Below, piece after piece: positions 1 through 42,353 of a DNA stretch of 42,353 bases. Position numbers and translations under genes: made by a program. How positions within the stretch are numbered: the stretch's first letter is position 1; every line of letters begins with the position of its first letter. The stretch is from Nitrospira sp. SB0662_bin_26 (lineage in GTDB: Bacteria > Nitrospirota > Nitrospiria > Nitrospirales > UBA8639), in NCBI GenBank assembly GCA_009840285.1, contig VXOF01000090.1:1-42353 (forward strand), in the 5' to 3' direction. The notes below the pieces were generated by a model. It searched no databases, was not told where the DNA came from, and saw only the letters and a list, made by a program, of their open reading frames with translations.

Positions 1-348
1 TCTCATATTATATTCCCGCCCCCCGTGGGGGGGGCGTGGGTGGCATCCCAGGGCGCCATCTTTCAAACGATCACCAGTGGAGAAAAGTGGGTTGATCGCA
101 CACTACCCTGTGGGTCACCCTGTATCAGACCTCCGGACTTTTTAAAGGTCCAGTTTACCGGGTTTCTTGCCGGATGGATCATTGGCGAACGAGGCGCGTT
201 CTTGACCACATCGGACGCCGGTTTTACGTGGGACGAACCGGAACTCTCCGAGCCTTTCAGCCTCTACGGGTTATCCTTTCCGGATCCCAAGATCGGCTGG
301 GCAGTGGGCGAAGGTGGAACCATCCTCAAGATCGCCCCTGCATCTTAA
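1..348 (+). CDS. YCF48/BNR-type beta-propeller protein, C-terminal part
   Basis: The reading frame is open from the first base of the window, so this is the 3' end of a gene that begins outside; a GTG at 25 is not a convincing start. The visible 115 residues hold three blade-like units of the YCF48 (photosystem II assembly factor-like) kind, with recurring G-W/G-x-G-x-I/F-x-x-T patterns: GAWVASQGAIFQT, GWIIGERGAFLTT followed by D-A-G-F-T-W, and GWAVGEGGTILKI near the end. In bacteria such proteins are usually exported or periplasmic scaffolds, but the N-terminus that would show this is missing. The stop codon TAA (346-348) overlaps the left edge of a degenerate MITE-like repeat, so the natural C-terminus may have been altered by that insertion. 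Family assignment is fairly sure, biological role is not. Confidence 0.7.
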   Translation, partial: SHIIFPPPVGGAWVASQGAIFQTITSGEKWVDRTLPCGSPCIRPPDFLKVQFTGFLAGWIIGERGAFLTTSDAGFTWDEPELSEPFSLYGLSFPDPKIGWAVGEGGTILKIAPAS

Positions 349-492
349 GAACCCTCTGTTTTGTTGCACTATCGGACGCACGGCGGCGTTGTGTCCTCGC
401 TCAATCCTCGACTATCTCGTTTGATATGTCTCAGGTTTCGCTGCGGGACCCCTTGCCCTGCATCCCGCTATCACAAAAAATCAGAGGTTCTT
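347..492 (-). repeat. MITE-like element, degenerate copy 1
   Basis: This stretch is an inverted, diverged copy of the element at 34450-34591; I judge roughly 80% identity by eye across about 140 bp. The right end keeps AATCAGAGGTTC, the left end reads GAACCCTCTG, so the terminal inverted repeat survives in damaged form. I see no clear target-site duplication, consistent with an old insertion. It begins at the stop codon of the propeller gene. It has no credible coding capacity; short frames across it are not gene-like. Confidence 0.8.
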
Positions 493-542
493 GATTTCTT
501 CGAGCCCGGTTATCCCAAATTTCCCAAGTCCCCTCTCCTGTC

Positions 543-563
543 ATCCCCGACTTGATCGGGGAT
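543..563. repeat. REP-like hairpin
   Basis: Two 8-bp arms (ATCCCCGA at 543-550 and its complement at 556-563) enclose a 5-base loop. The form CCCCGACTTGATCGGGG resembles short palindromic repeats dispersed between genes in many bacteria. It sits between convergent genes. Confidence 0.55.
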
Positions 564-576
564 CCAGTGTCTTTGT

Positions 577-664
577 AGTTGTAGCTGCGCGATCTTATCG
601 CGCTTTCTTCCAGGCGGCCTAAGGCATGTCCCAGGCTTTGACTTGGGATGCCGCCGCTACAACT
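577..664 (+). terminator. nested inverted repeats, possible terminator between convergent genes
   Basis: An outer inverted repeat (AGTTGTAGC at 577-585 and GCTACAACT at 656-664) encloses a GC-rich hairpin with 7-bp arms GCGCGAT/ATCGCGC at 587-593 and 597-603, followed by TTTCTT. The inner hairpin looks like a weak rho-independent terminator for the plus-strand propeller gene. The rest of the 349-696 gap holds only this repeat cluster and the MITE copy; I see no gene in it. Confidence 0.45.
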
Positions 665-696
665 GCGGAGAGGCTGCTTAGCCCTTTAATCGGGGC

Positions 697-1434
697 TCAG
701 ATATGCCCCAATTTATGTTGCAGGATGCTCAGCGCCACCAATGGAGCGGTTTCGCTCCGAAGGATGCTTTGGCCCAGTGACACGGGTTGAAGGCGTTGGT
801 CGAGGAGTTCCTGCCTTTCTTCCGGCGTCCATCCTCCTTCGGGACCGACTGCCAGTACGATAGTGCCTTGGAACGTGTGATCGATGGAAAGGGAACCGAG
901 ACTCTGTTCCGCACTTCGCTCGAGTAGCGCACACCCGAGTGCCGCGAGGGGAACGTGTTTGAATAAATCGGACAATGTGATGGGTTGGATGATTTTGGGA
1001 TACGCCCATTGCTCCGATTGCTGTGCGGCATCGACGGCGATCCGTTGCCACCGTTCCCGTGTGATTCGGACTCGACCAGCCGGCGGACGGGCGATGACCC
1101 TCGATGTGAGCAATGGAACAATCTCGGCGACTCCAAGCTCCGTGGCTTTTTGAATCACCCAGTTCATGCGGTCCCCTTTCAGAATGGCCTGAACCAGGAC
1201 AATTGGAGCCGATGGTGCGGGTGGCCCTTCCATTTTTTCAAGGATGGAGGCCTGTAGTGATTTCGATTTCACGTGGTCGATCCGAACCCGGTATCGAAAC
1301 CGGTGCTCATCTCCGACACAAATGTTCTCGCCTTCACGGATGCGAAGGCTCTTTGACAGGTGAGTGAAGAGGGGACCGTCAATCGTGACGGTATGGTTGG
1401 CAATCCGGTTTGATTGGATGAAAAAGACCGGCAT
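697..1434 (-). CDS. rsmE: 16S rRNA m3U1498 methyltransferase RsmE
   Basis: At 245 residues this has the usual length of RsmE, the SPOUT-fold enzyme that methylates N3 of U1498 in 16S rRNA using S-adenosylmethionine. Family hallmarks are all present: the KGDRMNWVIQKATELGV segment in the middle, the SAM-binding AVGPEGGWTPEE loop, and the C-terminal knot SLGQSILRSETAPLVALSIL. The N-terminal PUA-like part (about residues 1-70) is intact. It is the last gene of the grpE-dnaK-dnaJ-rsmE block and starts 39 bp after dnaJ. A dnaJ-rsmE neighbourhood is known in Gram-positive heat-shock operons, usually with prmA between; prmA is absent here. Its 3' end faces the propeller gene across repeat-rich DNA. 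Confidence 0.96.
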   Translation of the reverse strand: MPVFFIQSNRIANHTVTIDGPLFTHLSKSLRIREGENICVGDEHRFRYRVRIDHVKSKSLQASILEKMEGPPAPSAPIVLVQAILKGDRMNWVIQKATELGVAEIVPLLTSRVIARPPAGRVRITRERWQRIAVDAAQQSEQWAYPKIIQPITLSDLFKHVPLAALGCALLERSAEQSLGSLSIDHTFQGTIVLAVGPEGGWTPEERQELLDQRLQPVSLGQSILRSETAPLVALSILQHKLGHI

Positions 1435-1473
1435 GTGGCAAAGCGATGCGAGGAGGTAGGACGAGACAGTCGC

Positions 1474-2601
1474 CTATTCGAACATGTTCTTGACCTTGCC
1501 GAACAAGCCATCTTCCTGGTCTTTCGATGCGGTTCCGCTTTCTTCGGCAAAGGCGGCCAGCAGTTCCCGTTGTTTGGCCGATAGTTTGGTCGGAACGGTG
1601 ACGTTGATCCGAACGAGTTGGTCGCCGGTGGTGCGACCTTTCAACGCAGGCGCTCCCAGTCCTTTCAGTCGAAGAACCTGATCGTGTTGGGTGCCTTCGG
1701 GAATTTTGACGCTGGTTTTGCCTTTGAGAGTCGGCACGTCGACTTTGCCGCCCAGGGCAGCCGTGACCATGTCCAGCGACAACTCGACGAGAATGTCATT
1801 GCCTCTTCGGGTAAAGACCGGGTGCGGTTTGACGGCGACTGCCACGTAGAGATCGCCGGGCGGACCCCCATTTGCGCCGTGTTCACCTTCGCGTGCCAAG
1901 CGAAAGCGCATGCCGGTATCGATTCCCGCGGGGATGGTGACGGATAAGGTTCGTTCCCGGTACACCCGTTTTTGCCCGCGACAAGCAGGACAGGGATCCG
2001 TAATGATTTGTCCGGTGCCCTGACATTGCCCGCAGGCCCGGTTGATCGAAAAGAAGCCTTGTTGCAGTCGAATCTGCCCGGTGCCCTGGCAGCCGCGACA
2101 TTGTTGAACGGCATCGTCTGATTTGGCTCCCGTGCCTCTACAGGCGTCGCAGCCTTCCCATCGCGGGATCTTAAGCTTGGCCTCTTTTCCCTCGATGGCT
2201 TCTTCAAAGGAGAGTTCCAGGTTGTATTGCAGGTCATTACCCTGTTCAGGTCGACTTCGACCTCCTCTCCCTCCGCCGAAGAAGTCTTCAAAAATGTCTC
2301 CGAACACATCGCCGAATCCTTGCCTGAAATCAAACCCTTCGGCCCCGCCGAACCCTTGCTGGCTCGCCGAATGTCCGAACATGTCGTACCGTTTCCGCGA
2401 TTCTTCATTGCTCAGGACTTCATACGCCTCATTGGCTTCCTTGAACTTTTCTTCGGCTTTTTTCTTGAGTTGCGGATCGCTTTGCAAGTCCGGGTGATGT
2501 TGACGGGCGAGCTTCCGGAAGGCCTTCTTGATCTCGTCGTCAGAGGCCGCCCGATCGACTCCGAGCACTTCATAATAATCCCGTTTTGCCACGCTAGCCA
2601 T
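1474..2601 (-). CDS. dnaJ: chaperone protein DnaJ
   Basis: This is a complete type I Hsp40 of 375 residues, co-chaperone stimulating the ATPase of DnaK. The J domain has HPD at residues 36-38. A Gly/Phe-rich linker follows at about 83-114, then the zinc region with four CxxCxGxG-type repeats (cysteines at about 151/154, 168/171, 190/193 and 204/207), and the C-terminal substrate-binding part. It lies 74 bp downstream of dnaK on the same strand, as expected for a dnaK-dnaJ operon. All catalytic and zinc-binding positions look intact. Confidence 0.98.
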   Translation of the reverse strand: MASVAKRDYYEVLGVDRAASDDEIKKAFRKLARQHHPDLQSDPQLKKKAEEKFKEANEAYEVLSNEESRKRYDMFGHSASQQGFGGAEGFDFRQGFGDVFGDIFEDFFGGGRGGRSRPEQGNDLQYNLELSFEEAIEGKEAKLKIPRWEGCDACRGTGAKSDDAVQQCRGCQGTGQIRLQQGFFSINRACGQCQGTGQIITDPCPACRGQKRVYRERTLSVTIPAGIDTGMRFRLAREGEHGANGGPPGDLYVAVAVKPHPVFTRRGNDILVELSLDMVTAALGGKVDVPTLKGKTSVKIPEGTQHDQVLRLKGLGAPALKGRTTGDQLVRINVTVPTKLSAKQRELLAAFAEESGTASKDQEDGLFGKVKNMFE

Positions 2602-2675
2602 CTTTTCCGGTCTGCAGGTATCTCAGGAGTTTCCCTTGTCAGGCGATTCATTCCCGAAAATGATCTGAAGGAATC

Positions 2676-4607
2676 CTATTTTTCCTTATCCACCTCTTCA
2701 AATTCGGCGTCGACGACTTTTTCGTCTTGTTGCGTCCCATTGGTGGTTTCACCGTTGGGGCTTGAGCCGTCTCCGGTGTTACTTCCGTCTCCGGTTTCAG
2801 CCGACGTCTTTTTGTACATTTCTTCCGCGAGTTTGTGCGAAGCGGTCGTGAGGGTCTGCATGGCCGTTTTGATGGCTTCCACGTCGTCTCCCTCCATGGC
2901 CTTCTTCATGCCATCTATCGCTTCTTGAATCTTGGTTTTCTCCTCCTCGGGAATCTTGTCTCCATGTTCCTGGAGATTCTTTTCCGTACCATAGACCAAA
3001 GAATCGGCTTGATTGCGAATTTCCACGGTTTCGCGGCGTTTCTTATCTTCTTCCGAATGCGCCTCGGCGTCTTTCACCAATTGCTCGACCTCTTCCTTGC
3101 TCAGGCCGCTCGAAGCCGTGATCTTGATGGACTGTTCTTTTTGCGTGGCCATATCTTTGGCCGATACGTGGACGATCCCGTTCGCGTCGATGTCGAACGT
3201 GACTTCGATTTGCGGCATGCCTCGCGGGGCCGGGGGGATCCCCACCAGATCGAATTGGCCGAGCAGCTTATTGTCATTCGCCATTTCCCGTTCACCCTGA
3301 AAGACCCGAATGGTCACGGCGGTCTGATTGTCTGCGGCGGTGGAGAAAATCTGGCTCTTCTTGGTCGGAATCGTCGTGTTGCGGTCGATCAACCGCGTGA
3401 ATACGCCGCCCAGGGTTTCAATACCCAGGGACAGGGGAGTCACGTCCAGGAGCAGCACGTCCTTGACGTCGCCCTTGAGGACGCCGCCCTGGATGGCTGC
3501 TCCGATCGCCACGACTTCGTCGGGATTCACGCCTTTATGAGGTTCCTTGCCGAAGAAGGCCTTCACCCGTTCGATGACTTTGGGCATCCGTGTCATCCCG
3601 CCGACGAGTACCACTTCACTGATCTCGCCGGCGGAAATGCCGGCATCGGCCAAGGCTTTTTTGCAGGGCTCGATGGAGCGGGTGATCAGATCGTCGACGA
3701 GCTGTTCCAGTTTGGACCGGGAGAGTTTGAGCACCAGGTGTTTGGGCCCGCTGGCATCGGCGGTGATAAAGGGTAAATTGATTTCCGTTTCCTGGGCCGA
3801 TGACAGTTCGATCTTGGCGCGTTCCGCGGCTTCTTTCAGGCGTTGCAGCGCCATACGGTCGTTCTTCAAATCAATGCCCTGATCCTTCTTGAATTCGTCC
3901 ACCAGCCAATCGATGACGCGAAGGTCGAAGTCGTCACCGCCCAGGAAGGTGTCGCCGTTGGTGGCCTTCACTTCGAACACGCCGTCCCCGATTTCGAGGA
4001 TCGAAATATCGAAGGTGCCGCCGCCGAGGTCGTATACGGCAATGCGTTCTTCTTTCTTTTTCTCCAGGCCGTAGGCCAATGAGGCCGCGGTCGGCTCGTT
4101 GATAATCCGCAGCACGTTGAGCCCCGCAATCTGGCCCGCGTCTTTGGTGGCTTGGCGCTGGCTGTCGTCAAAGTACGCGGGGACCGTAATCACCGCCTCC
4201 GTGACTTTTTCCCCCAAAAAGTCTTCGGCCGTTTGTTTGATCTTTTGAAGGATCATCGCCGATACTTCGGGGGGGCTGTATTGTTTGCCTTGGATTTCTA
4301 CGTGCGTGTCCCCGTTCGAGGCGGCGAGAATCTTATAAGGCAACCGCTCGGTGGCTGTTTTGACTTCCTTGGTATTGAACTTTCTTCCCATCAGGCGTTT
4401 GACGGAGAAAATGGTGTTTTCGGGATTCGTAATGGCTTGACGTTTGGCAATCTGGCCGACGAGCCGTTCTTCTTTGTCCGTCACCGCCACCACGGACGGT
4501 GTGGTACGTCCGCCCTCCGAGTTGGTAATCACCTCCGGGTCGGTTCCGCTCATGACGGCGATACACGAGTTCGTCGTTCCCAGGTCAATTCCAATAATCT
4601 TACTCAT
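2676..4607 (-). CDS. dnaK: chaperone protein DnaK (Hsp70)
   Basis: This is a full-length 643-residue Hsp70. The N-terminus [11 protein letters not shown] is the phosphate-1 loop; the phosphate-2 segment [12 protein letters not shown], the [10 protein letters not shown] segment and [10 protein letters not shown] are all present, followed by the substrate-binding domain and an acidic tail ending EEVDKEK. Its ATG overlaps the grpE stop by four bases (4604-4607), so the two are translationally coupled. No CIRCE inverted repeat or hrcA gene accompanies the block. Control is therefore probably by sigma factor or by an element I cannot recognise. Confidence 0.99.
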
Positions 4608-5260
4608 GCTTCGGCTCCTTCCTTCGATTCCTGTGCTTCTTCATTGCCCGGTTCCGTTTTGGCCTTGGCGACGGTCACCATGGCTGGTCGCAATATCCGG
4701 TCGTGGACAAAATACCCTTTCTGATACTCATCGACGATGACGTTCTCGGGTATGGTGTCTGATTCGACCTGCCCCACGGCTTGATGCTTGGCCGGATCAA
4801 AGACTTCTCCCACGCTCGAAACTTGTTTGATGCCCATTTTTTGGAGGGTTTCGAGAAAATGTTTGTATGTGAGGTCAACCCCTTCCAGGAGTCCCTCGAT
4901 CCGGCCTTGCTCGCGCCCGGATTGTAGGGCCCGTTCCAGGTTGTCCAAAGTCGGCAGCAAGTCCTTGAACAATTTTTCGTTTGCAAACCGGATTGTATCC
5001 TGTTGGTCGCGTTGGACCCGACGCTTGTAGTTGTCGAATTCCGCGGCCAAGCGCAAATATTTGTCATTCAGGGCGTGCAGTTCCTCGTCTTTTTCGAGAA
5101 GTTGGTCGGCTAGACTTGAAACTTCTGAATTTTCCTGAGGATTTTCAGATGACCCTTCTGCATCCGTGTCAGCCGACTCGGTATCGGGATGGTCGGAAAG
5201 TGGCTCGGATACTGTATTTTCGCCACATACTTCATCTGATTGTTGAAGATTATCGCTCAT
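4604..5260 (-). CDS. grpE: nucleotide exchange factor GrpE
   Basis: The 218-residue protein has an acidic, poorly conserved N-terminus (residues about 1-45), a long helical part with heptad spacing (about 48-100), and the conserved C-terminal wing with [13 protein letters not shown]. GrpE releases ADP from DnaK. It is the first gene of the chaperone block and its stop overlaps the dnaK start. I see only a poor Shine-Dalgarno before the ATG. A promoter-like pair of hexamers lies just upstream at 5283-5311. Confidence 0.96.
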
Positions 5261-5282
5261 GTCACGGCTCGGGTGTCTTGCT

Positions 5283-5311
5283 CAGATAGTCATCAAGACT
5301 TGGTAAGTCAA
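5283..5311 (-). promoter_or_regulatory. sigma70-type promoter candidate for grpE-dnaK-dnaJ-rsmE
   Basis: Reading the minus strand, TTGACT (5306-5311) is followed after 17 bp by TATCTG (5283-5288). This puts the start near 5276, a leader of about 16 bases before the grpE ATG. The -35 box is strong, the -10 box weak. No CIRCE operator is seen around it. The T-rich stretch just upstream could act as an UP-like element. Confidence 0.45.
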
Positions 5312-5359
5312 CTGAAAAAAGTGAAAAAAACGATGAAAAATACGAAAGAAAGGCGGGGC

Positions 5360-5375
5360 TCCGGTTTATACCGGA
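5360..5375 (-). terminator. hairpin between coaX and grpE
   Basis: Arms TCCGGT/ACCGGA with a 4-base loop lie about 20 bp past the coaX stop on the minus strand. In the transcript a U-rich but interrupted region follows some 10 bases later. It may partly end the valS-nadC-birA-coaX transcript before the chaperone promoter. The spacing from the U-run makes it a weak terminator call. Confidence 0.35.
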
Positions 5376-5394
5376 ACTCTCATCGGACGGGCGC

Positions 5395-6165
5395 CTATTG
5401 GCCGGTTTTGCGGCGGTAGAGCAATTCCAGACCCTCCAGCGTGAGCGACGGCCTTATTTCTTGGAGTGTCCTCGATATTGGCGCGAGAATCGGGGCAAGG
5501 CCGCCGGTCGCGACGACCTTGGTTGAGTGACCGATTTCCTGTTCGATTCTGGTAACCATTGCATCGACCAGCCCCGCATAACCGAAGATCAAGCCGGATT
5601 GGATGCTGCTTGTCGTATCGGTTCCGATCACGCTTTTCGGCCGGGTCAGTTCGACGTTGGGCAATTTGGCGGTAAGGTGATGCAGCGCCTCGGCGGCGCT
5701 TTTGATCCCGGGGGCAATCGCCCCGCCCAAATATCGTCCGTCTTTGGTGACGGTGCAAAACGTTGTGGCGGTTCCGAAGTCCACGATAATGAGGTGGGTT
5801 CGATAGCTTGCGAACGCCGCAGCCGCGTTGACCAGGCGGTCGGTTCCGATTTCCTGGGGGTTGGCATATTCGAGTGTCAGCCCAAAGGGAAAATCGGCGG
5901 AGACGATGAGCGGGGAGAGCTGGAAAAAGGTTTCGATCATGGATTCAATCGTCGGGGTCAGGGGAGGGACCACGCTTGAAATGATGGTTCCGTGGATATC
6001 CTTGGCTTGAATGCCGGATTTCTGTGTGAGCGACGCGAAGATGATACCGTATTCGTCAGCCGTCTTCGTGTGTTCCGTGGACAGGCGCCAGGAACTCCGC
6101 AGGGTTTGCCCCTCGAATACGCCGGAGACGATTTGGGTGTTGCCTATGTCGATCGCCAGAAGCAT
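5395..6165 (-). CDS. coaX: type III pantothenate kinase CoaX
   Basis: The 256-residue protein belongs to the ASKHA-fold type III pantothenate kinases, which phosphorylate pantothenate in the first step of coenzyme A synthesis. The N-terminal phosphate loop AIDIGNTQ, the IGTDRL motif (residues 106-111) with its catalytic Asp, and DFGTATTF (129-136) are all present. Type III enzymes are unaffected by CoA feedback and do not resemble CoaA. The gene follows birA by 76 bp, most of which is one strong hairpin repeat. birA-coaX adjacency is common in bacteria. Confidence 0.96.
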   Translation of the reverse strand: MLLAIDIGNTQIVSGVFEGQTLRSSWRLSTEHTKTADEYGIIFASLTQKSGIQAKDIHGTIISSVVPPLTPTIESMIETFFQLSPLIVSADFPFGLTLEYANPQEIGTDRLVNAAAAFASYRTHLIIVDFGTATTFCTVTKDGRYLGGAIAPGIKSAAEALHHLTAKLPNVELTRPKSVIGTDTTSSIQSGLIFGYAGLVDAMVTRIEQEIGHSTKVVATGGLAPILAPISRTLQEIRPSLTLEGLELLYRRKTGQ

Positions 6166-6190
6166 GGAAAATCTTTACCCCTCACCCCAG

Positions 6191-6233
6191 CCCTCTCCCT
6201 ATTTCCCGCTTGATGCGGGAAATAGGGAGAGGG
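6191..6233. repeat. long perfect hairpin between birA and coaX
   Basis: Two 19-bp arms (6191-6209 and 6215-6233) are perfect complements around the 5-base loop TTGAT. The arms begin CCCTCTCCC and end TTTCCCGC. It fills nearly the whole gap between two co-directional genes. This is more like an inserted palindromic repeat unit than a terminator, since no T-run follows on either strand. A strong RNA hairpin here could stabilise the upstream message or attenuate coaX. Confidence 0.8.
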
Positions 6234-6241
6234 AGGTTGAG

Positions 6242-7069
6242 TTACCGTAGATGGTGAACGTCCCCGGATCGAATTTCCAGGGTGTGGCTCTTGCCTTCTC
6301 GCATAGTGGAGACCAGTAACGCGCCATCTTGTCCGATGTTGGTAGCCGTTCCGCGAATCGTCTGGCCTGCCAGGCAGGAAATTTCCACTTCCCGGCCAAG
6401 CGTGACGCACGACGCCTCATAGGATTTTCGCACGTGTTCGAACTGTTCCGATATCACGCAATCATACCAGTTTTCCAATTGATTGAATATATCGGCGATC
6501 AGGCCGTCGCGATCATGGAATTGGCGGGTTGCCTGATGACACGACGTGGCCAGCGAGCGCAGCTCTTCGGGGAAATCCGTTTCCCGGCAATTGACGTTCA
6601 GGCCGAACCCCACGACACATGTCGCGATTCGGGAGCCTTGACTCGTGCTTTCGCATAAAATGCCCCCGATTTTTTTCTCGCTATACAACAAATCATTAGG
6701 CCATTTTAACGAGACCCCAACGCCGCAGGCACGGCGGGTGGCTTCAGCCAGGGCGAGTCCCGTCACAAGCGGGATCCAGGACGCGTGACGCGAAAGTTTC
6801 GGATCTTTGAGTATCAGGGAACAATAGATATTGAGATGCGGCGGTGAGGTCCACTGCCGTCCCAGTCGTCCCTTCCCGGCTGTTTGAGTTTCTGCGAGAA
6901 CCACCGTGCCATGAGGCGCTCCGGAGTCGGCCAGCATAAAGGCTGTGGTATTGGTGGAGGCGAGTTCCGCAAAGAGATGAAGCGGGCGGCCCAGGTTGCG
7001 CGTGGTCAACCGCTGTTCAATGCTTGCGGATTTTAGCGGTGTGGATGGCACGGGATCCGCCATACGCAA
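6242..7069 (-). CDS. birA: biotin--[acetyl-CoA-carboxylase] ligase
   Basis: This 275-residue enzyme activates biotin to biotinyl-AMP and transfers it to the carrier protein of acetyl-CoA carboxylase. The adenylate-binding loop GKGRLGR (65-71), KWPNDL (122-127) and KIGGIL (133-138) are intact, and a C-terminal SH3-like part ends the protein. It lacks the N-terminal winged helix of the E. coli bifunctional BirA, so it should be a plain ligase and not the biotin-operon repressor. It starts 6 bp after nadC on the same strand. Confidence 0.95.
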   Translation of the reverse strand: MRMADPVPSTPLKSASIEQRLTTRNLGRPLHLFAELASTNTTAFMLADSGAPHGTVVLAETQTAGKGRLGRQWTSPPHLNIYCSLILKDPKLSRHASWIPLVTGLALAEATRRACGVGVSLKWPNDLLYSEKKIGGILCESTSQGSRIATCVVGFGLNVNCRETDFPEELRSLATSCHQATRQFHDRDGLIADIFNQLENWYDCVISEQFEHVRKSYEASCVTLGREVEISCLAGQTIRGTATNIGQDGALLVSTMREGKSHTLEIRSGDVHHLR

Positions 7070-7075
7070 GTCAGG

Positions 7076-7954
7076 TTATTGAGAGGACACGGGAAGCACG
7101 TCCAGACTGATATCGACCGCGGGTGCGGAATGGGTGAGGACCCCGATGGAAATGGAGTCCACGCCCGTGGCAGCATACTCGCGCACGTTCTCGAGTGTAA
7201 CGCCTCCCGAGACCTCGATGTGGGCCTTGCCTTTGATGAGGTCTACGGCTTCCTGGACAAGAGCAGGGGGCATATTGTCCAGGAGTAGCATGTCGGCGCC
7301 GCCGTCAAGTGCTTGCTCGATTTGCTTGAGGTCTTCGACCTCCACACAGATGCGGAACTGACGGGAGAGTTGCTCTCTGGCTTTGCGGCAGGCTTCGCGG
7401 ATGGTTGTGCCTTGGGCTTCCAACAACACCAGATGGTTGTCCTTGATGAGAACTCCATCGCTCAACGTCATGCGATGGTTGGTTCCTCCTCCGAGGGCGA
7501 CCGCCCATTTTTCAAGCCGGCGAAGGCCGGGAATGGTTTTTCTGGTATCAACGAGGACAGTGGGATATTGCCGGATCTCGGATTTGAATCGTGCGGTCAA
7601 GGTGGCAATGCCGGAAAGATGTTGCAAAAAATTCAGCGCGACCCGTTCCCCGCCCAGAATTGAATGTGCCGGTCCTTGAAGGATGGCGAACATCTGTCCC
7701 TCTTCCAGAGTTGCGCCGTCGTCGAACGTGGACGTGACCACCACGGCCGGATCCAAAGCCTGATACACGGTGCGGAGAACCGCGACACCGGCAAGGGTCA
7801 GGTCCTGCTTGGCCACGATGTGAGCTTGAGCCTGAAGGGACGGCTCAAGGAGCATGTGCGTGGTGACGTCGCCGTGGGGCGCGTCTTCTTTCAAAGCCGC
7901 TGTGACCAGCGTTTCGAGTTCAAAAGGCGGAGGCTGAATCACGTGGGATTTCAT
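7076..7954 (-). CDS. nadC: nicotinate-nucleotide pyrophosphorylase (carboxylating)
   Basis: The 292-residue protein is quinolinate phosphoribosyltransferase, which makes nicotinate mononucleotide from quinolinate and PRPP in de novo NAD synthesis. Typical segments include EDAPHGDVTT near the N-terminus, GERVALNFLQHLSGIAT, DTRKTIPGLR with active-site Arg/Lys, GGGTNHRMTLSDGVLIKDNH, and the VEVSGG-like phosphate-binding end (HIEVSGGVTLENV). Its ATG overlaps the valS stop by four bases, indicating coupling. nadA and nadB are not in the window. Confidence 0.97.
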   Translation of the reverse strand: MKSHVIQPPPFELETLVTAALKEDAPHGDVTTHMLLEPSLQAQAHIVAKQDLTLAGVAVLRTVYQALDPAVVVTSTFDDGATLEEGQMFAILQGPAHSILGGERVALNFLQHLSGIATLTARFKSEIRQYPTVLVDTRKTIPGLRRLEKWAVALGGGTNHRMTLSDGVLIKDNHLVLLEAQGTTIREACRKAREQLSRQFRICVEVEDLKQIEQALDGGADMLLLDNMPPALVQEAVDLIKGKAHIEVSGGVTLENVREYAATGVDSISIGVLTHSAPAVDISLDVLPVSSQ

Positions 7955-10695
7955 GACACCATCTTCCGGAGTTGTTGTTCGCTGCTGGCAAAAAGTGAGA
8001 GTTCGGCGGTCAGCAGGTCCAGACGATCCTTTGATTCTTGAACCACCTCGGGGGAGGCTTTGGCCGCAAAGTCCGGAGACCCCAGGCGTCCCTGGAGCCG
8101 CGCGGCTTCCTTTTGTTTGGCTTGCGCTTGTTTGTTGATGCGCGTCAGGGCTTTGTTGAGGTCCACCTCACCTTCGATCGTCAGGCCGACCATGAAACTT
8201 CCCACCGCCAGATGCAGGATGCGGCCGGCCGGCCATGTTTCCTGGTCGGCCAGAGTGACGGTTCCGCGACAGAGTTGTGCGACGTGGTCTCGCGCTTCGG
8301 TCAATCGAGCAAGTTCGTCCGGATCTTTCGCTGTGGCCAGGATCGTCAGGGATTTTGCTGGTGCGTAATCCAGGAGAGCACGCCCGGTACGGACCGTGGT
8401 GACGACTTGTTCGATAACGGTGAACGTCTGTTCCGCCTCGACGTTTTCCCATTCATTGGTCGCAACCGGGAATGGTTGGCGGACGAGGCTGTCGCCCTGA
8501 TGGGGGATCGTTTGCCAGATTTCTTCGGTCAAGAACGGCATAAAGGGATGGAGCAGGCGCTGGAGGTGTTCGAATGTTTGCAGCATCGTGGCGCGCGTCG
8601 ATCGGGCAGCGGGCGAGTCTTCGTTCTGCAGCGCGGGTTTGATGAGTTCCAGATACCAATCGCAGTATTCGTGCCAGATGTGCTGGTAGAGTTGCCCGGC
8701 GGCCTGATCAAACCGGTATTCTTCAAGCCGGGCTGTCACGGAGGTGGTGACGTGATTAAGCCGGCTCAGGATCCATTGATCCACGAACGGCCTGTCGGCA
8801 ATGGGCCGTGCTTCCGACGGCCCCTCCGCGTGCATCAGGATGAAGCGGGCGGCGTTCCAGATCTTGTTGGCAAAGTTGCGATAGCCTTCGATCCGGTTTT
8901 CCGAGAGTTTGATGTCACGGCCGGGCGATGCCATTGAGGCCAGGGTAAAGCGGAGCGCATCGGTCCCGTATTGCGACATCTTGGTCAGGGGATCGATGAC
9001 GTTTCCTTTGGACTTGCTCATCTTTTCACCTTCGGCGTCGCGCACCAGGGCGTGAATGTACACGTCACGGAACGGGGGCTTGCCGGTAAACTTGAGGCCC
9101 ATCATGATCATGCGCGCCACCCAGAAAAACAGGATATCCAAGCCCGTGACCAACGTGGAAGTCGGATAATAGGTCTCGAGCTCTTTGGTCTGTGCGGGCC
9201 AGCCCAGGGTGGAAAAGGGCCAGAGGGCCGATGAAAACCACGTGTCGAGCACGTCGGGATCCTGAATGAACTGACCCTGCTCGCAGGTAGCGCAGGCGTT
9301 CGGCGTCGTCTCGGCGACAACGGGTTTGGCTTGCGTGGGGATCAGGTGACTGCCTCCGCCTTCGAGAATCAGGCGGGCTTCGGGGCAGCACGTGGTGCAA
9401 TACCAGGCGGGAATGCGGTGCCCCCACCAGATCTGCCGGGAAATGCACCAGTCTTTGATTCCTCGCATCCAGCCCAAATAATTGTTCGACCATTCTTCCG
9501 GGATAATGCGGATCTGTCCCTGTTCCACCGCCGCAATCGCCGGGTCGGCCAGCGGTTGAATGTTGACGAACCATTGCGGCGAGAGGAACGGCTCCACCAC
9601 GGTTTTGCAGCGATAACATTTTCCCAGGGCCATTTGGTGATCTTCGGTTTTGACCAGGAGGTCCCGGTGCTTCAGGGCATCAACGACCATGGGGCGGGCC
9701 TTGATGGCCGAGAGGTTGGCAATGCTGTCGATAACGTCCTGCACGACTCCGGCCTCCCGAAGCGCCTCGGGATTCAGGAGGGCCTGATGGGTCAACAGGG
9801 CAATGCGGGGGAGTCGGTGACGTTCGCCCGCCTCGAAATCATTGAAGTCATGGGCGGGAGTAATCTTGACCGCGCCGGTTCCGAATTCCCGATCTACCAG
9901 GATCGGATCGCCCACGATCGGAATGGTCCGGTCGGTGAGCGGAAGCCTGATGCGTTGGCCTATGTGCCGGTTGTACCGGGAATCCTCGGGATGAACGGCC
10001 ACCGCGGTATCACCGAGCAAGGTCTCCGGTCGCGTAGTGGCAATGATGAGGGATGTCCCGGCGTCATCGGCCAACGGATAAGAAATGTGGTACATGGTGC
10101 CGTGGACCGGCTCATGCTCGACCTCAACGTCGGAAAGGGCGGTGAGACAGCGTGGGCACCAATTGATCAACCGGTGTCCGCGATAAATGAGTCCTTCCCG
10201 ATGCAGGCGAATGAAGACTTCTCGAACGGCTTGGGACAATCCCTCATCCATGGTAAAGCGCAGGCGCGACCAATCGCAGGAGGCTCCGAGTCGTTTCAGT
10301 TGATCGAGGATCGTATTGCCGGATTGCTGTTTCCAGGACCAGACCCGTTCAATAAACGCGTCGCGTCCGAGTTCCTCTCGCGCGGTGCCTTCCTCGAAAA
10401 GCTGCCGTTCCACCACGTTTTGCGTGGCGATGCCGGCATGGTCGGTTCCCGGCAGCCACAGGGTGTTCCGCCCTTGCATGCGGCGCCAGCGAATCAGAAT
10501 GTCCTGAATGGTATTGTTCAGCGCGTGGCCGATATGCAGCGAGCCCGTGACGTTGGGAGGAGGGATGACGATTGTATAGGGTTGACCCGTGGAGTCGGGA
10601 GCGGCTCCGAAGTAGCCCCGATCGATCCAATATGGGCCCCACCGGGCTTCAACGGCTTGCGGTTCGTAGGTTTTACTGAGTTGTTGGGACGCCAT
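7951..10695 (-). CDS. valS: valyl-tRNA synthetase
   Basis: This is a class I aminoacyl-tRNA synthetase of 914 residues charging tRNA(Val). HIGH occurs at residues 54-57 within IPPPNVTGSLHIGHALNN, and KMSKS occurs in GEKMSKSKGN. The editing insertion, the anticodon-binding helices and the C-terminal coiled coil of about 65 residues are all present. I place the start at the ATG at 10695 (MASQQLSK). A longer frame reaches a TTG at 10755, but that codon lies in the -35 box of a good promoter and would precede the transcript. First gene of valS-nadC-birA-coaX. Confidence 0.97.
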   Translation of the reverse strand: MASQQLSKTYEPQAVEARWGPYWIDRGYFGAAPDSTGQPYTIVIPPPNVTGSLHIGHALNNTIQDILIRWRRMQGRNTLWLPGTDHAGIATQNVVERQLFEEGTAREELGRDAFIERVWSWKQQSGNTILDQLKRLGASCDWSRLRFTMDEGLSQAVREVFIRLHREGLIYRGHRLINWCPRCLTALSDVEVEHEPVHGTMYHISYPLADDAGTSLIIATTRPETLLGDTAVAVHPEDSRYNRHIGQRIRLPLTDRTIPIVGDPILVDREFGTGAVKITPAHDFNDFEAGERHRLPRIALLTHQALLNPEALREAGVVQDVIDSIANLSAIKARPMVVDALKHRDLLVKTEDHQMALGKCYRCKTVVEPFLSPQWFVNIQPLADPAIAAVEQGQIRIIPEEWSNNYLGWMRGIKDWCISRQIWWGHRIPAWYCTTCCPEARLILEGGGSHLIPTQAKPVVAETTPNACATCEQGQFIQDPDVLDTWFSSALWPFSTLGWPAQTKELETYYPTSTLVTGLDILFFWVARMIMMGLKFTGKPPFRDVYIHALVRDAEGEKMSKSKGNVIDPLTKMSQYGTDALRFTLASMASPGRDIKLSENRIEGYRNFANKIWNAARFILMHAEGPSEARPIADRPFVDQWILSRLNHVTTSVTARLEEYRFDQAAGQLYQHIWHEYCDWYLELIKPALQNEDSPAARSTRATMLQTFEHLQRLLHPFMPFLTEEIWQTIPHQGDSLVRQPFPVATNEWENVEAEQTFTVIEQVVTTVRTGRALLDYAPAKSLTILATAKDPDELARLTEARDHVAQLCRGTVTLADQETWPAGRILHLAVGSFMVGLTIEGEVDLNKALTRINKQAQAKQKEAARLQGRLGSPDFAAKASPEVVQESKDRLDLLTAELSLFASSEQQLRKMVS

Positions 10696-10726
10696 AGGGA
10701 TGAAACTCGGGCTGACAAGGCCAAAA

Positions 10727-10755
10727 ATCTTAGCATGGGGGGTAGACCCTCGCAA
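10727..10755 (-). promoter_or_regulatory. promoter for valS-nadC-birA-coaX
   Basis: On the minus strand TTGCGA (10750-10755) and TAAGAT (10727-10732) are separated by 17 bp. Transcription would begin near 10720, giving a leader of about 25 bases to the valS ATG. No T-box-like leader fits in so short a distance. Confidence 0.6.
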
Positions 10756-10848
10756 GCAGAGCGCCGGTTGTGTTCACGAGAATGAATGTGATAGAAACCC
10801 ACCACACTTTTATCGGCAATTTCGCCAAGAAGGACCAGGGAGAATTTG

Positions 10849-10959
10849 ATGCCCAGAGGACGAGAAAAAGATCGAGAGCTTCGTCGCAAACACCGAAAGA
10901 ATCAACGACGCATGAAGGCTCTTGAGCAAGCCCAACGCAAAGCCGGCACCAAGAAATAA
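10849..10959 (+). CDS. 36-residue highly basic small protein
   Basis: An ATG at 10849 opens a 36-codon frame preceded by AGGGAG at a suitable distance. The product begins MPRGREKDRELRRKH and ends QRKAGTKK. About 16 of 36 residues are Lys or Arg (plus one His), with a few Glu/Asp, giving a strongly cationic peptide likely to be a single helix. It has no membrane segment and no cysteine. I do not recognise the family; an RNA- or ribosome-associated role is only a guess from charge. It lies divergent from valS and 81 bp before the HAD gene, with which it may be co-transcribed. It is too short for routine gene callers. Confidence 0.6.
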   Translation: MPRGREKDRELRRKHRKNQRRMKALEQAQRKAGTKK

Positions 10960-11040
10960 GCCCCTGCCTTTCTCTCGCTCATCACGGCCCATTTTTGACT
11001 CGGGTCGGGGACGAGCCCGTCCTTTCCTAGCCTCATCGCC

Positions 11041-11757
11041 ATGCCGGCATCGCCCATAAAGGTCGTGTTTTTCGATGCGGCCGGAACCTTGTTTCGTGTC
11101 AAGGGATCCGTCGGGGACGTGTATTTGCAGTATGCCGCAAAGTATGGCGTGTCTCGGTCGCCTGACATGGTGACCAGGGTGAACCAGGCGTTCAAGGACG
11201 CCTTTCGTCAAGCGCCTCCACCGATTTTTGCCGTGGAGCAACCTGAAAAATTGAAGCAATGCGAAAGGCTCTGGTGGTTTGACATCGTGCACGCGGTGTT
11301 CTATCGCGTCGGCATGTTCGAAGGGTTCGATGATTACTTCGAGGAGGTCTACGAAGCCTTTGCCGGAGCGGAAGCATGGGAAATCTACCCTGAAGTGCCT
11401 GAGGTTCTTCAGCAGTTGCGCTCGCAAGGCTATGAGATGGGGGTCATCTCCAATTTCGATACGAGGTTTTTTGACATTGTCCGGGCGTTACGGTTGGAGC
11501 ATCTTTTTGATTCCATCACGATTTCCAGTATCGCCGGGTCGGCCAAACCGTCTCCTCAGATTTTCCAGCATGCCCTGGATCAACACGTAGTCGAGCCGGA
11601 AGAAGCCGTGCACGTGGGGGATGATCTTAAGGAAGATTTTGAAGGAGCCACCGATGTCGGCTTATCGGGGGTGTTCCTGGATCGGGACGGGAAGGGAGTC
11701 GACGACACGATACCTTGCATTGCCAACCTTGGTGAATTGCACCAGGTTCTTCATTAG
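11041..11757 (+). CDS. HAD-superfamily hydrolase, REG-2/HDHD3-like
   Basis: The 238-residue protein shows the four HAD motifs in order: VVFFDAAGTLF at the N-terminus, VISNFDTR near residue 135, AKPSPQIFQHAL, and VHVGDDLKEDFEGA. In motif I the second Asp of the usual DxD is Ala (D-A-A-G-T). The REG-2-like subfamily often has DAxGT there, so this is probably a subfamily trait and not decay. The substrate is unknown; a small phosphomonoester or phosphosugar is likely for a C1-cap HAD. The start has little Shine-Dalgarno support but agrees with the family N-terminus. It has no signal peptide. Confidence 0.85.
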   Translation: MPASPIKVVFFDAAGTLFRVKGSVGDVYLQYAAKYGVSRSPDMVTRVNQAFKDAFRQAPPPIFAVEQPEKLKQCERLWWFDIVHAVFYRVGMFEGFDDYFEEVYEAFAGAEAWEIYPEVPEVLQQLRSQGYEMGVISNFDTRFFDIVRALRLEHLFDSITISSIAGSAKPSPQIFQHALDQHVVEPEEAVHVGDDLKEDFEGATDVGLSGVFLDRDGKGVDDTIPCIANLGELHQVLH

Positions 11758-11971
11758 ACCAATGAGTACGTCGATGTCGTATCGAGATGTTGGAAAGCAC
11801 CGCGCAGACGAACCTGCGTCCTTCCTTGACTTCGGAAAGAACGGCCTGCTAGACTTTTTCCAACTTCTTGGTTTTATTTGAAAAATTCTTAATGCATGGC
11901 AATAGAATTACGTAAATTCAATTGATTACGGAATAAACCTTTAGTATGACTTGAATATTGAGAGGGGTGCT

Positions 11972-14929
11972 ATGAAGGATTTTTTTGAGTTGGATTGTGA
12001 TTTGATTCTGCAACGACTGGTCTTAAGGGCCGAAGGCTTTGAGGAGGACTGGGGCGCAGGGGAAGACGCTGATCAGGAAAAGCTTCCCGATCCGCCCGCC
12101 GGCGTCAAGGCTGTCGCGGGCAACGGGTTTATTACGCTGAGTTGGGAGGCCGTGCCTGATGCGATGTATTACAACGTCTACTATCAGACGTCTCAAGGGG
12201 TCAGCATCAAGCCGAATGAACTGACGCGTCCGATTGCGAGTCAGGATGATTTCAATCCCGTGATCGGAGTCACGAAGGAAAAAGGGAATTGTATCGAGGG
12301 TCCTTCCTGCCCCTACACGCATAACGATCTGGCCAACGGGTTGTGTTACCACTACGTCGTGACCGTCGTGACCGCCGACGGAGAAAGTCCCGAATCGGAA
12401 GAAGTCATGTCGATTCCTTCGCCGTACTTGCCAGTGTTGCAGTTCGGGCAGGAAGGCGTCGATGACGGGGAGTTTCGCTCGCCGACCGGGATTGCCCTCG
12501 ACAGCGACGGGACCATCTACGTGGCGGATACCGATAATCATGCCATTCAACGGTTCGATAAGGACGGCAACTGTTTGGCTCGCTGGGGTGGGGAAGCCGA
12601 TTCGGAAGACGGCACGTTTTACTATCCCCGAGGGTTGGCGACCGCTCCCGAAGGCCACGTGTACGTGGCGGACAGCGGCAACAACCGCGTCCAGAAATTT
12701 GACCCGGACGGAAACTTCTTGAATGCCTGGGGCAAATTCGGTTTTGCCTGGCGAGGGGCCGAGGCCGGGAAGTTCGACGTGCCCTGGGGCGTGGCCACGG
12801 ACCAGCAGGGGAATCTCTACGTGTCGGACACGAGTAATTCTCGCATCCAAAAATTCCAGTCGGACGGTAGCCCCTTGATCAAATGGGGAAAAGACGGGAG
12901 CTTCGACGGCGCCTTCTATTTCCCACGGGGTCTGACGGTCGACTTTGCCGGGCACATTTACGTGGCTGATGAAGGCAATCATCGCATTCAGAAATTCGAT
13001 TCCCGGGGCAATTTCCTCGCCAAGTGGGGAAGAGAAGGGACCGGGCTCGGACAATTCAAATCTCCCTGGGGCGTGGCGTGCGATGCCTTGGGCAACGTGT
13101 ACGTCGTGGATAGTGGGAACCACCGGATCCAAAAGTTCGACTCGAACGGAACCTATCTGTGTTCTTGGGGCAATCGTGGACTTACGGAAGCCCAGGTGAA
13201 TTTCCCGTCCGGAATTGCGGTAGACAAGGAAGGGTACGTGTACGTGGTGGACAGCGGGAACTACCGGGTCCTGAAGTTCGCGCCCACCGAAGAGGAACTC
13301 GCCAGAGGGCGCGAAAAAGCCGATAAGGTCGCAGAGGCGGAAGGGGCCCCGCTTGCCGTGCCGTTGGTGGGGAAACCCGGTGATACGGAAGCGATGCTGA
13401 GTTGGATGGAAGTGCCCGGTGCCGTGTCCTATAACCTCTATTTCAGTACTGATCCCGGTGTGTCCAAAGAGACGGCGACGCTCATCGAAGGGGTGACCAG
13501 TCCCTATACCCATACCGGTTTGACGAACAATACGGCCTATTACTATGCGCTCACGAGCGTTGATGAGAATGACGTCGAGAGTTCCCTGTCGGAAGAACAG
13601 GAAGTCATGCCCGTGTTGATCGACGTGGCCGCTCCGCAGAATCCGGATATTGTTCTGAATCACGGGGCGTACATGACGAATTCGTTGGACGTGGTGTCGA
13701 CTATTTCAGCCAGGGACGTGGATACCGGCGTGGCAGGCTATTTCATTTCAGAAAATCCCATGACTCCGGGTGCGACCTTGCCGGGATGGATCGAAGTCGA
13801 ACCGGAACACAAATTCGGGGCAACGATTCCTCTAACCTTATCGCCCGGTGACGGGCCGAAAACGGTCTACGCGTGGTTTAAAGACGTTGGCAATAACATC
13901 TCGATCCCGGCCAGTGCGAACATTTTGCTGAATACCTCGGGGTACGTGTGTACGGGGAAATGGGGGAAACCCGGTCGTGGCGCCTCGTTGCTGCACGGCG
14001 GTGAATTCATGGCGCCGCTCTATGGGCTGGCCATCGATAACCAGGGCTCCCTGTTCGTCATCGACAACGGGAACACGCGTGTTCAAAAATTCGATCGCAA
14101 TGGAAACTTCATTCTGCTGTGGGGAAATTTCGGCACGGCCAATGGGAATTTCAATAGTCCCACGGGCATCGCGTGCGATGGAAAAGGTGACGTGTACGTC
14201 TGCGATACCAACAACCATCGCGTGCAGAAGTTTGACGGAAAACTGGGTCAATACCTCATGAAAATCGGTGGACGTGGGAACGGAGAAGGTCAATTCAATG
14301 CGCCCTGGTCCATTGCCGTCGACCGGGTCCGCGGCTACCTGTACGTTGTCGATAGTGCCAATTTCCGCGTCCAGAAATTCGATGAGGACGGTGAGTTCGT
14401 GATGCAGTGGGGCAGTTTCGGGAATAACGACGGGCAATTCTATTTTGCCCGGGGCATTGCGGTCGATCAGAATGACGGGATGGTCTATGTCGTGGACATG
14501 GGGAATCACCGCATCCAGAAGTTCGATACCAGTACGAACGTCCTTCCGCAACTCGTGGCCAAATGGGGTGGCGGGATCGGTCCGGGCCACGCGAGCAGCG
14601 CCCAGGCACAGGAACCCGGCCAATTTCGTTCACCATGGGGAATTGCGGTGGACGGTGCGGGCGACGTGTACATCTCGGACACCGGCAATCAGCGGCTGCA
14701 AAAATTTGATCGGGACGGGAATTTCATCACCCAGTGGGGCGGATTCGGTAATGCCGAAGGGCAATTCAACTTCCCCTACGGGCTCGTGGTCGATCATCGA
14801 GGGCACGTCTTTGTGGTGGATAGCGGGAACATGCGCGTGCAACACTTCATGCCGGCCGAAGACGCCGAAGAGTTTCTGCAGGAAGAAGCGGAAACGGTGG
14901 CGGCTCTTCCGGAAGGCGAAGCGCAATAA
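11972..14929 (+). CDS. FN3-NHL-FN3-Ig-like-NHL repeat protein
   Basis: The start is the ATG at 11972, with GAGAGGGG just before it. The 985-residue product has an acidic N-terminus without a signal peptide. Then come a fibronectin-III-like domain (about 40-147), six NHL repeats (about 155-437), a second FN3 (about 460-548), an Ig-like region (about 549-655) and six more NHL repeats (about 659-970). Repeats follow the pattern G-x-F-x-x-P-x-G-I-A-V-D...G-x-V-Y-V-x-D-S-G-N-x-R-x-Q-K-F-D. NHL propellers bind proteins, RNA or ligands; no catalytic residues are evident. The gene is followed by a strong terminator and preceded by a 214-bp AT-rich gap. Secretion, if any, would need a non-classical route. 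Function unknown. Confidence 0.9.
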   Translation: MKDFFELDCDLILQRLVLRAEGFEEDWGAGEDADQEKLPDPPAGVKAVAGNGFITLSWEAVPDAMYYNVYYQTSQGVSIKPNELTRPIASQDDFNPVIGVTKEKGNCIEGPSCPYTHNDLANGLCYHYVVTVVTADGESPESEEVMSIPSPYLPVLQFGQEGVDDGEFRSPTGIALDSDGTIYVADTDNHAIQRFDKDGNCLARWGGEADSEDGTFYYPRGLATAPEGHVYVADSGNNRVQKFDPDGNFLNAWGKFGFAWRGAEAGKFDVPWGVATDQQGNLYVSDTSNSRIQKFQSDGSPLIKWGKDGSFDGAFYFPRGLTVDFAGHIYVADEGNHRIQKFDSRGNFLAKWGREGTGLGQFKSPWGVACDALGNVYVVDSGNHRIQKFDSNGTYLCSWGNRGLTEAQVNFPSGIAVDKEGYVYVVDSGNYRVLKFAPTEEELARGREKADKVAEAEGAPLAVPLVGKPGDTEAMLSWMEVPGAVSYNLYFSTDPGVSKETATLIEGVTSPYTHTGLTNNTAYYYALTSVDENDVESSLSEEQEVMPVLIDVAAPQNPDIVLNHGAYMTNSLDVVSTISARDVDTGVAGYFISENPMTPGATLPGWIEVEPEHKFGATIPLTLSPGDGPKTVYAWFKDVGNNISIPASANILLNTSGYVCTGKWGKPGRGASLLHGGEFMAPLYGLAIDNQGSLFVIDNGNTRVQKFDRNGNFILLWGNFGTANGNFNSPTGIACDGKGDVYVCDTNNHRVQKFDGKLGQYLMKIGGRGNGEGQFNAPWSIAVDRVRGYLYVVDSANFRVQKFDEDGEFVMQWGSFGNNDGQFYFARGIAVDQNDGMVYVVDMGNHRIQKFDTSTNVLPQLVAKWGGGIGPGHASSAQAQEPGQFRSPWGIAVDGAGDVYISDTGNQRLQKFDRDGNFITQWGGFGNAEGQFNFPYGLVVDHRGHVFVVDSGNMRVQHFMPAEDAEEFLQEEAETVAALPEGEAQ

Positions 14930-14950
14930 CCGTCTCGCGAGGCTCTGCGC

Positions 14951-14993
14951 AAGGCCCCCGGACGTCTGTGCCGTCAGGGGGCCTTGTTTTTTT
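14951..14993 (+). terminator. rho-independent terminator
   Basis: Arms AAGGCCCCC (14951-14959) and GGGGGCCTT (14977-14985) form a GC-rich stem, extended inside by GAC/GTC, followed by G and seven T. It lies 21 bp after the NHL-protein stop and insulates it from guaB. Confidence 0.92.
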
Positions 14994-15145
14994 CACTTTT
15001 GGCTATTGCGCCCGTCGATTTTTTTAGAAAAACTTGCTAAGCTGTTTTCGCATTTTTCTCACCGGTTTTTGTTCAACGACAACTTTATGGTTTCACTTCT
15101 GATGACTCGATCATCGGGCATACATCTCTTTCAGGGGACGTGCTG

Positions 15146-16615
15146 ATGGCTCTCTGGGACAAGACGCGAATCGGCTTGACGTTTGATGACGTGGTGTTGG
15201 TACCCGCCAAATCGGAAGTGATGCCCGGCGACGTGGATTGTGCCACGCACGTCTCGCGGCACATTACGATCAATATCCCGATTTTGAGCGCCGCCATGGA
15301 CACCGTGACGGAAGGTCGCTTGGCTATCGCATTGGCGCGGGAAGGAGGCATCGGGGTTCTCCATCGGGCCATGTCGCCGGAGAATCAGGCCAGGGAAGTG
15401 GACAAGGTAAAAAAATCCGAAAGCGGCATGATTATGGATCCCATTACGATCTCACCCGATCAAACCATTCGGGATGCCCATGAAATCATGGCGACGTACC
15501 GGATTTCCGGCATTCCGGTCACGAGAGAAAAAAAGTTGGTGGGGATTCTGACTAATCGGGATCTGCGATTCGAGTCGCGGTTGGATTTGCCGGTCTCCCA
15601 GGTGATGACGCAGGAACGGTTGGTGACGGTGCCGGAGGGCACGAGCCTTACCAAAGCCCGTGAAATTCTGCACGAGCATCGGATTGAAAAGTTGCCCGTT
15701 GTCAATGACGCATTCGAACTCAAGGGGCTCATCACGATCAAGGACATTCAAAAACAGATCAAGTACCCGAACGCCTGCAAAGATACCCACGGCCGGTTAC
15801 GAGTCGCCGCGGCCGTCGGCGTGGGAGAGGACGTGCCGGAACGCGTCGAGCGGCTGGTCAAGGCCGGTGTGGACATGCTCGTCGTGGATACGGCGCACGG
15901 GCATTCCCAGAGCGTCATCGACACCGTGAAGATGATCAAGCAACGCCATGCGTCCATGGAGGTGGTAGCCGGAAACATCGCGACGGCGGAAGGCGCCAAG
16001 GAACTCGTGAACGTGGGTGCCGACGCGGTGAAGGTGGGCGTGGGGCCGGGCTCGATTTGTACGACGCGGATCGTCTCGGGAGCAGGGGTTCCCCAACTGA
16101 CCGCCATTGCCGATTGTGCCGAAGCCCTGAGCGGAACCGGCGTTCCGGTACTGGCCGATGGAGGCATCAAATATTCGGGTGACATTTCCAAAGCCTTGGC
16201 CGCGGGAGCCTCCGCAGTGATGATCGGGTCCCTGTTTGCCGGCACCGAAGAATCACCGGGGGAAACCGTCCTGTATCAGGGCCGTACCTACAAAGAGTAT
16301 CGGGGCATGGGGTCGCTCGGAGCCTTGGAACGATGGGGTCGTGACCGTTACCGGCAGGAAGGGCAGGCCGTGGCAAAGCTGGTGCCGGAAGGCATTGAAG
16401 CCCGTGTGCCCTATAAGGGGCTGTTGTCCAATATGGTGTATCAATTGGTCGGCGGGCTGAAGGCCGGAATGGGATATTGCGGGTGCCGGTCCATTCCGGA
16501 GTTGCAACAAAACGCCCGGTTCATTCGTCTCACCAACGCCGGATTGCGAGAAGGCCACGTGCATGACGTGGTCATAACCAAGGAGGCGCCCAACTATAGG
16601 GCTGACGTCGAATAA
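15146..16615 (+). CDS. guaB: inosine-5'-monophosphate dehydrogenase
   Basis: This 489-residue IMPDH oxidises IMP to XMP with NAD+, the committed step of GMP synthesis. It is preceded by AGGGGACG at good spacing from the ATG at 15146; a GTG two codons earlier is less likely. [14 protein letters not shown] opens the barrel, a CBS-domain pair is inserted at about 95-205, the catalytic Cys305 lies in [10 protein letters not shown], and the flap with R-W-G-R-D-R-Y is near residue 400. It forms a likely operon with guaA 33 bp downstream. Confidence 0.98.
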
Positions 16616-16648
16616 GTGAGGCAGGACCCGACTTCGACAACATCATCC

Positions 16649-18202
16649 ATGGCGTCCTGTCACGATACCATCGTCGTTCTTGATTTCGGGTCACAATACA
16701 CCCAACTGATTGCTCGCCGGATTCGAGAGTCCCACGTTCACTCCGTTATCCTTCCTTCTTCCGCTTCCCTGGAAACGATTCAAGCGAATCGTCCCAAGGG
16801 CATCATTCTGTCCGGTGGGCCCGCCAGTGTGACGAACGTCGGTCGGCCGGAATGGTCAAAGATGATTATGAAAGAAGGAGTGCCGATTCTCGGCATTTGC
16901 TACGGCATGCAATTGATGGCGCAATCCATGGGCGGGCGAGTCGGCAGGGCGAAGCACAGGGAATTCGGTCGCGCCGGGTTGCTGGTTCAGGATGAATCGG
17001 ATTTATTCAGGGGACTGGCTGGGAAAAGTCCTTTTTCGGTCTGGATGTCGCACGGCGACCGGATTGAAACGTTGCCTCCCGGGTTCGAGGCCATTGCACG
17101 GACGGCGAATTCTCCCATTGCCGCGATGAAGTTGGTCGACAGGCAACGTCGTTTCTACGGTCTACAGTTTCACCCCGAAGTCGCCCATACCACGCATGGT
17201 GCCCGCATCCTCAAAAACTTCGTCCGTCATATTTGCGGGGCGAAACCGACCTGGACCATGGGGTCGTTTTTGCACGATTCCATCAATCACATCCGTGAAC
17301 AAGTGGGCAAGGAAAAAGTGCTCTGTGCTTTGAGCGGAGGCGTCGATAGCACGGTGGCCGCGGCCATGACTCATCGGGCGATCGGGAAGCAATTGACCTG
17401 TGTGTTCATCGATAACGGCGTGATGCGGAAACAGGAAGCCAAACAGCTCAAGCAGACGTTCAGGGCATTTCATTTCAACTGCCGCATGGTCGATGCCTCC
17501 GGGGAATTTTTACGAGCGTTGGGTGGAACGACCGATCCCGAGAAGAAACGCAAGATTATCGGGCGTCAATTCATCAAGGCGTTCGAGCGCGAAGCGCGGA
17601 ACATCGGCAACGTCCGTTACTTGGTCCAAGGCACACTTTATCCCGACGTGATTGAAAGCGTGAGTCACAAGGGGCCGTCCGCCACGATCAAGACGCACCA
17701 CAATGTCGGAGGCCTTCCGGCTCGGATGAAACTCAAATTGGTCGAACCGTTGCGTGAATTATTCAAGGATGAAGTCCGGGTTCTGGGCAGGGAACTGGGT
17801 TTGCCGGATGACGTGGTGTATCGTCATCCTTTCCCGGGACCGGGGTTGGCCATTCGCGTGCTCGGCGCCGTGACACCGGCTCGCTTGGACATGCTCAGGG
17901 AAGCGGACGCCGTGTTTATCGATGAATTAAAGGCGCAGGGCCTGTACGGGAAGACGTGGCAGGCATTTGCCGTGTTGCTGCCGGTTCGCACGGTGGGGGT
18001 GATGGGTGATCAGCGGACGTATGAACACGTGATCGGATTACGAGCCGTGACGAGTGTGGACGGCATGACCGCGGATTGGGCGCCGTTGCCGCAGTCCTTT
18101 CTCGCACATGTGGCGAATCGGATCATCAATGAAGTGCCGGGTGTGAACCGCGTCGTGTACGATATCAGTTCCAAACCGCCGAGTACGATCGAATGGGAGT
18201 AA
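16649..18202 (+). CDS. guaA: GMP synthase (glutamine-hydrolysing)
   Basis: The product converts XMP to GMP using glutamine and ATP. The class I amidotransferase domain comes first, with catalytic Cys84 in GICYGMQL and His in FHPEVAHT. The ATP pyrophosphatase domain follows with the P-loop LSGGVDSTV, then the C-terminal dimerisation domain ending [24 protein letters not shown]-like. The ATG at 16649 (MASCHD) puts LDFGSQY at residue 11, matching the family; an in-frame GTG at 16616 immediately after the guaB stop would add 11 residues. Neither has a clear Shine-Dalgarno. With the 16649 start the protein has 517 residues. Confidence 0.97.
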
Positions 18203-18204
18203 AC

Positions 18205-18399
18205 ATGATTTGTATTAAAGCAGAAATCCCTCAAGAGGTATGTGATATTGATGATGAGTTAAAAGCAATTTATCACGGTCAGGAGACAGTCTGTATCTGG
18301 GTATTTAGGACTCGAGAAGATAGAAATCGATTTATGGACGAAACTATTGGAATGTTAAAGGATGAGAGAGAAAAGTATTTTGAATCTTTTTACAGCTGA
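18205..18399 (+). CDS. AT-rich 64-residue hypothetical protein behind guaA
   Basis: An ATG at 18205 lies 2 bp after the guaA stop, with GGGAGT (formed by the guaA tail) as Shine-Dalgarno. The 64-residue product begins MICIKAEIPQEVC and is acidic and helix-prone, ending EKYFESFYS. No domain is recognisable, and there is no signal or membrane segment. By my count the coding sequence is about 34% GC, far below the GC-rich genes on both sides. It uses A/T-ending codons such as TTA, ATT and AGA that its neighbours avoid. This suggests recent acquisition, while the position gives it guaA-coupled translation. It could be a small accessory or toxin/antitoxin-type protein, but nothing supports a specific role. 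Confidence 0.65.
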   Translation: MICIKAEIPQEVCDIDDELKAIYHGQETVCIWVFRTREDRNRFMDETIGMLKDEREKYFESFYS

Positions 18400-18446
18400 A
18401 TGAAGCAAGCTCCGGGCTTGCCCCGGGCCAGAGACCTTAGAAATCC

Positions 18447-19388
18447 ATGATGGTTCGATTGCAAAAAGTCATTGCCGCCAGCGGAGTGGCGTCCCGCCGC
18501 GCGGCTGAAACCATGATTCGGGACGGTCACGTCACGGTGAACGGCAAGGTCGTGCGTGTGCTCGGCACGTGCATCGATCCGTCGAAAGATCACGTGAAGA
18601 TCGATGGCCGTCACGTGCAACCGTCCGAACCTGAAGTGTTTGTTCTCTTGCATAAGCCGTCCGGGTACGTCACCACGATGAACGATCCGCAAGGCCGGCC
18701 CACGATCGGGGATCTGGTGCCGAAGGTGAAAGTGCGCGTGTTTCCGGTCGGCCGTCTGGACTACGACACCGAAGGGTTGTTGCTGTTGACGAATAACGGA
18801 AAGGTGGCGCAGGCCTGCGTCCATCCCCGGTACCACGTGCCGAAGACGTATCTGGTCAAAGTGTCGGGCGTGTGTACGGACGAGGAAATCCGAAACCTCG
18901 AGGCCGGGGTGGATTTGGATGACGGGGTGACCGCACCGGCCACCGTCAGAAAATCCGGCAAAGCCAAGGTCAATTCGTGGCTGGAACTCACGATTCACGA
19001 AGGCAGAAAACATCAGATCAAGCGCATGCTCGAAGCCTTGGGCCATCGCGTTGTGCGTATCAAGCGTATTCGTTTCGGCCCGATCGAGTTGGGAGATCTG
19101 CCCGTGGGTGCTTCCCGGTTTGCCACCGATGCCGAAGCCAATGCCCTGCGGGCAGTCGTGTATCGAACGGCCGAGAGGCGTATCGTTCGTGGACCGGTCA
19201 AGTCGTCGGACTTGCAAAGTTCGAGACCGGCTGGAGATACTGTGCCGCCGCGCGTGCGTCAAACAAAGGTTCCGGCAAAAAGAAATTCGCGCGGTCCTGG
19301 CCCCAAGGCCCGTCCTGCTCCGAGCAGCGCCCGGCCACCGGGACGAGTGGTAAAAAGCAAGGGTCGCCCACAGACTCGAAAAGGATAA
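18447..19388 (+). CDS. rluB: 23S rRNA pseudouridine synthase, RluB/RsuA family
   Basis: The protein starts with an S4 RNA-binding domain (about residues 3-50) and continues into the RsuA-type pseudouridine synthase domain with catalytic Asp105 in GRLDYDTEGLLLLTNNG and KTYLVKV and RKHQIKRML motifs downstream. RluB forms pseudouridine at 23S rRNA position 2605; distinction from RluE/RluF/RsuA is by overall likeness and is less sure. Residues after about 240 form a basic, low-complexity tail rich in Arg, Pro and Ser, which can be RNA-binding or disordered. It ends 8 bp before the aspS start. The 47-bp gap before it carries a small GC-rich inverted repeat. Confidence 0.88.
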   Translation: MMVRLQKVIAASGVASRRAAETMIRDGHVTVNGKVVRVLGTCIDPSKDHVKIDGRHVQPSEPEVFVLLHKPSGYVTTMNDPQGRPTIGDLVPKVKVRVFPVGRLDYDTEGLLLLTNNGKVAQACVHPRYHVPKTYLVKVSGVCTDEEIRNLEAGVDLDDGVTAPATVRKSGKAKVNSWLELTIHEGRKHQIKRMLEALGHRVVRIKRIRFGPIELGDLPVGASRFATDAEANALRAVVYRTAERRIVRGPVKSSDLQSSRPAGDTVPPRVRQTKVPAKRNSRGPGPKARPAPSSARPPGRVVKSKGRPQTRKG

Positions 19389-19396
19389 GCGACAGA

Positions 19397-21157
19397 GTGA
19401 AGCGGACACACCATTGTGGAGAACTGACGCGTGATCAGGATGGCCAAACCGTCACGTTGATGGGCTGGGTGCACGGCCGGCGTGATCACGGGGGCGTGTT
19501 GTTCATCGACGTGCGAGACCGGTTCGGCGTGACGCAGCTCGTGTTTGACGTGGAGGCTGATCAGGCCATTCATGCGCAAGCCAATGAACTCCGCAACGAG
19601 TTTGTGATTGCCGCCACGGGACTGGTGCGGCTGAGACCCGAGGAGTCGGTGAACCCGCAGATCACGACCGGGGAAATCGAAATCCGCGTTGACGCATTGG
19701 ACGTGTTGAATCGCGCCAATACCCCGCCCTTTTTAATCGAAGATGACAGCCAGGCCACGGAAGCCCTGCGGTTGAAACATCGCTATTTGGATCTGCGCCG
19801 GCCACCCATGCAGCGCTTGCTCGCGTTGCGTCATGACGTGACCTACCGCACCAGGCAGTTTCTTCATGAACGCCGGTTTCTGGAAATCGAAACCCCGATC
19901 CTCACCAAGAGTACACCCGAAGGGGCCAGGGACTACCTGGTGCCGAGCCGCGTCAATCAGGGGTCCTTTTTTGCCTTGCCGCAATCGCCGCAATTGTTCA
20001 AGCAGATCCTGATGGTCGGCGGAGCCGACCGGTACTTTCAGATCGCCCGCTGTTTCCGCGACGAAGATCTGCGGCTTGACCGGCAACCCGAATTCACGCA
20101 GATCGACCTTGAGATGTCGTTCGTGGAACGCGACGACGTCATGAACCTGACGGAAGAGTTGCTGAGACTCGTGTGCAAGGAAGCCGCGGGTGTTTCGTTG
20201 CCGTCTCCCTTCCCGCGTTTGACGTATCAGGAAGCCCTGTCGCGGTACGGGACCGACAAACCCGATCGTCGGTTCGGGTTGGAGCTGTGTGACTTGAACG
20301 AAGTCGCTAAACAGGTCGAGTTCAAGGTGTTCAGAGAGACGGTGGAAAAAGGCGGCCAGGTTTCCGGGCTCGTTGTCAAAGGTGGTGCGGACATCGCGCG
20401 CAACCAGATCGACCGGCTCATTGACGTTGCCAAAGAGTTCGGGGCCAAGGGCTTGGCCTGGGTCAAGATCACCGAAGGGTGGCAGTTTGAGTCGGTCATT
20501 GCCAAATTCCTCGATGCCGGACTGTTTCAGTCTGCGCTGCCGGATGCAGGTCCTGGTGACCTTCTGCTTTTTATCGCAGACAAACCCGCCGTCACATATG
20601 ATGTGTTGGGCCGGCTTCGCTTATACCTCGGCGTTGAACTGGAGTTGATCGACCACGACAAATGGGAGCCGGTCTGGGTCACGGATTTTCCCATGTTCGA
20701 ATACGATGCAGCGGAAAAACGGTATGTAGCGCTCCATCATCCCTTCACGTCGCCTCGTGTGGACGATCTGTCAGGCCTGGATTCCGACCCGTTGCACGTG
20801 CACGCGCAAGCCTATGACGTGGTTCTCAACGGATTTGAGATCGGTGGGGGCAGCATTCGTATCCACCGGAGCGAGTTGCAGCAAAACGTGTTCAACCTGT
20901 TGGGGATTTCCAAGAAAGCCGCTCAGGAAAAGTTCGGGTTTTTGCTGGACGCGCTGGAGTATGGCGCGCCGCCCCACGGTGGAATTGCCCTGGGCCTGGA
21001 CCGACTGGTCATGCTGCTTGGAAAAGCCGAGTCCATTCGAGAAGTCATTCCCTTCCCCAAGACGCAAAAAGTGCAATGTCTGATGACTGAAGCACCCGCA
21101 GACGTTGGACAGACGCAACTCAAAGAACTGGGCATCAAACTCGACCTTGACATCTAG
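19397..21157 (+). CDS. aspS: aspartyl-tRNA synthetase, bacterial type
   Basis: The gene opens at GTG 19397 (product MKRTHHCGEL), giving 586 residues, the usual size of bacterial AspRS. An open frame continues upstream into rluB but has no homology. Domains are the N-terminal OB-fold for the anticodon, the class II catalytic core, and the inserted GAD domain. Visible motifs include HRYLDLRRP, TPEGARDYLVPSR, FRDEDLRLDRQPEFTQIDLE (motif 2) and GLDRLVMLL (motif 3). Residue 31 is His in GRRDHGG, a feature reported for non-discriminating AspRS that also charges tRNA(Asn). The second residue linked to that behaviour appears to be Glu instead of Gly, so specificity is open. Confidence 0.97.
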   Translation: MKRTHHCGELTRDQDGQTVTLMGWVHGRRDHGGVLFIDVRDRFGVTQLVFDVEADQAIHAQANELRNEFVIAATGLVRLRPEESVNPQITTGEIEIRVDALDVLNRANTPPFLIEDDSQATEALRLKHRYLDLRRPPMQRLLALRHDVTYRTRQFLHERRFLEIETPILTKSTPEGARDYLVPSRVNQGSFFALPQSPQLFKQILMVGGADRYFQIARCFRDEDLRLDRQPEFTQIDLEMSFVERDDVMNLTEELLRLVCKEAAGVSLPSPFPRLTYQEALSRYGTDKPDRRFGLELCDLNEVAKQVEFKVFRETVEKGGQVSGLVVKGGADIARNQIDRLIDVAKEFGAKGLAWVKITEGWQFESVIAKFLDAGLFQSALPDAGPGDLLLFIADKPAVTYDVLGRLRLYLGVELELIDHDKWEPVWVTDFPMFEYDAAEKRYVALHHPFTSPRVDDLSGLDSDPLHVHAQAYDVVLNGFEIGGGSIRIHRSELQQNVFNLLGISKKAAQEKFGFLLDALEYGAPPHGGIALGLDRLVMLLGKAESIREVIPFPKTQKVQCLMTEAPADVGQTQLKELGIKLDLDI

Positions 21158-21165
21158 AGCCGTAC

Positions 21166-21199
21166 TACAGAACTGTGCCGGTTGTTCAGGCGTTCTGTA
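21166..21199. terminator. inverted repeat between convergent aspS and molybdoenzyme genes
   Basis: Arms TACAGAAC (21166-21173) and GTTCTGTA (21192-21199) flank an 18-base loop that includes the stop codon of the minus-strand gene. No strong T-run follows on either side. It may be a weak bidirectional terminator. Confidence 0.3.
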
Positions 21200-22196
21200 C
21201 GTTGACCACGATGCTGTGCAAGCCCGTGGCCCCGTTGGGTTGGGGGCGTGTGATGGTTGAAGTTTGCACGGTGCCGGTGGTGTCGACGGCGCGCACGGAG
21301 ACCATGCTTTTGCCGTCCGGCATGTCGGGTCGCTGATAGTTCCAGACCACCCAGGACCATGGTGATTGGGGCGGTTCGATGGTGGCATCGAACCACGTTT
21401 TCTCCTGGTCGAAACTCAATTGTACCTGCGCAATGGAGTTGGGTCCGCCGAAGGCAATGCCGCGAAACTGCACGTTGGGCCCGCGGATATCCTGGTAATG
21501 TCCCGGACTGTCGATGCGGGAAAAAATATGGATCGTGCCCTCGTCGGTCCACCCTTTGCGCTGCCAGTAGCCCTGATAGTCCCCGTTGTACACCTCAATT
21601 TCCGTGATCCACTTGACGTTCTTGATCCCGTATAACCCGGGAACGATCAAGCGGACAGGAAAGCCATGGGCCTTCGGCAGCTTTTCCCCGTTCATGAGAT
21701 AGGCCAACATCACTTCATCGTGCATGGCCCGTTCAAAGGGAATGCTGTCATGATAGGCGTCGGCTCCCCGAAAAATGACGTCTCGCGCGGTCTCGGCGTC
21801 GGCTCCGGCTTCAATCAGCAACTCTTTCAAGGAAATTCCCCGCCAGATGGCATTGCCGAGACTCGTTCCCCCGGGCAGGGTATCGATGCACATGAGGGTG
21901 GACACCTGGTCGAACGGTCTGCGATTCAGGAGGTCTCGCCACTTGAGCACCATGGGGTTGGCGACTGCGCCCTTGACCACCATTTGCCATTGCTCCTGGT
22001 CAAGGTCGCGCGAGAGGTTGTACGGAGAGTCCATGTAATTGACAGTATAAAATTTTTCATTGGGCGTGAAATATCGTGTTTCACGGGGAGGCACGGCAAA
22101 CATGCTGCCGATGTCGCACCCGGTGGTCAGACTGCCAAGGCCAACCATGGTGCCCAAGCTGCCAAGCTGAAATAATTTTCGACGCGTAATGTCCAT
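21186..22196 (-). CDS. exported sulfite-oxidase-fold molybdopterin oxidoreductase
   Basis: The 336-residue protein starts with a twin-arginine-like signal (TRRKLFQLG) followed by a lipobox-like LTTGC, so it is probably Tat-exported and possibly lipid-anchored at Cys27. The molybdopterin domain has the expected Mo-ligating cysteine, Cys103 in STLMCIDTLPGG, then NAIWRGISLKELL and the LPKAHGFPVRLIVPG and NVKWITEIEV segments. The C-terminal dimerisation-like domain (about 230-330) includes W-F-D-A-T and S-W-V-V-W. The family includes sulfite dehydrogenases (SorA) and methionine-sulfoxide reductase-like enzymes; which substrate applies here cannot be told. No cytochrome partner gene is adjacent. 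A promoter-like pair lies just upstream. Confidence 0.88.
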   Translation of the reverse strand: MDITRRKLFQLGSLGTMVGLGSLTTGCDIGSMFAVPPRETRYFTPNEKFYTVNYMDSPYNLSRDLDQEQWQMVVKGAVANPMVLKWRDLLNRRPFDQVSTLMCIDTLPGGTSLGNAIWRGISLKELLIEAGADAETARDVIFRGADAYHDSIPFERAMHDEVMLAYLMNGEKLPKAHGFPVRLIVPGLYGIKNVKWITEIEVYNGDYQGYWQRKGWTDEGTIHIFSRIDSPGHYQDIRGPNVQFRGIAFGGPNSIAQVQLSFDQEKTWFDATIEPPQSPWSWVVWNYQRPDMPDGKSMVSVRAVDTTGTVQTSTITRPQPNGATGLHSIVVNVQNA

Positions 22197-22242
22197 GGGC
22201 GAGAAGGGAGATGTTTTCGAGGATTGTTATCTCTTTGCAATT

Positions 22243-22271
22243 ACTATAGTACAGTGTCTGACCCTCTGCAA
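22243..22271 (-). promoter_or_regulatory. promoter for the exported molybdoenzyme, overlapping an inverted repeat
   Basis: On the minus strand TTGCAG (22266-22271) and TATAGT (22243-22248) are 17 bp apart, with a predicted start near 22236 and a 40-base leader. The -35 box lies inside an inverted repeat with 7-bp arms ACCCTCT/AGAGGGT (22261-22267 and 22273-22279), which could be a repressor or activator site. Confidence 0.55.
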
Positions 22272-22332
22272 GAGAGGGTGCTACAAGGTGAGGATTCCCG
22301 CTCAGGCTCAGGAGTCGAATTCATGCACGTTG

Positions 22333-23358
22333 TCAGGTATTCCGGGGTGCGAGGGTCAACGGCACAGGCTCCCACAACCGGCCCCCGTTGTTCGTCCGGA
22401 AGAGTCCGGCGCGATTGGTGCCGACGTACAAGGTTGCAGGATCCGTCGGACTGACGACCAAAGCACGAATGTTGAGATTGGTCAGGCCTTCATTGATCGC
22501 GTCCCAGGTTTGGCCGCCGTCCCGGCTTACATGGACTCCGGCTCGACTGGCCACGTACACCACGCCCGGGGTTATCGGGTCGAGAATGAGGTCGCTGAAA
22601 AATTGGTCGGGCAGGCCTTCACCGATCCGTTGCCAGGACTCTCCGTCGTTGGTGGTTTTATAGAGTCCCTTCAACGTAGCCGTGTATACGATGTGGGGTG
22701 CATGGGGGTCGATCTTGATTTTGACTACGCTGAGGGCGCGTGACGCTTTCAAGACCTCGGGTGGCACCAGGCCGTTGTTGACTTTTATCCAGTTCTTGGC
22801 CCCGTCGAAGGATCGATAGACGCCCCCGCTGGTGCCGGCATACAGGGTTTGCGGCTGGTTGGGGTCCACGTCGATGGTGACGACCATGAGGACTTCGATC
22901 ATGCCGTCCATGCGTTTGGCCCAGGTTCCCCCGGCGTTTTCCGTTTCAAAGACGCCCATCGACGTGGCCGCAAAAATATGTTGGCTCGATCCCGGAACGA
23001 ATTTGAGTTCGTGCACGACCGAAGTAATGGTCACCCCTTCCAGGCCCTTGCGTTGCGAAATCCATTGGTGGCCGCCGTTAAAGCTCTTGAAGACCGCATC
23101 GCCTTTGGTGCCGGCGTACACGTTGGCCGGGAGCAAGGGGTCGACGGCCAGCGAAATTACACGCGAATGGGTCATGCCTTTTGAAACATTGGTCCAGGTC
23201 TTGCCTGAATCGCGGGTCTTGAAGATGTAATCGTTTGTGGCGATATAGAGTAGGTCGGGTTTGGTCGGGTGCAGGGCGATCTCGACCACCGGTTCACCGC
23301 TTCCGCTGCAAGCTGGAAGGATCAAACACAAGACGAGAAGTGAGAGGAGACGTATCAA
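22333..23358 (-). CDS. lipoprotein with seven BNR-type propeller repeats
   Basis: A short signal peptide ends in LILPACSG with lipobox Cys17, predicting a lipoprotein. The remaining 320 residues consist of seven BNR-like units, each with a pattern of the kind G-V-F/Y-x-T/S-x-D/N-G-G-x-T-W, for example YIFKTRDSGKTWTNV, GLYKTTNDGESWQRI and GVHVSRDGGQTWDAI. Seven units fit a single seven-bladed propeller of the sortilin/YCF48 sort. No sialidase or glycosidase catalytic residues are evident, so binding or scaffolding is more likely than catalysis. It lies 49 bp after the outer-membrane protein gene on the same strand. Confidence 0.88.
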   Translation of the reverse strand: MIRLLSLLVLCLILPACSGSGEPVVEIALHPTKPDLLYIATNDYIFKTRDSGKTWTNVSKGMTHSRVISLAVDPLLPANVYAGTKGDAVFKSFNGGHQWISQRKGLEGVTITSVVHELKFVPGSSQHIFAATSMGVFETENAGGTWAKRMDGMIEVLMVVTIDVDPNQPQTLYAGTSGGVYRSFDGAKNWIKVNNGLVPPEVLKASRALSVVKIKIDPHAPHIVYTATLKGLYKTTNDGESWQRIGEGLPDQFFSDLILDPITPGVVYVASRAGVHVSRDGGQTWDAINEGLTNLNIRALVVSPTDPATLYVGTNRAGLFRTNNGGRLWEPVPLTLAPRNT

Positions 23359-23407
23359 CGTGTATTCACGTTATGCAGGAGAGCCTCTCGAACGCAGTGT
23401 AGAGGCC

Positions 23408-24343
23408 TTACATATTAAAGTAATACTTGAGGTTCAATGAAATGCCAAAGAAGCTCAGATTCTTGGCTTGAATGGCATACCGAATGGGCAAATCACCCCC
23501 GGGAGTCCCGGGTGGCCCTACCGTGGAAGCATGGCCCCTCAATGGCTTCCATGCATTGTCGCCGTCCTTGAAATTGTTAAAGGTATCGCCGTAGCGGAAT
23601 TTCAATCCGACGGAAAACCGTTCACTCCAAGCGTAATCCAGACCCGCGATCCACTGATACCCGAACAACGTGTCGGACAGCGTTTCGTCGGCTAACGAGG
23701 CCAGTCCTGCCGCATGACGATTGCGTCCCAATGCCTGGAGCGTATCGCTATTGTTTGTTCGGATGGATGTTCCCGAATAGTCCATTTGCACGTGCATCAC
23801 CCCTAACCCAACTCCCACGTAAGGAGTGAGATTGGCAGATAGCATGTCATGAAAGTCATAGTAGACGTTGGCGAAGAAATTATCGGCTCGGAAGTCACTG
23901 ATCTTTTCACTTCGTTCGACAAACTCCGCCTGTTTCGGATCGCCGGGAACGTTGAGCGCTGAACGTTCACCGCTTTGCGCACGACGAAAATACTCGGCTT
24001 CAAGACGAAAGTCGTGGAAGGCATAGCCGAGGTTCACCCCGGCCAGCAAGCCCGTGCCAAGATCAAATTTGGTCGCCCGTTTAGGCAGGGCCCTGGGTGA
24101 GCATTGCTCCAATGGCAGCGGAACCGTGGTGCCGTCGTTCAACGTGTCCGCTCCCAACCATTGATCGCAGTTTGTCCCAATGCCGTTATTCGTGCGCGTG
24201 GACTCGAGATCGTTCGGGACGGAGACGCCTATGTCCGCGCCGAAGTAGAAACCGCTGCGCTGTGAAGCTCCCGCATCCGTGAGCGGGAGCAGGACAGTCA
24301 TCATGAGAATCGTTGCAATCGGACGCTTGGCCAGTTTACTCAT
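23408..24343 (-). CDS. outer-membrane beta-barrel protein
   Basis: I start at ATG 24343 (MSKLAKRP) since this gives a clean signal peptide, cleaved after DAGA. An in-frame GTG at 24406 overlapping the M48 stop would prepend 21 residues and is less likely. The 311-residue product has amphipathic strands with alternating aromatic residues (GFYFGADIGV, LGYAFHDFRLEAEYFRR, ANVYYDFHD, LTPYVGVGLGVMHVQ, SVGLKFRYGD, ISLNLKYYFNM). An aromatic-rich end is typical of barrels recognised by BamA. A loop contains two Cys (around the GTNCDQW and LEQCSPR segments) that could form a disulfide. It resembles OmpA-like/Msp4-type porin-like barrels of about 8-10 strands. Function unknown. Confidence 0.82.
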   Translation of the reverse strand: MSKLAKRPIATILMMTVLLPLTDAGASQRSGFYFGADIGVSVPNDLESTRTNNGIGTNCDQWLGADTLNDGTTVPLPLEQCSPRALPKRATKFDLGTGLLAGVNLGYAFHDFRLEAEYFRRAQSGERSALNVPGDPKQAEFVERSEKISDFRADNFFANVYYDFHDMLSANLTPYVGVGLGVMHVQMDYSGTSIRTNNSDTLQALGRNRHAAGLASLADETLSDTLFGYQWIAGLDYAWSERFSVGLKFRYGDTFNNFKDGDNAWKPLRGHASTVGPPGTPGGDLPIRYAIQAKNLSFFGISLNLKYYFNM

Positions 24344-24402
24344 CGAGAATCTTTCGTGCCGCATTTCCATGCCGTATTTAATCAAGCTAGACCGGAACGA
24401 CT

Positions 24403-25242
24403 TCACTCGATGGAGGGAAGGGTAGAGGCTGGGGCTTTTTCGGCGCGTTCATAACGGGTCATGGCCTCGGGCATCCATTTCTGAAGGTTTTCAATGCGTG
24501 TCTCGTGAGCAGGGTGGGTTGAAAGAAATTCCGGCGGAGAACTTTTTGACGATTCGGCCATGCGTTTCCATAAAAGTACGGCTTCTCTCGGATCATAGCC
24601 GGCATCGGCAGCCAGGAGTAATCCAATGTAGTCTGCTTCCGATTCGTGATCTCGACTGAAGGGCAGTAGGACGCCGATCCCCAACGCCTGCATGGCCAGT
24701 GTTTGAGTGAGCGGCTTCATGTTAAAAGCCGCTCCGGCGATTCGCATGCCCAGATCGGCTGCCGTATGCTGGCTGACTCGTTCGGCGCCGTGCCGGGCCA
24801 AGGCGTGAACGACTTCATGCCCCATGATCGCCGCCAATCCGTTTTCATCTTTTGCCTCAGGGAAAATGCCCGTGTAGAAGGCGATTTTGCCGCCCGGCAG
24901 GGCCCAGGCATTTTTGGTCCCGTCAGCCTTGATGACCGTAACTTCCCATTGAAACGACTCAGCCCGTTTGGCGTATTTTGATTGTTTGGCCGCGGCAATA
25001 ATCCGTTCAGCGACACGTTGCACGGGTTCGACTTCAGCCTGGTTCTTGGAGATGACGACCTTTGGATCATTAAGAGCTTGAGCGTAGGCCCGGTTGCCCA
25101 TCTGAACTTCCTGGCTTTCCGGGATCAGCAGAAACTGCGACCGGTTTGTGTACGGGTTCGTCGTACACCCTGTAACGCTAAGGAGGACAAGAAGCAGAGT
25201 CAGCGCTGGGACCACGCATTTCATGATCTTTCGGAAGGACAT
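24403..25242 (-). CDS. M48-family zinc metalloprotease lipoprotein
   Basis: With the ATG at 25242 the product starts MSFRKIMKCVV and has a lipobox SVTGC at Cys26, giving a 279-residue lipoprotein. A longer frame to 25338 adds a low-complexity N-terminus and is less likely. The zinc site is GHEVVHALARHG (HExxH) with a third ligand in ESEADYIG, and the IPESQEVQMG segment typical of periplasmic M48 proteases is present. Relatives such as LoiP/YcaL and BepA degrade misassembled outer-membrane proteins. The position between an M16 pair and an outer-membrane barrel fits that role, which is inference. Confidence 0.92.
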   Translation of the reverse strand: MSFRKIMKCVVPALTLLLVLLSVTGCTTNPYTNRSQFLLIPESQEVQMGNRAYAQALNDPKVVISKNQAEVEPVQRVAERIIAAAKQSKYAKRAESFQWEVTVIKADGTKNAWALPGGKIAFYTGIFPEAKDENGLAAIMGHEVVHALARHGAERVSQHTAADLGMRIAGAAFNMKPLTQTLAMQALGIGVLLPFSRDHESEADYIGLLLAADAGYDPREAVLLWKRMAESSKSSPPEFLSTHPAHETRIENLQKWMPEAMTRYERAEKAPASTLPSIE

Positions 25243-25294
25243 CAGAGTCTCTATGTCTGATCGTAATTTTTCTCCGTGAAAATTTCGATTATTA

Positions 25295-26767
25295 TTACGA
25301 TTCGGGGATGGAAATGTCGAGTTCTTCGACGGTTTCATATCGCGCCAAGGCCGGTGCCGTTTCCTTTCGCGGGCCTATGATCAGGATGACAAACTGGTCC
25401 GGTTTGATGTGCCTGCGGGCTGCTTTCTGCACTTGAGGCAGGGTCGTTTCTTCGATGCCGGTTCTGAACCGGCTCAGCCAATCGGCAGGATACCCGAAAT
25501 ATTCATAGGTAAGAAATTTTCCGAGGAGTTTTCCGGGAGAATCGACCGAAAAAACAAAAGAATTCAGGAGACTGGTCTTGGCCTTGTGCACTTCCTCTTC
25601 AGTCGGAGGTTCCGTCTCCATGATCTTATGGGCTTCCGCCAATAACGCGTCGATGCCCGCTTGAGTGGTTTCCGTCTTGGTGGACATTGAAAAACTGGCG
25701 GTAGCCGGATAGTCCCATCCGAACCCGATTCCGCCATCCACGTCATAGGCCAACCCTTTTTGTGAACGAACATTGGAAAAGAGCCGGGCCCCGAAAGACC
25801 CGGAGACGATTTGGTTGATAATGACCACCGGATGGTAGTCCGGGTGTTTTCGCGTGAGGCCCAAGTGTCCGATGATGATCTTGGCTTGGGTCATATCGTC
25901 TTTCTCAACGTAATAGACCCTTCTCGTGGTGGAGGTCTGGTACGGGACAACCGGATCGTCGAAGGATTTTCCCTGCGGCCAGCTTTCGAATGTGCGTTTG
26001 ACCAGGTCCAGGGCCTTCTCCGTTTGGAAATCGCCGACCAGGCCCAGGATGATGCGATTCGGGACAACATATGTGGCATGCCAATCGACGAGATCCTGTC
26101 GGGAAATATTGTTGACGGTGGCATAAGTTTCGACCCGGGCATAGGGTGAATCGTTGCCGTATATCAACTTTGCAAATTCCCGGGACAGGATGCCACCCGG
26201 ATTGTCGTTTTGCCTGGCGATTCCGGCCATGATCTTCCTTTTAGCGAGGGCCAGTTTTTCCTGATCGAAGCGCGGGTTTTGCAGGACGTCGCCGAAGACC
26301 GCAAAGATCTCGGCAAAGTCTTCGATCAAACACGTCATCGAGGCCGAGCCTGCGGTGACGCCGATACCGGTTTCAATCGACGCGGCTTTGCGTTCCAGGT
26401 AGTCGTCGAGGTCGTCGCCGGTCCACGTCGTCGTGCCTCCGCTTCGCATGACGGTTCCCGTGAGCGCGGCCAAGCCGACCTTGTCGGCCGGTTCCAGGCG
26501 AGAGCCGGTCCGGATGCGTGCCGAAACCTGGACAATCGGGAGTTCGTGATCCTCCAGGAGAAACACCACCATGCCGTTGTCCAGGACGACTCGGGTTGGT
26601 TGGGGAATATGCAGATCCGGCAGCGGGGGGTACGTCAGTTGCTCAACCGTGTCCACCTGGCCGATTGCCTGGGGGGCCAACAAAAGAGCGCCTGCAGCGC
26701 ATATGATGAAGCATCGCAGAACACGTCGCGGGGTTTGCCGGAGGTATCGGAACGCGGCTTCTTTCAC
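25295..26767 (-). CDS. M16-family peptidase-like protein without zinc motif
   Basis: I choose the GTG at 26767, one base after the upstream stop; it gives a signal peptide ending APQAIGQ and a 490-residue protein. An open frame extends to 26836 within the neighbour and is unlikely. It has the two M16 halves: the first in which GLAALTGTVMRSGG (98-111) replaces the zinc-binding HxxEH, and a second containing the conserved R/S-Q-K-G-L-A-Y segment. It should be the non-catalytic subunit of a two-protein M16 protease, like the Sph2681/Sph2682 or mitochondrial processing peptidase arrangements. Partner of the gene at 26769-28322. Confidence 0.9.
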   Translation of the reverse strand: MKEAAFRYLRQTPRRVLRCFIICAAGALLLAPQAIGQVDTVEQLTYPPLPDLHIPQPTRVVLDNGMVVFLLEDHELPIVQVSARIRTGSRLEPADKVGLAALTGTVMRSGGTTTWTGDDLDDYLERKAASIETGIGVTAGSASMTCLIEDFAEIFAVFGDVLQNPRFDQEKLALAKRKIMAGIARQNDNPGGILSREFAKLIYGNDSPYARVETYATVNNISRQDLVDWHATYVVPNRIILGLVGDFQTEKALDLVKRTFESWPQGKSFDDPVVPYQTSTTRRVYYVEKDDMTQAKIIIGHLGLTRKHPDYHPVVIINQIVSGSFGARLFSNVRSQKGLAYDVDGGIGFGWDYPATASFSMSTKTETTQAGIDALLAEAHKIMETEPPTEEEVHKAKTSLLNSFVFSVDSPGKLLGKFLTYEYFGYPADWLSRFRTGIEETTLPQVQKAARRHIKPDQFVILIIGPRKETAPALARYETVEELDISIPES

Positions 26768-26768
26768 G

Positions 26769-28322
26769 TCATGATTCTTTCTTGTGAGCCGTTGGTGCAG
26801 GAGCGGTAGGGGGCACGGTTTCGATCTGAGCCACAACCCGATTGGAGTCCGTGAAGGTTTGCCGGGCGATACGCCGGATGTCAGCCTTGGTCACGCGGTC
26901 AAAGCGTTGAATGTAGCGAAACAGTTCGCGCCAATCGCCAAAAAGGGTCTGGTAGTCCGTCAAGCTCATGGCCAACCCGAGATTGCTTTTCAAGGAATAG
27001 ATCAGGCTGGCTTTGGCCCGCGTTCGAAACTTGGCCAATTCCTCGTCCGTGACGTCTTCAGTCTTCAGGCGATCCAATTCTTCGCGGATGGCTTGCTGGA
27101 CGGTTTCGTTCGCGACCCCTCGCGCCGGCACTGCATACGCCACCCACAGGTGCGGATATTTTTCTCCCGGGTACGCCCCATACGCCCCGGCGCTGACTGC
27201 AATTTGTTTGTCCCGAACCAACGAGCGGTAGAACCGGGAGGTTCGACCGTTCGTCAAAATGTCGTCGATGGCGTCGAATACGGGCTGATCGGGATCCGTG
27301 GCTGCGGGTTTATGGTACCCCTCCATGTAAAAGGGTTGAGCGGGATCCTTGATTGTCACCACTTTCTCCGCAATAGACGGGGGTTCCACGGTTCTTAAGG
27401 CCGGCGGTTTCGGTCTGCCGGGAATCCGGCCGAAATAGGCTTCCAACAAGGGGATCAAGGTTTTCGGGTCAATGTCTCCGACGACCGCCGTGACCATGTT
27501 GGATGGCACGTAATACGTGTCAAAGAATTCTTTGGCATCGGTCATGGTATAGGATTGAATGTCACTGGCATAGCCGATCACCGGATGATGATACGGATGA
27601 GCCGAGAAGGCCGTGACGACGAATTGTTCAAACAGCCGACCGACGGGCCGGCTCTCCGTGCGCATCCGGCGCTCTTCCATAACCACGTCCCGCTCTTCGT
27701 AGAACTCGCGAAACACCGGGTGCAGGAATCGTTCCGACTCCAGATAACAGAAGAGTTCGATCTTGTTGGCCGGGAGCGCATAAAAATAGCCGGTGACGTC
27801 GGCACTGGTAAAGGCGTTTAAGGCGACTCCGCCTTCTCGTTCAACGATGTCACCGAATGCGTTTTTTTTCACAAATTTCGCAGCGGCTGCTTGCTTGCCT
27901 TTAAAGACGTTCGCCAGGTCTTCGACGTGTCGGGCATCGGATGTGGAATTCAATCTGGCATCCTGGTAAGCCAGATACGCCCGTTCCAATTCATCCAGGG
28001 CTTTTTTCTCTTCTTTGTAGTTTTTTGTGCCCAGGCGAGGCGTCCCTTTAAAGGCCATGTGTTCGAACATGTGCGCGAGCCCGGTTCGTCCCGTATCTTC
28101 TTGTGCCGACCCCACGTTCACGGACGTCATAAAGGCGAACACCGGGGCTACAGGGCGTTCAACGAGAATGAAGGTCCAGCCGTTCTTGACGGTGTATTCC
28201 GTGACATTCCGTTCGAAGGACGCAAGGTCAATGGCTTGGGAAGCGGAAGGAAGAGAGAAAATGCAGAGCAGAAGCAGGGTGAAAAGGCGTCGTGGCGTTC
28301 GCTGTGTCGGAATCGAAAGCAT
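26769..28322 (-). CDS. M16-family zinc protease, catalytic subunit
   Basis: The 517-residue protein begins with a signal peptide (LFTLLLLCIFSLPSASQA) and has the inverted zinc motif HMFEH at residues 84-88 in GLAHMFEHMAFKGT. An insertion rich in Lys, Glu and Ala follows at about 100-165, probably helical, as seen in several bacterial periplasmic members. The second half has the FMEGYHKPA and SLTDYQTLFG-like segments of the family. It is the first gene of the envelope cluster and is followed with a one-base gap by its zinc-less partner, so the two are probably made as a heterodimer. Periplasmic oligopeptide or signal-peptide degradation is likely; the substrate is unknown. Confidence 0.93.
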   Translation of the reverse strand: MLSIPTQRTPRRLFTLLLLCIFSLPSASQAIDLASFERNVTEYTVKNGWTFILVERPVAPVFAFMTSVNVGSAQEDTGRTGLAHMFEHMAFKGTPRLGTKNYKEEKKALDELERAYLAYQDARLNSTSDARHVEDLANVFKGKQAAAAKFVKKNAFGDIVEREGGVALNAFTSADVTGYFYALPANKIELFCYLESERFLHPVFREFYEERDVVMEERRMRTESRPVGRLFEQFVVTAFSAHPYHHPVIGYASDIQSYTMTDAKEFFDTYYVPSNMVTAVVGDIDPKTLIPLLEAYFGRIPGRPKPPALRTVEPPSIAEKVVTIKDPAQPFYMEGYHKPAATDPDQPVFDAIDDILTNGRTSRFYRSLVRDKQIAVSAGAYGAYPGEKYPHLWVAYAVPARGVANETVQQAIREELDRLKTEDVTDEELAKFRTRAKASLIYSLKSNLGLAMSLTDYQTLFGDWRELFRYIQRFDRVTKADIRRIARQTFTDSNRVVAQIETVPPTAPAPTAHKKES

Positions 28323-28399
28323 AGGCAGGTTTACGCAAGAGTGCTTTCTGATATCCTAACCAGTTCAATGATGCCTTGCAAGTGAAGGGCGAATCGACC

Positions 28400-28529
28400 G
28401 CATGAGGCCGGAACAACCAGCCGGGCGGAGCATACGGTCAGGGGGACTGCCGAGCTATGTGCTTTTTGAGATAGAAAGCGGGCAGGAGCAACAGCACATG
28501 GGGATCGCGTGCGATCAGCCTTCTGTTCG
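28400..28529. repeat. 3' flank of TetR gene 1, duplicated
   Basis: This non-coding stretch aligns with 29430-29554, downstream of the second TetR gene. Shared blocks include AACAACCAG, GGGCGGA, CGGTCAG, ATCGCGTGCGA and GCCTTCTGTTCGTCA next to the aligned stop codons. It extends the TetR duplication beyond the coding region by about 130 bp. I see no convincing ORF or terminator in it. Confidence 0.7.
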
Positions 28530-29204
28530 TCACGCTACCTGTGCGGTGTCGTGAAAAACTTTGCGTCCTTGCCTTCTGAGAGAGCGGGAGAAGTTGTGGG
28601 AAAGGGCCACATTTTCCCCGGGCGGCAAGAGTGCGTCCACCTGGCTCTTGATGGCGTTCAGCACAACTTTCTCCGGGCGGTTGCGGGAAAGCACCCGCAA
28701 TCCGAGGAACAAGCTCAGTAGAACACGTGAGGCCGTACTCGGAACGACGGACTTGGCAATCTCTCCGCTGGCTTGGCCCCGTATGATCATTTTGCGGAAG
28801 AAATTTTTTTCTATGTAGACAAAAGTCCGATTGACGATTTTCGACACTTCTTTGTCATGCGGGGATAACTCCAAGGCCGTATTAATAATGAAACATCCGT
28901 TTCGGTCCTCCCCGGCCTGGACCCGGTCACAGATATCGTCGAACATGCCGACAACGGCTTGACGCGGGGAATACTTCCTTTTTCTCTCCGCGATGTACGG
29001 CTTGACGTAGTTGTCATTGTAGCTGTTCAAGGTTTTGAGGAAGAGGGTGTACTTGTCGCCGAACGTGTCATACAGGCTGGCGCGATTAATCCCCATGGTA
29101 TCCACAAGATCTTGCAGGGACGTGGCTCGATAACCATGGTCCCAAAAAGCAACCATGGCTTTCTCCTTGACTTCGTCAATACCGAATTGTTTTTTCCTTG
29201 GCAT
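28530..29204 (-). CDS. TetR/AcrR-family transcriptional regulator 1
   Basis: The 224-residue protein has an N-terminal TetR helix-turn-helix (about residues 10-57): VKEKAMVAFWDHGYRATSLQ, then DLVDTMGINRASLYDTFGDK with the recognition helix. The C-terminal ligand/dimerisation part has the segment NTALELSPHDKEV shared with its neighbour. A Shine-Dalgarno-like GAGG precedes the ATG. It is a clear paralogue of the gene at 29555-30220, with about 80% identity in the DNA-binding domain by eye and less at the C-terminus. It lies downstream of a promoter and operator-like site at 29256-29286. No obvious target gene adjoins it; the M16 cluster reads away on the same strand beyond a 207-bp gap. Confidence 0.93.
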   Translation of the reverse strand: MPRKKQFGIDEVKEKAMVAFWDHGYRATSLQDLVDTMGINRASLYDTFGDKYTLFLKTLNSYNDNYVKPYIAERKRKYSPRQAVVGMFDDICDRVQAGEDRNGCFIINTALELSPHDKEVSKIVNRTFVYIEKNFFRKMIIRGQASGEIAKSVVPSTASRVLLSLFLGLRVLSRNRPEKVVLNAIKSQVDALLPPGENVALSHNFSRSLRRQGRKVFHDTAQVA

Positions 29205-29255
29205 GCGTGCCTCGCATTCAGGGTTTCAATTTCATGCTAAATAAATAGTTTGATA

Positions 29256-29286
29256 ATACTATCTCAAATTGGCTTAAAATTCAAGT
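29256..29286 (-). promoter_or_regulatory. promoter and operator-like sequence of TetR gene 1
   Basis: On the minus strand TTGAAT (29279-29284) and TAGTAT (29256-29261) are separated by 17 bp, start near 29249. The -35 box lies in ACTTGAATTT (29277-29286 as its complement), shared exactly with the second TetR promoter. An inverted repeat ATAGT/ACTAT overlaps the -10 region. The rest of the 29205-29554 gap is an AT-rich leader plus the duplicated 3' flank of TetR gene 2. Confidence 0.6.
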
Positions 29287-29429
29287 ACTTAGGAAAATAC
29301 TTACATGAATTCTATTATTTTGCTAATGTTGGGCAACGGAACACCCCTCTCGTTTCCAGCCCAAGCGACGGTAGACAATTCCGTGGTTGTCGCTTGAAAG
29401 ATGGTCCTGGACAAGGGCGTCTCGAGATC

Positions 29430-29554
29430 CAACATGAAACAACCAGTCGGGCGGACAATGCGGTCAGCGAGACTGTCGATCGGTGTTGTTTTGCAAAGGG
29501 AAGCAGAAGGCATCACCATCACGGCGGAATCGCGTGCGACCGGCCTTCTGTTCG
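29430..29554. repeat. 3' flank of TetR gene 2, duplicated
   Basis: Second copy of the duplicated flank described at 28400-28529, directly after the TetR gene 2 stop. A minus-strand frame through it stays open longer than in copy 1, where the corresponding frame is broken by a stop. This may be a relic of coding sequence or chance. Confidence 0.7.
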
Positions 29555-30220
29555 TCAGACTACATGAGCGATACCGGCTTGGATTCTCCGGTCTTGGTTC
29601 TTGGAGGTGCGGGAGGGTGGGTAGGAAAAGACCCTGGTATCGGCTGGAGGTAAAAGCGCTTCCACTTGGGACACGATCGCCTGCATCACCGTTCTGTTCG
29701 TTTCGCCTCGGGAAAGGACACATAAACCGATGAGCAGGCTCAGCAACGTCTGTGCGGTCGTGGTGCAAGCCACCGTCTCGGAAATTTCTCCAGTGACTTG
29801 GCCCTTTTTGATCATTTTCCGGAAAAAGTTTTTATCTATATAAGCAAAGGCTTCATTCACGATCGTTGCCACCTTCTTGTCATGCGGCGATAACTCCAAA
29901 GCCGTATTGACCATCAAGCACCCGTTTCGGTCCTCAGCCTTCAGTATCATATCCAGAAAGTAATTGATGATGGCTTGGCGGGGCGTGTACTTTTTCGTTT
30001 GCCTCGCCAAGTAGGACTTTATGTAGATCGATTTGTAGGTGTACAGACTATCGAGGAAGAGAGCATATTTATCGCCGAACGTGTCATAAAGACTGGCCCG
30101 GTTGACTCCCATGCAGTCCACGAGATCCTGTAAGGACGTGGCATTATAGCCCCGGCCCCAGAAGGCTATCATCGCTTTCTGTTTGACGTCATCAACGACA
30201 AATTGTTTTTTTCTAGGCAT
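29555..30220 (-). CDS. TetR/AcrR-family transcriptional regulator 2
   Basis: Start ATG 30220 (MPRKKQFVV) aligns with that of TetR gene 1 and has GAAGAG upstream; an in-frame codon at 30256 is less likely since it falls in the -10 box. The 221-residue product has the same architecture: DNA-binding domain with ATSLQDLVDCMGVNRASLYD, followed by the NTALELSPHDKKV segment and an effector domain diverged from its paralogue. Stop codons of the two genes align, and homology runs on downstream. Likely autoregulated through the palindrome at 30267-30285. Effector and targets are unknown. Confidence 0.93.
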   Translation of the reverse strand: MPRKKQFVVDDVKQKAMIAFWGRGYNATSLQDLVDCMGVNRASLYDTFGDKYALFLDSLYTYKSIYIKSYLARQTKKYTPRQAIINYFLDMILKAEDRNGCLMVNTALELSPHDKKVATIVNEAFAYIDKNFFRKMIKKGQVTGEISETVACTTTAQTLLSLLIGLCVLSRGETNRTVMQAIVSQVEALLPPADTRVFSYPPSRTSKNQDRRIQAGIAHVV

Positions 30221-30255
30221 CGTTTTTTCTCTTCGCCTAGTTGTAGTCCCATTCA

Positions 30256-30286
30256 ACTATACGCTACTTGAATATGAAATTCAAGT
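30256..30286 (-). promoter_or_regulatory. promoter and palindromic operator of TetR gene 2
   Basis: On the minus strand TTGAAT (30279-30284) and TATAGT (30256-30261) are 17 bp apart, start near 30249, leader about 29 bases. A perfect palindrome with 7-bp arms CTTGAAT/ATTCAAG and a 5-base centre spans 30267-30285 and covers the -35 box and part of the spacer. Its position would block RNA polymerase, as expected for a self-repressing TetR protein. Half of it (ACTTGAATTT) recurs at the TetR gene 1 promoter exactly 1000 bp away. Confidence 0.7.
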
Positions 30287-30328
30287 GGACGCCGACGGGT
30301 GGCGCGCAGTCATCACCGGGGGCTCGTT

Positions 30329-31435
30329 TTACAGGGGGTCGAACGTGGCGGCGTGAAAGGAGGGGATCTGAAGGTCGAGTCCGGGACCGTGCCACGGTTG
30401 AAGCCATGGCCCTTCATAGGTGTATCCCCCGGCAACAGGATCGGTTTCCAACAACAACGGCGTGTCGAGATCCAGGACGGAGCACCCGCCGATTCCCATG
30501 GCGATGCTGTAAGAGCACCCCATGGCGACCCGGGTCTCCACCATCCCGCCCAGCATCACATGAAGACCGGCGGCTTTCGTCGTGGTTGCCATGAGGACTC
30601 CGTCCAATAATCCGCTTTTGGTAATTTTAATATTGACATAGTCCGCCGCCCTGTGACGGATGACGGCCTGGAGGTCGCGTAGTGATTGCGCCGATTCATC
30701 TGCGGCAATGGGTACATGGCAATCACGTTTGAGTTCGGCGTGGCCTTCAAGGTCGTCCTTGGCCAGTGGTTGTTCAAGGAGGAGAATGTCTCCGCCAAAC
30801 AGGTTGACGCCTTGTACCAAGGCCGTGGCCTCTTCACGTGTGTATCCCTGGTTGGCATCGATCACGAACGCCACGCCGGTACCATGACGATGCAGGGTTT
30901 CCACTCGACGAATGTCCTCGTCTACGTCATGGCCGACCTTCATTTTGAAGATACGAAAACCCCGTTCATACCATTGTCGAGCGAGTTCCCGTGTTCGCTC
31001 CAAAGAGGCGATGGGAATGGTGACGTCCGTTTCACGCGCACGCACCTCCGCTCCACCCCACAGGGCCCACAGAGGGACGTGAAGCGTGCGCGTCAACGCA
31101 TCGAGGAGCGCGGTTTCCAATCCACACCGGGCCGCGGGCGCGTCGGGAGCGCGTTCGGACAGTTCGTGGCCGAGCCGTTGATAATGAAGCGTCGATTGTC
31201 CGAGGAGGTGTTCTCCCAATAGCCGCGCGTTCTTTAGACTGCTCTCGCGATCTTCCCCGGTAATGGCGGGAAACGGGGCTATCTCGCCGTAGCCGATGGT
31301 TCCATCACTCAGTGTCAGCCGGACAAAAGCATTGTGCGCCATCTGGAGTTGGCCCGTGGCCACGACAAAGGGGTCGGTGATGGGAAGATCCAGTGGGCAG
31401 AATTCAATGTTTGCGATGGTGAAGGAGGTGCTCAT
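30329..31435 (-). CDS. enolase-superfamily dipeptide epimerase-like enzyme
   Basis: This 368-residue protein is a muconate-lactonising-type member of the enolase superfamily. Acid/base lysines are in FKMKVG (164/166) and NIKITKSG (270/273), and metal ligands are Asp193 in VIDANQGYT, Glu221 in LLEQPL and Asp246 in AADESAQS. The C-terminal LDLDTPLLL is the mark of L-Ala-D/L-Glu dipeptide epimerases, which recycle murein peptides. O-succinylbenzoate synthase (MenC) is the main alternative, but no menaquinone genes are near. It is third in a row after the VKOR and molybdoenzyme genes (65-bp gap). Confidence 0.87.
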   Translation of the reverse strand: MSTSFTIANIEFCPLDLPITDPFVVATGQLQMAHNAFVRLTLSDGTIGYGEIAPFPAITGEDRESSLKNARLLGEHLLGQSTLHYQRLGHELSERAPDAPAARCGLETALLDALTRTLHVPLWALWGGAEVRARETDVTIPIASLERTRELARQWYERGFRIFKMKVGHDVDEDIRRVETLHRHGTGVAFVIDANQGYTREEATALVQGVNLFGGDILLLEQPLAKDDLEGHAELKRDCHVPIAADESAQSLRDLQAVIRHRAADYVNIKITKSGLLDGVLMATTTKAAGLHVMLGGMVETRVAMGCSYSIAMGIGGCSVLDLDTPLLLETDPVAGGYTYEGPWLQPWHGPGLDLQIPSFHAATFDPL

Positions 31436-31500
31436 TCCGGAACGTGAAGCGTCAGAAGGAAGAGGGCAGGGTCAGGAAAAACGATCACCACTACAATGGA

Positions 31501-32148
31501 TCACCCATATCGATCATTCTCCCACGGTAAGGCGGTGTTGGAATACCCACGCACTTCCCAGAACCCTTTTTGATCTTTTTCCACGAAAGTGATGGTTCTG
31601 ATCCACTTGGCTCCCTTCCAGGCATACCGTTTGGGGATGATCATGCGAACGGGTCCCCCGTGATCTTTGGAAAGCGGTCTGTGATTCCAGGAATGGACAA
31701 GAAAGACATCCTCGTCGTCGCAGACTGAAAGAGGCAAGTTGGTCGTATAGTCGTCATACGACTCGAAGAGCACGTATCTGGCTTCCGGTTTGGGTCGCAC
31801 CAAGCTGAGGAGATGCCGAAAACTCACCCCGACCCATTCCATCTCAAGCTGGCTCCACGAGGTCACGCAATGGAAATCCGACACAAACGGCTGGTGTGGC
31901 TGAGCCTGATAGTCCTCCCAGGTCCACGTGATGGGATGTTCGACCAATCCATCCACGGTGAGCTGCCATTCTTCAAGTGAAACCTGAGGCTTATACCCAA
32001 GGTCCAGCACGGGCCAATTGTTGACGAGATGCTGTCCGGGAGGGACGCGATCATCCTGATGCTCCTCTTCGACCTCACGCCCTGAGATCTCACGGCGGTG
32101 CAGAGCCATTTTTTGTTTGGCTTGAATGGTTTTTTCGTTAAATTCCAT
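31501..32148 (-). CDS. cytosolic sulfite-oxidase-like molybdopterin protein
   Basis: The 215-residue protein contains only the molybdopterin-binding domain. The Mo-ligating Cys94 is in DFHCVTSWSQ, and WVGVSFRHLL, DHGGPVRMIIPKRYAWKGAKW and the TITFVEKDQKGFWEVRGY end all match the family. It has no signal peptide and no dimerisation domain, unlike the exported relative at 21186-22196, and is closest to YuiH-type sulfite-oxidase-like proteins. It starts 44 bp after the VKOR gene. Substrate and redox partner are unknown. Confidence 0.88.
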   Translation of the reverse strand: MEFNEKTIQAKQKMALHRREISGREVEEEHQDDRVPPGQHLVNNWPVLDLGYKPQVSLEEWQLTVDGLVEHPITWTWEDYQAQPHQPFVSDFHCVTSWSQLEMEWVGVSFRHLLSLVRPKPEARYVLFESYDDYTTNLPLSVCDDEDVFLVHSWNHRPLSKDHGGPVRMIIPKRYAWKGAKWIRTITFVEKDQKGFWEVRGYSNTALPWENDRYG

Positions 32149-32192
32149 ATGACGTTTTTCGTTCTCCGTTCATCATATCCGGTGATTCGAGC

Positions 32193-33074
32193 TTACTCTT
32201 TCCAATTGAAACCGGCGGCGCCGGCGAGTGTCCGGGGAGTCTGCAAACCGGTGAACCGTTTGTCGTCGATGATCCAGGTCGGGTAACTGCGAATGTCGTT
32301 TGCCACGCACGGCGGGGTGAGAGGACTGCCGCGTCCCCCGGAACTGCATTCCACGTACGGCAGGCGTTTCGCGGACGCCTTGAACACGGCTTTTTGCTCC
32401 TGGCAACGGGGGCACCAATAGGCTCCATAAAACTTGGCTCCCGTTTCGGTCAGGTGGACGGCCAGCGCCTGAAGCTGCGGATCTTCGGGGCCGGCCGCCT
32501 CGTCGAACACCCCGCTGTAGTGCAGGTGCAGCCCGCCGATGAGAAGCACGGCAACCACGCTCGCCTCCTTCAACGACGTCGCCCAATCGGGGGGGCGCTG
32601 CAGGAGAGTCAGGATCATGATGGCCGTGATGATGCCGAATGAACCGAGGCAGTAGGCGCATGTCGCTTCGATTTCCACGATGGAGATCACGGTCAGGTAG
32701 GCACTGATACCGAATCCGCCGATGGCGACGAATATCAGGGGAGTCCAACTTTTGGGTTTTGTCCTGGCCCGCCACGCCAATGCGGCCATTGCCAGGTAGG
32801 TGAAGAGGCCCCATGTGGCCGTGGGCATTCCCAGAAACGTTGCCCAACGACTGCCTTGAACCAGGTCGCATCCCGACCCCTCGCTACAGAAAGCCGGGTG
32901 TGCTTCAAACAAGGCGGTGTAACTGAGGTACGTCGTCAGCACGATGCCGCAAGCCGCCAGCACTAGGACGATGACCGTGATAGGGCCGCCAGGATTTGAC
33001 GCGCGAGTCCCGGGCGCATGTGAGAGACGTTGTTCGCCACTTGGGGCTTTTCGCCCTTTACGTTGCTTGGCCAT
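32193..33074 (-). CDS. VKOR-thioredoxin fusion (disulfide-forming membrane protein)
   Basis: The 293-residue protein has a basic cytoplasmic N-terminus, then a VKOR-family four-helix bundle with membrane segments at about 31-52, 83-101, 112-134 and 143-158 and a fifth at about 171-186. Cys63 and Cys69 form the loop pair, and Cys139-x-x-Cys142 is the quinone-side active site. A C-terminal thioredoxin-like domain carries CPRC (221-224) with two further Cys (243, 256) and a cis-Pro segment SYPTW. Such fusions act as DsbB plus DsbA in one chain, oxidising exported proteins with quinone. Separate DsbA/DsbB genes are not seen here. First of three co-directional genes. Confidence 0.93.
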   Translation of the reverse strand: MAKQRKGRKAPSGEQRLSHAPGTRASNPGGPITVIVLVLAACGIVLTTYLSYTALFEAHPAFCSEGSGCDLVQGSRWATFLGMPTATWGLFTYLAMAALAWRARTKPKSWTPLIFVAIGGFGISAYLTVISIVEIEATCAYCLGSFGIITAIMILTLLQRPPDWATSLKEASVVAVLLIGGLHLHYSGVFDEAAGPEDPQLQALAVHLTETGAKFYGAYWCPRCQEQKAVFKASAKRLPYVECSSGGRGSPLTPPCVANDIRSYPTWIIDDKRFTGLQTPRTLAGAAGFNWKE

Positions 33075-33180
33075 CGTTACGTCCGCTGCAACAGGAAACC
33101 CGCCATCAAGAGGTCATTCCGATCGCGGTGAAGAGTCATTCATGATACTCGTTGTCGCGCGGAGGACGCAAAGGTTTCTC

Positions 33181-34236
33181 TCACTCCAAAGCAGCAGGCA
33201 GGGCCTTTCCCAGAATCACCCGTAGCACTTTTTCTTTGTGTTGCCGCAGGATGCGAATGCTGACCGGTTGCAAGGGTCGTGTGTGTTCGATCACATATGT
33301 CTTGAGTTGACTGGCCGAGTTAATCGGTTGGTCGTCGATCGACAGCAGGACATCGCCTTTTTTGAATCCCGCCCGTCGTGCCGGTCCCGTTGCCTGCGCT
33401 ACGGCCATGTGCCATCGGTTTTCAAATTTGACGGAGGTGAGTTGTAGCCCGAGTTTCGAAAAGTGAAACGGCTTTCCCTGCTTGAGAGTCGTCACGATTT
33501 TGTTGACCAATGGTCCCGGCACGGCAAAGGCGAACCGGCTGCATCGACGTTCCTCTCGAGAGGTTTCGGTTTGAATGATCGCGTGGACAAGGCCGACGAT
33601 TTCACCCCGGGAATTGAACAACCCTCCGCCGGAATTGCCGCTGCATGCCGACAGGTCGACTTGCAAAAGACGGGATTGTACGGTTTGCAAAAACGTATTG
33701 GGATTGCCGATGTGTCCATAGCTGATTGCAGGACCCCAACCCAGAGGGTAGCCCACGGTGAAAACCCGTTCTCCCGGCAAGGCTTCGGTTTGACTGAACG
33801 TCCGTGCTGCGAGCCCGTGAGGCACCATCTCTTGAGAGATGCGATACAGGGCGACGTCCAAAAATTGATTCACGCCGACTAATGCGGCAGGTGCTTCCTC
33901 CAACGTGCTGGCTATAACGGAAACGTGTGGAGGGTCCGCAGCTGTTCCGGCGCCCTGCCGCTTTGTGGCGTGTCGGGCAGTGAGGACATAGCCGTCTCCC
34001 AGGTAAATTCCCGACCCTCTCACGGAGAAAGCTTTCCCGTCAGGCTGAGTCGATTGAGTGAGAATGCCCACGGTCCCGAGTTTGGCTTGCTCGACAACTT
34101 CGGCGAAGCCTGCCCTGAGCCTGTCCTGAGCCTTGTCGAAGGGCGTCGTCGAAGGGTCGGCTGGGTTGGCCGAAAGTAGCGATGGTATGAGCAGGTACCC
34201 GCCCCAAACCACGCCCATGGCGATTTTTTTCAGCAT
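33181..34236 (-). CDS. exported HtrA/DegP-like serine protease with PDZ domain
   Basis: The ATG at 34236 (MLKKIAMG) follows AAAGG and gives a signal peptide ending near LLSANPA; a frame to 34347 adds residues without likeness. The trypsin-like domain has His89 in LTARHAT, Asp127 in FLDVALYRI and Ser202 in ACSGNSGGGLFN, so the triad is intact. A single PDZ domain (about 255-345) contains GFKKGDVLLSIDDQPI. Total 351 residues. Residues about 33-43 (FDKAQDRLRAG) are encoded by a dispersed repeat inserted in frame just after the signal peptide. Probably a periplasmic quality-control protease. Confidence 0.9.
   Translation of the reverse strand: MLKKIAMGVVWGGYLLIPSLLSANPADPSTTPFDKAQDRLRAGFAEVVEQAKLGTVGILTQSTQPDGKAFSVRGSGIYLGDGYVLTARHATKRQGAGTAADPPHVSVIASTLEEAPAALVGVNQFLDVALYRISQEMVPHGLAARTFSQTEALPGERVFTVGYPLGWGPAISYGHIGNPNTFLQTVQSRLLQVDLSACSGNSGGGLFNSRGEIVGLVHAIIQTETSREERRCSRFAFAVPGPLVNKIVTTLKQGKPFHFSKLGLQLTSVKFENRWHMAVAQATGPARRAGFKKGDVLLSIDDQPINSASQLKTYVIEHTRPLQPVSIRILRQHKEKVLRVILGKALPAALE
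34112..34143. repeat. dispersed repeat inside the HtrA-like coding sequence
   Basis: On the coding strand it contains TTCGACAAGGCTCAGGACAG followed by GCTCAGGGC. This motif is recognisable as a short repeat that recurs in many environmental bacterial genomes. It lies in frame in the linker between signal peptide and protease domain, where an insertion is tolerated. A shorter related CTTCGACGA stretch follows at 34144-34152. Confidence 0.6.
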
Positions 34237-34449
34237 GGTGTGCCTTTTGTAGATGTTTGACCGATTGACCAATGTTTGAGTCAGGAACATGTCCGATGTT
34301 TCCGCCTCTTTCGCCGTCCTATGTTGCCCAGGCATGGGGCAATTCAACAGCCAGCCCTCATCCGGGTATCTTGCATTTCAATGCTATCCTTGAACCATCC
34401 TTTACTCAAGTTCCCGCGTGCTTTGAATGGAATTCCGGTGTACCATAAA

Positions 34450-34591
34450 GGAACCTCTGATTTATTGTGATAGCGGGATGCAGGGCAAGGCGTCCCGGAG
34501 CGAAACCTGAGGCTTATCAGAGAGATAGGTGAGGGTTGAGCGAGGACACAACGCAGTCCTGCGCCCGATAGTGCATTAAATCAGAGGTTCC
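34450..34591. mobile_element. MITE-like element, intact copy 2
   Basis: This 142-bp element has perfect 15-bp terminal inverted repeats GGAACCTCTGATTTA (34450-34464) and the complement (34577-34591). Looser inverted similarity extends some 20 bp further inwards on each side. It is flanked by TAAA on both sides (34446-34449 and 34592-34595), a likely 4-bp target duplication. It encodes no transposase and would need one in trans. A degenerate inverted copy lies at 347-492. The remaining parts of the 34237-34718 gap show no gene. Confidence 0.85.
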
Positions 34592-34718
34592 TAAAGGACG
34601 TTCGGGAGAAGTGTCGGCATAGCCTTCTCTCTGTGGAGTAGAATAAAGAAAGCCTTTTGCAATCGATTGCTCTCTCGTGTGGGGAGAAGGAATTCAGTGA
34701 AGGAAAGGAGCCGCCGTC

Positions 34719-35345
34719 ATGAAAATGTACAAAGTTGTTCTTTTACTCGTGCTGGGAGGAGGGTTGCTCCTCGGCATGAACAGCACGTCGGTTAGTCAAA
34801 CCGCCAAGGGAAATTATGCGACCGCCACGTTTGCCGGAGGGTGTTTCTGGTGTATGGAAGGCCCGTTTGATGAACTCGATGGAGTGATTTCCACGACGTC
34901 GGGGTATACCGGTGGGCAGACGGTCGATCCGACCTACGAAGACGTCTCCGCCGGGGGAACCGGACACGCCGAGGCCGTTCAGATAACGTATGATCCTCAG
35001 AAAATCAGTTATCGCGAGTTATTGGCCGTCTACTGGCCCAATACGGACCCTACGACGCCGGATGCCCAGTTCTGTGATCATGGTGATCAGTATCGCCCCG
35101 CGATCTTTTATCACAATGATGAACAGCGTGCATTGGCGGAAGAAACGAAAAAAGAAATCGAACGCACCAAGACCTTCAGCGCCCCGGTCGTGACGGAAAT
35201 TACCAAGGCCACGGCGTTTTATCCGGCAGAGGAATACCATCAGGATTTTTATATGAAAAACCCCATCCGGTATAAATTCTACCGCTTCACCTGTGGACGC
35301 GACGCACGGTTGGCCGCTTTGTGGGGAGACGGCGGCAAGGCGTAA
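34719..35345 (+). CDS. msrA: peptide-methionine (S)-S-oxide reductase MsrA, exported
   Basis: The 208-residue protein starts with a signal peptide (VVLLLVLGGGLLLG) and is preceded by AAGGAG. Catalytic Cys42 is in FAGGCFWCMEGPF; GYTGG, the GTGHAEAVQITYDP segment and the DAQFCDHGDQYRPAIFYHN segment are all present, with a resolving Cys near the C-terminus in FTCGRD. It repairs S-sulfoxides of methionine in periplasmic proteins, presumably needing an exported thioredoxin-like donor. No msrB is adjacent. The MITE-like element ends 127 bp upstream and could affect its promoter. Confidence 0.96.
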   Translation: MKMYKVVLLLVLGGGLLLGMNSTSVSQTAKGNYATATFAGGCFWCMEGPFDELDGVISTTSGYTGGQTVDPTYEDVSAGGTGHAEAVQITYDPQKISYRELLAVYWPNTDPTTPDAQFCDHGDQYRPAIFYHNDEQRALAEETKKEIERTKTFSAPVVTEITKATAFYPAEEYHQDFYMKNPIRYKFYRFTCGRDARLAALWGDGGKA

Positions 35346-35511
35346 AGCGAGACAATCGCGCACGCACGTGCCTTTAGTCCCGAGAGGGGCCCAAAGCAGC
35401 TCGGTGACTTGTGCCGTGGCGCCGGTAACGGCCGGCGCTTGCCGATGAGGAATGGTTGAGATAAGGTAAGCCGACTTCTTCCCGGCGAAGGCACTTGAGA
35501 TAGTTATCGAG

Positions 35512-35904
35512 ATGGCGATGCGGCTTTCAGGACGACAGATCGGGCTCTTGAAAGAGTACATGCATGATTTGGTCGAACAGGCCAAACAGGAAGAGGCCAC
35601 CACGGCGGCATTCGGGTATTCCTCCAAGCCGTATCGAGCCGATCAGGCTATTTCAGACCTGTTGGCCATCCTGGACGATCGTATTGAATCGGAAGGCGTA
35701 CAAGTTGGATTATCGGTGGAATTTCTTCATCACATGTGGACGTTGTGCAACAAGGCCAACGACCAGGTTCAGGACACGGTCTGGCTCCAACGCAGTTTGG
35801 ATGGAGAGCCGGCGACGAAAGCCAGGGTTCGCGAATTGACGTATCGAGTCTTGCTCGAGTATTTGGAAAGCCTGCCTGAAAACCTGCGGTTGTCTTCCGA
35901 CTGA
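35512..35904 (+). CDS. hypothetical protein, 130 residues, helical
   Basis: I do not recognise the family. The product starts MAMRLSGRQIGLL and is predominantly helical, acidic and soluble, without signal peptide or membrane segments. It contains two helix-rich stretches with regular hydrophobic spacing (about 5-30 and 85-120) and a single Cys. A second ATG two codons on (35518) is an equal start candidate; neither has a clear Shine-Dalgarno. It lies 86 bp before the MutS-like gene on the same strand, so a shared transcript is possible. GC and codon use match the neighbours. Confidence 0.7.
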   Translation: MAMRLSGRQIGLLKEYMHDLVEQAKQEEATTAAFGYSSKPYRADQAISDLLAILDDRIESEGVQVGLSVEFLHHMWTLCNKANDQVQDTVWLQRSLDGEPATKARVRELTYRVLLEYLESLPENLRLSSD

Positions 35905-35990
35905 CGCACTTTTTTCTCCCGTGCGCTCCAACGGTCGTATTCGGCTTGCGCGGGGATCCCCATCATTTCTGAGCATCAATCTTCAACATC

Positions 35991-37838
35991 ATGGATCAGA
36001 AACGGCATACACGCGAACGCATGATTGTTCGCGGTCGTGATCGAGGAGCGAGGCTTCTTCTGAAAGGCCGGCGCGTCAGTTTGTTCTTGAGCCGAAGCCG
36101 TATGGGACTGGTGCTGGTCGGGCTTCTGGTTAGTGTTTCGTCGTACAAACTTGGATGGTTCATTGCGGGGAATTGGGCGCTACTGGGATTTTTTCTCTGT
36201 TTTCTCGGTGTGGCGAACGTCCATAACCGTTTGGAACGACGGTTGCGACGCCTTGTCATGTGGATCGACATTCAGGAAAGCAATCTGGCTCGTTTGCGGC
36301 TGGATTGGGAATGCATCCCGGAAACTACGCTGAGTCTATCTTCCGAACATCCGTACGCCGCAGATCTTGATCTCCTCGGGAAATATTCCTTGCTCCGTTT
36401 GCTGGATACGACGGTGTCGCGGGACGGGCAGGCGTTATTGGTCGCTTGGATGACTCGTCAACATCCGCTTTCATTCGATCAATGGGAGAGCCGGCAGAAA
36501 CTCGTCCGGGTCCTGACTTCGTTGAGAGGGTTACGGGACCGGATTCAGCTCGTGGCGCACTGCCTGAGTCCCGATCCGATCAAGACAGATCGCCTGGAGA
36601 GCCTGTTAGAGAATTCCGAGCCTGTGGCTCGATTGGGTTCGCTGTTGCTGGCGGCGAGTACTCTCGCCGCTCTCAATATGGTTCTTTTTGTTTTCTGGTT
36701 GCTCGGTGGGCCGGGGTATTGGATCGTTTCCTTTCTACTCTACGCGTTATTGCTGCTCGTCACCGGAAGGCGGGTGAGTCACGTGTTTGGGCGGGCTCTC
36801 GATTTGCACCTGGAGTTGGACAAGCTTGCCGCGGTGATCGGAATTTTCGAGAAGCGGTCGTATAGACGGTATCCCGCGCTTCAGGCGATGACCGACCCAT
36901 GGCGAAACGAGAACAGTCGCCCCTCGGTCGCCATCAGACAACTTGCGAGAGTTTGCAGCGGGCTCAGTCTGAAAGCGCATCCTCTTTTGCATATTGCCAT
37001 GCACCTCGTGGTCCCGTGGGATCTGGCGTGGACGTGGCATTTGCAGAAAGTCTGCAACCGGTTGCGATCCGTTTTGCCGGATTGGATCGTACGCTTGGCG
37101 ATTGTCGATGCGGCCATGGCATTGGCCACATTTGCTTACTTGAATCCATCCTACGCGTGGCCTCTCAGGCGGCCGGAAGGAAACGCCACGACAATCGGAA
37201 TTTCCGGAACGGCTATCGGCCATCCCTTGCTTGCCTATGAACAACGGATCAGCAATGATTTGATACTGGAAGGCTTGGGCCGTGTCTTCCTGGTTACCGG
37301 CTCCAACATGTCCGGGAAAAGTACGTTTTTACGAACGGTGGGGATCAATGTCTGTCTGGCGCAGGCCGGGGGGCCGGTATGCGCCGCATCCTGGGAATGG
37401 TCGTGGTTGCGGATACAGACCTGCATCAGGGTTGGAGATGCCCTGGAAGAAGGGTTGTCGTACTTTTACGTGGAAGTCAAACGCCTGAAAAATCTGTTGG
37501 TGGCGATGGGCGACCATCGTGAAGCGCCGGTGTTGTTTCTTATCGACGAGATTTTTAAAGGCACCAATAATCGGGAACGATTATTGGGGAGCGAAACATT
37601 CATTCGCGAGTTGACGGCGGGGCGGGGTTTGGGACTCGTCACGACGCACGACCTGGAGTTGGCCAACCTGGATAAGGAATTGGCTCATCTCGCCAACGTG
37701 CACTTTCAGGAAACGTTCGGTGACATGGAACTGACGTTCGACTATCGACTTCGTCCCGGGCCCTGTCCCACGACCAACGCGCTTCGGATCATGGCCATGG
37801 AAGGTTTGCCGGTTCCCGAAACACATTCAGGGCCGTGA
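35991..37838 (+). CDS. membrane-anchored MutS-family ATPase
   Basis: The 615-residue protein has a basic N-terminus, two membrane segments at about 38-56 and 59-77, a MutS-like core region (about 125-210), two more hydrophobic segments at about 216-238 and 242-259, a clamp/lever-like helical region, and a C-terminal MutS ATPase domain. Walker A is TGSNMSGKST (436-445), Walker B is VLFLIDEIFKGTNNRERL, followed by TTHDLELANLD. It lacks the mismatch-recognition domain I with the F-x-E motif. Membrane-spanning MutS relatives exist in several phyla but their role is not established. It is not the mismatch-repair MutS. Confidence 0.88.
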   Translation: MDQKRHTRERMIVRGRDRGARLLLKGRRVSLFLSRSRMGLVLVGLLVSVSSYKLGWFIAGNWALLGFFLCFLGVANVHNRLERRLRRLVMWIDIQESNLARLRLDWECIPETTLSLSSEHPYAADLDLLGKYSLLRLLDTTVSRDGQALLVAWMTRQHPLSFDQWESRQKLVRVLTSLRGLRDRIQLVAHCLSPDPIKTDRLESLLENSEPVARLGSLLLAASTLAALNMVLFVFWLLGGPGYWIVSFLLYALLLLVTGRRVSHVFGRALDLHLELDKLAAVIGIFEKRSYRRYPALQAMTDPWRNENSRPSVAIRQLARVCSGLSLKAHPLLHIAMHLVVPWDLAWTWHLQKVCNRLRSVLPDWIVRLAIVDAAMALATFAYLNPSYAWPLRRPEGNATTIGISGTAIGHPLLAYEQRISNDLILEGLGRVFLVTGSNMSGKSTFLRTVGINVCLAQAGGPVCAASWEWSWLRIQTCIRVGDALEEGLSYFYVEVKRLKNLLVAMGDHREAPVLFLIDEIFKGTNNRERLLGSETFIRELTAGRGLGLVTTHDLELANLDKELAHLANVHFQETFGDMELTFDYRLRPGPCPTTNALRIMAMEGLPVPETHSGP

Positions 37839-37855
37839 GCAGTATTTCCGACAAT

Positions 37856-38143
37856 TCAGGGAATGAATAACGTGGGTTGGTTCTGCTGGTCCTGGTCGAT
37901 CTTTTCGCCTGTCGTCGTTCCGCAGTAAGAACACACGTATTCATATTTGTTGCCGGACGGCAGGACGAGCAAAAGCCGTTCGCGGGCAGGTGTTGCCTCC
38001 CTGCAAGTCGGACAGAATAGAAGCGTGGCGTTGAGCGAACGAAATTGGGCGTTGGGATCGTCTTGAGGCGGGCCGGGTTGGGGGCGTATACCCGGTCGCC
38101 GGGATCCCCCGAAAGAGCGCGGATCAAACGGAATGCGTGCCAT
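37856..38143 (-). CDS. small zinc-ribbon protein
   Basis: The 95-residue protein has a Pro/Gly/Arg-rich N-terminus (about 1-30) and a zinc ribbon formed by CPTC (44-47) and CSYC (71-74). The knuckles are separated by 23 residues of mixed strand character, as in rubredoxin-like or transcription-factor ribbons. The C-terminus is acidic. No family is recognised. It converges with the MutS-like gene (17-bp gap) and lies 93 bp downstream of the helicase gene, possibly in its transcript. A nucleic-acid or protein-binding role is plausible but unproven. Confidence 0.72.
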   Translation of the reverse strand: MARIPFDPRSFGGSRRPGIRPQPGPPQDDPNAQFRSLNATLLFCPTCREATPARERLLLVLPSGNKYEYVCSYCGTTTGEKIDQDQQNQPTLFIP

Positions 38144-38236
38144 GGCCGGATCTTACTCAGGGCAAATCGCGTGGTCAAGAGATACGCCACGATGAGGTCC
38201 ACCGGGCAAAGCAATCACGGTCCGAACCGTGAAGGC

Positions 38237-41200
38237 TCATGCAGAGACGTTGGAAAGCGGCTCAGAGGCTGCCGGGATTCCGTTGCGGTAGATTACGTAT
38301 CGTGAAGGGTGGGAGGGGATCCGGTCGCCAGGGAGAATGATGCCGACGAGGTTTAGGGGATCGGATCCGGAGAGCCGGATTTCCTGGGCACCGGCTTGCG
38401 GATCGTTGCGCACGGCCCGAAGGGCTTCCACGGCTTCCGGCAGTCCGAATTGTTCACCCGTCATACCCGAGACGAAGTGGCCACCTCGAATTTCTCCGCG
38501 CAACTCCATTCGTCGGTAGATCAGTAGCAGATCGCGCCACGCGACGGTCAGGGATTCCCGTTTCAGCAAATCGCGGAAGACGATTCCATACCGGCGCAAT
38601 AATTGACGGGCCCAGGCTTCGGTGGGATTAAGGTCAGGTGTCATCTGCTTATCCGGGTCATCCGCGCCGGTCGTGAGCAATGACCATCGCCCGATCGTAT
38701 GTCGCGGTCGTCGTTTTTGGTGACGCCCGATTCCTCGACGTCGTTTGGGATCGAGCAGGGCGCGGAGATTGTCGAATCCATCGGCGGTAACCAGTCCGAC
38801 GCTGGCCAGTTCCCACAATCCCTGTTCCACTTCCGCCTGGAGTTGGTGCGTGCCTCGGGCGACGTCGGCAAAAAAACTCGCCCCGCGTTGTGAGAGATAG
38901 TGATACACGGTCCGGGCAACGGCAGTCAGTTGTTCCGGAAGCCACGCGAGCTGCCCCTGACGTCCCTTGCGAGCCAAAGTCAATAACCATACCGCATTGT
39001 CTCGGGGAAAGAGACTGATCGGGGCGAGGCTGGTGGGGATCATCCGCTTCTTTTGTTTGACGCTGGCGAGGTCATGGTCCTGCGTGGGTGGGGTCAGCCG
39101 TCCCCACGTGATAATTCCACGCAAACACAGATAGTCCAACGTGTCCGGCCTGTAATCGGCCATGCGGCTGCGGAGCACGTAGGGCTCCCAGGCGGAAGCC
39201 GCGACTTCAAAGCCCGCCAGTTGTTCGAGGATGGTCTGGAGCCCGGGTTCTCCATGCAGCCTGGCGGTGGGAGCGACGTGCTGCCATCGGAACAGAAAGC
39301 GCATAAAGTCCGAAGCGGAGACGGATTGAATCTCTCGACGAAGCGCAAGCACGGTTCGTCGATGAATGCGAGCGAGTAACCGACGATCGCACCATTCGAC
39401 TTCGGGTTTTGCATCGTGGGTTTGTGAAGACGGGAAACCGTCCCGCGGGTGAAACGTTCCTCGAAGGACTTGGCCCTGTGCTTCGAGTTGTTCGAGCGCC
39501 GTTTGTGTGGCCGGAATGGGCCAGCGAAGGGTTGTCGCCAATTCCTGCGCCGTGGTGGGGCCGATGACCTCCATCCAATTTCGGACGATCGTGGCTCGTG
39601 CCTCCTGCTCATCGCCGGAAAAGCCGGGCGAAGGCGTGTGTTCATGCTGTCGGGTATCCGTGAACGCGGCCAAATCAGGATAGATCGCGGTCAGGAGTGA
39701 AAGATGATCAGGCGTGGTCCATATTGAGATCGTTGTTCCTGTTGTCGAGTCCGTGTGGGATAGCACGAGGGCTCGTCCCGAATCGAGCAGATCGGGAAGG
39801 AAAGCGCTCCAATCGGTAGCACGATCCTCCGGGACCCAGGCCAGCAGATGGAGGACTTCCTGTAATTCATCCGCATCCCGAACCCGCGGCCACGCCTCTT
39901 CGCACACCGCTGCAATCGCGCCGGCATCCAGTGCGCCTACGGTTGCGGCTTCCTCGGGCGGTAGTACGTGTCGCATACTCACGGCGCGTGAGCGTCGTTC
40001 TTCGAGCGGCGCGTCGTCCAGGAATCCATAAGGGTTCGCGTTCAGGATTTCATGAGAAAAAGGCGAAGGCGCCGGAGATTCGACGGACAGGCATTGCACG
40101 TCGCCCTGTTCAATGCGTTGCAGGAGGGACGTCAGTCCCTCGATATCCATGGCGTCTTCCAGGCAATCCCGGAGTGTCTCTTCCACTAAAGGATGAGAAG
40201 GCACCTCGATGTTGCCTGGGGCACGATTATCCTGACAGGCCGTGGCCATGGGAAACACGGCCGCCAGGAGGTCTTCGGCCCGCATGCGCTGCAAATGGAG
40301 GGGAACCCGTCTGCCGTTGCGAAAACGCAGTACGGCCAGGGCGCGCGAGACGTTCCAGCGCCAGCGGGCCATGAACATGGGGGATTGCAGCACGGCTTGC
40401 GTGAGCACCTCCTTGACGGTGGAAGACCGGAGCAGGGCCCATACCGTTTCCAGGGGAAAGCTGTGCCGTTCGCCCAAAGACAGCACCAGCCCTTCGTCCG
40501 TGGCGGCCGCTTGCAGTTCAAAATCGAAACTGACGCAGAACCGTTTTCGTAAAGCAAGTCCCCAAGCCCGGTTGATGCGCCCGCCGAACGGCGAATGAAT
40601 CACCAACTGCATGCCGCCGGCTTCATCGAAGAAGCGTTCGGCAATAACGGTCCGTTGCGTGGGAACGCCGCCCAGCACCAGCAACCCGGATTGGTGGTAC
40701 GCGAGAATTTGTTCGGCTGCACGTTGACCGGCTCCGCATTCCGATTCCAGCCAGCGCAGGAGGTTGTGGTGTGGGTCGTGTTCTGACGACGCCGGAGACG
40801 TGGTGGGCTGAGGCTTGAGGTGATCCATGACGGCTTGGCGTAACTCCGCCACCTCCTGCGATAGTTCAAAGGTTCGCGAAGGGGCTTCTCCCCGCCAGAA
40901 TGGAATGGTTGGAGGGGCGCCGTGCGCGTCTTCCACGCGCATCACGCCGGTCTCGACCCCACGAATCCGCCACGACGTATTGCCTAACAGAATAATGTCG
41001 CCGGCCAGGCTTTCCACGGCGAAATCTTCATCCACCGAGCCGACCGTGTTGCCGTGAGGCTCGGCAATGACGGCATACGTCGCGGTGTCCGGGATCGCGC
41101 CACCGGACGTGATCGCCGCCAGTCGCGCTCCCCGGCGAGCGCGCAATCGATTTCGCACCCGGTCGTGAAAGAGAAACGCCTGTTGCTTGCCGCGGTTCGG

Positions 41201-42353
41201 ATTCCAGCCGCGAGTCAACAAGGCGACGATTTCGTCGAATGCCGTTCCGGACAGGTATCGATAGGGATAGGCTTGGGTGTAGCGTTGATAGAGTGAACCC
41301 GCGTCCCATTCTTGAGCCGAGACTTCCGCGATGATTTGTTGGGCCAGAATATCTTTAGGATGTTGCGGGATGAGAATCTCATCCAGGTTGCCGCGATGAA
41401 TCGCGCGAATCAGCGCGGCGCATTCCACCAGTTCGTCTCGCGTCGTACACAAGAGACGCCCTTTTGGAGTCGCCCCCACCCAGTGGCCTGACCGGCCGAT
41501 TCTTTGCAGACAGGTGGCAATGGCGCGCGGCGAACCCACTTGGCACACGAGATCCACAAAGCCGATGTCGATGCCCAGTTCCAGAGACGCCGTCGCAATG
41601 ACCACGCGAGTCTGTCCTTTCTTGAGGCGTTCTTCAGCGGATAACCGTATCTTGCGAGACAGGCTGCCATGATGGGCCGCCACGAGGTCCTCGCCCAATC
41701 GGTCGGTTAACTGGTGGGCGATGCGTTCCGCCAACCGCCTGGTGTTGACGAACACCAGTGTGGAGCGATGGGTTTGGACCAACTCGGTGAGACGATCATA
41801 CACGTCCGCCCAAATGGCATTGGTCGCGATCGCGCCAAGTTCGTCCTTGGGTGTCTCAATAGCCAGATCCATTTCCCGGCGTTGTCCCATGTCAACGACG
41901 TGGCAGGGGTTTGGCGCCCATACGGTTTCCCGGTTTTCAGTCACACAGCCGCCGCCGACCAGGAATTGGGCAATGGCTTCCAAGGGTCTCTGCGTGGCTG
42001 AAAGACCAATGCGATTCGGTTTCACGTGTGTGACGGTATCCAGGCGTTCAAGGGAAAGCGCGACGTGCGCGCCGCGTTTGTTCCCGGCCAGGGCGTGGAT
42101 CTCATCGACGATGACCGTGCGGACGGTGCGCAGGATATTTCGGCTCTTGCGGGCCGTCAGTAGCAGGTACAAGGATTCGGGCGTCGTAATGAGAATATGG
42201 GGCGGACGACGAAGCATATCCTGTCGATTTTTCGTGGGTGTGTCGCCCGTGCGGACTTCGACTCGTATCTCCGGAAGGAGAAGTCCGGCTGCCAGGGCGT
42301 TTTCCGAAATCTCATTCAAAGGCTGCCGGAGATTTTTCTGCACGTCGTTGCTC
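38237..42353 (-). CDS. lhr: Lhr-type large ATP-dependent helicase, N-terminus beyond window
   Basis: The frame runs off the right edge; a GTG at 42343 is not the start, since the family has about 80-100 more residues with the Q motif and Walker A. What remains (about 1370 residues) covers superfamily 2 motifs: TTPESLYLLL, IVDEIHALAG (motif II DEIH), LSATQRP (III), the second RecA domain with VATASLELGID-like and QRIGRSGHW (VI). Then come the winged-helix and beta-barrel core and the long C-terminal domain present only in large Lhr proteins. Lhr unwinds RNA:DNA and is linked to DNA repair. No nuclease or ligase partner adjoins it here. Confidence 0.93.
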   Translation of the reverse strand, partial: SNDVQKNLRQPLNEISENALAAGLLLPEIRVEVRTGDTPTKNRQDMLRRPPHILITTPESLYLLLTARKSRNILRTVRTVIVDEIHALAGNKRGAHVALSLERLDTVTHVKPNRIGLSATQRPLEAIAQFLVGGGCVTENRETVWAPNPCHVVDMGQRREMDLAIETPKDELGAIATNAIWADVYDRLTELVQTHRSTLVFVNTRRLAERIAHQLTDRLGEDLVAAHHGSLSRKIRLSAEERLKKGQTRVVIATASLELGIDIGFVDLVCQVGSPRAIATCLQRIGRSGHWVGATPKGRLLCTTRDELVECAALIRAIHRGNLDEILIPQHPKDILAQQIIAEVSAQEWDAGSLYQRYTQAYPYRYLSGTAFDEIVALLTRGWNPNRGKQQAFLFHDRVRNRLRARRGARLAAITSGGAIPDTATYAVIAEPHGNTVGSVDEDFAVESLAGDIILLGNTSWRIRGVETGVMRVEDAHGAPPTIPFWRGEAPSRTFELSQEVAELRQAVMDHLKPQPTTSPASSEHDPHHNLLRWLESECGAGQRAAEQILAYHQSGLLVLGGVPTQRTVIAERFFDEAGGMQLVIHSPFGGRINRAWGLALRKRFCVSFDFELQAAATDEGLVLSLGERHSFPLETVWALLRSSTVKEVLTQAVLQSPMFMARWRWNVSRALAVLRFRNGRRVPLHLQRMRAEDLLAAVFPMATACQDNRAPGNIEVPSHPLVEETLRDCLEDAMDIEGLTSLLQRIEQGDVQCLSVESPAPSPFSHEILNANPYGFLDDAPLEERRSRAVSMRHVLPPEEAATVGALDAGAIAAVCEEAWPRVRDADELQEVLHLLAWVPEDRATDWSAFLPDLLDSGRALVLSHTDSTTGTTISIWTTPDHLSLLTAIYPDLAAFTDTRQHEHTPSPGFSGDEQEARATIVRNWMEVIGPTTAQELATTLRWPIPATQTALEQLEAQGQVLRGTFHPRDGFPSSQTHDAKPEVEWCDRRLLARIHRRTVLALRREIQSVSASDFMRFLFRWQHVAPTARLHGEPGLQTILEQLAGFEVAASAWEPYVLRSRMADYRPDTLDYLCLRGIITWGRLTPPTQDHDLASVKQKKRMIPTSLAPISLFPRDNAVWLLTLARKGRQGQLAWLPEQLTAVARTVYHYLSQRGASFFADVARGTHQLQAEVEQGLWELASVGLVTADGFDNLRALLDPKRRRGIGRHQKRRPRHTIGRWSLLTTGADDPDKQMTPDLNPTEAWARQLLRRYGIVFRDLLKRESLTVAWRDLLLIYRRMELRGEIRGGHFVSGMTGEQFGLPEAVEALRAVRNDPQAGAQEIRLSGSDPLNLVGIILPGDRIPSHPSRYVIYRNGIPAASEPLSNVSA

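Follow-up and report, generated by a model that had tools for sequence, protein, structure and literature searches.

A predicted membrane-anchored MutS-family ATPase from a distinct and widespread bacterial clade

What would an ATPase of the MutS family do at a membrane? The question is raised by a gene of Nitrospira sp. SB0662_bin_26 (Nitrospirales; GenBank assembly GCA_009840285.1), found on a 42,353-nucleotide stretch of contig VXOF01000090.1 that is called the window here. Its open reading frame joins a MutS-type ATPase to two pairs of hydrophobic helices (Table 1), and is a real gene, since 45-88% identity is kept in most relatives. RefSeq names these relatives 'MutS family DNA mismatch repair protein'. 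The membrane architecture contradicts the 'DNA mismatch repair' part of this name; no paper on function or membrane architecture was found in a literature search that stopped short of most subscription journals. Our preferred reading, to which we assign a probability of about 0.42 on the strength of sequence comparison and modelling, is that the gene encodes a membrane-anchored ATPase from a MutS-family clade that is distinct, widespread and seemingly uncharacterised, and that this ATPase would have the bilayer or a membrane partner as its target.

Table 1. Features of the gene and of the protein it encodes (nucleotide positions in the window; aa, residues of the protein)
Feature	Position	Strand	Details and basis
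Gene of the predicted membrane-anchored MutS-family ATPase	35991..37838	+	615 aa, ATG start
Long basic helix (aa 3-53), ending in predicted membrane helix 1 (aa 37-53)	35997..36149	+	AlphaFold2, hydropathy
Predicted membrane helix 2 (aa 57-77), extending as a basic cytoplasmic helix to aa 103	36159..36299	+	AlphaFold2 helix 57-103, hydropathy, relatives
N-terminal half of MutS core domain III (aa 125-207)	36363..36611	+	Pfam, profile alignment
Predicted membrane helix 3 (aa 215-237)	36633..36701	+	Hydropathy, relatives, AlphaFold2, charge depletion
Predicted membrane helix 4 (aa 244-262)	36720..36776	+	Hydropathy, relatives, AlphaFold2
Helical lever-like region (aa 263-358)	36777..37064	+	AlphaFold2, fragment model; clamp domain undetected
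C-terminal part of core domain III (aa 362-400)	37074..37190	+	Profile alignment
MutS ATPase, domain V (aa 401-607)	37191..37811	+	PF00488 E 4e-24, profile alignment, structure match
Walker A, GSNMSGKST (aa 437-445)	37299..37325	+	Nearly all residues invariant in 58 relatives
Walker B, LFLIDE (aa 515-520)	37533..37550	+	D519 and E520 invariant in 58 relatives

The protein is a member of the MutS superfamily: domain V scores above the cut-off, Walker A and Walker B are intact, and core domain III is recognized by structure. PF00488, the Pfam model of domain V, matches residues 434-607 (86 bits against a curated cut-off of 30.2) over profile positions 2-173 of 188. A sequence-only reading of the locus had described a complete MutS-type ATPase; this is right for the motifs, but the domain is only nearly complete, since about 15 profile positions are missing at its end. 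In MutS, dimers are helped by this C-terminal part of domain V, which is truncated here. Domain III has diverged, PF05192 giving a weak, sub-threshold match at residues 131-186 (E 0.04); among the 58 relatives the model is found in 48, with a best E of 8e-11. In profile alignments, residues ~130-207 align with the first half of domain III of MutS1, and residues ~351-615 with its second half plus the ATPase, and the family profile also matches the N-terminal half of core domain III inside MutS1 genes.

Domains I, II and IV gave no Pfam match in the protein, nor do they appear in the list of families that the 58 relatives matched most frequently. The absence of the mismatch-recognition domain, remarked upon in the earlier reading, is therefore borne out, and connector domain II and clamp domain IV are undetected as well. 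Calling the protein a clamp, as that reading did, is misleading, since no clamp domain is detectable: PF05190 matched neither the protein nor, among the matches listed for them, the 58 relatives, in a search that a diverged remnant could escape. The Smr domain gave no match either, and the protein stops 8 residues past the ATPase. Within the lever-like region lies a conserved PWD motif (residues 342-344). The best model in the database was NCBIfam MutS1, at 104 bits against a cut-off of 480; another MutS1 model reached 100 against 642, the MutS2 model 64 against 400, and the KamC model 76 over the ATPase only. All of these matches are far under their cut-offs and confined to the C-terminal half.

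The hydrophobic pairs required support beyond the single sequence, whose hydropathy is weak evidence of membrane helices and no better than that of shuffles: of 2000 sequences of the same composition, 761 also yield at least three hydropathy peaks. Both pairs are at the same places in 30 Nitrospirales orthologues, and both recur, down to ~28% identity, in relatives of about ten phyla, including Chloroflexota, KSB1, Bacteroidota, Ignavibacteriota, Acidobacteriota, Myxococcota, Bdellovibrionota and Bacillota. Such recurrence at the same positions argues that the pairs are not due to chance. Across 58 sequences, charged residues are depleted in the membrane helices (D plus E make up 0.5% of helix 3), and both flanks of the first pair are net positive, with a mean of +4.4 each, which by the positive-inside rule places them in the cytoplasm; in the Nitrospira protein, residues 1-36 alone have a net charge of +9. 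Together with the AlphaFold2 helices, these results uphold the two helix pairs that had been read from the sequence, and we regard the protein, by prediction only, as an integral membrane protein with cytoplasmic positive flanks. Conservation rises from 1.1-1.3 bits in the membrane helices to 1.6 in the core and 2.3 in the ATPase. Since the helices combine low conservation with few charged residues inside them, the membrane part fits an anchor or a mechanical element rather than a substrate channel.

Structure modelling, which had been proposed as a check, gave a confident AlphaFold2 model (58 sequences, mean pLDDT 94.1, pTM 0.92) with helices at both hydrophobic pairs. Helices 3-53 and 57-103 are predicted to form a long hairpin with membrane helices 1 and 2 at its tip, and helices 215-237 and 244-269 a second pair. 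Comparison with Foldseek and VIA-align showed that residues ~113-615 resemble MutS domains III and V (8omo, Z 32.8, 401 residues aligned at 3.9 Å; 3zlj, Z 32.1, 416 aligned at 4.1 Å; the MutS2 structure 7vuf, Z 28.3). The remainder, residues 1-112, comprises the membrane hairpin and a linker and had no match to MutS structures in these comparisons. As residues 113-204 and 353-615 amount to 355, at least about 60 residues of the intervening 205-352 must be aligned in 3zlj, and these counts suggest that part of the MutS lever region is probably kept there. When residues 205-352 were predicted alone, a single continuous helix spanned residues 244-288; this fragment retrieved no MutS structures and no clear PDB match, giving only weak helical matches.

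How does this protein relate to other MutS proteins? The genome has three PF00488 genes on three contigs, including the one described here, and the other two correspond to MutS1 and MutS2 in length and in the form of Walker A; MutL is also encoded. In a maximum-likelihood tree of 53 ATPase domains, all of the membrane proteins fall in one clade (100/99), which divides into a four-helix group (90/77) and a Firmicutes/Spirosoma group (99/92). MutS1 (99/98) lies outside this clade, as do MutS2 and KamC, which group together. The phylogeny called for by the earlier reading is thus clear on separation from the groups compared, namely MutS1, MutS2 and KamC. The nearest relative of the clade is unsure, because long branches meet between it and MutS1. 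Papers by Lin in 2007 and Ogata in 2011 are said to treat the MutS3 and MutS5-MutS8 groups, and the clade may sit within the published MutS3-MutS8 scheme.

Almost all of the sampled Nitrospirales carry the gene, the exceptions being one family and a few further genomes, and local synteny around it is conserved in this order. It is absent from most other Nitrospirota sampled, and was found at E below 1e-100 in about 15 of 80 sampled genomes of other Chloroflexota. In GTDB, 587 stretches with short conserved peptide matches encode a relative, although the lower-ranking ones may include other MutS proteins. The gene can be lost, since one sister genome retains both flanking genes but only a remnant of it (codons ~463-480 and ~555-604, at L167:3784-4253). 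Second or partial copies adjoin the full gene elsewhere (locus L044; G142:C10:487839-488117). A link to phages or plasmids appears negligible: a search of 2.9 million viral contigs gave three relatives, and the top matches among plasmid and phage records resemble pieces of chromosome. The record of 'Staphylococcus phage PhiSepi-HH3' (MT880872.1), for example, carries rex, ABC-F, tsaD, rimI, tsaB, tsaE and ilvD and looks like host chromosome, and the S. aureus plasmid NZ_CP077935.1 has the same gene order. PADLOC gave no convincing match, and weak PADLOC and PHROGs matches span only the ATPase. SLATT_1 was matched in a single relative and was not seen in ten others scanned individually.

Neighbouring genes were compared by blastp clustering of the 6-kb flanks of 80 relatives. 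No protein family recurs beside the gene across phyla in this set, and no DNA-repair, recombination or defence neighbours recur, so the neighbourhood analysis suggested earlier yields no partner shared across phyla. In the window, the upstream gene on the same strand (35512-35904) encodes a conserved 130-residue protein of no known family. Within the taxonomic family it is syntenic, with ~55-94% identity in most relatives, and is not an obligate operon partner, because a gene on the opposite strand intervenes in some relatives. A gene for a 95-residue protein with CxxC pairs, a possible zinc ribbon (37856-38143, minus strand), converges on the MutS-like gene and also keeps its synteny in relatives. 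Further upstream, at 31501-35345, lies an envelope redox and quality-control cluster encoding an MsrP-like molybdoprotein, a VKOR protein with a CxxC-bearing C-terminal part, an HtrA-type protease and MsrA. In seven loci of Nitrospira proper, the gene is followed by one for an MFS/acyltransferase/acyl-ligase-like fusion of ~1150 residues, within about 20 nt in several loci and 9 nt in four. Judged by eye, we take this fusion to be Aas/LplT-like, and it is a possible candidate for a lipid-remodelling operon partner in Nitrospira proper. As a general partner it is rejected, being absent from the window and from other phyla.

In the membrane machine that we favour, the N- and C-termini would be in the cytoplasm, with very short loops outside, and two subunits would close on ATP, like other MutS proteins. 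In the fragment model, the lever-like helix (residues 263-288) runs on directly from membrane helix 4, and for this reason we propose that opening and closing of the ATPase pair could pull the second hairpin. What the machine works on would then be the bilayer itself or a membrane partner rather than DNA mismatches. The continuous helix of residues 244-288, the separate clade, the conserved membrane pairs and the conservation gradient are consistent with this model. Its more far-reaching form is possible, but we would not bet on it: lever helices that end in the bilayer and no longer in a DNA clamp, ATP-driven closing that moves the hairpin or a partner, and a branch of about ten phyla that has left nucleic acid. 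We do not claim that the second hairpin simply takes over the clamp's place at the tips of the levers. Against a membrane machine stands the truncated C-terminal end of domain V, and the low conservation of the membrane helices also fits a plain anchor. To our knowledge, moreover, the known relatives of MutS almost all act on nucleic acid or on ribosomes.

The main rival to a membrane machine is a membrane-held binder of nucleic acid, since members of the superfamily usually act on nucleic acids or ribosomes (PMC12292046). Here the core would still grip DNA or RNA with its arms while the hairpins served only to anchor it, for instance in nucleoid anchoring or in the handling of incoming DNA. 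MutS homology itself points this way, as do the basic helices beside the membrane on each side of the first hairpin, membrane helices as weakly conserved as in plain anchors, and the precedent of MutS2, which lacks domains I and II yet binds DNA (PMC12292046). However, the positive-inside rule accounts for the basic stretches, the core and ATPase are without net positive charge, the clamp domain is undetected, and repair or recombination neighbours do not recur. We consider this tethering conceivable but doubtful; the chromosome anchoring put forward from the sequence alone is likewise conceivable. That the protein serves as a translation factor on the membrane side, working on ribosomes like MutS2 and perhaps at the translocon, appears to us clearly unlikely. 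MutS2, a structural relative, rescues ribosomes (PMC12292046), in Staphylococcus the gene is flanked by an ABC-F gene and tsaD, and one Bacteroides gene is near ribosomal protein genes; but there is no Smr domain, the protein falls outside the MutS2 branch of the tree, and neighbourhoods vary between phyla.

A sensor of phages or plasmids would suit the patchy distribution outside Nitrospirales and the loss from a sister genome, and surveillance of conjugative or phage DNA had been thought conceivable from the sequence. Near-universal presence in a bacterial order with conserved local synteny speaks against such roles, as does the scarcity of viral relatives, and neither recurring defence neighbours nor a convincing PADLOC match was found; we judge a sensor very improbable. 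We give even less credence to an accessory mismatch-repair protein fixed at the membrane. The best database model is that of MutS1 and the RefSeq name agrees, but the score is far under the cut-off and domains I and II are missing, the genome has a true MutS1 and MutL, and in one closed chromosome, from Chloroflexota, the gene occurs although no MutL scores above the cut-off. On this point the sequence-only reading, which held that mismatch repair does not explain the protein, is sustained: the mismatch and connector domains are gone, the clamp domain is undetected, and the genome has MutS1, MutS2 and MutL genes at other sites.

If the far-reaching form of the membrane-machine reading is correct, one branch of the superfamily would have given up its work on nucleic acid, and its recruitment to the membrane would parallel that of MutS2 for ribosome rescue. 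With members in the tractable S. aureus and Bacteroides, recruitment of a MutS ATPase to the membrane is directly testable.

Compared with MutS1 and MSH proteins, the membrane protein has the same core domain III, ATPase domain V, Walker A and B motifs and H-loop, and E. coli MutS and human MutSbeta match it with Z 32. It differs in having four predicted membrane helices and no detected domains I, II or IV, in ending before the last part of domain V, and in belonging to a separate clade. MutS2 is likewise a core and ATPase without domains I and II, whereas the membrane protein has no Smr or detected clamp domain, has membrane helices, and groups elsewhere. KamC, the MutS-type reactivase ATPase of lysine 5,6-aminomutase, takes its name from a function other than DNA repair. 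A MutS-like protein as long as KamC, which we take to be KamC, differs in that hydropathy shows no membrane helix in it; in the tree, it sits on a long branch on the side of MutS2. MutS4, also a subfamily apart from MutS1, consists of MutS4A and MutS4B, encoded in tandem by two adjacent, overlapping genes (PMC5742357), in contrast to the single gene here. A Myxococcus MutS-related protein, 3030, listed in a table (PMC12288472), may or may not belong to the membrane clade. The closest comparison is with Firmicutes MutS-family proteins of ~540 residues (S. aureus WP_000106330.1, S. epidermidis and a Listeria-associated record), which share the clade, the second hairpin and the ATPase, but have one N-terminal membrane helix in place of a hairpin and form the sister branch. 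Since the S. aureus member, with three predicted membrane helices, has this one N-terminal helix plus a hairpin, the second hairpin is the feature common to the clade.
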